The notes beneath the pieces are model-generated. The model saw only the letters and a program-made list of their open reading frames with translations. It was not told the DNA's origin and made no database searches. The position numbers and the translations under genes are program-made. A stretch of 48,172 nucleotides of DNA, from assembly GCA_030524585.1 (NCBI GenBank), contig JAUNGJ010000001.1, forward strand, positions 79,984-128,155, written 5' to 3'. The DNA is from Eubacteriales bacterium. GTDB taxonomy: Bacteria > Bacillota > Clostridia > Lachnospirales > Lachnospiraceae. Positions 1 through 48,172 of this stretch are shown here, piece by piece; the first letter of the stretch is position 1; each line of letters opens with the position of its first letter.

Positions 1-414
1 CTGGCAGATGAAGGATTTGTGGTGCTTCCTTATATGTATCCGGATCTGTATGCGGCCCGTGACCTTCAGAGGGCAGGAGCGGCGGCGGTCATGCCCCTTG
101 CGTCTCCGATCGGTTCTAATAAAGGGCTTGCGGCGAAAGAGTTTATCCAGATCCTGATCGATGAGATCGATCTGCCGATTATTGTTGACGCCGGTATCGG
201 AAAGCCTTCACAGGCATGTGAAGCTATGGAGATGGGAGCGGAGGCCGTAATGTCGAATACGGCCATTGCAACTGCCCGCGATATTCCGGCAATGGCAAGC
301 GCCTTTAAGGATGCGATTACTGCCGGAAGAAGGGCGTATCTTGCAGGTCTTGGGCGGGTGCTGGAGAGAGGTGCCGAGGCTTCTGATCCATTGACCGGAT
401 TTTTGCGTGATTAG
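1..414 (+). CDS. thiG: Thiazole synthase ThiG, C-terminal part
   Basis: The reading frame is open from the first base of the window, so the 5' end lies outside; about 137 residues are visible. ThiG is a TIM-barrel enzyme that builds the thiazole phosphate ring of thiamine from 1-deoxyxylulose 5-phosphate, dehydroglycine and ThiS-thiocarboxylate. Visible family hallmarks are the run around [14 protein letters not shown], the strand [13 protein letters not shown] and the [10 protein letters not shown] segment, the last two being phosphate-binding parts of the barrel. The C-terminus [18 protein letters not shown] is typical of the family. It ends 11 bp before the likely thiH start, so the two are cotranscribed. 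thiS would be expected upstream, outside the window. Confidence 0.95.
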
Positions 415-425
415 AGGTGATGGGA

Positions 426-1679
426 ATGGCAGAAAACAGTTTTTTTATAGATTCGGACAAATTAAGTGAAAAGGCGCTGGAAAGGAAGCACCGTCTGGAA
501 CAGGAGCCGTCCTGCCGGACAAACCATATGGAATATATGGAAGGAATGGAGAGGATCACTTCTGATATCCGGGATAAGGTTATTTCTGAAATGAACCGGT
601 ATGATTACGATTCCTATACTGCCGAGGATGTGAAAAGGGCTCTGGCGGGCGAACGCTGTACGGTGGAGGATCTGAAAGCCCTGCTTTCCCCTGCCGCCGC
701 ACCTTTTCTGGAACAGATGGCGAGGAAGGCAAAGCTTGAGACCAGCAGACATTTTGGCAATACGGTATATATTTTCACGCCGTTATATATTGCAAATTAC
801 TGTGAGAATTATTGTATTTACTGCGGCTTCAACTGTTATAATGACATACAGCGCAAGAAGCTGACCTTTGAAGAAATCGAGAAGGAGATGAAGGTCATCG
901 CGGATTCCGGGATCGAGGAGATTCTGATGCTGACAGGGGAAAGCAGGAGGATGAGCGATGTGCGGTACATTGGCGAGGCGTGTAAGCTGGCGGCAGGATA
1001 TTTTAAAAATGTAGGCCTTGAGATTTATCCGGTAAATACGGATGAATACCGATACCTTCATGAGTGCGGCGCGGATTATGTGACGGTGTTTCAGGAAACC
1101 TATGACTCAGATAAATATGAGACCCTGCATCTGATGGGACACAAGAGAGTATTTCCTTACCGCTTCGAGGCTCAGGAGAGGGCGCTGATGGGAGGAATGC
1201 GCGGAGTAGGGTTTTCCGCCCTTCTGGGACTTGCGGATTTTCGGAAGGATGCGCTGGCAAGCGCCCTTCATGTCTATTACCTGCAGAGAAAATATCCCCA
1301 TGCGGAGTATTCCCTGTCCTGCCCGAGACTTCGCCCGATCATCAACAATGACAAGATCAATCCTCTGGACGTACACGAAAAAGAGCTGTGCCAGGTGCTC
1401 TGTGCATACCGTATTTTTCTGCCTTTTGTGGGAATCACGGTTTCATCGAGAGAGCAAAAGCATTTCCGGGACGGCATTGTAAAAATAGCGGCGACAAAGG
1501 TTTCGGCGGGGGTATCTACCGGGATCGGGGATCATGAAAGCAAATACAAAGGCGAGAAGGCCAGCGACTCCGGAGATGAGCAGTTTGAGATATCCGATGA
1601 CAGAAGCTTTGACGAGATGTACCAGGATGTGCTGGGGGAAGGACTTCAGCCGGTGTTAAATGACTATGTGTACGTATAA
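426..1679 (+). CDS. thiH: 2-iminoacetate synthase ThiH (radical SAM)
   Basis: ThiH cleaves tyrosine by radical SAM chemistry to give dehydroglycine (2-iminoacetate) for thiazole formation, with p-cresol as by-product. The 417-residue product has the radical SAM cluster motif C-x3-C-x2-C (C126, C130, C133, in YCENYCIYCG) followed by GFN, which is typical of ThiH. The length fits the family. The frame extends upstream to GTG 417 and ATG 420, but ATG 426 is best placed after the GAGGTG ribosome site at 414-419. The gene follows thiG closely and overlaps the next gene by a few codons, so it is translated as part of the thi operon. Confidence 0.95.
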   Translation: MAENSFFIDSDKLSEKALERKHRLEQEPSCRTNHMEYMEGMERITSDIRDKVISEMNRYDYDSYTAEDVKRALAGERCTVEDLKALLSPAAAPFLEQMARKAKLETSRHFGNTVYIFTPLYIANYCENYCIYCGFNCYNDIQRKKLTFEEIEKEMKVIADSGIEEILMLTGESRRMSDVRYIGEACKLAAGYFKNVGLEIYPVNTDEYRYLHECGADYVTVFQETYDSDKYETLHLMGHKRVFPYRFEAQERALMGGMRGVGFSALLGLADFRKDALASALHVYYLQRKYPHAEYSLSCPRLRPIINNDKINPLDVHEKELCQVLCAYRIFLPFVGITVSSREQKHFRDGIVKIAATKVSAGVSTGIGDHESKYKGEKASDSGDEQFEISDDRSFDEMYQDVLGEGLQPVLNDYVYV

Positions 1680-2229
1680 GAAGATCTGCATTACGAACCG
1701 GAAAATGGTTTGCGGAGATTTCCTGGAGCAGATACAGAGGGTATTGGAACAGGGGGTAGACGCCCTGATCCTGCGGGAAAAGGATCTGACGGAGACGGAA
1801 TATGAATGCCTGGCAGAAAAGGTGCTGACACTTTGTGAAAGATATCATACCCGTTGTATCCTGCATAGCTTTAAAGAGGCGGCAAAGCGGCTGGATCATC
1901 CGTTTATCCATCTTCCGATGCCGTTGTTTTTGGAACTTGACGAAGAGGAAAAGCAGTATTTTCAATGGGTCGGAGTGTCCACGCACACGGTGGAAGAGGC
2001 CAAAACAGCGGAGCTGCTGGGTGCGGATTATATTACCGCCAGCCATATTTTCCCTACGGAATGCAAGCCGGGGCTGGCTCCAAGGGGGCTGGCATATCTG
2101 AGAGAGGTTCTGGATGCGGTGAGTCTTGAAGTATATGCCCTGGGGGGAATCCACCCTGATAATGCGTCCCTTTGTATAGAAGCCGGGGCGGACGGAATCT
2201 GTATGATGTCAGAATATATGAAGCTATGA
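1666..2229 (+). CDS. thiE: ThiE/TenI-family thiamine phosphate synthase-like protein
   Basis: A TIM-barrel protein of about 187 residues of the thiamine phosphate synthase/TenI superfamily. Visible motifs are GVDALILREKDL (strand 2, LREK), WVGVSTHTVEEA, GADYITASHIFPT, VYALGGIHPDNA and GADGICMMSE, in the family order. ThiE joins HMP pyrophosphate and thiazole phosphate to thiamine phosphate; TenI instead aromatises the thiazole tautomer. The usual ThiE HLGQ-type segment reads FIHLPMP here, so a TenI role is possible and the symbol is tentative. The start overlaps the end of thiH; ATG 1666 or ATG 1660 could be used. Location inside a thiG-thiH-thiF operon supports a thiazole-branch role. Confidence 0.8.
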   Translation: MCTYKKICITNRKMVCGDFLEQIQRVLEQGVDALILREKDLTETEYECLAEKVLTLCERYHTRCILHSFKEAAKRLDHPFIHLPMPLFLELDEEEKQYFQWVGVSTHTVEEAKTAELLGADYITASHIFPTECKPGLAPRGLAYLREVLDAVSLEVYALGGIHPDNASLCIEAGADGICMMSEYMKL

Positions 2230-2250
2230 AGAATGAAGGGGTCTGAATAT

Positions 2251-3339
2251 ATGAAGGTAACGTTAGATGAAATAAAGAACCTGGATGAGGACAGAATCTG
2301 TTATCTGGATATGCGCGGTTCCATCGCCTATGCCCACGGCCACATTCCGGGCGCTGTTTGCCTGGACGCTGATCATCCGGAAGAAGGAGCGCCGGAAATT
2401 TCCGAGAACAAAATCTGTATTGTTTACTGCAGTATCGGCGAAAAGAGCATACCGGTAGCCGAGCGGTTAAGCGGGAAGGGCTATACGGCTTACAGCCTGG
2501 AAGGGGGCTTCGCAGCATGGCTCCGGGCCAATGCCTGTGAAACAGAGCGGTATGAGAGGCAGATGATCCTCCCGGAAGTAGGGATCGAGGGACAGAAGAA
2601 GCTGAAGAATGCCAGAGTTCTGATTGTCGGAGCAGGCGGATTGGGCTCGCCTGCGGCTCTTTATCTGGCGGGAGCCGGCGTGGGAACGATCGGAATTGTC
2701 GATGCTGATAAGGTAAGCCTTTCAAATCTCCACAGGCAGATCCTGCATTCCACGGCCAGAGTTGGACAAAATAAAGCCGAGTCGGCAAAAGCGGAGCTGG
2801 AAAGGCTGAATGATTCCGTCAGGATCTTGACGTATCCTGAGTGGCTTACTCCTGAGAATATTGATGCCATCATTCAAAATTATGATTTTATCATTGATGG
2901 GGCGGATAACTTTGAAACCAAGTTTCTGATAAATGATGCCTGTGTCCTTGCAAAGAAGCCTTTCTGCCACGGCGGAGTCCTGCGGTTTCAGGGGCAGGTG
3001 ATGACCTATGTGCCAGAGAAGGGGCCGTGCTACCGCTGCATTTTCGGAGATATCCCTGAACCAGGAAGTATTCCGAACTGCAGCCAGGCGGGAATCATCG
3101 GCGCCGTTGCAGGCATCATCGGATGCGTGCAGGCTCTTGAGGCGATCAAGTATATTCTGTCCGCAGGAGAATTGCTGACAGGGAAAATGTTTGTGCTTGA
3201 CGGACTTACTATGAAGAGCCGTATCGCGGGATTTCCCCAGTCATCGGAAACCTGCCGTGTGTGCGGCGCAAAAAAAGATATCTTTGATGTGCGCAAGAAC
3301 TATAAAGAATATGAAAGAAACGGAAGCTGTCGGTTGTAA
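2251..3339 (+). CDS. thiF: Rhodanese-ThiF/MoeB E1-like sulfur carrier adenylyltransferase fusion
   Basis: A two-domain protein of 362 residues. Residues about 1-95 are a rhodanese domain with DMRGS, HIPGA and the active loop CSIGEKS (catalytic C60), followed by GGFAAWL. Residues about 100-360 are an E1-like domain starting ERYERQMILPEVG, with the nucleotide loop GAGGLGS (127-133), DADKVSLSNLHRQ, and two CxxC zinc pairs (CYRC and CRVC). ThiF adenylates the ThiS C-terminus; the rhodanese part would pass persulfide sulfur to it. In well-known MoeB/MOCS3 fusions the rhodanese is C-terminal; here it is N-terminal. The frame opens at ATG 2233, but ATG 2251 sits better after the AAGGGG at about 2236-2241. 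It is the last visible gene of the thi operon. Confidence 0.9.
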   Translation: MKVTLDEIKNLDEDRICYLDMRGSIAYAHGHIPGAVCLDADHPEEGAPEISENKICIVYCSIGEKSIPVAERLSGKGYTAYSLEGGFAAWLRANACETERYERQMILPEVGIEGQKKLKNARVLIVGAGGLGSPAALYLAGAGVGTIGIVDADKVSLSNLHRQILHSTARVGQNKAESAKAELERLNDSVRILTYPEWLTPENIDAIIQNYDFIIDGADNFETKFLINDACVLAKKPFCHGGVLRFQGQVMTYVPEKGPCYRCIFGDIPEPGSIPNCSQAGIIGAVAGIIGCVQALEAIKYILSAGELLTGKMFVLDGLTMKSRIAGFPQSSETCRVCGAKKDIFDVRKNYKEYERNGSCRL

Positions 3340-3374
3340 GCGGCTATAAAGCGGTTAGTTAAAAGCAGTTATTT

Positions 3375-3417
3375 TTGAAAACAGTATGTTGCGGTATAGA
3401 ATGTAATGTGCTAAAAT
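3375..3417 (+). promoter_or_regulatory. Candidate promoter(s) for the riboswitch-folT transcript
   Basis: Two overlapping sigma-A-like candidates lie upstream of the riboswitch: TTGAAA 3375-3380 with TAGAAT 3397-3402 (16 bp spacer), and TTGCGG 3389-3394 with TAAAAT 3412-3417 (17 bp spacer). Either would start RNA just before the aptamer. Which one is used cannot be decided by reading. Confidence 0.45.
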
Positions 3418-3443
3418 GAAGCGGTAACAACTGAATAGAAAGA

Positions 3444-3578
3444 GACGCAGAGTAGGAATATGCGCGTTAAGTGCCAGCCGGACGGGGAGTTGCCGGTAGG
3501 ACGAAAAGTGACGGAATAGTCAGCAGAGACTGGCGAAACGGTTGCTTGCGGTGCACATTCCGCATCCCGCTGCTACGC
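3444..3578 (+). promoter_or_regulatory. Tetrahydrofolate (THF) riboswitch aptamer
   Basis: The region matches the THF aptamer pattern: GCAGAGTAGG (3447-3456), GCGTTAAGTGCC (3463-3474), GGACGGGGAGTTGCCGG (3480-3496), ACGAAAAG (3501-3508), GCGGTG (3549-3554) and CGCATCCCGCTGC (3561-3573). Pairings visible are GGAATATGC with GCACATTCC (one mismatch), CCGG with CCGG around the internal loop, and the closing GCAG with CTGC. An extended hairpin around 3508-3540 is inserted in one arm. It precedes folT, the classical THF riboswitch target. The segment from 3601 can form AGTAG/CTACT just before the AAAGGAGG site, so ligand binding probably controls translation start; no terminator was seen between aptamer and gene. 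Confidence 0.9.
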
Positions 3579-3638
3579 ATAAGAGAAGATACCTGCTTAT
3601 GAGTAGTTTTACGGGCTACTGCAAAGGAGGTATTTTTT

Positions 3639-4199
3639 ATGAAGAATTTGACACAGTTATTTAAGGACTCCTTTCATGAGCTGAAAGACGTAAAAGCATT
3701 GTCGATAACGGCAATGCTCCTTGCCATCGCAGTTGTGCTTGGGTTTTACAGTCTGCAGGTGACCGATTTTATTAAGATTGGTTTTGCCTTTATTGCAGAT
3801 GAGATGACCGGCATGCTTTTTGGACCGGTAGTTGGAGGGCTGATGGGAGGAGCGGCAGATATTGTAAAATATCTGGTTCGTCCGACGGGACCGTTTTTCC
3901 CGGGATTTACCATCAGCGGAGCCGCCAGCGGAGTGATCTATGGCATGGTACTGTACAAGAGACCGCTTACACTTAAGAGGGTGGCGCTTGCCAACGGGTT
4001 GGTCATGATATTGGTGAATATCTGTCTGAACACCTACTGGCTGACGGTGCTGTACGGAAATGCTTTTCTTGCAATTTTGCCGGCAAGGGCGCTGAAGCAG
4101 CTGGTTATGTTCCCGATTTATGTGGCGCTGTTTTATGGCGTAAGCAAGGTGCTGGGCAGGGCGAATCTGTTTGCTGTTATCAAGGGACAGAGAGCTTAA
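3639..4199 (+). CDS. folT: Folate-family ECF transporter S component FolT
   Basis: A hydrophobic protein of 186 residues with about five or six membrane segments. It is the substrate-binding membrane subunit of an energy-coupling factor transporter, taking up folates with a shared EcfA/A'/T module encoded elsewhere. Family traits are an N-terminal cytoplasmic stretch, the AMLLAIAVVLGFYS segment, the IKIGFAFIADEMTGMLFGP region, and GGAADIVKYLVRPTGPFFPG, close to the signature of the folate S subunits. The THF riboswitch directly upstream strongly supports folate as substrate. The start ATG 3639 follows AAAGGAGG at 3624-3631. It stands alone between the thi operon and a terminator. Confidence 0.93.
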   Translation: MKNLTQLFKDSFHELKDVKALSITAMLLAIAVVLGFYSLQVTDFIKIGFAFIADEMTGMLFGPVVGGLMGGAADIVKYLVRPTGPFFPGFTISGAASGVIYGMVLYKRPLTLKRVALANGLVMILVNICLNTYWLTVLYGNAFLAILPARALKQLVMFPIYVALFYGVSKVLGRANLFAVIKGQRA

Positions 4200-4210
4200 G
4201 AGCATATTTG

Positions 4211-4248
4211 AGATGGATTGTTTTGTGGAGGGACAATCCATCTTTTTG
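4211..4248 (+). terminator. Rho-independent terminator after folT
   Basis: An 11 bp perfect stem, AGATGGATTGT (4211-4221) with ACAATCCATCT (4233-4243), is followed by TTTTTG. It ends the folT transcript. Confidence 0.9.
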
Positions 4249-4316
4249 TTACTTGATTTTTATAAAAAAATATAGCATACTATCTTTAGGGAGCAATAAT
4301 TAGAAAGGGTGATAGC

Positions 4317-4748
4317 ATGCAGGAGAGACTGCCGGTTGGTTTTCTTTTTAAGCAGATCAACAATGTGTATGAGAAGGACATTAACAATCAATTGAGAGGA
4401 ATCGGGATCACTTCATCGCAGTGTGAGGTGTTGGATTATCTGTTCCACTGTGATAAGGAGGAAGTGAACCAGAAGGATATTGAGAAGGCTTTGAATCTGA
4501 AGAATCCTACCGTAACGGGGATTCTGCACAGGCTGGACGAGAAGGGGTTCATATTGATTGTCCCAAATGGAAAGGATAAGAGGAAGAAGAATGTCCATTT
4601 GACGGAGAAGGCTTATGATATTCAGCGGAAGATGGAGGCGGACAGGAGAAGGATCGATAAGAATCTTACGCTGGGCATGACGAAGCGGGAGGTTCAGGCT
4701 CTCCAGAAGATGCTGAACAGAGTACTGTATAATGTAAGCGATATATAG
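4317..4748 (+). CDS. MarR-family transcriptional regulator
   Basis: A 143-residue winged-helix DNA-binding protein. The recognition region GITSSQCEVLDYLFH, QKDIEKALNLKNPTVTGILHRLDEKGFI and the wing NGKDKRKKNVHLTEKA follow the MarR pattern. MarR proteins act as dimers, usually as repressors released by small ligands. The gene is monocistronic, preceded by an AT-rich stretch with a possible promoter (TTGATT 4253-4258 and CATACT 4276-4281) and followed by a terminator. The AAAGGG site at about 4303 precedes ATG 4317. No transporter sits beside it, so its target is unknown; it may control only itself or distant genes. Confidence 0.9.
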   Translation: MQERLPVGFLFKQINNVYEKDINNQLRGIGITSSQCEVLDYLFHCDKEEVNQKDIEKALNLKNPTVTGILHRLDEKGFILIVPNGKDKRKKNVHLTEKAYDIQRKMEADRRRIDKNLTLGMTKREVQALQKMLNRVLYNVSDI

Positions 4749-4760
4749 AGCAGAGCGGTG

Positions 4761-4792
4761 AAAGACTGTGTGGAATGACACAGTCTTTTATC
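4761..4792 (+). terminator. Terminator after marR-type gene
   Basis: The stem AAAGACTGTGT (4761-4771) pairs with ACACAGTCTTT (4778-4788) around a 6-base loop and ends in a short U-run. The stretch from here to 4956 has no gene; it holds a short inverted repeat (CCGACA at about 4890 and TGTCGG at about 4939) and no promoter I would defend. Confidence 0.85.
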
Positions 4793-4956
4793 GTGCATAT
4801 CTATGATAAAAAATACAAATATTTGGTAATAATGATGGATGAATCTTACCTTTGGCTATGTTATGATGAAACAGAAGAATACGGATAGTCCGACAGTATA
4901 TACGCTGTTGAATATTGACAGTTTGATAAGAATAAATTGTCGGTTTAGGAGGCAGT

Positions 4957-6885
4957 ATGTCAAGAGAAGATTATATAAAAGCGCATAGATTAGCAAAAAA
5001 AGATTATCAGGCTAAGTCCATGAGGGGAGAGCTTCCGACGCTTCCGGTGTTGGATGACATTCTTCCGCCCAGAGGACAGTACAGGGAGGTTCCCCTGGGA
5101 TTGGTAAAGATACCGGTGGCTCAGATCGTGGGGACGAAGAATGCGGGGCGAAGTAACGCGTTTTCCAGTAATTTCATGCCTCTTCTGAAGGATGGAACGG
5201 AGTTTGCAGGAAAGTGGGCATCGCTCAGCACCAGTCATATACAGGAGGGAATCCGTGAGCCGATCAAGGCCTATGAATATATGAACCGGTTCTACGTAGA
5301 AGAAGGCAACAAGCGTGTAAGCGTCGTAAAGTTCTTTGATGTGGTGGATATTCCGGGAAATGTCACACGTATTATACCGAACCGCACGAATGATAAGGAG
5401 AATCGTATTTACTATGAATTCATAGATTTCTATGAACTTTCGCAGGTAAACTATGTCTGGTTTTCGGAGCCGGGAAGGTTTGTAAAGCTTCAGGAAGCAG
5501 TGGGAAAAGGGCCGGAGGAAGTGTGGAGTGATGAGAACCGTCTGGATTTCAAGTCGATCTATACGAGGTTTGCGGCAGAGTTCAGGTCCAGAAATAATGA
5601 TAAGCTGAAAATCACCGTAGGAGATGCCTTTCTTGCTTTCACAGAGCTGTATGATTACAGGGAGATCAGGAACATGAGCACTGCCCAGCTTAAGAAACTG
5701 ATTGTAAAGAGCTGGGAAGAGTTTGTAATACTTGAAAAGGATGCGGAAATTGAGCTTAAGATGAATCCGAGTCAGGAGAAAAAACCACTGATTAACAAGA
5801 TTCTCCCGACAGGCGTGCTGCAGGCAGCCAAGAGCAGGCTGAAGATTGCATTTATTTATGAAAAGACTCCATCTTCCTCTGCGTGGACGTATGGACATGA
5901 GCTTGGACGGATGCATCTGGAGCAGAAGTTCCCTAATGAAGTGAAAACCATGTACTATACCAACATCACCCGCAAGAATATAGAATGCACGATCGAGGAT
6001 GCGGTGAAACAGAGATGTGATATTATTTTCACTACGACACCGTCCTTTGCGCCGGCCAGTGTAAAGGCTGCTATTGCCCATCCATCTGTGCGGATACTGA
6101 ACTGCTCGCTGAACACATCTCATCGCTATATTCGGACCTACTATATCCGGATGCATGAATCGAAGTTCCTGATGGGAGCGATTGCAGGCGCGCTGACAGA
6201 GAATGATAAGCTGGGATATATTGCGGATTACCCGATTTTTGGAACCATTGCCAACATCAATGCATTTGCTCTGGGAGCCAAGCTTGTGAATCCGAGAGTG
6301 AAGGTATATCTGGATTGGTCCACAAAAAAGGATGTGGATGCAGTTAAAAATCTCCGGGAACAGGGAGTATCCATTATATCCGACCGGGATATGGTGACGC
6401 CGGAAGATGCGTCCAGATATTTTGGACTTTATATCCTTGAAAATGGCTGGCCGAAGAGTCTTGCTATGCCAGTGTGGCACTGGGGGCGTTTTTATGAACA
6501 GCTGATTCGCACGATCATGGATGGAACCTGGAAATACGACGATAATCCGGCAGACAAGAAAGCAATCAATTACTGGTGGGGAATGTCATCAGATGTGGCG
6601 GATATTATTTGTTCAAAGAATCTTCCGATTGGAACGAAACGGTTAGTGGAGCTCCTGAAGAGCAATATCAAGAGTGGTCTTTTTAATCCGTTTGCAGGGG
6701 AGCTGTACTCCCAGACTGGAGTCATCCAGAACGATCCGGATCAGGTGCTGTCTCCGGAGGAAGTAGTCAAGATGGAATGGCTGGCAGAAAATATTATCGG
6801 AGATATTCCGAAGCGCCATGAGCTGCAGAAACGGTCGGAATCCGTGGTGCTTCAGCAGGGAATTGAGAAGATGAAAGGAAAGTAA
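4957..6885 (+). CDS. ParB-like/BMP-domain fusion protein, cytoplasmic
   Basis: A 642-residue protein with no signal peptide and no membrane segment. Residues about 42-130 resemble the ParB/Srx-like fold: LGLVKIPVAQIVGT, then GIREPIKAYEYMNRFYV and EEGNKRVSVVKFF, similar to the ParB box with its G-R-P and GN/ER-R pattern. Residues about 294-600 are a BMP/PnrA-type periplasmic-binding fold (LKIAFIYEKTPSSSAWTYGHELGR, IIFTTTPSF, FLMGAIAGALTENDKLGYIADYP). BMP domains normally bind nucleosides at the cell surface. Lacking export signals, this one probably senses a ligand inside the cell; that is inference. It starts after TTTAGGAGG at 4945-4953 and is followed 6 bp later by a phosphoesterase gene. 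Confidence 0.75.
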   Translation: MSREDYIKAHRLAKKDYQAKSMRGELPTLPVLDDILPPRGQYREVPLGLVKIPVAQIVGTKNAGRSNAFSSNFMPLLKDGTEFAGKWASLSTSHIQEGIREPIKAYEYMNRFYVEEGNKRVSVVKFFDVVDIPGNVTRIIPNRTNDKENRIYYEFIDFYELSQVNYVWFSEPGRFVKLQEAVGKGPEEVWSDENRLDFKSIYTRFAAEFRSRNNDKLKITVGDAFLAFTELYDYREIRNMSTAQLKKLIVKSWEEFVILEKDAEIELKMNPSQEKKPLINKILPTGVLQAAKSRLKIAFIYEKTPSSSAWTYGHELGRMHLEQKFPNEVKTMYYTNITRKNIECTIEDAVKQRCDIIFTTTPSFAPASVKAAIAHPSVRILNCSLNTSHRYIRTYYIRMHESKFLMGAIAGALTENDKLGYIADYPIFGTIANINAFALGAKLVNPRVKVYLDWSTKKDVDAVKNLREQGVSIISDRDMVTPEDASRYFGLYILENGWPKSLAMPVWHWGRFYEQLIRTIMDGTWKYDDNPADKKAINYWWGMSSDVADIICSKNLPIGTKRLVELLKSNIKSGLFNPFAGELYSQTGVIQNDPDQVLSPEEVVKMEWLAENIIGDIPKRHELQKRSESVVLQQGIEKMKGK

Positions 6886-6891
6886 AGGCGG

Positions 6892-7500
6892 ATGAGAATA
6901 CTTGCAATTGCGGATGAGGAATCGAAATTCCTGTGGGATTTTTTTGATAAGAGCAAATTCAAAGGAATTGATCTGATTATCTCCTGTGGTGATCTGGATC
7001 CGAGCTATCTTTCTTTTTTGACAACGCTTACGTCCATTCCAGTGCTGTATGTGCACGGCAATCATGACGAGAAGTATGACAGGACGCCGCCGGAAGGCTG
7101 TATCTGTATCGATGATCGGATTTATGTGTATAGAGGCGTCCGCATCATGGGCCTTGGAGGTTCCATGGAGTACAGCGGAGGGAAATATCAGTTTACGGAA
7201 GCACAGATGCGCCGGAGATTTACAAAGCTCTGGGTTCAGATCATGATGCACAACGGCTTTGATATTCTCGTTACGCATGCGCCGGCGTATGGATTGAATG
7301 ACGGGAAGAATCTTCCCCATCGGGGATTTCAGCTTTTTCTGACCCTGATGAAGCGCTATAAGCCTAAATATTTCCTACACGGACATGTACATTTAAGCTA
7401 TGGCAGAAAGTATAAGCGTTACGACAAATATAAAGAAACAAAAGTAATTAATGCGTATGAAAGGTGTGTGTTTGACTATGAAGATGAGAGTGAGGAATAA
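6892..7500 (+). CDS. Calcineurin-like metallophosphoesterase
   Basis: A 202-residue protein of the YfcE-like metallophosphoesterase type. Metal motifs are GDLD (G33-D34), GNHDE (56-60), THAP (H129) and HGHVH (H163, H165, H167). The first motif, normally D-x-H, reads D8-E9-E10, so the first histidine ligand is absent; this may change metal use or activity. Such enzymes hydrolyse phosphodiesters or phosphomonoesters; the substrate cannot be read. The gene starts 6 bp after the BMP-fusion gene, and its end overlaps the start of the glycosidase gene, so all three are one operon. A start ribosome site GGCGG lies just upstream. Confidence 0.85.
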   Translation: MRILAIADEESKFLWDFFDKSKFKGIDLIISCGDLDPSYLSFLTTLTSIPVLYVHGNHDEKYDRTPPEGCICIDDRIYVYRGVRIMGLGGSMEYSGGKYQFTEAQMRRRFTKLWVQIMMHNGFDILVTHAPAYGLNDGKNLPHRGFQLFLTLMKRYKPKYFLHGHVHLSYGRKYKRYDKYKETKVINAYERCVFDYEDESEE

Positions 7501-9961
7501 GGCGGCATTTACGGATGAAGCGGCTCCTTTGGAGGAAGCAAACCTCCAGGTGGCATATCAGGCAGCGCTGGAGGGAATTGTACTGCTTGAAAATGATGGC
7601 TGTCTTCCGGTAAAGCCTGGCAGAATTGCGCTGTACGGTGCGGGAGCGGATATGACTATTAAGGGGGGAACCGGATCCGGCGAGGTGAACGGGCGTCATG
7701 CGGTTTCCATTCTGGAGGGACTTACGAAGAGTGGGTTTACAGTGACCAGCAGACCGTGGATCGATGAGTACCGGTGCCTCTATGAGCAGGCAGAAGCGGA
7801 ATATAGGACGGAATTAAAAAAGAAAATGCTCCATGCGAATCCGGTAAATATGCTGGATATTGTGAGTCCATTTGCCATGCCTTATGGTCAGCCGGTTACC
7901 GATGAAGAGATTCTGGCTGCCAGTGCGGACACCTGTATTTATGTGGTGGCAAGACAGGCGGGAGAGGGAGCGGACCGGAAGCTGGATAATGGAGATTATT
8001 CACTGTCTGATGTTGAAAAATGCAGCATTGCGCTGTGTGCGGAGCGCTTTGAGAAGATGATCGTAGTCATCAATGTGGGCGCATCCTTCGATATGAGTTT
8101 CCTGGATGAGATTTCGGGAATCAATGCGGTTGTGTTTTTGGGTCAGCAGGGAGCCATGGGCGGCCAGGCATTTGCGGATCTTCTGACGGGTAAGGTGACA
8201 CCGTCCGGGAAGCTGACGGATACCTGGGCACGTCGGTATGAGGATTATCCGAATGCTATGGCATACAGCTTCCTAAACGGTGAACTGGATGAAGAATTTT
8301 ATGAAGAGGGTATTTATGTGGGCTACCGGTACTTTGACAGCTATGGAGTCGAGCCGAAATATCCTTTTGGCTATGGATTGTCCTATACAGAGTTTGAGAT
8401 TGAGACGAAGGCCGTTTCTGTAGAAAAGTCCGTCGCAGAAGCATGTGTGTCGGTGACCAACACAGGAAACTGTGCGGGAAAAGAGACGGTGCAGATCTAT
8501 GTCAGCAGCCCGCAGGATGGAATTCATAAGGAATACCAGAGGCTTGCGGCATTTGCCAAGACAAGGACACTGGAGCCGGGAGAAGAAGAGGTGCTGAAGC
8601 TGAGCTTTGATATGGCGTCTCTTGCAAGCTACCGTATGGAGGATGCGGCGACGGTACTGGAGCAGGGAACGTATCTGATTCGTATCGGTAATTCCAGCCG
8701 GAATACGACGGCGCAGGCAGCGCTGGTTCTGGATGAGGAAGCGGTTGTTTCCAGACACTGCCATATCTGTGAGAACGGGACTATAGAAGAGATGGCGCCT
8801 CCGGTACCCGCAGAGGAAGTGGAGTCAGAGGAGACGGTAAGAATTCCGGTATGTGCAAAGGATATTCCCTGTGAGATTTACGACTATCAGACGCCGGAGG
8901 TATATCAATCCCCAGAGACGGATGCATTTTTGGATTGGATGAGTCTGGAGGAAATGGCGGCGCTTACAGTGGGAGAAGGGATGTCCGGCGAACGGTTTTT
9001 TGAGGCGCCCGGTTCGGCAGGTTCCACCACAGTAAAGCTTCTGGATATTGGGATTCCGAATGTGTCTCTTGCAGACGGCCCGGCAGGTCTCAGACTTCAG
9101 AAACGTACCGCGGTAATGAGGAATGGCAAGCTGAAGGCAGTAGATCCCAACATAGAAATGTTCAAATATTTTCCGGAAACGGTAAAGAAGCTGATGTTCG
9201 CCGATCCGGATAAGCATCCGGTAGTTTATCAGTTCACCACCGCATTTCCGGTTGGTCTTGCCCTTGCCCAGACCTGGAATCCGGAACTGATCGAAAAAGT
9301 AGGAGAAGCTGTGGGAGAAGAGATGAAGGCTTATGGTGTGACCTACTGGCTGGCGCCGGCGCTGAACATTCACAGGAATCCGCTGTGCGGAAGAAACTTT
9401 GAATACTATTCGGAGGATCCGTACCTATCCGGTGTATTTGCGGCGGCAATGACCAGAGGGGTGCAGAAGAACCGGGGCTGCTATGTGACGATCAAGCATT
9501 ACTGCTGCAATAATCAGGAGGATAACCGCAATCAGACCAATGCGAACGTCAGCGAGAGAGCCCTCCGTGAGATCTACCTGAAAGGCTTTGAAATTGCCGT
9601 AAAGGAGGCCCGCCCGGGAGCTGTCATGAGCAGTTATAACAAGGTGAACGGCGAGTATGTTAATAACAGCTATGATCTGCTGACCAAGGTGCTTCGAAAT
9701 GAATGGGGATTTGACGGGCTGGTTATGACAGATTGGTTTGCAACCGGCAAAAACAGAGGCAGCCATGTGTTTGCAATCGAGGCGGGAAATGACCTGATCA
9801 TGCCGGGGAGCAAAGGAACTGTGAAAGAAATCATAAGGGCTGTAGATGAAGGAGTGATTCAGGAAGAGGATGTGAAGCGCTGCGCGGCCAATGTGCTGAA
9901 AGGGATATTGTCTTCACGAATTTATCAGGGATACAGGAAATTGAGAAAAAACAATCAATAA
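7478..9961 (+). CDS. Glycoside hydrolase family 3 protein, domain-permuted
   Basis: About 827 residues. The domain order is permuted relative to most GH3 enzymes: the alpha/beta sandwich comes first (LLENDGCLPV, GGTGSGEVN, DTCIYVVARQAGEGADR, WARRYEDYP), then a fibronectin-III-like module (VSVTNTGNCAGKETVQIYV), then the TIM barrel (LADGPAGLR, NIHRNPLCGRNFEYYSEDP, KHYCCNNQEDNR, VMTDWFA). The aspartate in MTDW, near residue 752, is the expected nucleophile. Permuted GH3 beta-glucosidases are known in ruminal and gut clostridia. No signal peptide is seen, so it probably acts on imported oligosaccharides. ATG 7478 follows AAAGGTG at 7459-7465; the frame extends upstream to ATG 7451. It overlaps the phosphoesterase gene by 23 bp. 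Confidence 0.92.
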   Translation: MKMRVRNKAAFTDEAAPLEEANLQVAYQAALEGIVLLENDGCLPVKPGRIALYGAGADMTIKGGTGSGEVNGRHAVSILEGLTKSGFTVTSRPWIDEYRCLYEQAEAEYRTELKKKMLHANPVNMLDIVSPFAMPYGQPVTDEEILAASADTCIYVVARQAGEGADRKLDNGDYSLSDVEKCSIALCAERFEKMIVVINVGASFDMSFLDEISGINAVVFLGQQGAMGGQAFADLLTGKVTPSGKLTDTWARRYEDYPNAMAYSFLNGELDEEFYEEGIYVGYRYFDSYGVEPKYPFGYGLSYTEFEIETKAVSVEKSVAEACVSVTNTGNCAGKETVQIYVSSPQDGIHKEYQRLAAFAKTRTLEPGEEEVLKLSFDMASLASYRMEDAATVLEQGTYLIRIGNSSRNTTAQAALVLDEEAVVSRHCHICENGTIEEMAPPVPAEEVESEETVRIPVCAKDIPCEIYDYQTPEVYQSPETDAFLDWMSLEEMAALTVGEGMSGERFFEAPGSAGSTTVKLLDIGIPNVSLADGPAGLRLQKRTAVMRNGKLKAVDPNIEMFKYFPETVKKLMFADPDKHPVVYQFTTAFPVGLALAQTWNPELIEKVGEAVGEEMKAYGVTYWLAPALNIHRNPLCGRNFEYYSEDPYLSGVFAAAMTRGVQKNRGCYVTIKHYCCNNQEDNRNQTNANVSERALREIYLKGFEIAVKEARPGAVMSSYNKVNGEYVNNSYDLLTKVLRNEWGFDGLVMTDWFATGKNRGSHVFAIEAGNDLIMPGSKGTVKEIIRAVDEGVIQEEDVKRCAANVLKGILSSRIYQGYRKLRKNNQ

Positions 9962-9966
9962 AGGAG

Positions 9967-9995
9967 TTGCACATAACTAACCCTTATGGTAGACT
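9967..9995 (+). promoter_or_regulatory. Candidate promoter with Fur-like site downstream
   Basis: TTGCAC 9967-9972 and TAGACT 9990-9995 are 17 bp apart. TATAAT at 9995-10000 overlaps but is too far from this -35. Just downstream lies TGAGAATCGATTTCA (10007-10021), an imperfect 7-1-7 inverted repeat loosely like a Fur/PerR-type box. Both are weak calls. Confidence 0.4.
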
Positions 9996-10045
9996 ATAAT
10001 TGCAAATGAGAATCGATTTCAAAATTGTAATATGGAGATATAGAT

Positions 10046-10327
10046 ATGAGTGTTGTGATTATAGGTGGAAATGAATGTATGGAATGCCAGTACAAGCAAA
10101 TCTGCAAAAAACATAAGTGTAAGGCAAAAGTATTTACAAAGATGAAAGGCAACCTGAAGGAACAGATTGGAAAACCGGATCTGATTATTCTGTTTACAGG
10201 AACAACGGCGCATAAGATGGTGCACTGTGCAATCAAGGAAGCGCAGCGCCATGATGTCAGAGTTGAGAGATCTCACAGCAGCAGCGCCAACGCCCTGAAC
10301 CGGATACTCAGTGAATGCTGCGGCTAA
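10046..10327 (+). CDS. DUF2325 small protein
   Basis: A 93-residue protein matching the DUF2325 pattern: an N-terminal SVVIIGGNE strand, a cysteine/basic stretch (CMECQYKQICKKHKC), KPDLIILFTGTTAHKMVH and a final SHSSSANALNRIL. The family function is not established. The fold looks like a small Rossmann-type domain. The C-x2-C-x5-C-x4-C arrangement near the N-terminus (CMECQYKQICKKHKC) could bind a metal, which is inference. It is monocistronic: a possible promoter and Fur-like site lie upstream and a strong terminator follows. GGAG at 10034-10037 precedes ATG 10046. Confidence 0.8.
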   Translation: MSVVIIGGNECMECQYKQICKKHKCKAKVFTKMKGNLKEQIGKPDLIILFTGTTAHKMVHCAIKEAQRHDVRVERSHSSSANALNRILSECCG

Positions 10328-10353
10328 TTACTCCTTTGTGATAAATCATTATG

Positions 10354-10388
10354 AAAAAGACATATCCGCTTTTGGATATGTCTTTTTT
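10354..10388 (+). terminator. Strong terminator after DUF2325 gene
   Basis: AAAAAGACATATCC (10354-10367) pairs with GGATATGTCTTTTT around a 6-base loop, ending in TTTTTT. It separates the DUF2325 gene from the ThyX cassette. Confidence 0.93.
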
Positions 10389-10403
10389 ATGTTACGATAA
10401 ACA

Positions 10404-10432
10404 TTGAAAATTCAGATGACGTAAGATATACT
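10404..10432 (+). promoter_or_regulatory. Promoter of the ThyX/PRTase/HIT-DHFR cassette
   Basis: TTGAAA (10404-10409) and TATACT (10427-10432) are separated by exactly 17 bp. They lie directly after a terminator and 45 bp before the first gene. Confidence 0.75.
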
Positions 10433-10476
10433 TATGTAGAAAGAAATGTAAGGACAAATGAAATAAGGAGAACTAT

Positions 10477-11868
10477 ATGGTACAGAGCTCAGTAAAAATA
10501 CTGTTTTATAACGAAAATGCTGATAGTATAGTGGCATCAGCGGGAAGGATTTCTACTACAAAAGGCAGTGCAAATGAAATATATAAAAAATCCTTAGAAA
10601 GGAATGAAATAGAAAATATTAATTTAATTCAAAAAATATTAGCATCTGGACATACGTCCGTGTTAGAGCACGTTTTTTTGAATCTGGCATTTGATAATGT
10701 ATCTGTATTTGTCGAACAGTTTATGATTGAATTTAGATTGGCTTCGTTTACAGTTAAGTCCAGGCGATATGTTGATTTTGGAAATATGGGTTTCGTTATG
10801 CCTGAATTCAGTAAATATGGGGAAAGGGCCGATGGAATGAAAGAAATCTATCAGCGGCACATGAAATATTTATTTCAGGAATATAATGATTTACTTGATA
10901 AGGGAATCCCAAAGGAAGATGCCAGATTTGTTCTTCCATACTCATTTCGAAGTAATTTTTACTGTACTGTGAATGCGAGAGAGTTAATAAAAATAGTTAA
11001 TGAGATGGTCTGGGGAAGAGGAAAGGAATATCCGGAAATTGTTTCACTTGGTAAATCGCTGATTGAACAATGTAAAAAAAAGATACCATTTTTAAATCTG
11101 CATGAAGGACATAACCCGAAAAAGATATATGATATTAGTTTAATGGAAAGAAAAAAAGCTGTAGATTTGAAAGAGAATGAGGGGGAACCGGTGGTTTTAC
11201 TGAACGCTACAGAACATCCGGAAGAAACCATATGTAAGGCGGTAATGCTGACGGAAGGATATGCGGATTGGCAGTCTGCCGAGGTGAAAGATTCTGATAC
11301 ACAGAAGGCGATCCTTAAAAGTGTTTTACTTAATTCAAGAAAAAGGGAGTTAGAGCAGGTTAACTTTACGATATTGTTCCAGCATATATCTTTGGCGGGA
11401 GTTACTCATCTTGTACGGCATAGAATGCAATCTATTATTGTGCCTAAATATTATAATATCTGTGAGTTTGATAAATATATTGTACCTGAAAGTATTGTGA
11501 ATGCCGGTATGAAAGAAAAATATGAGAGGGTGTTCCGGGAATCGCATAAGGTGGCAGAACAATTACGGGAAGAGGGATTGGAATGCAGTGATCAGATATA
11601 TTTGCTGCTTAGTGGCCTGACGGTGCCTGTTATGACTACAATGAATGCAAATGAACTGTTTACATTTCTTCGATTAAGAAGCTGTAACAGAGCACAGTGG
11701 GAGATTGCGCATTATGCCAAAGCACTGTTAAAGATTCTAAGAAAACAATATCCGGTACTGTTTTCACTATATGGTCCTACCTGTTATGTGACGGGGAAAT
11801 GTCCGGAAGGAAAGATGTCATGTGGGCAGATGAAAGAAGTGAAAGCTTCATTTGCTATGGATGAATAA
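10477..11868 (+). CDS. Double-domain (tandem) ThyX-like flavin-dependent thymidylate synthase
   Basis: A 463-residue protein containing two ThyX-like halves; ordinary ThyX is about 220-250 residues. First half: GHTSVLEH (58-65), the signature region EFRLASFTVKSRRY (85-98) and NAREL (166-170). Second half: RHRMQSIIVPKYYN (314-327), NANEL (390-394) and LRLRSCNRAQWEI (398-410), plus a C-terminal cysteine segment (C436, C442, C449). The canonical signature is RHRxxSxNExSxRY. The first half keeps RxxS and SxRY but has EF for RH; the second keeps RHRxxS but loses the rest. ThyX methylates dUMP using methylene-THF, NADPH and FAD. Whether this protein does so is inferred. It starts after AAGGAG at 10464-10469 and is AT-richer than its flanks. 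Confidence 0.85.
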   Translation: MVQSSVKILFYNENADSIVASAGRISTTKGSANEIYKKSLERNEIENINLIQKILASGHTSVLEHVFLNLAFDNVSVFVEQFMIEFRLASFTVKSRRYVDFGNMGFVMPEFSKYGERADGMKEIYQRHMKYLFQEYNDLLDKGIPKEDARFVLPYSFRSNFYCTVNARELIKIVNEMVWGRGKEYPEIVSLGKSLIEQCKKKIPFLNLHEGHNPKKIYDISLMERKKAVDLKENEGEPVVLLNATEHPEETICKAVMLTEGYADWQSAEVKDSDTQKAILKSVLLNSRKRELEQVNFTILFQHISLAGVTHLVRHRMQSIIVPKYYNICEFDKYIVPESIVNAGMKEKYERVFRESHKVAEQLREEGLECSDQIYLLLSGLTVPVMTTMNANELFTFLRLRSCNRAQWEIAHYAKALLKILRKQYPVLFSLYGPTCYVTGKCPEGKMSCGQMKEVKASFAMDE

Positions 11869-11889
11869 AACGGGAGTATACGTAAAGAA

Positions 11890-12990
11890 ATGGAAATAAA
11901 ATGGAAGCGGAATAAGCAAGAATGGATATTGGATACGATACATTGCTTTGTTCTAATATTTTGCCTGGGTTATACATTCCGTGCAGTTATATGTGTTGAC
12001 CGGGAACTTTTCCATGGGCATTTTTTCGCTGATTTGAAGGATGCATTTTTAAATGCCGGTATTAATGAAATTTTCACATTTATAGGCGCGGTAGGTTTTG
12101 TCCTGTTTGGTATTGTTGGTATATATGAATTTGCTTATTTGAATGGACTATGGCCGCTGGTTCCGCCAACTTTTGCTCACATAAAAGATAAAAACTATGA
12201 AAAACAAGCCGAAAAAATGATGAAGATATATTATGAAAATGATATAGAATTTATCCGGGAATATGAGAAAGAAAGATTGGATTATGCGCTTCAGGCAGCA
12301 GGAATCGACGAAGCACAGTTTCGGCATATAAAATATGAACTGATAAAGGCCCGGTCTATGTCAGTGAGTACGGTGGATGAACTCAGGAAAAAGGCGGAAT
12401 GTATACTGTATGATAAAAGATTTATTGTGGATCAGACTCTTTATGAGCCGACTGAGCGGGTATATAAGGAGGTTGATTATTTTATTAACTTGTATACGGC
12501 ATTTTATGCGCCGCAGCTGTGTGCTGATGCAGGTCAGATTATGGCGAATTATATTGTGATGGTCATGGGAAAGCAGGCTGATGCTTTGGATTATATTATT
12601 ATCCCACATGACAGTAATTTGTTGTTAGGCTTAGAAGTGGGAAAAATTTTGCGTAAACCAGTTGTTGCTATTCAGGATAAAGAACGAATTCACAAGTATG
12701 AATTTTGGGATGGAGACTATAATAAAAACAGGTCGTCTAATAATAAAAATAAAGTTATTATTATTCATGATGTTCTGGTAACAGGCAGAAGAATTTATGA
12801 AAGTGTTGAGAGATTGCCGCAGGGTACATATGAAGTAGAAGGTTTGTATTGTCTTTTTAAGTACGTACATGAAGAATATCATCCGGAGAAAATATTACAA
12901 GAACATAATATCTGCAATATTAACTGTCTTATAGATACGGATGAAGAGACTTTGAAAAAAATATATAAGGACAATGGAAAGGAAAGCTGA
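11890..12990 (+). CDS. Two-TM protein with a phosphoribosyltransferase-like domain
   Basis: I do not recognise a named family for this 366-residue protein. Residues about 13-36 and 61-80 are hydrophobic and probably span the membrane. A charged, helical middle follows (about 100-200). The C-terminal part looks like a type I phosphoribosyltransferase: ALDYIIIPHDSNLLLGLEVGKILRKPVVAIQDK (about 232-264, written here in pieces: IIIPHDSNLLLGLE and KILRKPVVAIQDK) and the PRPP-loop-like VIIIHDVLVTGRRIYES (289-305). The usual acidic pair of the PRPP loop is H293-D294 here. The gene lies 21 bp after the double ThyX and 3 bp before the HIT-DHFR gene, so it is in one operon with nucleotide enzymes. Its substrate is unknown. 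Confidence 0.7.
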   Translation: MEIKWKRNKQEWILDTIHCFVLIFCLGYTFRAVICVDRELFHGHFFADLKDAFLNAGINEIFTFIGAVGFVLFGIVGIYEFAYLNGLWPLVPPTFAHIKDKNYEKQAEKMMKIYYENDIEFIREYEKERLDYALQAAGIDEAQFRHIKYELIKARSMSVSTVDELRKKAECILYDKRFIVDQTLYEPTERVYKEVDYFINLYTAFYAPQLCADAGQIMANYIVMVMGKQADALDYIIIPHDSNLLLGLEVGKILRKPVVAIQDKERIHKYEFWDGDYNKNRSSNNKNKVIIIHDVLVTGRRIYESVERLPQGTYEVEGLYCLFKYVHEEYHPEKILQEHNICNINCLIDTDEETLKKIYKDNGKES

Positions 12991-12993
12991 TTT

Positions 12994-14157
12994 ATGAAAT
13001 GTGACTTTTGCGATGAGCGGAAAGGAATAGAAACAGTATATAATAAAATATATGGAAACAGATGCAGGGTTGTGTATGAAACAGAACACTTTTCAGTTTT
13101 CCCATGTATGGGTCAGTTAAGGGAAGGACATCTATTGGCTGCCTGTAAAGAACATATGAATGCAATAGGGAATTTAAAGGAAGAGGTACTGGAAGAGCTG
13201 GAGAATCTGATTCTGCTTGTTAGTAGATTTTATAAAAGAGTGTATGATATGAATCTCCTGTGTTTTGAACATGGGGTACTGAGCGATGATGGAAGTAATG
13301 GAGGATGTGGGATTTACCATATGCATCTTCATTTGCTTCCGGTAAAAGAAAATGAGTTCAGAGCATTATTAGAGAAGCTGAAGAACCAAAAAACCAATAA
13401 AGTTCATTTGGTTCAGGGGTTGGCAGACACTTGTCAGTATATTGAAGAAAAAAAGACATATGTTTATTTGGAACAGATCGATAGGAAGCAGAAGAAGGAA
13501 ATGTATATTGTCAGCAGCAGTGAAAATTATTTTGAATCCCAATATATGCGGCGGATGATCTGTGAAGTGTTTCATAATAATGAATGGAACTGGAGGAAGG
13601 TGAATTATGAAGAGCCGGAATTCCTCAAAACATTAGAAATGAGTAAACGTTTTTTTCAAAAGCAAATGAATATTATCGTAGCAGTAGATAAAAACTGGGC
13701 TATTGGCAAGAATAACCGGCTGATGTGGAGCATTCCGGCGGATATGAAGTTCTTCAGGGAGACCACAAAGGGGAATATCGTCATTATGGGAAGGAAGACT
13801 TTGGAGAGCTTTCCCCAGAGTCAGCCGCTGAAGAACCGGGTGAATATTGTGATCACAAGGAATGCAAACTACAAAGTGAAAGACGCGGTGGTTGTTCACA
13901 GTGTAGAAGAGGCCCTGGAGGAATGCAGAAAATATGAAGGGGACGTTTATGTAATTGGCGGCGAGAGTATTTACCGCGCCATGCTGCCATACTGTGACAA
14001 GGCGTTGGTGACCAGGATCGACCATGCCTATGATGCGGATACCTATTTCCCGAATCTGGACAAAGATCCGGAATGGAGGATGACGAAGATCAGCGAGGAG
14101 CAGACCTGTTTTGATCTGGAGTATTATTTTACCGTATATGAGCGGATATCAAAATAG
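12994..14157 (+). CDS. HIT-domain/dihydrofolate reductase fusion
   Basis: A 387-residue fusion. Residues about 1-125 are a histidine-triad domain with an N-terminal CDFC, and the triad H109-x-H111-x-H113 followed by LLPV. A linker region of about 100 residues of unclear fold follows. Residues 225-387 are a complete dihydrofolate reductase: MNIIVAVDKNWAIGKNNRLM, D250 in IPADMKFF, IVIMGRKTLESFP, NIVITRN, VYVIGGESIYRAML. HIT proteins hydrolyse or transfer nucleotidyl groups; DHFR makes tetrahydrofolate. M225 is the natural start of a stand-alone folA, but no ribosome site precedes it. The codons before about 13666 are AT-rich and those after are like the neighbouring genes, suggesting a join of two sources. 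Confidence 0.88.
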   Translation: MKCDFCDERKGIETVYNKIYGNRCRVVYETEHFSVFPCMGQLREGHLLAACKEHMNAIGNLKEEVLEELENLILLVSRFYKRVYDMNLLCFEHGVLSDDGSNGGCGIYHMHLHLLPVKENEFRALLEKLKNQKTNKVHLVQGLADTCQYIEEKKTYVYLEQIDRKQKKEMYIVSSSENYFESQYMRRMICEVFHNNEWNWRKVNYEEPEFLKTLEMSKRFFQKQMNIIVAVDKNWAIGKNNRLMWSIPADMKFFRETTKGNIVIMGRKTLESFPQSQPLKNRVNIVITRNANYKVKDAVVVHSVEEALEECRKYEGDVYVIGGESIYRAMLPYCDKALVTRIDHAYDADTYFPNLDKDPEWRMTKISEEQTCFDLEYYFTVYERISK

Positions 14158-14184
14158 AAAGTAACAGAAAGAGTAAAAGGAATT

Positions 14185-15402
14185 ATGAGAATATTAACGA
14201 TTACGGCCCAGAAACCAAACAGTACAGGCAGCGGATTCTATCTGACGGAGATGGTAAAGAGCTTTGCTGCCCAGGAACATGAGCAGGCGGTCCTTGCAGG
14301 AGTGTATAAGGAGGATACGGTGGAGTTTCCGGAAGGCGTGCGCTTTTATCCGGTATATTTTAAGACGGAAGAGCTTCCTTTTCCGATTGCGGGAATGTCT
14401 GATGAGATGCCCTATGAGAGTACGGTGTACGGGCAGATGACAGATGAGATGGTGGAGCAGTTTAAGGCCGCGTTCCGAAGGGCGATCCGGGAAGCGGCAA
14501 AGGATTTCCGGCCGGATCTTGTCGTGTGTCACCATCTGTATCTGGTAACGTCAATTGCCAGAGAAGAGCTGGCGGATTATAAGGTGTGCGGATTCTGCCA
14601 TAATACGGACCTGCGCCAGATGAAGAAGATCCCTCTGGAAAGAGAGTACATTCGTAGTCAGATTCCCGAACTGAATGGAATCTTTGCCCTGCATGAGGAG
14701 CAGAAAAAGGAAATTATGGAGATATATCCGGTGAATGCGGATAAGATTACGGTTGCGGGTACCGGATATAATTCAGCCGTATTTTACAGAGAAAAAGAAG
14801 CTTCCTCCGAGGGGGAGGACAGGCAGAAACAGGGAGAGAAACCGTTTCGCCTGATCTATGCAGGAAAGATTGCAGAGAAGAAGGGTGTGGCGAGCCTGAT
14901 CAAGAGCCTGGACTATCTGCCGTGGAAGCGGGAAGAACTGGAGGTCTTTCTGGCAGGCGGCGCTGGAAATCAGAAGGAGTATGATTGGATCTGCAGACTA
15001 GCCGAAGAATGCAGGTATCCGGTTCATTTCCTTGGAAAACTGTCCCAGAAGAAGCTTGCGAAGGAATATAACAAAAGCGATGTTTTTGTGCTGCCATCCT
15101 TTAGCGAAGGGCTTCCGCTGACGATCATGGAGGCTATGGCCTGTGGGTGTGAGGTGATTGTGACCGATCTTCCGGGAATCCGTCCATGGACAGAGGCTAA
15201 TGTAGAGTGTGCTCCGATCCTGTTTGTAGAGCCGCCCAGAATGCAGAATGCAGATGAACCACTTCCGGAGAGCCTGGAACAGTTTGAACGAAAGCTTGCA
15301 GATGCGATTGTGGCATGTGCCGGGATGCCCTATGAAGGTCAGCCGGATTTGAGCAGAGTGTCCTGGGGAAATATCTGTGATATGGTGCTGGCTGATAATT
15401 AA
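14185..15402 (+). CDS. GT4-type glycosyltransferase
   Basis: A 405-residue GT-B-fold glycosyltransferase. The N-terminal half holds the acceptor domain (MRILTITAQKPNSTGSGFY with the glycine turn). The C-terminal half holds the sugar-nucleotide domain: RLIYAGKIAEKKGVASLIKSL, VHFLGKLSQKKLAKEY, and SDVFVLPSFSEGLPLTIMEAMACGCEVI, containing the E-x7-E motif region (EGLPLTIMEA) of GT4 enzymes. It would transfer a sugar from an activated donor to an unknown acceptor at the cytoplasmic face. It begins 27 bp after the DHFR gene with AAAGGA at 14177-14182 and no terminator between, so it may be read through from there. The sugar and product cannot be deduced. Confidence 0.85.
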   Translation: MRILTITAQKPNSTGSGFYLTEMVKSFAAQEHEQAVLAGVYKEDTVEFPEGVRFYPVYFKTEELPFPIAGMSDEMPYESTVYGQMTDEMVEQFKAAFRRAIREAAKDFRPDLVVCHHLYLVTSIAREELADYKVCGFCHNTDLRQMKKIPLEREYIRSQIPELNGIFALHEEQKKEIMEIYPVNADKITVAGTGYNSAVFYREKEASSEGEDRQKQGEKPFRLIYAGKIAEKKGVASLIKSLDYLPWKREELEVFLAGGAGNQKEYDWICRLAEECRYPVHFLGKLSQKKLAKEYNKSDVFVLPSFSEGLPLTIMEAMACGCEVIVTDLPGIRPWTEANVECAPILFVEPPRMQNADEPLPESLEQFERKLADAIVACAGMPYEGQPDLSRVSWGNICDMVLADN

Positions 15403-15412
15403 AAAACGAAGG

Positions 15413-15442
15413 TTGACAATGGTATTGTCTATCTACTATAAT
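15413..15442 (+). promoter_or_regulatory. Promoter of the ilvBN T-box transcript
   Basis: TTGACA (15413-15418) and TATAAT (15437-15442), both perfect consensus, with an 18 bp spacer, immediately upstream of the T-box leader. Confidence 0.9.
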
Positions 15443-15448
15443 AATATC

Positions 15449-15767
15449 AATCTTAGATAAATGCTATGACAAGGAGGAGTACATAAGCTGCCGGAAGCAT
15501 AGAGAGAAGATGGATGGTGGGAATCTTCGAGAAGGACTTATGGAAGTAGCCTTTGAGCAGTGAACCGAACGCGGACCGTTCCGATTGGAAGAGATAGGAT
15601 CCGTTAGTAGACTTCAACGTATTTCCTACGTTACAGGGAAGCAATATTGAAGAGAACAGAGAGGGTTTTGGTTCAGTATTGGCAGAGTGCAGAGATGAAG
15701 ATCTTTGAATTTAGGTGGTAACACGGATATTATATTCGCCCTAAGCGTTAAGCTTAGGGCGTTTTTT
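15449..15767 (+). promoter_or_regulatory. T-box leader of ilvBN, probable valine specifier
   Basis: The leader has the conserved T-box AGGTGGTAACACGG (15713-15726) directly before a terminator. Stem I can be traced: CAAGG (15470-15474), AGGAGTA (15475-15481), CATAAG (15482-15487), a GGTG apical region with AAGAT/ATCTT pairing, then CTTATG (15537-15542), loop GAAGTAG (15543-15549) and CCTTTG (15550-15555). The loop opposite the AGGAGTA bulge is the specifier loop; the best in-register triplet is GTA (15546-15548), a valine codon. Uncharged tRNA would stabilise the antiterminator and allow ilvBN expression. The specifier call is inference; the T-box itself is clear. It fills the 427-base gap between genes. 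Confidence 0.93.
15737..15767 (+). terminator. T-box regulated terminator
   Basis: CGCCCTAAGC (15737-15746) pairs with GCTTAGGGCG (15752-15761), followed by TTTTTT. It is the conditional terminator of the T-box leader. Confidence 0.95.
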
Positions 15768-15829
15768 GCTGTCGGTATTAAGAGAGCCGGCGGTGGGCAG
15801 TCCGTACTAAAATAAGGAGGTATGTGTAA

Positions 15830-17551
15830 ATGAGGAAGATCAGCGGAAACAAATTGCTTGTAAAAGCACTTAGAGAAGAGGGAGTTGATACAATCTTCGG
15901 CTATCCGGGAGCCTGTACGATTGATATCAGCGACGAGCTCTATAAGCAGGATTATACAAAGGTGATTCTGCCAAGACAGGAGGTTGCGCTGGTACATGAG
16001 GCAGATGCCTATGCAAGATCTACGGGAAAGGTTGGTGTCTGTCTGGTAACCAGTGGACCGGGAGCAACCAATCTGGTAACCGGACTTGCTACAGCGTATT
16101 ATGACAGCGTACCGCTGGTATGTTTTACCGGCCAGGTGGCAAGACATCTGATCGGAAATGATGCGTTTCAGGAAGTTGATATTGTGGGAATAACCAGAAG
16201 TATTACCAAATATGGCGTGACTGTTCGCGACAGAAAGGATCTGGGGCGGATCATCAAAGAAGCATTTTATATTGCCAGAACGGGAAGGCTGGGGCCGGTA
16301 CTGATCGACCTTCCGAAAGACGTAATGGGAGAGCTTGGGGATGCAGAGTATCCTTCTGAGGTAAATATCCGCGGCTATAAGCCCAATACGATGGCGCATG
16401 TGGGACAGTTAAAGCGGGCGATCAAGATGCTGAACAAGGCAAAGAGACCGCTGTTTCTGGTTGGAGGCGGTGTAAATATCGCTAACGCCAGGGAAGAATT
16501 TGCAGAGCTGGTAAGAATTACAAATGTACCGACGATTACAACGATTATGGGACGGGGTGCGCTGCCGACCAACCATCCGATGTACATCGGTAATCTGGGG
16601 ATGCATGGCGCTTATGCATGCAATATGGCGGTAAGTGAGTGTGATCTGCTGTTCTCGATCGGAACCAGATTTAATGACCGGATCACGGGCAAGCTTCATT
16701 CCTTTGCACCGAAGGCGCAGATTATACATATTGATATTGATACTGCGGCTATTTCCAAAAATGTACAGGTAGATGTGCCGATCGTTGCTGATGCAAGAGA
16801 CGCGATCACCCGTATGCTGGAATATGTAGAGCCCTGCGATACGGAGAAATGGATGAATCAGATTCTGGCTTGGAAGGAAGAGCATCCGCTGACCATGAAA
16901 GAGAAACCGATTATGACGCCGAAGGATATTATCGATACCATGAACCGGATCTTTGATGAGGCGATTATCATTACGGATGTTGGACAGCATCAGATGTTCG
17001 TATCTCAGTTCGCAGAGATAACAGAGAAGAAAAAACTTCTGATGTCAGGCGGCCTTGGAACAATGGGATATGGACTTCCGGGAGCGATTGGAGCAAAGAT
17101 CGGAAATCCGGATACACCGGTTATCTCTATTTCCGGTGACGGCGGTATGCAGATGAATATTCAGGAGCTGGCAACGGCTGTACTGGAGGAGCTTCCGATT
17201 ATATCCTGTATTTTTAATAACAGTAATCTGGGAATGGTTCGCCAGTGGCAGAAGCTGTTCTATGGCAAGCGCTATTCCATGACCTGCCTTCGCTCAGGGG
17301 CGGCGTGCCGGGGCAGATGCGGTGAGGTAGAGTGTCCGCCATATACGCCGGATTTCATTAAACTGGCTGAGAGCTATGGGGCAAAGGGAATCCGGGTAAC
17401 AAAGAAAGAAGAGATTGAACCGGCGTTTAGGGAAGCAATGAAGAGTACAAAGACACCATATATTATTGAATTTGAGATTGATCCGGAGGATTTGGTCTAT
17501 CCGATGATTCAGCCGGGCGGAACACTTCAGGATTTGATTATGGATTGCTAG
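15830..17551 (+). CDS. ilvB: Acetolactate synthase large (catalytic) subunit
   Basis: A 573-residue thiamine diphosphate enzyme that condenses pyruvate to acetolactate, or with 2-oxobutyrate to acetohydroxybutyrate, the first step of valine/leucine/isoleucine synthesis. It shows the catalytic glutamate E51 in LPRQEVALVHEADAYA, the central FAD domain (RPLFLVGGGVN), and the ThDP motif GDGGMQMNIQELATA to FNNSNLGMVRQWQ. After YGKRYS the chain carries a cysteine-rich insertion (C486, C493, C497, C502) not present in enterobacterial enzymes. The start ATG 15830 follows AAGGAGG at 15812-15818. It is controlled by the T-box and followed 18 bp later by ilvN. Confidence 0.96.
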   Translation: MRKISGNKLLVKALREEGVDTIFGYPGACTIDISDELYKQDYTKVILPRQEVALVHEADAYARSTGKVGVCLVTSGPGATNLVTGLATAYYDSVPLVCFTGQVARHLIGNDAFQEVDIVGITRSITKYGVTVRDRKDLGRIIKEAFYIARTGRLGPVLIDLPKDVMGELGDAEYPSEVNIRGYKPNTMAHVGQLKRAIKMLNKAKRPLFLVGGGVNIANAREEFAELVRITNVPTITTIMGRGALPTNHPMYIGNLGMHGAYACNMAVSECDLLFSIGTRFNDRITGKLHSFAPKAQIIHIDIDTAAISKNVQVDVPIVADARDAITRMLEYVEPCDTEKWMNQILAWKEEHPLTMKEKPIMTPKDIIDTMNRIFDEAIIITDVGQHQMFVSQFAEITEKKKLLMSGGLGTMGYGLPGAIGAKIGNPDTPVISISGDGGMQMNIQELATAVLEELPIISCIFNNSNLGMVRQWQKLFYGKRYSMTCLRSGAACRGRCGEVECPPYTPDFIKLAESYGAKGIRVTKKEEIEPAFREAMKSTKTPYIIEFEIDPEDLVYPMIQPGGTLQDLIMDC

Positions 17552-17569
17552 AAAGGAGATTTTAAGAGC

Positions 17570-18082
17570 ATGAATAATAACGGCATGAAAAAGAGATGGA
17601 TTTCTTTGTATGTGGAGAATCAGGTGGGCGTCCTTTCTAAGATTTCAGGATTATTTTCCGGTAAATCCTATAACCTGGACAGTCTGACAGTTGGAACCAC
17701 GGAGGACCCGACGGTTTCAAGAATGACCATTGCTACAGTCAGTGATGATGAGACATTCGAGCAGATTAAAAAGCAGCTGAACCGTCTGGTGGAAGTGATT
17801 AAGGTTATTGATTTTACCGACATTTTTGTAAGAATGAAGGAGATCATGTATGTAAAGGTGCGCAGATGCAGCTCGGCGGATAAAGTAGAACTGTTTCAGA
17901 TTGCAGAGACATTTAAAGCGAAGGTAATTGATTATGGAAAGGACAGCCTTCTGCTGGAATTTGTACAGACAGCCACTAAGAATGATGCGGTTGTAAAGCT
18001 GATGAAGGAAGAGTTCAAGAGTATTGAGGTTGTGCGTGGGGGAAGCGTCGGAATTGAATCAATCAGCATGATGGAACGATAG
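17570..18082 (+). CDS. ilvN: Acetolactate synthase small (regulatory) subunit
   Basis: A 170-residue regulatory subunit. The N-terminal ACT domain (RWISLYVENQVGVLSKISGLFSGKSYNLDSLTVG, given here as its start RWISLYVENQVGVLSKI) binds valine for feedback inhibition, and a second ALS small-subunit domain follows from about residue 90 (IMYVKVRRCSSADKVELFQI). Length is normal for the clostridial type. It lies 18 bp after ilvB with AAAGGAG at about 17552-17558 as its ribosome site, so it is cotranscribed. Internal ATG 17585 is a possible alternative start. Confidence 0.95.
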   Translation: MNNNGMKKRWISLYVENQVGVLSKISGLFSGKSYNLDSLTVGTTEDPTVSRMTIATVSDDETFEQIKKQLNRLVEVIKVIDFTDIFVRMKEIMYVKVRRCSSADKVELFQIAETFKAKVIDYGKDSLLLEFVQTATKNDAVVKLMKEEFKSIEVVRGGSVGIESISMMER

Positions 18083-18099
18083 AAAAACAGAGCGCACTC

Positions 18100-18128
18100 T
18101 TGATTTTGCGTTTCAATCGTATTATAAT
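18100..18128 (+). promoter_or_regulatory. Promoter of ilvE
   Basis: TTGATT (18100-18105) and TATAAT (18123-18128) with a 17 bp spacer lie between ilvN and ilvE. ilvE can therefore be expressed independently of the T-box. No terminator was seen between ilvN and this promoter. Confidence 0.8.
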
Positions 18129-18175
18129 GGGTTAAGATTCAGTAGTTAGTTATTAAGAACGGAGGAATGATGATC

Positions 18176-19201
18176 ATGGAAAAGAAAAATATTGATTGGT
18201 CGAATATTGGATTTGGCTATATTGAGACCGATAAAAGATACGTTGCAAATTACAGGGACGGAGCATGGGACGAAGGCGCGCTTATTGATGATGCGAATAT
18301 TACCATGAATGAATGTGCATGTGTTCTTCAGTATGCTCAGACCTGTTTTGAGGGATTGAAAGCTTATACTACAGAAGACGGACATATCGTAACATTCCGC
18401 CCGGACTTGAATGCAGAGAGAATGATTGATACTGCAAAGAGATTGGAGATGCCTCCGATTTCCAAGGAACAGTTTCTGGATGCTGTAAAGCAGGTGGTAG
18501 AGGCGAATGCAGCTTACGTTCCGCCTTATGGTTCAGGCGCAACGCTTTATCTTCGTCCATATATGTTTGGAATTAACTCCGTTATTGGTGTGAAGCCGGC
18601 AGAGGAATATCAGTTCCGTCTGTTTGCTACACCGGTAGGACCATACTTTAAGGGCGGTGCAAAGCCGATTACCATCAGGGTATGTGATTTTGACCGTGCG
18701 GCACCTCATGGAACCGGACATGTAAAAGCTGGTCTTAACTATGCAATGAGTCTTCATGCAATTGTAGATGCGCACAATCAGGGATATGATGAGAATATGT
18801 ATCTGGATGCTGCAACCAGAACAAAGGTAGAAGAGACAGGCGGAGCAAACTTCTTATTTGTCACTAAGGAAGGCAAGGTTGTAACTCCTAAGTCCAGCAC
18901 AATCCTTCCGTCTATCACAAGACGTTCCCTGATGCATGTTGCAAAGGAATATCTTGGCCTGGAAGTAGAAGAAAGAGAAGTATATCTGGATGAGGTGAAG
19001 GATTTTGCAGAATGCGGTCTGTGCGGAACAGCGGCAGTTATCTCTCCGGTAGGTAAGATTGTAGATCACGGTAAAGAAATCTGCTTCCCAAGCGGAATGG
19101 AAGAGATGGGACCGGTAACCAAGAAGCTGTATGATACGCTGACCGGTATCCAGATGGGCAGAATCGAAGCGCCTGAAGGATGGATTTACAGAATCTGCTA
19201 G
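18176..19201 (+). CDS. ilvE: Branched-chain amino acid aminotransferase
   Basis: A 341-residue fold-type IV PLP enzyme that interconverts branched-chain 2-oxo acids and valine, leucine and isoleucine. The PLP lysine is K184 in GHVKAGLNYA; other family segments are FEGLKAY, LYLRPYMFG, EETGGANFLFV and the phosphate-binding SSTILPSITRRS. The 340-residue size is that of the BCAT type II group (eukaryote-like) rather than the 300-residue E. coli type. The frame starts at ATG 18167, but GGAGG at 18161-18165 sits correctly for ATG 18176. It has its own promoter and a terminator. It completes transamination of products from the upstream ilvBN pathway. Confidence 0.95.
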   Translation: MEKKNIDWSNIGFGYIETDKRYVANYRDGAWDEGALIDDANITMNECACVLQYAQTCFEGLKAYTTEDGHIVTFRPDLNAERMIDTAKRLEMPPISKEQFLDAVKQVVEANAAYVPPYGSGATLYLRPYMFGINSVIGVKPAEEYQFRLFATPVGPYFKGGAKPITIRVCDFDRAAPHGTGHVKAGLNYAMSLHAIVDAHNQGYDENMYLDAATRTKVEETGGANFLFVTKEGKVVTPKSSTILPSITRRSLMHVAKEYLGLEVEEREVYLDEVKDFAECGLCGTAAVISPVGKIVDHGKEICFPSGMEEMGPVTKKLYDTLTGIQMGRIEAPEGWIYRIC

Positions 19202-19265
19202 AAAAATCAAAAAATGGCAATACCAATGTTTCACATGCGAAGCGGGATTTTGAAGAATAGGAATG

Positions 19266-19315
19266 ATCCTTCCGGATTGATAGCATATAAAATGCTGGTC
19301 CGGAAGGATTTTTTT
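19266..19315 (+). terminator. Terminator after ilvE
   Basis: ATCCTTCCGGA (19266-19276) pairs with TCCGGAAGGAT (19299-19309); inside, AGCAT pairs with ATGCT. A run of seven T follows. Confidence 0.93.
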
Positions 19316-19330
19316 ACAATAATTTAGAAT

Positions 19331-19379
19331 AAACAGTATAAAACAGTTGACAACAGTTCGATGCTGTTATATACTGTTT
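19331..19379 (+). promoter_or_regulatory. Nested-palindrome operator and promoter of the GntR/ABC operon
   Basis: TTGACA (19347-19352) and TATACT (19370-19375) with a 17 bp spacer form a strong promoter. Around it, AAACAGTATA (19331-19340) is a perfect inverted match of TATACTGTTT (19370-19379), and between the promoter boxes AACAG (19352-19356) mirrors CTGTT (19364-19368). AACAGT is repeated several times. This is the expected target of the GntR protein encoded directly downstream, implying autoregulation. Confidence 0.8.
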
Positions 19380-19398
19380 ATAACGAAAGGGTGATGAA

Positions 19399-19770
19399 AT
19401 GAAGCTGATTATAAATAATTCTTCCATGCAGCCGATCTATGAGCAGATTGTTGCCCAAATCAAGGCGGCGATTATGAAGGGAGAGTTAAAAGAAGAAGAG
19501 ATGCTTCCATCTGTCCGATCCCTGGCAAAGGAATTAAAGGTCAGTGCGCTGACCGTAAAGAAGGCATACGACGCCCTGGAGGAAGAAGGATTTGTTCTTA
19601 CGGTGCATGGCAAGGGAAGCTTTGTGACCTGTGCAAATCAGGAGCTTATGATGGAAGAGAAGAGAAAAGAAGTAGAAGCTGATTTGGAACTGGCCATCCG
19701 AAAAGGCAGAAGCTGTGGAATGAGCAATCAGGATATTGCAGATATTTTTATGATTATTTTGGAGGATTAG
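19399..19770 (+). CDS. GntR-family (YtrA-type) transcriptional regulator
   Basis: A 123-residue short GntR regulator. The winged helix spans residues about 8-75: QPIYEQIVAQIKAAIMKGEL, LPSVRSLAKELKVSALTVKKAYDALEEEGFV and GKGSFV. Only a short helical tail follows, as in the YtrA subgroup, which has no ligand domain. YtrA proteins repress ABC transporter operons that answer to cell-envelope stress or antibiotics; here the next genes are an ABC ATPase and a membrane protein, matching that design. It ends 3 bp before the ATPase start. The operator overlaps its own promoter. Confidence 0.92.
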   Translation: MKLIINNSSMQPIYEQIVAQIKAAIMKGELKEEEMLPSVRSLAKELKVSALTVKKAYDALEEEGFVLTVHGKGSFVTCANQELMMEEKRKEVEADLELAIRKGRSCGMSNQDIADIFMIILED

Positions 19771-19773
19771 AAG

Positions 19774-20622
19774 ATGATGATTTCATTAGAGCATGTACAA
19801 AAAAATTATCAGAATTTCAATCTGGATTGTTCGCTGGAAGTGCCAGAAGGATGCATTACCGGTTTGATTGGAAGAAACGGCGCCGGTAAGAGTACCACAT
19901 TCAAGGTGATTCTGGGATTAATTCATATAGATGGCGGCAGGGCGGAGATATTGGGAAGGCCGACGGATCAGCTCACGAAAGAAGACCGGGAACAGATGGG
20001 CGTGGTACTGGCGGACGCCGGATTCAGCGGATATTTAATGATTAAGGATCTGCTGCCGATGCTTCGGAATATGTATCATTCCTTTGATGAGACAGGATTT
20101 GTAAAGCGGTGCGAGAAATTCCATCTGCCTCTGGACAAGAAGATCAAGGATTTTTCAACCGGTATGAAGCGGAAGCTGCAGATCAATGCGGCTCTGTCCC
20201 ATGACGCGAAGCTGCTTATTCTGGATGAGCCGACGGCGGGACTGGATGTGGTTGCCAGAGAAGGGCTTTTAGATATGCTGCGGGAATATATGGAACAGGA
20301 AGGAAGGTCGATTCTTATCAGTTCCCATATATCTACCGATCTGGAATCCTTCTGTGATGATTTCTATCTGATCGATGAGGGGCGGATCGTCCTCCATGAA
20401 GAGACTGATGTGCTTCTTAGCAATTATGGAATTTTGAAACTTACTCCGGAGCAGTATGAGAAGCTGGATAAGTCCTATCTGCTGGCAGAGAAAAAGGAAG
20501 AGTACGGGTATCGCTGCCTGACGGGTGAAAAACAGTTTTATCTGGAAAATTATCCGGATGTAGTAGTGGAGAAGGGCGGTATCGATGAACTGATTACTAT
20601 GAGGGAAAGAGGTGAGCTGTAG
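19774..20622 (+). CDS. ABC transporter ATP-binding protein
   Basis: A 282-residue ATPase. Walker A GRNGAGKST, signature FSTGMKRKLQINAAL (a variant of LSGGQ) and Walker B LLILDEPTAGLD, followed by the H-loop SSHIS. A C-terminal extension of about 75 residues follows the ATPase core. It couples ATP hydrolysis to the next-gene permease. The start is ATG 19774 or ATG 19777. It sits in the GntR operon, 3 bp after the regulator, and ends directly adjacent to the permease gene. The substrate is unknown; YtrA-type systems often export or respond to cationic or envelope-active compounds. Confidence 0.93.
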   Translation: MMISLEHVQKNYQNFNLDCSLEVPEGCITGLIGRNGAGKSTTFKVILGLIHIDGGRAEILGRPTDQLTKEDREQMGVVLADAGFSGYLMIKDLLPMLRNMYHSFDETGFVKRCEKFHLPLDKKIKDFSTGMKRKLQINAALSHDAKLLILDEPTAGLDVVAREGLLDMLREYMEQEGRSILISSHISTDLESFCDDFYLIDEGRIVLHEETDVLLSNYGILKLTPEQYEKLDKSYLLAEKKEEYGYRCLTGEKQFYLENYPDVVVEKGGIDELITMRERGEL

Positions 20623-21279
20623 ATGAAAGCACTATTGATTAAGGATTGGAAATTGTTGGCGGGGCAGAAACAGTTCTTTGGAATCGTGAGCATTATCGCG
20701 CTGGGATTTTTAATTACCAATTACAATCCGGCCTTTGTGATCAGTTATGTTACGATCATGTTTACCATATTTACGATCAGCACCCTTCAATACGATGATT
20801 ATGAAAATGGGATGTCCTATCTGCTGACGCTTCCGGTGGATCGGAAGGAATACGTAATAGAAAAATATCTGTTTGGGATTATGAGCTCAGTTATCATTAG
20901 CGTTATTATGCTGGCGGCGTCTTGGGCTGCCGTACAGATGCGGGGGCTGGAAGCCGATTGGGAGAGCATGCTGGCTGCAATGATTTCGGCAATCGTGATT
21001 GCCATAGGAATTTTGGTATTTACGGTTCCGATTCAGTTGAAATTTGGGGCTGAGAAGAGCAGGATCGCCTGGATGGCAGGGATCATGCTCGCCTTTGTTA
21101 TTGCATTTGTCGGTGTAAGACTTTTGAAAATGTCCGGAGATTCATTAGGCGAGATATTCGGAAAGCTGGAAGAGCTCTCTCCTGGAACTCTGATAGGCGG
21201 GGCGCTGGGAGGCGTTCTGGTTCTTACTGTGGTGTCGATTCTAATATCAATAAAGATTTTGGAGAAAAAAGAATTTTAA
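20623..21279 (+). CDS. ABC-2-type membrane subunit
   Basis: A 218-residue membrane protein with about six hydrophobic segments (IVSIIALGFLI, VTIMFTIFTISTL, SSVIISVIMLAASWAAV, MISAIVIAIGILVF, IAWMAGIMLAFVIAFV, LIGGALGGVLVLTVVSILIS). The pattern YDDYENGMSYLLTLPVDRKEYVIEKY is typical of ABC-2 permeases next to GntR/ATPase pairs. It forms the membrane part of the transporter with the preceding ATPase. It starts immediately after the ATPase stop codon and ends the operon. Confidence 0.88.
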   Translation: MKALLIKDWKLLAGQKQFFGIVSIIALGFLITNYNPAFVISYVTIMFTIFTISTLQYDDYENGMSYLLTLPVDRKEYVIEKYLFGIMSSVIISVIMLAASWAAVQMRGLEADWESMLAAMISAIVIAIGILVFTVPIQLKFGAEKSRIAWMAGIMLAFVIAFVGVRLLKMSGDSLGEIFGKLEELSPGTLIGGALGGVLVLTVVSILISIKILEKKEF

Positions 21280-21286
21280 AATAAAA

Positions 21287-21323
21287 AGAGTGCTTTTAAA
21301 GCCGACGGCTTGTAAGGCACTCT
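21287..21323 (-). terminator. Terminator of the TetR gene, also between convergent genes
   Basis: AGAGTGC (21287-21293) pairs with GCACTCT (21317-21323), with an inner AAGCC/GGCTT stem. On the minus strand the hairpin is followed by a T-rich run (complement of 21281-21286). On the plus strand the tail is weak, so it mostly serves the minus-strand TetR gene. Confidence 0.75.
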
Positions 21324-21355
21324 CTTCATTATTATTTTAACTATTATTTCGGCCA

Positions 21356-21958
21356 TTATGCCTGCTTTCGATGACTTTCAATGATCAGTGTTACGGTGCG
21401 GTACAAAAATGGCTTGTACGCTTCAATTGGCAGGGGCTCTTTGTAAAGAATGGAATTGTATCCTGCAGAGCCGGCCAGTTCTACAATGGTAAAGAGCATA
21501 ACGTCTACATTTTCGTATTCATATTCATCGCGGGCTACCATATCAAGAAATCGGTCATAGATATCACTGCCCGTATCTTCACCGGTAATCAGCGTGGAGC
21601 GAAGAGCTCCCATGACGAGATTCTTAGAAATAAAATTCAGGAGAGGAAGATCCTTTACCAAACTGTCAATGATGTGGTCAATGATGAATATCAACTGCTC
21701 CTTAAGACCAAAGATTCCGGCCTCATCCATTGCCGCACCTGCATTATAGAACAGCTCGTGGGTCTTATGGGCAACCAGCTTGTTTTTAATATCATACTTA
21801 TCTCTGAAATACAGATAGAAGGTTCCCTTGGCCACGCCTGCCCTTTTTACAATATCTGAAATAGCCGTTGCGTGGATGCCTTTTGTAGTGAACAGTTCAT
21901 AGGCTGTATTCAGAAGAGCTTCTCTTTTTTGCTTTTTATTTTCATCAACTTTTCCCAT
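21356..21958 (-). CDS. TetR/AcrR-family regulator
   Basis: A 200-residue repressor-type protein. The N-terminal helix-turn-helix reads ALLNTAYELFTTKGIHATAISDIVKRAGVAKGTFYLYFRDKYDI (positions about 14-57; key part ISDIVKRAGVAKGTFYLYF). The rest is a variable all-helical ligand/dimer domain. It is transcribed away from the MMPL transporter gene, and the shared region carries three matching inverted repeats, so it likely represses the transporter operon and itself. It starts with an AAGGAG-type ribosome site on the minus strand. Confidence 0.92.
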   Translation of the reverse strand: MGKVDENKKQKREALLNTAYELFTTKGIHATAISDIVKRAGVAKGTFYLYFRDKYDIKNKLVAHKTHELFYNAGAAMDEAGIFGLKEQLIFIIDHIIDSLVKDLPLLNFISKNLVMGALRSTLITGEDTGSDIYDRFLDMVARDEYEYENVDVMLFTIVELAGSAGYNSILYKEPLPIEAYKPFLYRTVTLIIESHRKQA

Positions 21959-22024
21959 AATACTCTCTCCTTATTGAACATTATAGCCGATTTGATGCGG
22001 AATGCAAGTGTCGAACGCATAAAA

Positions 22025-22115
22025 ATGACCAAAAGTCATAAATTTATATAAAATGTATTGACTAATGGTCATTTTTGTTGTATAGTGCTGACTGAAGAAA
22101 ATGACTAATGGTCAT
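22025..22115. promoter_or_regulatory. Triple TetR operator with MMPL promoter
   Basis: Three near-identical inverted repeats: ATGACCAAAAGTCAT (22025-22039), TTGACTAATGGTCAT (22058-22072) and ATGACTAATGGTCAT (22101-22115), consensus ATGAC-N5-GTCAT. The promoter TTGACT (22058-22063) - 17 bp - TATAGT (22081-22086) for the downstream gene has its -35 inside the second repeat, and the third covers the transcript start. The first lies on the TetR gene side. This arrangement fits repression of both divergent genes. Confidence 0.85.
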
Positions 22116-22137
22116 AAAATGAAAGGAAGTCAGGTAA

Positions 22138-24273
22138 ATGGTTAAGCTTGGAAAGAAGATTGTGAAGTACAGAGTAGCGATACTGATTGCCGGTATTCTG
22201 CTTCTTATTCCTTCGGTATTGGGATATATCAATACCAGGATTAACTATGATGTCCTCACTTATCTGCCGGAGAATATTGAGACGATGCAGGGACAGGACA
22301 TTATGGTAAATGACTTTGGAACAGGGGCATTTTCCATGCTGATTGTAGACGGTATGGAAGATAAGGATGTGTCAAAGCTGAAAGAGCAGGTGGAAGAGAT
22401 TGATCATGTCTCAAAAGTCCTGTGGTATGATTCGGTGGCGGACATTTCCATGCCACAGAGTATGCTTCCGGATAAGATCTATGAAGTGTTTAATTCGGAT
22501 ACGGGAACAATGATGGCGGTATTCTTTGATGAATCAACCTCAGCTGACGGTACGATGGATGCGATCACTGAGATTCGAAAGCTGGCGGGAAAACAGTGTT
22601 TTATCAGCGGTATGTCTGCCATTGTAACAGATACAAAGGAACTGGCGGAAAGTGAGACGCCGGTTTATGTATTGATTGCAGTGCTTCTGTCAACGATTGT
22701 GCTGGGTATTACCATGGAGTCTTTGGTGGTTCCGATTCTGTTTCTGTTAAGTATCGGAATGGCGATTGTTTATAATCTGGGAAGCAACTATTTCTTTGGA
22801 GAGATTTCATATATTACAAAAGCGCTGGCGGCAGTGCTTCAGCTGGGAGTTACGATGGACTATTCCATCTTCCTGATGCACAGCTACGAGGAACAGCAGA
22901 TACGGTTTAACGGCGATAAGGAGCGGGCCATGGCACATGCGATTTCCCAGACGTTTTCGTCCGTAGTTGGAAGTTCTGTCACCACTATTGCAGGATTTTT
23001 CTCATTATGCTTCATGAGCTTTACTTTGGGAAAAGACATTGGTATTGTAATGGCAAAGGGCGTAGTTTTTGGCGTGCTTGCCTGCGTGACGATTCTGCCG
23101 TCAATGATTCTGTGCTGTGATAAGCTGATTGAGAAGACCAGACATAAGCCGTGGCTTCCGAATATCAACCGGCTGTCAGACAGAGTTACCAAGCATTACC
23201 TTGTGTTTGTAGTAATCTTTTTGGTACTGCTGTTCCCGGCAATTTACGGTAATAATCATACGAGTGTATACTACAATCTGGATGAGACGCTTCCCAAAAA
23301 CCTGCCGAGTGTGATGGCAAATGAGAAGCTGAAGGAAGATTATGATATGAACTCCACGCATATCCTGCTGGTGGATAGTTCTATGCCGTCTTCTGACGTC
23401 AGTAAGATGATGAAAGAGATCGAGAAGGTGGATGGCGTTAAGTGGGCATTGGGTATCGAGTCACTGGCAGGTCCTGGTATTCCCTCGGAGATGATTCCTT
23501 CTGAGGCAACCAGTATGCTGAAGACGGATGATTATCAGATGATTATGATCAATTCCATCTATAAGGTGGCGTCAGATGAGGTAAATGCACAGGTAGATGC
23601 AATCAATAAGATTACAGATAAATATGATGAAGGAGCGCTTCTGGTAGGAGAGGGACCGCTGACAAAGGATTTGATTGATATTACAGATCATGACTTTAAG
23701 ATGGTAAGCATCGTATCTATCGGAGTCATCTTCATGATTATCCTGATTCTGTTCCGCTCTGTCAGCCTTCCGGTTATTCTGGTCGGTGTAATTGAATTTG
23801 CGATATTTGTCAACATGGGAATTCCGTTCTATACGGGGACGACGCTTCCATTCGTGGCATCCATTGTAATCGGAACGATCCAGCTGGGAGCTACGGTTGA
23901 CTATGCGATCCTGATGACCACCAGATATAAGCGGGAACGAAGCAGAGGAGCAGGTAAGTATGATGCTATCACAACCGCACATAAGGCTTCTGCCCAATCG
24001 ATTATTGTAAGTGCGCTGAGCTTTTTTGCTGCAACATTTGGAGTGGGAATGTACTCCAATATTGATATGATCAGTTCGCTGTGTATCCTGATGGCACGCG
24101 GAGCGATCATCAGTATGATCGTAGTGGTATTTATTCTTCCATCCATGTTTATGGTATTTGATAAGGTGATTGTGAAGACCAGCAGCGGATTCCTTCCGAA
24201 GAAGGCAGCGGATAATAGTAAAAAGAACAATCGTAACAGTGACAATGCGCTCACAAATGGAGCACAGGTATAA
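22138..24273 (+). CDS. MMPL/RND-superfamily transporter
   Basis: A 711-residue membrane protein with two repeats of an extracytoplasmic domain plus a six-helix bundle, about 12 membrane segments in all. The repeats start at about residue 15 and 355. Helix signatures QLGVTMDYSIFLMHSYEE and QLGATVDYAILMTTRYKRE carry the aspartates of the proton relay in MMPL/RND proteins (the GxxxDY pattern). Such proteins export lipids or hydrophobic compounds in Gram-positive bacteria. It is controlled by the TetR operators upstream and forms an operon with the secreted repeat protein 8-14 bp downstream. AAAGGAAG at 22121-22128 precedes ATG 22138. Confidence 0.92.
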   Translation: MVKLGKKIVKYRVAILIAGILLLIPSVLGYINTRINYDVLTYLPENIETMQGQDIMVNDFGTGAFSMLIVDGMEDKDVSKLKEQVEEIDHVSKVLWYDSVADISMPQSMLPDKIYEVFNSDTGTMMAVFFDESTSADGTMDAITEIRKLAGKQCFISGMSAIVTDTKELAESETPVYVLIAVLLSTIVLGITMESLVVPILFLLSIGMAIVYNLGSNYFFGEISYITKALAAVLQLGVTMDYSIFLMHSYEEQQIRFNGDKERAMAHAISQTFSSVVGSSVTTIAGFFSLCFMSFTLGKDIGIVMAKGVVFGVLACVTILPSMILCCDKLIEKTRHKPWLPNINRLSDRVTKHYLVFVVIFLVLLFPAIYGNNHTSVYYNLDETLPKNLPSVMANEKLKEDYDMNSTHILLVDSSMPSSDVSKMMKEIEKVDGVKWALGIESLAGPGIPSEMIPSEATSMLKTDDYQMIMINSIYKVASDEVNAQVDAINKITDKYDEGALLVGEGPLTKDLIDITDHDFKMVSIVSIGVIFMIILILFRSVSLPVILVGVIEFAIFVNMGIPFYTGTTLPFVASIVIGTIQLGATVDYAILMTTRYKRERSRGAGKYDAITTAHKASAQSIIVSALSFFAATFGVGMYSNIDMISSLCILMARGAIISMIVVVFILPSMFMVFDKVIVKTSSGFLPKKAADNSKKNNRNSDNALTNGAQV

Positions 24274-24287
24274 CAGGGGGTATGGAT

Positions 24288-26687
24288 ATGAACAGGAATA
24301 GAAATATGAGACTCATGGCCGGAGCAATGGCTGTTGTTATTGCAGCAGGATTAGCCGGAAACTGTGGATATCAGAGAAGCCTGATTACGGCAAAGGCTGC
24401 AGAGGTGGATACAGAAGAGCTTCAGGAAGTGGCAGAGAATGCTCTTGATGCAGAGAGCGATCAGGAAAAAGAAAGTGAAGATGCTAAGAAAGATCAGGGA
24501 ACCAGCAAGGAAGAGTCGGTCTATGTCAAAGCCGATCCTTCCGGCAATGTAAAAAATATAACCGTAACAGAGTGGCTGAAGAATCCGGGAAACGGTAAGT
24601 TATCAGACGTATCCGAGCTGGAGGATATTAAAAATATTAAAGGTGATGAAACCTATGAGGTTTCCGGCGAGTCTGGTATTGACTGGCAGTCAGAGGGAAA
24701 CGATATTTACTATCAGGGAACAACAGAAAAAGAGATTCCGGTAGGCGTTAAAATCAGCTATAAGCTGGATGGCAAAGAGATCAGCGCCGAGGATTTACAG
24801 GGAAAAGACGGTAAAGTCGAGATTCATATTCAGTACACAAATAATTCAAAATCAGTGGTGGATGTAGATGGAAAGAGTCAGGAGATGTTCACTCCGTTTA
24901 CCATGATTACAGCGATGATGCTTCCGGCAGATGAATATCAGAATGTTCAGATTGATAATGGAAAGGTCATCTCGGATGCAGACAAGGAAATTGTAGTAGG
25001 GCTTGGTTTCCCGGGACTTAATGAGAATCTGAAGCTGGAGAAGGAGGATTTTGAACTTCCGGAGGATGTGACAATTACGGCCGATGTAAAAAATGCGTCA
25101 GTAGGACCTACCATTACGATGGCCTCTACAGAATTTCTTCAGGATCTGGATTTGGATGAGATCGATGACTTTGATGATCTGAGCGATTCTATCGATGAAC
25201 TGAAGGATGCAACCAATCAGCTGGTAGATGGTTCGAAGGAGGCAGCTGATGGCGCGAAGCAGTTAGCTGACGGAGCAGGAACGCTGGCAGATGGAACTAA
25301 GAGTCTGGCGGATGGGGCAGGACAGCTCCAGAATGGAACCGGTGCACTGGTAACCGGAACTTCCTCACTCGTGGCAAAGGTACCGGAGCTGGTCAGCGGC
25401 GTAGGTGCGCTGGATGAAGGAGCAGGTGCCCTGCAGACAGGTCTTGGAACCCTTCAGGCATCTATTGATCACAAGAAGCAGAGCGATGACGACAGATCCG
25501 GTCTTCTGGAGGGCGCAGAATCATTGAATGCAGGAATCACCAGCTATACACAGGGGATTGATGATATGAAGAATACCATGACTCAGGGACAGATGGTAGA
25601 AGGTGCGGCTTCAGTGAGTACCGGAGCACAGGCAGTATCAACCGGCGTACAGGGAGTTTCGCAGGGATTGGCTGGACTTAAGAGTCAGACAGATGCAGTA
25701 TTAGCGAAGACAGCAGGTCTGAATAGCGCAGTTTCAGATTTTACAGGCAGTGTTGAGAACATCAAGGCCGTTCCTGTAGTTACTGGCGACATTCAGGTGA
25801 ATGCCGGAAATGCTATCTCAAAAGATGCGTTAAAAGCAGCTTTGGGTGATGGATATGATGAGACACAGATAGATGAGATCATGCAGGCTATCAATGGTCT
25901 GAATGTCACCGTAACTGCCGATCAGATAAAGGATTCAGGAGTGGTTTCGGCCCAGATTGATCCGAACAGTGTGACAGAAGCCCAGAATGCAGCGGCGGCG
26001 GTAGCGTCCAGGGGAACTGAGGCTGCAGCGGCGGCAGCAGCAGCAAATGGAACGGCGGCAGCTTTACAGGGAGCTATGACAGGAGATGGAACAGCAGAGA
26101 ATCCAGGACTTGTTGCGGGCGCAAACAGCCTGGCGGCAGGAGCAGAAAAATTAGCTTCCGGAGTTAAGGCTGTAAAAGGCGGTGTGGATTCCCTTGCAGC
26201 ATATAATGAGGGGCTTCGGGATGGTTCCGGTGCAATCTTTGCAGGAATGCAGCAGGTATCTGCAGGAGTCAGTCAGCTTTCAGAAGGAGCCGGAGAATTG
26301 AAGGCTGGAACCGGTCAGCTGGCAGCGGGAGCAGGCCTTCTTGCAGAAGGAGCCTCTGTTCTTGGAGAAGGAGTAGAGGCGCTGAATAGTGGCGCCATTT
26401 CCCTGAAATCCGGTACGGATCAGCTGAATGACGGCGCAGGTACACTTGCAGAGGGAGCTTCTGCTCTTGCAGAAGGAAATCAGACGCTTGCAGATGGCAT
26501 GTCTGAGTATAAAACCGAAGCGATTGATAAGCTGACAGATTTGTTTGACGGCGATATTGCCAAGGTGACAGACCGCCTGAAGGCTATGACAGATCTTGGA
26601 AAAGAATATAAGTCTTTTGCAGGCATCCATTCCAATATGAGCGGAACGACGAAGTTCATCATTGAGACAGAGGGTGTGGATGAATAG
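24288..26687 (+). CDS. Secreted repeat protein (YhgE/Pip-like G-rich heptad repeats)
   Basis: A 799-residue exported protein. The N-terminus has a signal peptide (MNRNRNMRLMAGAMAVVIAA) with possible cleavage at AKAA near residue 37. Residues about 40-290 form a beta-rich part; from about 300 to 760 there are many repeats of the form L-x-x-G-x-x (LADGAGTLADGTKSLADG, LSEGAGELKAGTGQLAAG), as found in the YhgE/Pip extracellular helical domain, plus an alanine-rich stretch. It lacks the C-terminal membrane domain of YhgE. It probably works outside the membrane with the MMPL transporter encoded just upstream. ATG 24288 is favoured over ATG 24282 by GGGGG at 24276-24280. Confidence 0.8.
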   Translation: MNRNRNMRLMAGAMAVVIAAGLAGNCGYQRSLITAKAAEVDTEELQEVAENALDAESDQEKESEDAKKDQGTSKEESVYVKADPSGNVKNITVTEWLKNPGNGKLSDVSELEDIKNIKGDETYEVSGESGIDWQSEGNDIYYQGTTEKEIPVGVKISYKLDGKEISAEDLQGKDGKVEIHIQYTNNSKSVVDVDGKSQEMFTPFTMITAMMLPADEYQNVQIDNGKVISDADKEIVVGLGFPGLNENLKLEKEDFELPEDVTITADVKNASVGPTITMASTEFLQDLDLDEIDDFDDLSDSIDELKDATNQLVDGSKEAADGAKQLADGAGTLADGTKSLADGAGQLQNGTGALVTGTSSLVAKVPELVSGVGALDEGAGALQTGLGTLQASIDHKKQSDDDRSGLLEGAESLNAGITSYTQGIDDMKNTMTQGQMVEGAASVSTGAQAVSTGVQGVSQGLAGLKSQTDAVLAKTAGLNSAVSDFTGSVENIKAVPVVTGDIQVNAGNAISKDALKAALGDGYDETQIDEIMQAINGLNVTVTADQIKDSGVVSAQIDPNSVTEAQNAAAAVASRGTEAAAAAAAANGTAAALQGAMTGDGTAENPGLVAGANSLAAGAEKLASGVKAVKGGVDSLAAYNEGLRDGSGAIFAGMQQVSAGVSQLSEGAGELKAGTGQLAAGAGLLAEGASVLGEGVEALNSGAISLKSGTDQLNDGAGTLAEGASALAEGNQTLADGMSEYKTEAIDKLTDLFDGDIAKVTDRLKAMTDLGKEYKSFAGIHSNMSGTTKFIIETEGVDE

Positions 26688-26708
26688 GCAGTATCTGAAA
26701 GATATGAT

Positions 26709-26746
26709 AAAAATCGGGAAACCAGTAGTGAGTTTCCCGATTTTTT
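26709..26746 (+). terminator. Terminator after the MMPL operon
   Basis: AAATCGGGAAAC (26711-26722) pairs with GTTTCCCGATTT (26732-26743), followed by TTTT. It closes the TetR-controlled transporter operon. Confidence 0.93.
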
Positions 26747-26818
26747 GTTATGATATAACCAAAAGCCATAACAGGATTCGCAGTGATAGAATTTATAGAG
26801 CAGGAAAGGAAATCATAG

Positions 26819-27586
26819 ATGGAAACATATACAAGTTTTGCAGAGGTGTATGATACCTTCATGGATAATGTTCCCTACAGGGAGTGGGCGGAGTATCTGC
26901 ACCGCCATTTACAGGAATATGGAATCAAAGATGGCATATTGCTGGATTTGGGATGTGGGACCGGAAACATGACAGAGGAACTGGCTGGTTTCGGATATGA
27001 TATGATTGGTGTGGATGCATCGCCGGAAATGCTGGAGATTGCCATGGATAAGAAGGAGAGAAGCGGTCATGATATTCTATATCTTCTTCAGGATATGCGG
27101 GAATTTGAACTGTACGGAACCGTTCGTGCCGTAGTAAGCGCGTGTGACTGTGTGAATTATATTACAGAAGAGGAAGAACTGGAGCAGGTATTTCGTCTGG
27201 TCAATAATTATCTGGATCCGTCTGGAATCTTTATATTTGATTTTAATACGGAATACAAATACCGGGAGCAGCTTGGCAGTCAGACAATTGCTGAAGACAG
27301 GGATGAATGCAGCTTTATCTGGGATAATTATTATGATGAAGAGAACGGCATTAATGAATATGAACTGACGCTTTTTATCAGAGAGGATTCCGGTCTGTAC
27401 GCGAAATATCAGGAAACACATTTCCAGAAAGCCTATACGCTCAAACGGATACGGGAGTTATTAGAGCGGGCCGGAATGGAGTATATTACTGCCTGGGATG
27501 CATATACAGAGAATGAGCCGGAAGAAGAGAGCGGGCGAATCTGTGTGTGCGCCAGAGAATGCGGGAAGAAATTGAAAAGTAAATAG
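26819..27586 (+). CDS. Class I SAM-dependent methyltransferase
   Basis: A 255-residue methyltransferase. Motif I is LLDLGCGTGNM (SAM-binding glycine loop), followed by acidic VDASPEML, then YLLQDMREFEL and a post-motif VVSACDCVNYI. A C-terminal part (about 150-250) with FIFDFNTEYKYREQLG follows, typical of this clostridial family. The methyl acceptor cannot be told from sequence. ATG 26819 follows AGGAAA at 26802-26807 loosely. It sits between a terminator and hslO; a short gap of 82 bp to hslO leaves open whether they are cotranscribed. Confidence 0.88.
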   Translation: METYTSFAEVYDTFMDNVPYREWAEYLHRHLQEYGIKDGILLDLGCGTGNMTEELAGFGYDMIGVDASPEMLEIAMDKKERSGHDILYLLQDMREFELYGTVRAVVSACDCVNYITEEEELEQVFRLVNNYLDPSGIFIFDFNTEYKYREQLGSQTIAEDRDECSFIWDNYYDEENGINEYELTLFIREDSGLYAKYQETHFQKAYTLKRIRELLERAGMEYITAWDAYTENEPEEESGRICVCARECGKKLKSK

Positions 27587-27668
27587 GCATAAAATGAGGC
27601 ATTTATCTCAAAAACATGATACAATGATTCAGAATGATGAACAGTGGAATGAAAGGAAATAGAAGCAG

Positions 27669-28550
27669 ATGAATGATTATATTGTAAGAGCAACGGCGGC
27701 GGATAGTCAGATTCGTGCCTTTGCCGCATATACAGGAGATGTCACCGAAGAAGCAAGAAAACGGCACAATACCAGCCCGGTTGCGACGGTAGCACTGGGA
27801 CAGCTGATGACAGCAGGAACGATGATGGGCGCAATGATGAAGAACGATACGGATATTCTTACGCTGCAGATTCGGGGAGACGGTCCGATCGGAGGAATTA
27901 CGGTTACAGCTGACAATCAGGGGAATGTAAAGGGGTATGTGTTCAATCCGGATGTTACGGTCCCGGCAAAGAACGGGAAGATTAACGTGGCGGATGCCCT
28001 GGGCATCGGTCTTTTGAATGTGATCAAGGATATGGGCTTAAAAGAACCTTACGTGGGACAGACTATTTTAGAAACCAGTGAGATTGCTCAGGATCTGACC
28101 TACTATTACATGAATTCAGAGCAGATTCCCTCATCGGTAGGGCTTGGCGTATTAATGGAGAAGGACAATACGGTGAAATGTGCCGGAGGATTTATTATAC
28201 AGCTTATGCCTTTTGCGGAGGATAAGACTATTGATCAGCTGGAGGAGAATCTGAAAAATGTGACCTCTGTAACAGAGCTTCTGGATCAGGGACATACACC
28301 GGAGCAGCTGTTGGAAGTGCTTCTTGGAAACCTGGGGCTTGAAATTACAGATACACTGCCGACACAGTTTCACTGCAACTGTTCGAAGGAGCGTGTGGAG
28401 AAGGCTGTTGTCAGCATTGGACGAAAAGAAATTCAGGAAATGATAGATGACGGGGAGGATATCGAGGTCAAATGTCATTTCTGTAATACTTCATATAAGT
28501 ATACCATTGAAGAATTGCAGGATATTTTAAAGCGAAGTGAAGAAGAATAG
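27669..28550 (+). CDS. hslO: Hsp33 redox-regulated chaperone
   Basis: A 293-residue Hsp33. The C-terminal zinc-binding redox switch has C236 and C238 (HCNCS) and C269 and C272 (CHFC), the CxC...CxxC pattern that binds zinc under reducing conditions and forms disulfides under oxidative heat stress, activating holdase function. The N-terminal domain has GQLMTAGTMMGAMMKND and RGDGPIGGITVTADNQG, which are conserved. The start is ATG 27669 after AAAGGAAA at about 27653. It is cytoplasmic. The neighbouring genes are housekeeping and give no further hint. Confidence 0.96.
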   Translation: MNDYIVRATAADSQIRAFAAYTGDVTEEARKRHNTSPVATVALGQLMTAGTMMGAMMKNDTDILTLQIRGDGPIGGITVTADNQGNVKGYVFNPDVTVPAKNGKINVADALGIGLLNVIKDMGLKEPYVGQTILETSEIAQDLTYYYMNSEQIPSSVGLGVLMEKDNTVKCAGGFIIQLMPFAEDKTIDQLEENLKNVTSVTELLDQGHTPEQLLEVLLGNLGLEITDTLPTQFHCNCSKERVEKAVVSIGRKEIQEMIDDGEDIEVKCHFCNTSYKYTIEELQDILKRSEEE

Positions 28551-28573
28551 AAAACTAAGGAATAAATAAAATG

Positions 28574-28597
28574 CCGCCCGGAGAAATCTCCGGCGGA
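28574..28597 (+). other. Hairpin just upstream of nadE ribosome site
   Basis: CCGCCCGGAGA (28574-28584) can pair with TCTCCGGCGG (28588-28597) with one bulged C around a tiny loop. The GGAGG ribosome site follows at 28601-28605. No U-run follows, so it is not a classical terminator; it may protect or tune the mRNA start. Confidence 0.55.
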
Positions 28598-28610
28598 TGA
28601 GGAGGAAAGT

Positions 28611-30533
28611 ATGAGACAGGGATTTGTTAAGGTTGCAGCAGTTACACCGGACATTAAGGTTGCAGATGTGGATTACAATAAAGAGCAGATTTGCCGTCTG
28701 ATTGATGAGACTGTTGCCGGGGGCGCTAAGATTGTGGTATTTCCGGAGCTGTGCGTTACGGGATATACCTGCAGCGATCTGTTTACGCAGGATGTGCTTC
28801 TTGACCACGCAAGAGAGGCGCTGTTAGAGATTGCGGCACACACAGAGGGGAAGGATGCACTGATTTTTGTGGGCGTACCTCTTTCTGTAGAGGGAGAGCT
28901 TTATAACGTGGCGGCTGCCATAAACAGAGGACGTATTCTGGGACTTACGACCAAGACATTCTTACCGAATTACGGAGAGTTTTATGAGATGAGACAGTTC
29001 CGGGAGGGGCCGGAGGCCGCCAGAAGAATTTTGTTTGGTGGTGAGTATGTTCCTTTTGGACCGCAGATTATCTTTGAGGCAAAGGGGATGGAGAATCTGA
29101 TCGTTGCAGCTGAGATCTGTGAGGATGTGTGGTCGCCGATTCCTCCAAGCATTGAGGCGGCAAGAGAGGGAGCTACCATCATTGTCAACTGTTCTGCCAG
29201 TGATGAGACGATCGGAAAGGAAGCCTACAGAGAGAGTCTGATTGGCGGACAGTCAGCCAGATTGATTGCAGGATATATTTATGCCAATGCCGGGGAGGGA
29301 GAATCCACCACGGACCTTGTGTTTGGCGGGCACAACCTGATTGCGGAAAACGGTACGATTCTGGCGGCCAGCAAACGGTTTGAAAACGGAGTCATCTACT
29401 CAGAGATTGATGTGAACCGTCTGGTCAGCGAACGGAGAAAGAATACGACATTTAAAGCATCTGAGAACCGGGTGCTGGTAAGAGTTCCTTTTGAGATTGA
29501 TATTACTTCGACTATGCTTACCAGAAAATTTGCATCCCGCCCATTTGTGCCAAGCGAAGATGCCGAGCGGGCAAAACGGTGTGAGGAGATTCTGACCATT
29601 CAGGCTATGGGATTAAAGAAGAGATTGGAGCATACCCATGCAAAGAGCGCGGTGGTTGGCATTTCCGGCGGGCTGGATTCTACGCTGGCGCTTCTGGTAA
29701 CTGCTAAGGCGTTTGACGCCCTGGGTATGGACAGGAAGCAGATCATTGCGGTAACCATGCCGTGTTTTGGAACAACAGACCGGACCTACAACAATGCATG
29801 CAAGATGTCGCTGTCTCTGGGGGCAGCTTTGCAGGAGGTTCCGATTCGGGATGCTGTTTTGCAGCATTTTAAGGATATTGGACATGACCCGGAGGATCAC
29901 AGTGTGACCTATGAAAACAGCCAGGCCAGAGAGCGTACCCAGGTAATCATGGACATTGCCAACAAGTACGGAGGCATGGTAATCGGCACCGGCGATATGT
30001 CGGAGCTGGCACTTGGATGGGCGACCTACAACGGAGACCACATGTCCATGTATGGCGTCAACGCTTCTGTGCCAAAGACTCTGGTAAGACATCTGGTACG
30101 CTACTATGCGGATACCGCAGAGGATAAGGAACTGCAGGCCGTACTTTATGATGTGCTGGACACGCCGGTCAGCCCGGAGCTTCTTCCGCCAAAGGACGGT
30201 AAGATTGCCCAGAAGACGGAGGATCTGGTAGGACCCTATGAGCTGCATGATTTCTTCTTATACTACTTCCTGCGTTTTGGATATGCACCGAGCAAGATTT
30301 ACCGGATTGCCCGGTACGCCTTTAACGGGGAATATGATGATGTGACGATTTATAAATGGCTCCGCACCTTCTGCTGGCGTTTCTTTAGTCAGCAGTTTAA
30401 GCGTTCCTGCCTGCCGGATGGTCCAAAGGTGGGTACGGTTGCACTGTCGCCGAGAGGAGATTGGAGAATGCCGAGCGATGCCTGTGTGGCAAGCTGGATG
30501 CGTGATCTTGAGACGGTATCACCGGAGCAGTAA
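28611..30533 (+). CDS. nadE: Glutamine-dependent NAD+ synthetase
   Basis: A 640-residue two-domain enzyme making NAD+ from deamido-NAD+, ATP and glutamine in the cytoplasm. The N-terminal nitrilase-type amidase has the triad E46 (FPELCVTGY), K115 (TKTFLPNYGEF) and C170 (EICEDVWSP). The C-terminal synthetase has the ATP loop SGGLDST from residue 352 and the GTGDMSELALGWATYNGDH segment. Ammonia released in the first domain is used in the second. The start is ATG 28611 after GGAGG. It lies 60 bp after hslO and 40 bp before the C_GCAxxG_C_C gene. Confidence 0.96.
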   Translation: MRQGFVKVAAVTPDIKVADVDYNKEQICRLIDETVAGGAKIVVFPELCVTGYTCSDLFTQDVLLDHAREALLEIAAHTEGKDALIFVGVPLSVEGELYNVAAAINRGRILGLTTKTFLPNYGEFYEMRQFREGPEAARRILFGGEYVPFGPQIIFEAKGMENLIVAAEICEDVWSPIPPSIEAAREGATIIVNCSASDETIGKEAYRESLIGGQSARLIAGYIYANAGEGESTTDLVFGGHNLIAENGTILAASKRFENGVIYSEIDVNRLVSERRKNTTFKASENRVLVRVPFEIDITSTMLTRKFASRPFVPSEDAERAKRCEEILTIQAMGLKKRLEHTHAKSAVVGISGGLDSTLALLVTAKAFDALGMDRKQIIAVTMPCFGTTDRTYNNACKMSLSLGAALQEVPIRDAVLQHFKDIGHDPEDHSVTYENSQARERTQVIMDIANKYGGMVIGTGDMSELALGWATYNGDHMSMYGVNASVPKTLVRHLVRYYADTAEDKELQAVLYDVLDTPVSPELLPPKDGKIAQKTEDLVGPYELHDFFLYYFLRFGYAPSKIYRIARYAFNGEYDDVTIYKWLRTFCWRFFSQQFKRSCLPDGPKVGTVALSPRGDWRMPSDACVASWMRDLETVSPEQ

Positions 30534-30573
30534 CTGAAGTGAGGAATGAATTTCGGTAGGGAGGATATTGGAA

Positions 30574-30999
30574 ATGAGCAAATTTGTAGATACGGCGGTA
30601 GCAAAATTTGTGGAGAGTGGGTATAATTGCTGCCAGGCAGTGATCTGTGCCTGCTGTGAGGAGTATGGGGTAAAGGAATCCGATGTTTTTAAGATGACAG
30701 AGGGGTTTGGCGCAGGTATGGGCGGACTTGGAGACACCTGTGGAGCAGTGACCGGAATGTTTCTGGCTCTGAGTCTTGCCAACAGCGCCGGGGATATGGA
30801 GAACCCTAAGATTACCAAGATGGATACCTATAAGAAATTCCGTGCCGCAGCAGGAGAGTTTAAGGAGCTGCACGGCTCTCTGTACTGCAGAGATATTCCG
30901 AAGGAAAAAGGCTCCCAGCCTTTGCCGAGCTGTATTCGGTGTGTAAAGGATGCGGCAGAGATTACGGAGCGGATGCTTGCGGAAATACAAGACAGATAA
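30574..30999 (+). CDS. C_GCAxxG_C_C family protein
   Basis: A 141-residue protein of the C_GCAxxG_C_C family, named for its conserved cysteine pattern. Visible are GYNCCQAVICACCEEYG near the N-terminus, GFGAGMGGLGDTCGAVTGMFLALS in the middle (the G-C-A-x-x-G part reads CGAVTG) and CRDIP and PSCIRCVKDAAE at the C-terminus. A redox or metal-related role is suspected in the literature but not shown; function remains unknown. The track frame also begins at TTG 30568, but ATG 30574 is better spaced from GGGAGG at 30559-30564. It follows nadE with 40 bp. Confidence 0.88.
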   Translation: MSKFVDTAVAKFVESGYNCCQAVICACCEEYGVKESDVFKMTEGFGAGMGGLGDTCGAVTGMFLALSLANSAGDMENPKITKMDTYKKFRAAAGEFKELHGSLYCRDIPKEKGSQPLPSCIRCVKDAAEITERMLAEIQDR

Positions 31000-31024
31000 T
31001 AAATGGTAATAATTAAAGCTAATG

Positions 31025-31063
31025 AAAAAAGGGTGAACGTATCGTTGATACTTCATCCTTTTT
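31025..31063 (+). terminator. Terminator before carB
   Basis: AAAAAGGGTGAA (31026-31037) pairs with TTCATCCTTTTT (31052-31063) with one G-U pair, ending in a T-run. It overlaps the -35 box of the carB promoter. Confidence 0.75.
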
Positions 31064-31073
31064 CATGTATAAT
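31045..31073 (+). promoter_or_regulatory. Promoter of carB
   Basis: TTGATA (31045-31050) and TATAAT (31068-31073) with a 17 bp spacer, lying within the terminator stem of the previous unit. It gives carB its own transcript. Confidence 0.8.
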
Positions 31074-31115
31074 GTCTGGGATGGAATTTGTAAAGGATAC
31101 ACAGGAGGAGTTGCG

Positions 31116-34100
31116 ATGTCACAGAGAAAAGACATTCATAAGGTACTGATTATTGGTTCAGGCCCTATTATTATTGGCCAGGCCTGTGAGTTTGACTATT
31201 CAGGTACGCAGGCCTGTAAAGCGCTTAGAAATTTAGGGTATGAGATTGTGTTGGTAAATTCTAACCCTGCAACGATTATGACAGATCCGGAGACAGCGGA
31301 CGTGACCTATATTGAGCCGCTGAACATGGAGAGAATTGAACAGATTATTGCCAAAGAAAGACCAGATGCACTATTACCTAATTTGGGTGGACAATCCGGT
31401 CTTAACTTATGCTCGGAATTAGCAGAAGCGGGAATACTGGAAAAATATGGTGTACAGGTTATCGGTGTTCAGGTAGATGCGATCGAACGGGGTGAGGACA
31501 GGATCGAGTTCAAGAAGACCATGGAAAGCCTTGGAATTGAGATGGCAAGAAGTGAGGTGGCCTATTCCGTAGAAGAGGCGCTTGCCATTGCAGATGAGCT
31601 GGGCTATCCGGTAGTGCTCAGACCGGCCTATACGATGGGCGGCTCCGGAGGAGGACTTGTTTATAATAAAGAAGAGCTGAAGGTAGTCTGCGCCCGTGGA
31701 CTTCAGGCAAGCCTGGTAGGTCAGGTACTGGTGGAGGAATCTATTTTAGGATGGGAAGAGCTTGAGTTAGAGGTTGTCCGTGACTCTAAAAATAATATGA
31801 TTACGGTATGTTTTATTGAAAATATCGATCCACTTGGAATACATACCGGTGATTCCTTCTGTTCAGCTCCAATGCTTACAATTTCTGAGGACGTCCAGAA
31901 ACGTCTTCAGGAGAAATCCTATAAGATTGTAGAGTCCATTGAGGTCATCGGCGGAACGAATGTCCAGTGGGCGCATGATCCGAAGACAGACAGAGATATT
32001 ATCATTGAGATCAATCCCAGAACATCCCGCTCATCGGCTCTTGCTTCCAAAGCGACGGGGTTCCCGATCGCCCTTGTATCGGCCATGCTGGCGACCGGAC
32101 TTACGCTGGAAGATATTCCCTGCGGCAAGTATGGCACGCTGGATAAATATGTTCCGGGCGGGGATTATGTGGTTATCAAATTTGCCCGCTGGGCATTTGA
32201 AAAATTCAAAGGCGTAGAAGATAAATTAGGTACTCAGATGCGTGCGGTAGGCGAGGTTATGAGTATCGGTAAGACCTATAAGGAAGCATTCCAGAAAGCA
32301 ATCCGGAGTTTGGAAACAGGACGTTATGGTCTCGGACATGCAAAGGATTTTGATACAAAGTCAAAGGAAGAGCTCCTTGGAATGCTGATTACGCCGTCCA
32401 GTGAGCGACATTTTATTATGTATGAGGCTCTCAGAAAGGGCGCCACGGTAGAGGAAATCCATGAAATTACAAAGGTAAAGCACTGGTTTATCGAGCAGAT
32501 GAAGGAGCTGGTAGAAGAGGAAGAGGCACTGCTTGCATGCAAAGGCAGTCTTCCGGAGGACGGCGCCCTGATCGCTGCAAAGAAGGATGGTTTCTCGGAT
32601 AAATACCTGAGCCAGATTCTGGAGGTTTCGGAAGATGAAATACGGGAAAAGAGGATTTCTCTTGGATTAGAGGAGGCATGGGAAGGCGTACATGTAAGCG
32701 GCACAGAGAACAGTGCATATTACTATTCCACCTACAATGCCAAGGACAGGAATCCGGTAAATGAGGACAAGCCTAAGGTTATGATTCTGGGCGGCGGCCC
32801 CAACAGAATCGGTCAGGGAATCGAATTTGACTATTGCTGCGTCCATGCGTCCCTTGCTCTTAAGAAGCTGGGGTTTGAGACGATTATTGTAAACTGTAAT
32901 CCAGAGACGGTTTCTACAGACTATGATACTTCCGATAAGCTTTATTTTGAGCCGCTGACACTGGAGGATGTACTCAGTATTTACAAGAAGGAAAAGCCGG
33001 TGGGTGTGATTGCCCAGTTCGGAGGACAGACGCCGTTAAATCTGGCGGCAGATCTTGAGAAAAACGGAGTTAAGATTCTGGGAACAGCGCCTTCTGTCAT
33101 CGACCTTGCAGAGGACAGAGACCTGTTCCGCGCCATGATGGATAAGCTGGAGATTCCAATGCCGGAGTCAGGGATGGCAGTAAATGTGGAAGAGGCCACG
33201 AAAATTGCCGAGGAAATCGGATATCCGGTTATGGTTCGCCCGTCCTATGTTCTCGGTGGCCGGGGAATGGAAGTTGTATATGACGCAGAACACATGAAAG
33301 AATATATGGAAGCGGCTGTGGGTGTGACACCGGACAGGCCGATTCTGATCGACCGGTTCCTGAACCATGCACTGGAGTGCGAAGCTGATGCGATCAGCGA
33401 TGGAACCCACGCATTTGTTCCGGCCGTAATGGAGCACATTGAGCTTGCGGGAGTACATTCGGGAGATTCGGCATGTATGATTCCTTCCAGACATATCTCG
33501 GAAGAAAATATTAAGACCATTAAGGAGTATACCAGAAGGATCGCCGAGGAAATGCACGTTAAGGGTCTGATGAATATGCAGTATGCCATTGAGGATGGAA
33601 AGGTATATGTGTTGGAAGCAAATCCAAGAGCGTCCAGAACGGTGCCGCTTGTTTCAAAGGTGTGCAACATTCGTATGGTACCGCTTGCAACAGAAATTAT
33701 TACTTCTGAGTTAACTGGAAAGCCTTCGCCGGTTCCGGAATTAAAAGAGCAGCTGATTCCGCATTATGGCGTAAAAGAAGCGGTATTTCCATTTAATATG
33801 TTCCAGGAGGTTGACCCGGTACTGGGACCGGAGATGCGGTCAACAGGTGAAGTGTTAGGTCTGTCCTCATTCTTCGGCGAAGCCTTTTATAAGGCACAGG
33901 AGGCTACCCAGACAAGACTTCCGCTGGAAGGAACGGTACTGATCTCCATCAATGACAAAGACAAGCCGGAGATTGTGGAAGTAGCGAAGGATTTTGCGGA
34001 GTGCGGATTTAAGATCATGGCATCGAAGCATACCTGTGAGCTGATCCGTTCGGCGGGCATTGAAGCAGAGATGGTAAAGAAGCTGAAAGAGGGAAGACCG

Positions 34101-34340
34101 AACATGCTTGATCTGATCACAAACGGAGATATTGACCTGATTATCAATACGCCGATCGGACAGGAACGGCAGGAGGATGACAGCTATCTCCGCAAGGCGG
34201 CAATCAAGGCCAAGGTGCCTTATATGACAACGATTGCGGCAGCCAAGGCAACGGTGAGCGGTCTGAAGTCCATGAGAAAGCCCGGATGCGGGGAAGTAAA
34301 ATCCCTTCAGGAGCTGCACGGGGCGATTCGGGATTTATAG
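31116..34340 (+). CDS. carB: Carbamoyl phosphate synthetase large subunit
   Basis: A 1074-residue enzyme of the usual length. It makes carbamoyl phosphate from bicarbonate, ATP and ammonia channelled from CarA, for arginine and pyrimidine synthesis. Two homologous ATP-grasp halves are visible: IIGSGPIIIGQACEFDYSG and ILGGGPNRIGQGIEFDYCC, each with an EVNPRTSRSS or EANPRASRT-type metal segment. The C-terminal domain (from about residue 930) is the MGS allosteric region (SINDKDKPEIVEVAKDFAECGF). The frame extends 17 codons upstream, but ATG 31116 has AGGAGG at 31102-31107. carA is not adjacent on either side, so the partner must be encoded elsewhere. Confidence 0.96.
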   Translation: MSQRKDIHKVLIIGSGPIIIGQACEFDYSGTQACKALRNLGYEIVLVNSNPATIMTDPETADVTYIEPLNMERIEQIIAKERPDALLPNLGGQSGLNLCSELAEAGILEKYGVQVIGVQVDAIERGEDRIEFKKTMESLGIEMARSEVAYSVEEALAIADELGYPVVLRPAYTMGGSGGGLVYNKEELKVVCARGLQASLVGQVLVEESILGWEELELEVVRDSKNNMITVCFIENIDPLGIHTGDSFCSAPMLTISEDVQKRLQEKSYKIVESIEVIGGTNVQWAHDPKTDRDIIIEINPRTSRSSALASKATGFPIALVSAMLATGLTLEDIPCGKYGTLDKYVPGGDYVVIKFARWAFEKFKGVEDKLGTQMRAVGEVMSIGKTYKEAFQKAIRSLETGRYGLGHAKDFDTKSKEELLGMLITPSSERHFIMYEALRKGATVEEIHEITKVKHWFIEQMKELVEEEEALLACKGSLPEDGALIAAKKDGFSDKYLSQILEVSEDEIREKRISLGLEEAWEGVHVSGTENSAYYYSTYNAKDRNPVNEDKPKVMILGGGPNRIGQGIEFDYCCVHASLALKKLGFETIIVNCNPETVSTDYDTSDKLYFEPLTLEDVLSIYKKEKPVGVIAQFGGQTPLNLAADLEKNGVKILGTAPSVIDLAEDRDLFRAMMDKLEIPMPESGMAVNVEEATKIAEEIGYPVMVRPSYVLGGRGMEVVYDAEHMKEYMEAAVGVTPDRPILIDRFLNHALECEADAISDGTHAFVPAVMEHIELAGVHSGDSACMIPSRHISEENIKTIKEYTRRIAEEMHVKGLMNMQYAIEDGKVYVLEANPRASRTVPLVSKVCNIRMVPLATEIITSELTGKPSPVPELKEQLIPHYGVKEAVFPFNMFQEVDPVLGPEMRSTGEVLGLSSFFGEAFYKAQEATQTRLPLEGTVLISINDKDKPEIVEVAKDFAECGFKIMASKHTCELIRSAGIEAEMVKKLKEGRPNMLDLITNGDIDLIINTPIGQERQEDDSYLRKAAIKAKVPYMTTIAAAKATVSGLKSMRKPGCGEVKSLQELHGAIRDL

Positions 34341-34359
34341 AGATATTGTGTATGACATT

Positions 34360-34392
34360 AAAAAGATTGCGCAAAAGCGCAGTCTTTTTAAT
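34360..34392. terminator. Terminator after carB, bidirectional shape
   Basis: AAAAAGATTGCGC (34360-34372) pairs with GCGCAGTCTTTTT (34377-34389) around AAAA, with one mismatch. Both strands end in T-runs, suiting the convergent carB and S1-protein genes. Confidence 0.88.
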
Positions 34393-34404
34393 ATTATTCT
34401 GAAC

Positions 34405-34434
34405 GAAAAAAGACGCGCCGGTGACGCGTCTTTC
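34405..34434 (-). terminator. Terminator of the S1-domain gene
   Basis: AAAGACGCG (34409-34417) pairs with CGCGTCTTT (34425-34433); read on the minus strand it ends in TTTTTTCG. It serves the S1-domain gene. Confidence 0.85.
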
Positions 34435-34452
34435 GTGATAGGCTGAAACTGC

Positions 34453-35148
34453 TTACAGCTTGATATTCTTGAATAATTCTCCAAGGCTGGTTCCGATATT
34501 CTCTGATTTCGGGATGACAACCTTCTCAACAACCTCTTCAGCCTTTTCTTCCAGAGCCTTCATGCTGAGACTAATCTTGCCGTCTTTCACACCAATAACC
34601 TTAACCTCTACCTCATCGCCCTTGTTCAGTACATCGGCCGGTGATTTCACGCGCTTATTGCTGATCTGAGACACATGAACAAGTCCGGAAAGTCCGTCCT
34701 CCAGACGGACGAAAGCGCCGTAGTTCTGAATGCTGTCAACTACGCCCTTCATAACGCTTCCTACCTTCACAGCAGCAATTTTGGCTTCTCTCTCGGCCTT
34801 TTCCTGCTCCTTGAGGATCTCACGTGCGGAGAGTACCAGGCGGTTCTCTGCTTCGTTAACATCAATGACCATAACGACCATCTCTTTTAACAGAAAATCT
34901 TCCAGATTCTCAATATAAGATAAAGACAGCTTGGAAGCCGGGATAAATCCACGAAGCCCCTCAACCATAGCGATGGCACCGCCATTTACGATACCTTCGA
35001 TCTTAATTGGAAGTCTGGTTTTCTTTTCCATATAGTCTTTTACCACATTCCACGGATTGGCGTCATCGAAGTGTTCTTCGTAATCTGCCATCGTCTCTGC
35101 AGCGGCCTCTGTCTGTGTTACTTCTTCCTGTAATAATTCTTCGTTCAT
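34453..35148 (-). CDS. S1 RNA-binding domain protein (ribosomal S1-like)
   Basis: A 231-residue protein with two S1 (OB-fold) domains, about residues 47-115 (LPIKIEGIVNGGAIAMVEGLRGFIPASKLS) and 128-200 (GSVMKGVVDSIQNYGAFVRLEDGLSGLVHVSQIS), shown in short as GFIPASKL and GLVHVSQIS. Full ribosomal protein S1 has four to six such domains; short forms with two or three are usual in Firmicutes. It likely binds mRNA and may assist translation; this is family inference. The N-terminal 45 residues are acidic and unstructured. It has its own promoter on the minus strand. Confidence 0.88.
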   Translation of the reverse strand: MNEELLQEEVTQTEAAAETMADYEEHFDDANPWNVVKDYMEKKTRLPIKIEGIVNGGAIAMVEGLRGFIPASKLSLSYIENLEDFLLKEMVVMVIDVNEAENRLVLSAREILKEQEKAEREAKIAAVKVGSVMKGVVDSIQNYGAFVRLEDGLSGLVHVSQISNKRVKSPADVLNKGDEVEVKVIGVKDGKISLSMKALEEKAEEVVEKVVIPKSENIGTSLGELFKNIKL

Positions 35149-35186
35149 AATACATAGTCCTTTCTCGTATATCCCTGATGGTATCT

Positions 35187-35215
35187 AGTATACCATAGAG
35201 CGTGTTTTAGTTCAA
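35187..35215 (-). promoter_or_regulatory. Promoter of the S1-domain gene
   Basis: Read on the minus strand, TTGAAC (complement of 35210-35215) and TATACT (complement of 35187-35192) are 17 bp apart, about 40 bp before the start codon. Confidence 0.8.
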
Positions 35216-35311
35216 AAAGAAAATGTAAAGAAGTGTAAATTTTGGTTGACGAAGAGAAGAAAAAATGGCAAGCTTAATATAAGAGGATAAATAAGAAAGG
35301 GATACATAGGT

Positions 35312-36961
35312 ATGAATAATAAATCCAAAAAAGTATATGTGGTCGGACACAAGAATCCGGATACGGATTCTATCTGTTCGGCGATTGCTTATGCAAATTT
35401 GAAGAGATTGGTTACCGGAGAGCGGTATTCCGCCAGAAGAGCCGGACAGATCAGTGAAGAGACACAGTATGTTCTGAAGCGTTTTCAGGTGAAAACTCCG
35501 AAGCTTCTGAACAATGTCAAGCTGCAGGCGAAGGATGCGGATATCCATATGATTGAAGGCGCAGGTCCGAATGCGTCCATTAAGCATGTATGGGGGCTGA
35601 TGAAGCGGCAGGGAATGAAGACGGTTCCGGTGCTTGAGGACGATGAGCTGATCGGAATTGCTACGGCCGGCGATATTGCAAGGTCCTATATGGAGATGTA
35701 CGATGACACGATTCTGGGTGAGGCAAAGACCCAGTATCAGAATATTATCGATACTCTGGACGGGACACTGCTGACAGGCGATCCGGAAGCCTATTTTACG
35801 AATGGCAAGGTGGCGATTGGAGCCTCCAGCCCTGAACTGATGACGGAATTTATCGGTCAGGGAGATCTGGTTATACTTGGAAATCGGTATGAATCCCATT
35901 CCTGTGCCATTGACATTAATGTGAGATGTATCGTGGTATGTCAGAACGCGCCGGTATCGGAGATACTGGTTAAGAGAGCGGAATCCCAGGGAATTGTTAT
36001 TATTCAGACGCCACATGATACCTTTAATGTGGCAAGACTGATTAATCAGAGCGCCCCTGTGAAATATTTTATGACCAAAAGACCTTCGCTGTGTACCTTC
36101 TGCCTGGATGACTACATGGACGATGTCAGGAAGACGATTACGAAGGTGACCTTCCGAGAATTTCCGATTTTGAACCGGCAGGGCAAGCTCCAGGGATTTA
36201 TTTCCAGACGCCGTGTCATGACCGTGAGCAAGAAGCAGGTCATTCTTGTGGATCACAATGAGAAGTCTCAGGCAGTGGACGGATTGGAAGAGGCTGATAT
36301 TTTAGAGATTATCGATCATCACAGATTGGGCAATATTGAAACGGTAGGGCCGGTGTATTTCCGGAATCAGCCGGTGGGATGTACGGCAACCATTATCTAT
36401 CAGATGTACCAGGAGAATCAGGTGGAGATCACACCGCAGATTGCCGGACTTCTGTGTTCAGCAATTATTTCTGACACCTTACTGTTCCGTTCGCCGACCT
36501 GCACATCCGTAGATGTTGCAACGGCGGAGAAGCTGGCCGAAATTGCGGATATTGATATGGAGGAGCTGGCGGCGTCTATGTTCCGGGCAGGAAGCAATCT
36601 GCACGATAAGACTCCGGAAGAACTCTGCTTCCGGGATTTCAAGCAATTTACTGTGGGTGAGAAGGTGTTTGGCGTAGGACAGATCAACTCCATGAGCAAG
36701 GAAGAACTGGATTCTGTAAAAGAGAGTCTGAGAGAATACCTTCCGGTGGTTCTTCAGAAGAACAGTCTGGATATGATCTACTTTATGCTGACGGATATTC
36801 TGGATGAGGCATCCGAGATTCTCTGCTGTGGACAGGGCGCTAAGCAGGCAATGATTGAGGCCTTTGGTCTGCCGGAGGATACCGGGGATATTGTTCTTAA
36901 GAAGGTAGTTTCCAGAAAGAAACAGGTAGTGCCGGTACTGGTAGCAGCACTTCAGCAGTAA
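35312..36961 (+). CDS. Manganese-dependent inorganic pyrophosphatase with CBS and DRTGG domains
   Basis: A 549-residue family II pyrophosphatase of the regulated type. The DHH core shows GHKNPDTDS (H13, D17, D19) and EIIDHHRLGNIE, and the C-terminal DHHA2 part has SRKKQVVP (the substrate-binding basic motif). Between the two DHH segments are inserted a CBS domain (MKTVPVLEDDELIGIATAGDIA), a DRTGG domain (about 190-250) and a second CBS domain (FREFPILNRQGKLQGFISRRR). In characterised clostridial enzymes, adenine nucleotides and diadenosine polyphosphates bind these CBS domains. It drives biosynthesis by removing pyrophosphate. It starts after AAAGGG at about 35297 and is followed 12 bp later by a flavin reductase-like gene. 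Confidence 0.93.
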   Translation: MNNKSKKVYVVGHKNPDTDSICSAIAYANLKRLVTGERYSARRAGQISEETQYVLKRFQVKTPKLLNNVKLQAKDADIHMIEGAGPNASIKHVWGLMKRQGMKTVPVLEDDELIGIATAGDIARSYMEMYDDTILGEAKTQYQNIIDTLDGTLLTGDPEAYFTNGKVAIGASSPELMTEFIGQGDLVILGNRYESHSCAIDINVRCIVVCQNAPVSEILVKRAESQGIVIIQTPHDTFNVARLINQSAPVKYFMTKRPSLCTFCLDDYMDDVRKTITKVTFREFPILNRQGKLQGFISRRRVMTVSKKQVILVDHNEKSQAVDGLEEADILEIIDHHRLGNIETVGPVYFRNQPVGCTATIIYQMYQENQVEITPQIAGLLCSAIISDTLLFRSPTCTSVDVATAEKLAEIADIDMEELAASMFRAGSNLHDKTPEELCFRDFKQFTVGEKVFGVGQINSMSKEELDSVKESLREYLPVVLQKNSLDMIYFMLTDILDEASEILCCGQGAKQAMIEAFGLPEDTGDIVLKKVVSRKKQVVPVLVAALQQ

Positions 36962-36973
36962 GGAGAGAAAGAT

Positions 36974-37540
36974 ATGAGTAAAGAGACCTGGAAGCCCGGC
37001 AATATGCTGTATCCGCTGCCGGCAGTCATGGTCAGCACGGCAGATAAGTTAGGACATAAGAATATCATCACTGTAGCGTGGACAGGAACCATCTGTACGA
37101 ATCCGGCGATGCTGTATATTTCGGTGCGTCCGGAACGGTACAGCTATTCGATGATTCGGGAGACCGGAGAATTTGTGGTCAACCTGACCACCAGAGATCT
37201 GGCATATGCCGCAGATTGGTGCGGGGTAAAGTCAGGCAGAGACGTAGACAAGTGGAAGGCCATGAAGCTTACACCTGTGAAGGCCGACAGGCTGGAATTT
37301 GCACCGATGATTCAGGAGAGTCCGGTGAATATTGAGTGTAAGGTGACAGAGGTTAAGGAGCTGGGAAGTCATCATATGTTTCTGGCAGAGGTACAGGCAG
37401 TTCATGTGGATTCGGCATATATGACAAAGAGCGGGAAATTTGAACTGAACCGGACAGGATTGATTGCATATTCTCACGGAGCCTATCTGGATCTTGGAGA
37501 TGTACTTGGAACATTTGGATATAGTGTAAAGAAGCATTAA
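36974..37540 (+). CDS. Flavin reductase-like domain protein
   Basis: A 188-residue protein of the flavin reductase-like (FMN-binding split barrel) family. It shows GNMLYPLPAVMVSTAD, NIITVAWTGTICTNPAMLYISVRPERYSYSMI and TGEFVVNLTT, the FMN-binding signature positions, with GAYLDLGDVLGTFGYS at the C-terminus. Such proteins reduce flavins or serve as small flavoprotein oxidoreductases; the partner is unknown. The gene starts 12 bp after the pyrophosphatase, with GGAGAG at 36962-36967, so both are in one operon, ended by a strong terminator. Confidence 0.9.
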   Translation: MSKETWKPGNMLYPLPAVMVSTADKLGHKNIITVAWTGTICTNPAMLYISVRPERYSYSMIRETGEFVVNLTTRDLAYAADWCGVKSGRDVDKWKAMKLTPVKADRLEFAPMIQESPVNIECKVTEVKELGSHHMFLAEVQAVHVDSAYMTKSGKFELNRTGLIAYSHGAYLDLGDVLGTFGYSVKKH

Positions 37541-37571
37541 AAAGGTTGGGCGTTTTGCCCAACCTTTTTTG
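37539..37571. terminator. Bidirectional terminator
   Basis: AAAGGTTGGGC (37541-37551) pairs with GCCCAACCTTT (37557-37567), with A-run before and T-run after. It serves the convergent flavin reductase-like and MATE genes. Confidence 0.93.
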
Positions 37572-37578
37572 AAAGAAT

Positions 37579-38946
37579 CTAATCTTCTAAGGGTTTTACT
37601 TTTTTCAGATATATGCGTCTCAGCAGAATGGCTGACAGCGTCAGTGATACAAGTTCTGCTACCGCTATCGACCACCATACCATATGGAGTCCGAATACTT
37701 TAGCGAATATGTATGCAACCGGCAGGATGACAAGAAGCTGTCTGGTTGCCGATACGATCAGGCTGTATACGCCGTTTCCCAGAGCCTGGAATACGGAACC
37801 TGCAATGATGCAGAATCCGGCAAAGATGAAGCTCAAAGAAATGATTTTCAATGCCGGGACGCCGATTTCCACCATATGATCGGATGCGTCGAACATGGTG
37901 CGAAGCATGAACTCAGGTATAGTCTGGAATATAATAAAGCCAATCACCATAATGGATACTGCTATCAGGATACTCAGCTTGATAGTCTGGACGATACGTT
38001 TCTTATGACGGGCGCCATAGTTGTAGGCAATGATCGGGATCATACCATTGTTGAGTCCGAACACCGGCATGAAGATAAAGCTCTGAAGCTTGAAGTAAAC
38101 ACCGAATACGGCAGCGGCTGTAGAGGAAAACATCAATAAAATCTTATTCATTCCAAAGGTCATGACAGAGCCGATAGACTGCATGATGATGGAAGGAACG
38201 CCAACCCTGTAAATTGCGGAAATTGTCTGCCTATGAGGACGGAACCTCCGCATATTGATGTTAATTTCTTTGTTCTTCTTTACATTAAAATAGAATGACA
38301 TTGCCACGGCAATCAGCTGTCCGATGACCGTTGCGATGGCGGCTCCGGCAACTTCGAGCTTTGGCATTCCGAAGAGACCGAAGATCAGGATTGGATCCAG
38401 TATAATGTTGATGATGGCTCCGGTTCCCTGAGTGATCATGTTATAGATTGTCTTTCCGGTAGACTGCAGCAGCCGTTCAAAGGTAATCTGCATAAAGATT
38501 CCTACGGACAGGATGCAGATAATAGACAGATACTCTGTTCCGTACTTTACGATCAGCGGATCATCGGTCTGAACGGCAAAGAAAAGGTGTGAGCCAACGA
38601 TACCCAGGACGGCGAATATAATACAGCTTATAATTCCCAGAAAAAGACCGTTTTTTGCGGCGCGGTTGGCTCCTTCAAAATTCTTCTCTCCAAGATTTCT
38701 TGACAGCAGTGCGTTGATGCCTACGCCGGTGCCGGATGCCACGGAAATCATCAGTGTCTGGATCGGAAATGCCAGAGATACGGCGGTCAGCGCTTCCTCG
38801 CATAGTTTGGCAACAAACATACTGTCAACGATATTGTACAGGGCCTGTACAAGCATAGAAATCATCATAGGAAGAGACATACTAATTAGTAGTTTTGGTA
38901 CGGGCATAACGCCCATTTTGTTCTCCTGTATGATTGTTTCTCCCAC
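37579..38946 (-). CDS. MATE-family efflux transporter
   Basis: A 455-residue membrane protein with about 12 helices in two halves. Family segments are KLLISMSLPMMISMLVQALYNIVDSMFVAKL at the start (short form: PMMISMLVQALYNIVDSMFV), SGTGVGINALLSRNLGEKNFEGAN and the matching second-half GLNNGMIPIIAYNYGARHKKR. MATE proteins export drugs or metabolites using sodium or proton gradients; substrate is not readable. It is monocistronic, with a minus-strand promoter at about 39005-39033 and a terminator shared with the convergent gene. Confidence 0.93.
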   Translation of the reverse strand: MGETIIQENKMGVMPVPKLLISMSLPMMISMLVQALYNIVDSMFVAKLCEEALTAVSLAFPIQTLMISVASGTGVGINALLSRNLGEKNFEGANRAAKNGLFLGIISCIIFAVLGIVGSHLFFAVQTDDPLIVKYGTEYLSIICILSVGIFMQITFERLLQSTGKTIYNMITQGTGAIINIILDPILIFGLFGMPKLEVAGAAIATVIGQLIAVAMSFYFNVKKNKEININMRRFRPHRQTISAIYRVGVPSIIMQSIGSVMTFGMNKILLMFSSTAAAVFGVYFKLQSFIFMPVFGLNNGMIPIIAYNYGARHKKRIVQTIKLSILIAVSIMVIGFIIFQTIPEFMLRTMFDASDHMVEIGVPALKIISLSFIFAGFCIIAGSVFQALGNGVYSLIVSATRQLLVILPVAYIFAKVFGLHMVWWSIAVAELVSLTLSAILLRRIYLKKVKPLED

Positions 38947-39004
38947 TTTTATCCTCCCTTTCTAACATCTGAAATTAGGATATACAAATTTACATACAGA
39001 CGCC

Positions 39005-39033
39005 ATTATAACATTATTGAATTTATATTGCAA
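39005..39033 (-). promoter_or_regulatory. Promoter of the MATE gene
   Basis: Read on the minus strand, TTGCAA (39028-39033, self-complementary) and TATAAT (complement of 39005-39010) are 17 bp apart. Confidence 0.75.
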
Positions 39034-39057
39034 CGAGCAACATACTGAATTTGGCCG

Positions 39058-39077
39058 TTTCATATAAATATATGAAA
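39058..39077. promoter_or_regulatory. Palindrome upstream of polysaccharide deacetylase gene
   Basis: TTTCATATA (39058-39066) and TATATGAAA (39069-39077) form a perfect 9 bp inverted repeat with a 2 bp centre. It may be an operator; no cognate regulator is encoded nearby. Confidence 0.4.
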
Positions 39078-39100
39078 GAAAATGAAACTGGGAAAAAGGT

Positions 39101-39844
39101 ATGAAAAATATAAGAAAAGCTCCAAAGAGGGAAAGTCTGCTTATGTTGGTCTATATGCTGTGTGTCTGCCTGATATGCGGCCCCTCGTTTTATCATAAGT
39201 ATTTTGACACAGAGAAGAAAAATGGCCGGGAGGGCATAGAAGATGTGGAAGAGGCGGCAGCCTACATGAGTGCCTCTGTGACAGAGGAAGCGCCCAGGAT
39301 TGCCATTACCTTTGATGATGGGCCAAGCGGGACATATACGCCGATGCTTTTGGATGGGTTAAAGGAGAGGGGAGTAAAGGGAACTTTCTTCCTGATTGGG
39401 GAAAATGTGGAGAAATATCCGGAGGTGGTGAAAAGACTGGATGAGGAAGGGCATCTAATTGGTAATCACACATATCACCATGTGGAGATTACCAAGGTAT
39501 CTGATGAGGAGGCCTATAAGGAGATAGTGGATACCAACAGGGTGATTTATGAGATTACCGGGAAAGCAACCGAGTATATGCGTCCTCCATTTGGAGCCTG
39601 GCAGAGGAACCTGGAACTGAAACTGTCTGTTCTGCCGGTCATGTGGACGATAGATCCGCTGGATTGGACCACAGAAAACACCGATGAGATTGTAAATAAA
39701 GTAGTGACGGAAGCAGAGGAAAATGATATTATTCTATTACATGATTGTTACAAAAGTTCGGTAGAAGCTGCTCTTCGGATCGTGGATATTCTGCAGAAGG
39801 AGGGCTTTGAATTTGTAACGGTTGATGAATTAATTATGTATTGA
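39101..39844 (+). CDS. Membrane-anchored polysaccharide deacetylase (NodB-type)
   Basis: A 247-residue protein. An N-terminal hydrophobic segment (about 12-29) is a signal anchor. The NodB domain follows with TFDDG (D72, D73), the metal ligands H123 and H127 in NHTYHH, RPPFGAW, and the C-terminal LLHD. It would deacetylate N-acetylated sugars, such as peptidoglycan or a surface polymer, outside the membrane using a bound divalent metal. The group resembles PdaA/PdaC-like or sporulation deacetylases, but the exact substrate is open. It starts with a weak AAAAAGG site and lies 13 bp before rarA. Confidence 0.9.
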   Translation: MKNIRKAPKRESLLMLVYMLCVCLICGPSFYHKYFDTEKKNGREGIEDVEEAAAYMSASVTEEAPRIAITFDDGPSGTYTPMLLDGLKERGVKGTFFLIGENVEKYPEVVKRLDEEGHLIGNHTYHHVEITKVSDEEAYKEIVDTNRVIYEITGKATEYMRPPFGAWQRNLELKLSVLPVMWTIDPLDWTTENTDEIVNKVVTEAEENDIILLHDCYKSSVEAALRIVDILQKEGFEFVTVDELIMY

Positions 39845-39857
39845 CAGGAGATACCAG

Positions 39858-41180
39858 ATGGATTTATTTGAATATATGAGAGAACAGAATGCAGAGAAGG
39901 AGTCTCCGCTGGCGTCGCGATTAAGGCCAACCACCCTTGAGGAGGTGGTTGGACAGCAGCATATAATAGGAAAAGATAAACTGCTGTACCGGGCAATTAA
40001 AGCGGACAAGCTAAGCTCCATCATTTTTTATGGACCACCGGGAACGGGAAAGACGACCCTGGCAAAGGTGATCGCCCACACCACCAGTGCAGAATTTACT
40101 CAGATCAATGCAACTGTGGCGGGAAAGAAGGATATGGAAGCAGTTGTAAAAAAGGCTCAGGATATGAAAGGGATGTACCAGAAGAAGACGATCCTTTTCG
40201 TAGATGAGATTCACAGATTCAATAAAGGACAGCAGGACTATCTGCTTCCTTTTGTGGAGGACGGAACCATTATTCTGATCGGGGCTACCACAGAGAATCC
40301 GTATTTCGAGGTGAATGGGGCGCTGATTTCCCGGTCCAGTATCTTTGAACTTCAGCCGCTGAGTAAGGAGGATATCAAGATACTGCTCAAACGGGCTGTC
40401 TATGATGAAGCAAAGGGGATGGGAAGCTACCGGGCGGAGATTGATGAGGATGCCCTGGAATTTCTGGCAGACATTGCCGGAGGCGATGCCAGAAATGCGC
40501 TGAATGCGGTTGAGCTTGGCATTCTGACTACAGAACGCGGTGGGGACGGCAAGATCCATATTACGCTCGACGTGGCTTCGGAATGTATCCAGAAGAGAGT
40601 GGTCCGTTACGATAAGACCGGCGATAATCACTATGATACCATCTCGGCATTTATCAAGAGTATGCGGGGATCAGATCCGGATGCGGCGGTTTATTATCTG
40701 GCGAAAATGCTGTATGCAGGCGAAGATGTGAAATTTATTGCCAGACGGATCATGATCTGCGCCTCTGAGGATGTGGGAAATGCGGACCCAATGGCGCTGA
40801 CGGTTGCAGTGTCGGCTGCCCAGGCTGTGGAGAGAGTAGGAATGCCGGAGGCACAGATTATTTTATCCCAGGCGGTTCTCTATGTGGCCACGGCTCCGAA
40901 GAGCAATTCCGCAGTAAATGCGGTATATGCGGCTGCAGAAAATGTGAGAAAATATAAAACCACCGTACCGGCTCACCTTCAGGATGCCCATTATGGCGGC
41001 GCCGGGAAACTGGGGCGTGGAATCGGTTACAAATATGCCCACGATTATCCGAACCACTATGTAAAGCAGCAGTACCTGCCGGAAGAGATCCGGGATGCGA
41101 AGTTCTACGAGCCCAGCGATAACGGGCACGAGAGACAGATAAAGGAATGGATGAAATATATAAGGGAAGACAGGGAATAG
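39858..41180 (+). CDS. rarA: Replication-associated recombination protein RarA (MgsA)
   Basis: A 440-residue AAA+ ATPase related to clamp loaders and Holliday-junction RuvB. Walker A GPPGTGKT (59-66) and Walker B ILFVDEIH (112-119) are intact, followed by sensor-1 TENPYFEVN and the SRSSIF arginine-finger region. The C-terminal MgsA domain contains [13 protein letters not shown] and [19 protein letters not shown], typical of this family. RarA acts at stalled replication forks with single-strand binding protein. GGAG at 39847-39850 precedes ATG 39858. A 17 bp terminator follows. Confidence 0.95.
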
Positions 41181-41202
41181 AGAATGCTGAGTCAGGGAAC
41201 GG

Positions 41203-41248
41203 ACCTTCAGCCTGTGCAGAATGGACCTGCACAGGCTGAAGGTTTTGT
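41203..41248. terminator. Long-stem terminator after rarA
   Basis: ACCTTCAGCCTGTGCAG (41203-41219) is a perfect 17 bp match with CTGCACAGGCTGAAGGT (41227-41243), followed by TTTTG. It lies between convergent rarA and TetR genes. Confidence 0.88.
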
Positions 41249-41262
41249 GTAATTTGGAAATT

Positions 41263-41796
41263 CTACTGGCACTTCCAGTTGAAGAAACTGTAAATACTGT
41301 TCACAATCTCTTCGACAGATTCTTTACATCCATTTTGTAACCATACAAGAACTCCATTAAAAGATGCACCGGCTGCATAATAGAGATGATAACGCCTGAT
41401 GGAATTGGAAGGCATATCACCTGCCAGCTCTTCATTTGTCTTATTAAACGATTCTAAGATAAGTCCTGAATATCCCTTTGTGTTTAAAAGAAGAATCTGC
41501 TCACGGTATTTTTTCATTGTACTGAAAAAGGCAATGCCATATTCTATGGACCAGAAGTTCAGTTCTTCTGTGGAAAAGCAATGATATATTTCTTTTAAGA
41601 TGATTTCCTCGGCAAAATACTGTATGATTTCGAGCTTTGCGGAAAAATTCCTATAATAAGCCATCCGTGATACTTTTGCCCTGGAAGTAAGCTCACTTAT
41701 GGAAATTGCTTCCAAAGATTTATTTTTCAGTAATTCCATAAAAGCAATTGCAATTGCTGTCTTTACCCGCTGATTTTCTTCCATTCGCTTATCCAT
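41263..41796 (-). CDS. TetR/AcrR-family regulator of the ADC/OYE operon
   Basis: A 177-residue regulator. The helix-turn-helix reads IAIAFMELLKNKSL, ISISELTSRAKVSRMAYYRNF, typical of TetR (the YRNF position). The C-terminal helical part (about 60-175) would bind a ligand and includes a TetR_C-type segment. It is divergent from the acetoacetate-decarboxylase-like/OYE/membrane operon. The 200-base gap carries repeated GTTAC/GTAAC boxes, a probable binding site, so it likely represses that operon until the substrate appears. It has an AAAGGA ribosome site on the minus strand. Confidence 0.9.
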   Translation of the reverse strand: MDKRMEENQRVKTAIAIAFMELLKNKSLEAISISELTSRAKVSRMAYYRNFSAKLEIIQYFAEEIILKEIYHCFSTEELNFWSIEYGIAFFSTMKKYREQILLLNTKGYSGLILESFNKTNEELAGDMPSNSIRRYHLYYAAGASFNGVLVWLQNGCKESVEEIVNSIYSFFNWKCQ

Positions 41797-41812
41797 AAAT
41801 GCATATCCTTTC

Positions 41813-41908
41813 TGTTACAAAACACTGATAAAAGTAACGTTACAGAATGGTCGTTACTGATACGTTACAATTAATTGAAAATATTCATTATTTTGTTATG
41901 ATTGTAAC
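41813..41908. promoter_or_regulatory. Operator cluster and promoter of the ADC/OYE operon
   Basis: Repeated boxes occur: TGTTAC (41813-41818), the palindrome GTAACGTTAC (41834-41843), CGTTAC (41852-41857), CGTTACA (41863-41869) and TGTAAC (41903-41908). The promoter for the operon is TTGAAA (41875-41880) - 16 bp - TATGAT (41897-41902). The last box overlaps the promoter edge. These are the likely sites of the divergently encoded TetR protein. Confidence 0.75.
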
Positions 41909-42005
41909 ATAGTACAGAGAGATTGCCAATACGAAATAAACGGCATGTCTCATTTACAGGAACGTCCGGCCGGCGTTTATTTAAAGCAAGGAGGTTTTGA
42001 AGAAG

Positions 42006-42842
42006 ATGAAAAAAGCAGTTTTTAACCTGCCAAAAACAGAAGCGATATTGAATCCAATTTCAATTATGGGGGCTGAAAGCGGAGTTTATTTCACATTTAT
42101 GAGTGATATGGGCGCAATTGCAAAAGCACTTCCTGAACCATTGGAGCCTGCCTTTCCACTTGTGTCCGGTTATATTGTCAATATTGATAAACCGGCTTTT
42201 ACACTTCCCTACCGGGAGGCAATGCTGGGCGTATATGTAAAATACAAGGGTGAAATCGGACTTTTTCCTTTGAGTTTTCTGCTGTGCGGACCGGGTGCTG
42301 AGATGGCGACGCTTCCCGGGCGTGAAAAATATGGACTTCCAAAGAAAATGTGTGAAAATGAAGACTGCATAAAAATCATGAAAGAAGGAGATGTTGTAAG
42401 GGCAACCGCAGCGCGTAAAGGCGTGATGCTGGCGGATGTTTCGGTGAAGCTTGACGGAGCCTATAACAATCCTGGATGTGCCGCTGCCTATGGTAATGCG
42501 GGGCCCGGTCAGAAGTCAGGAGGTCTCAGCTATTATATGCATCCGCTGATAGAGCCGGATGAAAAGGGAGTTCCCGTATTTTCGAAAGTCAATATTTACA
42601 CTAATGTTGCAGAATATACCTATAGAACATGGGTTCCGGGAAAAGCAACAATACGTCTTCAATCCAGTGAAGATGATCCGTGGGGAGAACTGCCCGTGTT
42701 TGAAAATATGGGCGGAGCCTATAGTGAAAATGATCTTGAAATGAAAGAACTTGTAAAAGTAGGAGAAGCCGATCCGGAAACGGCAATTCCCAAATTACTT
42801 AGTACCCGATTTGACAAACTTGGACTTATCAGGGAGGTGTAG
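42006..42842 (+). CDS. Acetoacetate decarboxylase-family protein
   Basis: A 278-residue protein of the acetoacetate decarboxylase (ADC) fold. It has the GREKYGLPKK segment, in which K113-K114 correspond to the Schiff-base lysine pair (K115/K116) of the Clostridium acetobutylicum enzyme. Many ADC-like proteins use the same lysine for aldol or dehydration chemistry instead of decarboxylation, so acetone formation is not implied. The frame begins at TTG 41997, but ATG 42006 is better placed after AAGGAGG at 41988-41994. It lies 2 bp before the old-yellow-enzyme gene, in one operon, which suggests successive steps on a keto or enone substrate. Confidence 0.85.
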   Translation: MKKAVFNLPKTEAILNPISIMGAESGVYFTFMSDMGAIAKALPEPLEPAFPLVSGYIVNIDKPAFTLPYREAMLGVYVKYKGEIGLFPLSFLLCGPGAEMATLPGREKYGLPKKMCENEDCIKIMKEGDVVRATAARKGVMLADVSVKLDGAYNNPGCAAAYGNAGPGQKSGGLSYYMHPLIEPDEKGVPVFSKVNIYTNVAEYTYRTWVPGKATIRLQSSEDDPWGELPVFENMGGAYSENDLEMKELVKVGEADPETAIPKLLSTRFDKLGLIREV

Positions 42843-42844
42843 AT

Positions 42845-44818
42845 ATGTCATTTGAATGTATAAGTGCAAAAGGTGTGATTGGAAACCTTGAAACCAAAAA
42901 CCGTTTGGTTATGGCTGCCATGGGTGTTGGAATCGGTGATCCGAGTGGAAAAGCAACTGATGAATTTATCCGTTTCTATGCGGACAGAGCAAAAGGCGGC
43001 GCAGGATTGATTTTTACGGAAATTGTAAGAGTAAACGAAGTACATGGCGTGTGTGAGTATGACCAGCTGTCACTGGCAGACGACAGTACTATTGAAAGCT
43101 TTCAAAAGCTTGCAGATGCAGTGCATGAATATGACACAAAAATATTTGCACAGCTCCATCATCCGGGAAGAGAGACACATTTGGCGCTTAATCCCAAGGT
43201 GAATCAGCTGGTATCTTCCTCACCTTATCCTAGCATTGTTGCGCCTGAGCCAACGAGAGCGCTGACAGCAGAAGAGGTAGAAGAACTGGTGAAAGATTTT
43301 GCTGCAGCCGCCGTACGTGCTAAAAAAGCTGGAATGGACGGAGTTGAGATTCACGCAGGGCATGGATATCTGGTTCATCAGTTTCTCAGCGGGGCAGATA
43401 ATATGCGTACAGATAAATATGGAGGAAATGCTCAGAACAGAAGACGTTTTCTTATGGAGATCATAGCTGCAATCCAAAAGGAATGTGGTGTTGATTATCC
43501 AATATCTGTCCGTTTAAGCAGCAGCGAATTTTTAGATACGATTGGAATTAAGGGTGGAATCACTGTGGAGCAGACAATAGAAACTGCAGTGGAATGTGAA
43601 AAGGCTGGCGTGGCATTTATCAATGTATCTTCCGGCACGCATTTTACCGGAAATACCATTGTTGAGCCAACGTCTTACGAACAGGGATGGAAGATTGATC
43701 TGGCAGCAGAAATTTGTAAAAATGTTGCCATACCTGTAGGGGCCACCTCTGTGATCCGGGATCCGGAATATGCGGAACATATTCTTGCCGAAGGAAAGAT
43801 TGACTATATTGTAATGGGACGTTCCTGGCTTGCTGATCCTGAGTGGGGAAAAAAGGCAATTGAAGGACGCAGCAGGGATATCCGGAAATGTCTGGGATGT
43901 ATGTATTGCTTTGAAACGGCAGGAAATAACATTATGACAGGGGGAAGTCATGCATTCTGTGCGGTCAATCCTTATATGGGTGAAGAGACAAAATACGGGG
44001 AGCCATCCAAAGATGGCAACGGACGGAAGGTAGTTGTTGTAGGTGCAGGCCCGGCAGGATTGGAAGCGGCAATGATTTTGGCACAGCGTGAGTTTGATGT
44101 GACACTGGTTGAAAAGGAAGATCACCTTGGCGGACAGATGTATCTGGCTTCGCAGCCGCCTCATAAAGGAAAAATGGGGAACTTTATTACATATGCGGCT
44201 AAGCAGCTAAAGGATCTCGGAGTAGATATCCGGCTTAATACGACGGCAACTGCAGAAACAATCCGGGCAATGAAACCATATGCCGTATTTCTGACAACTG
44301 GCTCCGAAGCAATCCGCCCGGCATCTATTCCGGGAATTCAAGGGGATAATGTGTTTGTTCCAGCTGATATTCTTAGTCATAAAGTTTGGTTTTCAGGAAA
44401 GAAAGTGGTTGTTGTGGGCGCAGGGCTTACCGGTATGGAAACTGCAAAATTTCTTCAGGAAGCAGGAAATGAAGTGACAGATATCGATATGGCAGATGCC
44501 TGTGGATTTGGAGCATTTCCTTTGATTGTAATGGATGAAACAGCCTCTATGGCAGGTATGGGAATTCGCACCTGTCCGGGACACAGACTTGTCGAGATAA
44601 GAAAAGACAGTGTACTTGCAGAAGACAATGCAGGTATTCGGGTTGAATTTCCATGCGATATTGTGATCATGTCTTTGGGGGTAAAATCCGTTAATAGATT
44701 ACAAGATGAATTGGCGGATCTGGAGCATGTTTTTACGATTGGTGATTCACAGAAGTCCGGACAGCGGATTCCTCAGGCAATTCACCCCGCTTTTAAAGCC
44801 GCTTATGGGTTACAATAA
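42845..44818 (+). CDS. Old-yellow-enzyme/Fe-S flavin oxidoreductase (enoate/2,4-dienoyl-CoA reductase type)
   Basis: A 657-residue multidomain reductase. Residues about 1-340 are an FMN TIM barrel: AQLHHPGRETH, VEIHAGHGYLVHQFLS, and NMRTDKYGG (substrate and FMN residues H/H and Y). A four-cysteine iron-sulfur site follows at C349, C352, C355 and C372. Residues about 390-640 are a FAD/NAD(P) domain with two glycine loops, VVVVGAGPAGLEAAMI and VVVGAGLTGMETAKF. This architecture reduces activated double bonds, as in 2,4-dienoyl-CoA reductase, enoate reductase and bile-acid/steroid OYEs such as BaiCD. The exact substrate is unknown. It lies 2 bp after the ADC-like gene. Confidence 0.92.
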   Translation: MSFECISAKGVIGNLETKNRLVMAAMGVGIGDPSGKATDEFIRFYADRAKGGAGLIFTEIVRVNEVHGVCEYDQLSLADDSTIESFQKLADAVHEYDTKIFAQLHHPGRETHLALNPKVNQLVSSSPYPSIVAPEPTRALTAEEVEELVKDFAAAAVRAKKAGMDGVEIHAGHGYLVHQFLSGADNMRTDKYGGNAQNRRRFLMEIIAAIQKECGVDYPISVRLSSSEFLDTIGIKGGITVEQTIETAVECEKAGVAFINVSSGTHFTGNTIVEPTSYEQGWKIDLAAEICKNVAIPVGATSVIRDPEYAEHILAEGKIDYIVMGRSWLADPEWGKKAIEGRSRDIRKCLGCMYCFETAGNNIMTGGSHAFCAVNPYMGEETKYGEPSKDGNGRKVVVVGAGPAGLEAAMILAQREFDVTLVEKEDHLGGQMYLASQPPHKGKMGNFITYAAKQLKDLGVDIRLNTTATAETIRAMKPYAVFLTTGSEAIRPASIPGIQGDNVFVPADILSHKVWFSGKKVVVVGAGLTGMETAKFLQEAGNEVTDIDMADACGFGAFPLIVMDETASMAGMGIRTCPGHRLVEIRKDSVLAEDNAGIRVEFPCDIVIMSLGVKSVNRLQDELADLEHVFTIGDSQKSGQRIPQAIHPAFKAAYGLQ

Positions 44819-44848
44819 TGATAATAGTTTTTGAAAGGAACGATAAAT

Positions 44849-45439
44849 ATGGAAAAAAATAGACTGGCTTCGTCCATTCCTGCATGTAATATGATTATAG
44901 CGCTTTTAATTTTCGCACAGATTCCAATTATGTTTGGAATTGCGGCCCCTAATGCGGTTATTTTTGCACTGCCCTGGATACTTGCAGCTTTTCCGATAAT
45001 ACTTATATGCGTAGTAATCATGTATAAAAATGGAGAATTTGTGGACGCAACACTGAATGCAATTCTTAGTGGTGTCTTAATGGGACAGAATTTTGTACGG
45101 GGAATGATTGCACTGCAGTTTGTAACATCAGGCAGGGAAGTATCTCAGGAGCTTATTTTATCAAGTTATGCAATAGATAAATGGGTATATCTTGCCGGTG
45201 GAGTGATTTTGCTGTTTGCCGGATGGCTGGCTTCTTTTCAGTGTAAAATGGCTGCAATCGGAGTGTGGGCCGGAGCGGTTGGTTTTCTTGCTCTTGCAGC
45301 CATGTATCATGGAATTGGGAATATATTTGGAATGATTGGCGCAATTGGATTGGTGATTCTTGGGATTTATTTGCTTTATTCCGGAATCGCTATACTGGTA
45401 AATACTGCCATGCAAAAGGAAGTTATGATATTAAAATAA
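44849..45439 (+). CDS. Six-TM membrane protein, GPR1/FUN34/YaaH-like
   Basis: A 196-residue membrane protein with about six hydrophobic helices (MIIALLIFAQIPIMFGIAA, ALPWILAAFPIILICVVIM, LSGVLMGQNFVRGMIALQ, WVYLAGGVILLFAGWLA, GVWAGAVGFLALAAMYH, GMIGAIGLVILGIYLLYSG). Topology and the W-ILAAFP / YKNGEF-ATLNAILSGV pattern recall the acetate/succinate transporter family SatP/YaaH, but the family NPAPLGL signature is not seen, so the name is tentative. The frame starts at TTG 44831; ATG 44849 fits GAAAGGAA at 44833-44840. As the last gene of the TetR-controlled operon it may move the substrate or product of the two enzymes. Confidence 0.6.
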   Translation: MEKNRLASSIPACNMIIALLIFAQIPIMFGIAAPNAVIFALPWILAAFPIILICVVIMYKNGEFVDATLNAILSGVLMGQNFVRGMIALQFVTSGREVSQELILSSYAIDKWVYLAGGVILLFAGWLASFQCKMAAIGVWAGAVGFLALAAMYHGIGNIFGMIGAIGLVILGIYLLYSGIAILVNTAMQKEVMILK

Positions 45440-45462
45440 AAACATACTGAAAATTTGATTAT

Positions 45463-45496
45463 CCTTGTAAATACTGTATCGATAGCATTTACAAGG
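45463..45496. repeat. Perfect 10 bp inverted repeat after the operon
   Basis: CCTTGTAAAT (45463-45472) mirrors ATTTACAAGG (45487-45496) around 14 bases. It could form a hairpin on the operon's 3' end but has no T-run. Confidence 0.5.
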
Positions 45497-45506
45497 CTTT
45501 CAGAAA

Positions 45507-45540
45507 AAAGGAACGCATACATAAAAGCGTTCCTTTTCTA
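45507..45540 (+). terminator. Terminator after the ADC/OYE operon
   Basis: AAAGGAACGC (45507-45516) pairs with GCGTTCCTTT (45527-45536), followed by TCTATTT. From here to the hrcA promoter at 45671 I see no gene. Confidence 0.85.
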
Positions 45541-45670
45541 TTTCCGGCCAGAGCAGAAAGCGTACTCGTCAATCCCTGTATCAGTTCTTTTTCGCGTAAT
45601 AACGCGCAGCCTGTAAAAGGTTCAAAATATATTTTGCAGTAAAAAGGTAATAAAAAAAGTATAAACTGTG

Positions 45671-45699
45671 TTGACAAATGAAAAAGCTAGTGATAGATT
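45671..45699 (+). promoter_or_regulatory. Promoter of hrcA-grpE-dnaK
   Basis: TTGACA (45671-45676) and TAGATT (45694-45699) with a 17 bp spacer, 15 bp upstream of the CIRCE element. Confidence 0.8.
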
Positions 45700-45713
45700 A
45701 ATAACTGTAAAGA

Positions 45714-45740
45714 TTAGCACTCGAATTTGGTGAGTGCTAA
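45714..45740. promoter_or_regulatory. CIRCE operator (HrcA site)
   Basis: Exact CIRCE consensus: TTAGCACTC (45714-45722), nine-base spacer, GAGTGCTAA (45732-45740). HrcA binds it to repress the class I heat shock operon; the site covers the transcript start and, as RNA, the 5' leader. Confidence 0.98.
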
Positions 45741-45761
45741 TAAGGAAAAGGAGGGGATGAG

Positions 45762-46805
45762 ATGCAGGCGAAAGAAGTTCTTGGTGAGAGAAAGCTTACA
45801 ATATTACATGCGATCATCAAGACTTATCTGGAGACAGGCGAGCCGGTTGGTTCGAGAACGATTTCCAAATATTCGGATCTGAACCTGAGCTCAGCGACGA
45901 TCCGCAATGAGATGGCAGACCTGGAAGAACTTGGCTACATCTTACAGCCCCATACATCAGCGGGCAGGATTCCTTCCGATAAGGGCTACAGATTATATGT
46001 AGATATGCTGATGGAGGAGAAGGAGCAGGAGCTGAATGAGATGCAGGAGCAGATGCTTGAGAAGGCAGATAAGATGGATCAGCTTCTGAAGCAGGCAGCC
46101 AGGGTTCTGGCAAGCAACACCAACTATGCAACGATGGTTTCCACTCCGAGAAACAGTTCAAATAAGATTAAGTTCATCCAGCTGTCGCAGGTGGATGAAG
46201 AACAGATCATCGCAGTTATCGTACTTGGCGGCAATGTGATCAAGAATAAGATCATTACCATGGATGAACCACTGAGCAATGAGAATCTGCTGAAGCTGAA
46301 TATGCTTCTCAATACCACTCTGAACGGAATGGCCATTGAAGAGATCAATCTTGGATTGATCGCAAGACTTAAGGAGCAGGCCGGCATTCACGGAGAGGTG
46401 GTAAGCGATGTGCTGGATGCGGTTGCGGATGCGATTCAGGTGGATGAGGATATGCAGATTTACACCAGCGGTGCAACCAACATTTTCAAATATCCGGAGC
46501 TTTCCGATAAACAGAGCGCCCAGGAGATCATCAGTGCATTTGAAGAAAAGCAGCAATTGACGGAGCTGGTAACACAGACACTGGCTAAGGAAGAGAATAC
46601 AGGAATTCAGGTGTACATCGGAGATGAGACGCCGGTACAGACCATGAAGGACTGCAGCGTGGTAACCGCCACCTATGAATTGGGAGACGGGATGAAGGGA
46701 ACAATTGGTATTATCGGACCGAAACGTATGGACTATGAACACGTATTAAAATCGCTGAAACGGCTGCAGGGCGAGCTGGATGCGATTTTCCATAAAAAAG
46801 TATAA
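45762..46805 (+). CDS. hrcA: Heat-inducible transcription repressor HrcA
   Basis: A 347-residue repressor. The N-terminal winged helix contains TYLETGEPVGSRTISKY, LSSATIRNEMADLEELGYI and QPHTSAGRIPSDKGYR, all strongly conserved. The remaining part is the dimer/inserted domain with GGNVIKNKIITMDEPLS and a C-terminal IGIIGPKRMDYEHVLKSL. HrcA binds CIRCE and needs GroEL for folding, so heat stress relieves repression. It is the first gene of the operon, with AGGAGGGG at 45748-45755 before ATG 45762, and represses its own transcript through the CIRCE site just upstream. Confidence 0.97.
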   Translation: MQAKEVLGERKLTILHAIIKTYLETGEPVGSRTISKYSDLNLSSATIRNEMADLEELGYILQPHTSAGRIPSDKGYRLYVDMLMEEKEQELNEMQEQMLEKADKMDQLLKQAARVLASNTNYATMVSTPRNSSNKIKFIQLSQVDEEQIIAVIVLGGNVIKNKIITMDEPLSNENLLKLNMLLNTTLNGMAIEEINLGLIARLKEQAGIHGEVVSDVLDAVADAIQVDEDMQIYTSGATNIFKYPELSDKQSAQEIISAFEEKQQLTELVTQTLAKEENTGIQVYIGDETPVQTMKDCSVVTATYELGDGMKGTIGIIGPKRMDYEHVLKSLKRLQGELDAIFHKKV

Positions 46806-46823
46806 GAGAAAGGTGGATTACCA

Positions 46824-47525
46824 TTGGATAAAGAAAAAGATATGAATCAGGAAAAGACTCAGGAAGAGATGGTAAAGGAAGCGGTGGAGGAAGCGAAGAA
46901 AGCTGCGGCTGAGACAGCTGAAAATGCTGATTCCGACACAGAAGCCGAAGAAGACGGGAAGGCGCCCGAAGAGGCAGAGATTCCTGAAGAAGCCGGGGAT
47001 ACGGAAGCTGGCGAGGCGGAAGCCGAGGGGGCGGAAGAAGTTTCCGGTGAAAAGAAGAGAGGATTTTTCTCTAAGAAGAATAAGAAAGACAAGAAGGACG
47101 AGAAGATCGAAGAGCTTACCGATAAGCTGACTCGTCAGATGGCAGAGTTTGATAACTTCCGCAAACGTACGGAAAAGGAGAAATCTCAGATGTACGAGAT
47201 AGGCGCGAAAGATATCATAGAAAAGATTCTTCCGGTGGTTGACAATTTTGAGAGAGGTCTCGGAGCTGTTGCCGAGGAAGACAAGGAACATCCGTTCATT
47301 CAGGGAATGGATAAAGTTTACAAACAGCTGATGACTACTTTGGAAGGCATCGGCGTGAAGCCGATCGAGGCGGTCGGTCAGGAATTTAACCCAGATTTCC
47401 ACAATGCAGTTATGCATGAGGAAAATGAAGAATTCGGAGAGAATATCGTTTCCGAAGAATTTCAGAAGGGTTATATGTACCGTGACTCCGTAGTGAGACA
47501 CAGTATGGTAAAGGTTGCTAATTAA
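46824..47525 (+). CDS. grpE: Nucleotide exchange factor GrpE
   Basis: A 233-residue DnaK nucleotide exchange factor. The first 85 residues are very acidic and low in complexity (many E, A, D). The coiled coil begins at about residue 90 (KIEELTDKLTRQMAEFDNFRKRTEKEK), with FDNFRKRT being the conserved segment. The C-terminal beta wing has HNAVMHEENEEFGENIVSEEFQKGY. The start is TTG 46824 with AAAGGTGG at 46809-46816 correctly spaced; the next ATG (46842) has no ribosome site. It follows hrcA by 18 bp and precedes dnaK, standard order for Clostridia. The acidic N-terminus is longer than in E. coli GrpE. Confidence 0.96.
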   Translation: MDKEKDMNQEKTQEEMVKEAVEEAKKAAAETAENADSDTEAEEDGKAPEEAEIPEEAGDTEAGEAEAEGAEEVSGEKKRGFFSKKNKKDKKDEKIEELTDKLTRQMAEFDNFRKRTEKEKSQMYEIGAKDIIEKILPVVDNFERGLGAVAEEDKEHPFIQGMDKVYKQLMTTLEGIGVKPIEAVGQEFNPDFHNAVMHEENEEFGENIVSEEFQKGYMYRDSVVRHSMVKVAN

Positions 47526-47595
47526 CCTGAAGCATTTAGCAGAGTTTTTTAGAACTTCTTTAATCTGAACGCAGTAAGTAATCAAAATTATTTAG

Positions 47596-48172
<577 letters not shown>

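Follow-up and report, generated by a model that had tools for sequence, protein, structure and literature searches.

We propose that a three-gene cassette in a Lachnospiraceae genome is a non-orthologous replacement of the thymidylate synthase gene thyA, and that its first gene, thyX2, encodes the only recognisable thymidylate synthase of this genome, an enzyme predicted to form dTMP (probability roughly 0.78). The thyX2 product is a tandem of two ThyX domains. What is new here is the division of the catalytic residues between the tandem halves; a domain-duplicated ThyX, uncharacterised, had been mentioned for Chloroflexi in 2009 (passages of Valas and Bourne, PMC3224940). The Chloroflexi protein is likened to ours by description only, those passages being silent on residues.

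Layout of the locus and the place of thyA

The cassette was analysed in a window of 48,172 nucleotides from contig JAUNGJ010000001.1, to which all positions refer (Table 1). The host is a gut-type bacterium. Three plus-strand open reading frames of 463, 366 and 387 amino acids are separated by gaps of 21 nt and then 3 nt, which bears out the close packing described in the original prediction.

Table 1. Features of the cassette locus (positions in the window; Tm, Thermotoga numbering).
Feature	Position	Strand	Basis or remark
AT-rich insert without DNA homology to congeners	10331..13665		occupies thyA position of congeners
Terminator-like hairpin, followed by T	10345..10400	+	3' of DUF2325 gene, left edge of AT-rich block
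thyX2, tandem two-domain ThyX, 463 aa	10477..11868	+	two Thy1 stretches; TIGR02170
thyX2 N half	10477..11121	+	alignments; S95, R97, Y98, R150, R168 kept (Tm S88, R90, Y91, R147, R165)
thyX2 C half	11122..11868	+	alignments; R314-H315-R316, R401 kept (Tm R78-H79-R80, R174)
Membrane protein, two N-terminal hydrophobic helices and C-terminal type I PRTase-like domain, 366 aa	11890..12990	+	profile, fold search, alignment
HIT protein, HMHLH triad, C-terminal tail ending ESQYMRRMICEVFHNNEWNWRK	12994..13665	+	Pfam HIT, DcpS_C, phrog_23000
Resident folA (DHFR), in-frame fusion to HIT at its own former start codon	13666..14157	+	Pfam, blastn, composition

The borders of the insert are sharp. In blastn comparisons with ten loci of congeners and family members, right-hand homology starts at 13662-13666 in nine (L021 gave no match), and left-hand homology stops at 10293-10330 in the six loci with a DUF2325 match. 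The G+C content of the cassette genes is 0.34-0.39 compared to 0.44-0.51 in the flanking genes, and the third-position G+C of the third frame steps from 0.375 in the HIT part to 0.610 in the DHFR part, in agreement with the AT-richness noted earlier up to about 13666. The terminator proposed ahead of the unit is likewise supported by a strong fold (-22.5 kcal/mol, z -7.9, as low in 0 of 200 shuffles), though the hairpin is absent from the lists of the pattern scans. The proposed promoter fared less well: a promoter-like site does exist at 10404-10432, but such sites occur there at chance level (1 found, 1.1 expected). An Rfam search gave no riboswitch match in 9900-14500.

No match to thyA and no second ThyX were found in the genome itself; a missed thyA is possible because the assembly is 92% complete in 115 contigs. 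Among ten congeners thyA is full-length in eight, a fragment at a contig end in one and absent from one, a 90% complete genome (G002) in which neither thyA nor thyX was matched. All eight congeners with full-length thyA have the order thyA-folA-glycosyltransferase at the same place, with folA directly after thyA. Thus the comparison with close relatives came out in favour of an acquired module standing in for thyA beside folA. The relatives share with the cassette locus the position, the resident folA and the downstream genes; they differ in that thyX2, the PRTase-like gene and the HIT gene stand here in place of thyA, and folA is fused to HIT. Since the genome has no thyA match and thyA precedes folA in every one of those eight congeners, we conclude that the cassette most probably replaces thyA. 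The locus would then show a thyA replacement caught in the act: the insertion lies exactly at the folA start codon, the foreign composition of the insert can still be seen, and most examined members of the genus keep thyA. Counting this genome, a thyA match was lacking in all five tandem-ThyX genomes tested (one of them, G362, 84% complete, so that a thyA could be missed there too). Three tandem-ThyX genomes have no PRTase or HIT match in the 19-20 kb fetched, and in one further genome (G397) tandem thyX overlaps folA.

Proteins with PRTase or HIT domains work on nucleotides, and the original prediction offered as an alternative that the module makes a modified pyrimidine nucleotide. Such a product could serve DNA modification or belong to a nucleoside natural product, ThyX then being the C5 transferase and the other two proteins tailoring enzymes. 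Thymidylate synthases do take part in making nucleoside antibiotics and the modified nucleotides of phages (passages in PMC9931769). However, this reading would leave the genome without a recognisable thymidylate synthase, the insert is filled by the three frames with no kinase, nucleotide glycosyltransferase or DNA-modification gene inside, and the three tandem-ThyX genomes without a nearby PRTase or HIT match lack thyA as well. We found no evidence for such a product and consider it very unlikely. Of the earlier interpretation the thyA replacement is supported; neither the modified pyrimidine nor the inclusion of a HIT-DHFR fusion in the module (see below) found support.

Division of catalytic residues between the ThyX halves

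The thyX2 product matches Pfam Thy1 (PF02511) in two stretches (248.3 bits over a cut-off of 24.8, E 6e-74) and TIGR02170 with 176.7 bits (cut-off 87.9). The tandem chain as a whole shares the Thy1 domain and all site residues with ordinary ThyX (TIGR02170, PF02511), which is a single-domain homotetramer; it differs by two domains per chain and by two predicted live sites instead of four. The full set R78, H79, R80, S88, R90, Y91, R147, R165 and R174 (Thermotoga numbering throughout) is present when both halves are counted together. The N half has E85, F86 and M177 at the places of R78, H79 and R174. The C half keeps Q407-W408-E409, has lost R90 and R147 and carries Lys for S88. The RHR-x7-S motif does not occur within either domain: RHR lies in the C half only and the Ser88/Arg90 that should follow it in the N half only, and thus neither domain of thyX2, taken singly, is an ordinary ThyX. 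With the residues divided in this way, copies of a single half cannot make up a complete site. The original prediction, which spoke of a double ThyX, had overlooked this partition.

The same division was observed in all ten tandem ThyX proteins: N halves carry Ser88, Arg90, Tyr91 and Arg147 and lack Arg78 and Arg174, and C halves carry Arg78-His79-Arg80 and Arg174 and lack Arg90 and Arg147. The C halves were cut at the RHR motif, which occurs only once and in the second half; that C halves contain it is thus in part a result of the procedure. Two of the ten are near-identical Bacillus plasmid proteins with the motif RHNR, in which R80 is reached only via an alignment gap, and the alignment of a third (G886) is likewise less certain. 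Ser88 remains Ser in two of the ten C halves, and Arg165, a flavin phosphate contact, is kept in 9/10 N halves versus 4/10 C halves. Single ThyX proteins keep R78, R80, S88, R90, R147, R165 and R174 in 48 of 48 cases. For this count 18 of the 66 non-tandem rows, including both Bacillus tandems, were set aside because their match to the Thermotoga stretch had E above 1e-14; a clade without R78, R80 and R147 is among those omitted. In a tree of six tandems the N halves form one clade (100/100) and the C halves another (100/99). The Bacillus N halves fall outside the N-half clade, and a single origin of all tandems is therefore unsupported. Our literature search found no description of a residue partition in duplicated ThyX.

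In the Mycobacterium tuberculosis ThyX site, RHR and Arg199 come from subunit A, Ser105, Arg107 and Tyr108 from subunit C, and Ser71 and Arg190 from subunit B (passages in PMC6514825). The two residue sets thus belong to different subunits of one site in known tetramers. Judged from the sequences, we expect the tandem to be a fixed hetero-enzyme in which every four domains provide two live sites. It would convert dUMP to dTMP using FAD, NADPH and methylene-tetrahydrofolate. Two chains would form a four-domain core resembling the ThyX homotetramer, with two live and two dead sites. In each live site a C half would take the subunit A role and supply the RHR motif with Arg174, and an N half would take the subunit C role and supply Ser88, Arg90 and Tyr91. 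The uneven retention of Arg165, which represents the subunit B role, would fit sites built from both N halves and a single C half.

Each half lacks residues that none of the 48 ordinary ThyX proteins has lost, and one could argue that the tandem is a decaying or regulatory paralogue in a cell that relies on thymidine salvage. Other family members in thyA-less genomes do have ThyX without R78, R80 and R147, so there are settings in which a protein of this kind can lose them. However, the losses are complementary and identical in all ten tandems, with intact frames and conserved motifs, and random decay is not expected to spare one complete residue set. Decay is thus a most improbable explanation, and we keep to the fixed hetero-enzyme.

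The active sites of ThyX, a drug target, are each formed between three subunits, and because of this a mutation in the homotetramer affects every one of the four sites and every subunit role together. If the proposed organisation is true, a ThyX with its roles split over two linked halves would allow each subunit role to be mutated separately, and would show whether half of the sites suffice.

Recurrence and possible mobile origin

The three genes thyX2, PRTase and HIT were found together in one further genome, Lachnospiraceae bacterium 3-1 (L002), at a different locus. The search for the trio that had been suggested thus met it once elsewhere, the DHFR part excepted. In both genomes PRTase and HIT follow thyX2 in the same order and with tight spacing (identity 61-70%), and in strain 3-1 they are AT-richer than their surroundings as well. 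There the HIT gene is unfused, the PRTase gene is interrupted by an IS110-type element and the genome has no thyA match.

A phage origin of the cassette gained no support from the searches. Single queries with PRTase, HIT and tandem ThyX found no relative in viral contigs. A profile scan gave 42 viral loci: among their listed frames above 330 aa there is only that of L116, a single ThyX with an insert, and no tandem was seen in the seven loci examined by domain search. In a phage collection 659 records match the tandem ThyX, and the best, MT835736.1 (the sole record examined), appears bacterial; the HIT protein had no match in phages, and the PRTase-like protein none in phages or plasmids.

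The PRTase-like and HIT proteins

PRTase and HIT are probably accessory genes, which tandem ThyX would not generally require. Both PRTase-like homologues have hydrophobic stretches at about 17-36 and 58-82, in agreement with the membrane part of the original label. The PRTase identity goes back to a weak pyrE profile match (E 8e-5, 22.5 bits against a cut-off of 106.8) and to a low-confidence model (pLDDT 50), whose best Foldseek match is OPRT (E 7e-4), the only one of 731 at E <= 0.001. The best 50 of these 731 are mostly named PRTases, the others being PurR (2), HP1257 (2) and an E. coli structural-genomics protein (2). Pfam matched no family, and in sequence comparison with solved structures OPRT reached E 1.2. 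The PRPP motif of type I PRTases consists of two acidic residues and TG, a pattern from which this protein departs: the loops of the two homologues read VIIIHDVLVTG (cassette) and VIIVHDVLVTG, and as His replaces the first acid in both, transferase activity is doubtful. In sequence and in fold the C-terminal domain is matched best by OPRT (PyrE) and other type I PRTases, from which the protein differs by two membrane helices, a long helical linker and the PRPP-loop His.

The HIT protein matches Pfam HIT (26.1 bits over 21.5) and DcpS_C (29.7 over 24), its nearest solved structures are HIT proteins, and the HxHxH triad (HMHLH) is kept in both homologues. It shares this triad with known HIT proteins (HINT/HIT hydrolases, DcpS-like) and differs from them by the added tail; phrog_23000 spans both triad and tail (residues 3-204, E 1e-9). 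That family was matched in 30 of 378 genomes, and the match reaches the tail in one other open frame only (L124), in a gene context unlike the cassette. The HIT profile itself is too generic, as 359 of 397 genomes match; among the matches listed, whole-length coverage occurs in the own genome only (477 bits, next 41 bits).

It is possible, though doubtful, that the two proteins form a nucleotide salvage or clean-up pair that aids dTMP synthesis, the membrane OPRT-like PRTase forming a pyrimidine nucleotide and HIT hydrolysing nucleotidyl conjugates or by-products. The OPRT matches, the intact triad and the conserved order point this way; the restriction to two genomes, one with a split PRTase gene, the PRPP-loop His, the E of 1.2 and the low model confidence (pLDDT 48 for HIT) point against it. 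A second tentative explanation, to which we give no great probability, takes both genes as hitchhikers or a stress/defence pair on a mobile cassette without a part in dTMP synthesis. Here the rarity of PRTase (1 of 98 and 1 of 398 genomes, the own genome each time), the two-helix anchor, the interruption tolerated in strain 3-1 and the AT-richness in both genomes speak in favour, but the order is the same and the spacing tight in both places, and PADLOC matched no model to PRTase and ThsC only weakly to HIT (E 0.003). We found no paper linking a HIT domain or CwfJ with a phosphoribosyltransferase in a bacterial operon. The boldest extension, which we regard as unlikely, would make tandem ThyX a thymidylate synthase class of its own that has spread horizontally, an obligate pseudo-heterotetramer in which half the sites are abolished, tethered here to the membrane by the two-helix PRTase and HIT-DHFR as a channelled pyrimidine-folate complex.

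The fused folA

The fused frame spans 12994-14157 (387 aa; Pfam HIT/DcpS_C and DHFR_1), and its DHFR part is the sole DHFR match in the genome. The original prediction had counted the fusion as part of the module. This does not hold, since HIT stands alone in strain 3-1 (61% identical) and congener homology starts at the DHFR start codon; the HIT gene would have been joined to folA upon insertion, giving a HIT-DHFR protein. An ancient multi-domain HIT-DHFR enzyme is ruled out by the free HIT in strain 3-1 and by the composition step within the frame.

Replacement of thyA and the HIT-folA fusion

The comparison with related genomes indicates that the AT-rich block has taken the place of thyA, the gene of the classical thymidylate synthase (PF00303). 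The original prediction had proposed an acquired module in the place of thyA beside folA and had named the same place in close relatives as the point to check: the thyA-folA pair is present there in 8/8 congeners with full-length thyA, and a search for ThyA found nothing in the source genome, a 92% complete assembly of 2.8 Mb in 115 contigs. Of the ten congeners, the other two have a fragment at a contig end (G001) and no ThyA (G002). The thyA loci of the eight congeners and of two other family members, G015 and G012, were compared. All eight congener loci have the order thyA, folA and the same glycosyltransferase gene, followed by ilvB in seven; in the eighth, L006, the 3.7 kb remaining on the contig hold no ilvB match. 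The thyA-folA neighbour order is the same in G015, and there are zero matches to these neighbour genes around thyA of G012. On the left, six loci match the DUF2325 gene, and in all of them nucleotide homology runs out where that gene ends (10293-10330); on the right, homology begins at the start codon of DHFR (13662-13666) in 9/10 loci. The locus nearest in sequence to the window is that of G004, with the order GH3-thyA-folA; a long, MITE-like inverted repeat lies there between thyA and folA.

The predicted AT-richness and the unit of three plus-strand genes with short spacers are borne out: G+C is 0.34-0.39 in the cassette genes and 0.44-0.51 in the neighbours, the gaps measure 21 and 3 nt, and the expected terminator corresponds to a strong hairpin at the left edge of the block. 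The idea of a promoter-to-stop unit stands only in part, as a promoter-like site is present, yet at a frequency equal to chance. The HIT-DHFR frame likewise belongs to the cassette in its HIT part, whereas its DHFR part is the resident folA, the sole DHFR match in the source genome. Third-position G+C steps up within this frame: its HIT part shares the 0.28-0.38 range of the cassette, and its DHFR part has 0.61. Because of this step, and because homology starts at the DHFR start codon, we conclude that the fusion is an acquired HIT gene joined to resident folA; no evident ribosome-binding site precedes the old DHFR start.

Coordinates of the features (first three rows, window; others, fetched loci)
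Feature	Position	Strand	Remarks
Tandem ThyX	10477-11868	+	463 aa; Pfam Thy1, two stretches
Membrane PRTase-like protein	11890-12990	+	366 aa; zero Pfam families
HIT + DHFR frame	12994-14157	+	387 aa; Pfam HIT/DcpS_C + DHFR_1
Inverted repeat, G004	L010 8910-9190		at least 60 nt exact match to own reverse complement
Variant single ThyX	L015 4559-5236	-	also L016, L029, L030, L034, L037, L039, L043
Variant single ThyX	L017 6124-6807	-	
IS110-type transposase gene	L002 8588-10390		named from translation
Bacillus plasmid tandem ThyX	L054 5533-7251		565-572 aa (with L055)
Bacillus plasmid tandem ThyX	L055 5557-7254		
HIT protein, same phylum	L124 1341-1934		

Active site residues in the halves of tandem ThyX

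With a Thermotoga ThyX stretch as ruler, we aligned the halves of 10 tandems, including a near-identical pair from Bacillus plasmids, and 48 single ThyX, the latter being what remained of 66 non-tandem rows after 18 with E to the ruler >1e-14, the Bacillus pair among them, were excluded; residues of the RHR motif are missing from some of these 18. All 48 single enzymes keep Arg78, Arg80, Ser88, Arg90, Arg147, Arg165 and Arg174. In the tandems, the N halves keep Ser88, Arg90, Tyr91 and Arg147 in 10/10 and Arg165 in 9/10, with Arg78 and Arg174 in none. The C halves keep Arg78, His79, Arg80, Arg174, Gln180 and Trp181 in 10/10 (both Bacillus C halves read RHNR, Arg80 being scored via an alignment gap), with Ser88 in 2/10, Arg165 in 4/10 and neither Arg90 nor Arg147 in any. 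The C-half Tyr91 column is alignment-dependent, with Tyr in 5/10 beside gaps in one alignment and in 0/6 in another.

In the ThyX of M. tuberculosis one site is built from Arg95-97 (RHR) and Arg199 of subunit A, Ser105, Arg107 and Tyr108 of subunit C, and Arg190 of subunit B (PMC6514825); by our own constant offset these are Thermotoga RHR and Arg174, Ser88, Arg90 and Tyr91, and Arg165, respectively. Ser88 is likewise on another monomer than Arg182, a strictly conserved residue of the PBCV-1 enzyme (PMC3498832), and catalytic parts were assigned to Arg174, Ser88, Arg90 and Tyr91 (PMC8316439). Taking the residue partition together with this published placement, the tandem halves would thus match subunit roles, the C half that of A and the N half that of C and probably of B as well. 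Of the sites in a set of four domains, two would be live and two dead.

Duplication of ThyX is already in print, reported for Chloroflexi as uncharacterised (Valas and Bourne 2009, PMC3224940). We found no description of the residue partition in tandem, fused or duplicated ThyX in the literature available, mostly papers outside subscription, and text searches of a review (PMC5954106) and a paper on ThyX evolution (PMC10733785) turned up neither tandem nor fused ThyX.

In a tree of 75 rows, which held six tandems and the Bacillus pair, left out G931 and G886 and gave long-branch warnings, the six N halves form one clade (100/100) and the six C halves another (100/99), consistent with a single old fusion. 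The Bacillus C halves group with the C clade at 89/92, under the firm mark. The N halves of this pair fall outside the N clade, at the end of a very long branch, so that the pair may have a separate origin.

A clade of single-domain ThyX from the same family has Thr for Arg78, Ile or Leu for Arg80 and Ala for Arg147, with Ser88, Arg90, Tyr91 and Arg174 kept; of its nine genomes eight were tested, and six of these gave no ThyA match, one a full and one a partial match. In a 554-aa ThyX frame on a viral contig (L116), the domain is split in two by an intein-like insert some 290 residues long.

Distribution of tandem ThyX and of the three-gene module

Tandem ThyX is more widely distributed than the three-gene module. 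Among 397 same-family genomes a tandem profile search gave 40 matches, four of which, judged from the range matched and the length of the frame, are tandems: G000, G397, G362 and G241 (a single 454-aa frame matched in two pieces). The class-level search (186 genomes, 85 matches) gave at least three tandems among the matches listed: G000, G931 (459-aa ORF from another family, translated portion 442 residues) and G886 (divergent, 440 aa, close to a thymidylate-kinase-like gene). ThyA was found in 0/3 of G397, G362 and G241, and the tandem thyX of G397 overlaps folA. No PRTase or HIT match lies near tandem thyX in the 19-20 kb fetched from these three, or in the shorter stretches fetched from G931 and G886. 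A further tandem occurs in MT835736.1, filed as 'Bacteriophage sp.'; this record looks bacterial, with MltG-like, U32 peptidase-like and thymidylate kinase-like neighbours (names from translations). Of 23 matching plasmid records two, both from Bacillus, were examined and both carry tandem ThyX. These two plasmids belong to replicon cluster 1042, and their proteins, annotated only as FAD-dependent thymidylate synthase, have a residue partition similar to that of the other tandems; the L055 protein had zero matches in a phage collection at E 1e-10.

The three genes were predicted to recur as a unit, and one further case was found. A pattern scan with the PRTase across 84,980 species genomes, which would miss remote relatives because it requires exact short peptide matches, gave one relative (1/6 stretches), Lachnospiraceae bacterium 3-1 (L002); protein searches matched 1/98 and 1/398 genomes, both times the source genome and no other carrier. 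Downstream of a 5-formyltetrahydrofolate cyclo-ligase-like gene (named from translation), L002 has tandem thyX (64% by BLAST), PRTase (66-70%) and HIT (62%), the last ending without DHFR, and its genome has zero ThyA matches. A transposase gene splits the PRTase-like gene, and the thyX and HIT frames stay open despite this insertion. The PRTase and HIT genes look foreign at both sites, since in L002 too they are AT-richer (0.344 for the PRTase piece, 0.302 for HIT) than the surroundings (0.406), unlike its tandem thyX (0.428). Tandem thyX and surroundings have G+C of 0.409/0.410 in G397, 0.571/0.560 in G362 and 0.276/0.326 in G241, so that all four differ by at most 0.05, as against the step at the window's cassette.

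The PRTase-like protein is matched weakly by orotate PRTase models. It contains two hydrophobic helices, and His replaces the first acid of its PRPP loop; its structural model is of low confidence (pLDDT 50), and the 50 listed fold matches are mostly named PRTases, one with E <0.001. Nucleotide salvage or clean-up, and hitchhiking or a stress role, are about equally likely for the PRTase and HIT genes. The HIT protein has an HMHLH triad and a tail terminating in NEWNWRK, which may resemble the CwfJ C-terminal region; the Pfam CwfJ_C_1 match scores 19.6 bits, below cut-off. The L124 HIT protein closes with a like tail, SQ..RR....EWDWR (local score 52; shuffles 21.2 ± 3.7, 0/500 reaching 52). 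Its gene is flanked by ThiL-like and phosphotransferase-like genes, as named from translations.
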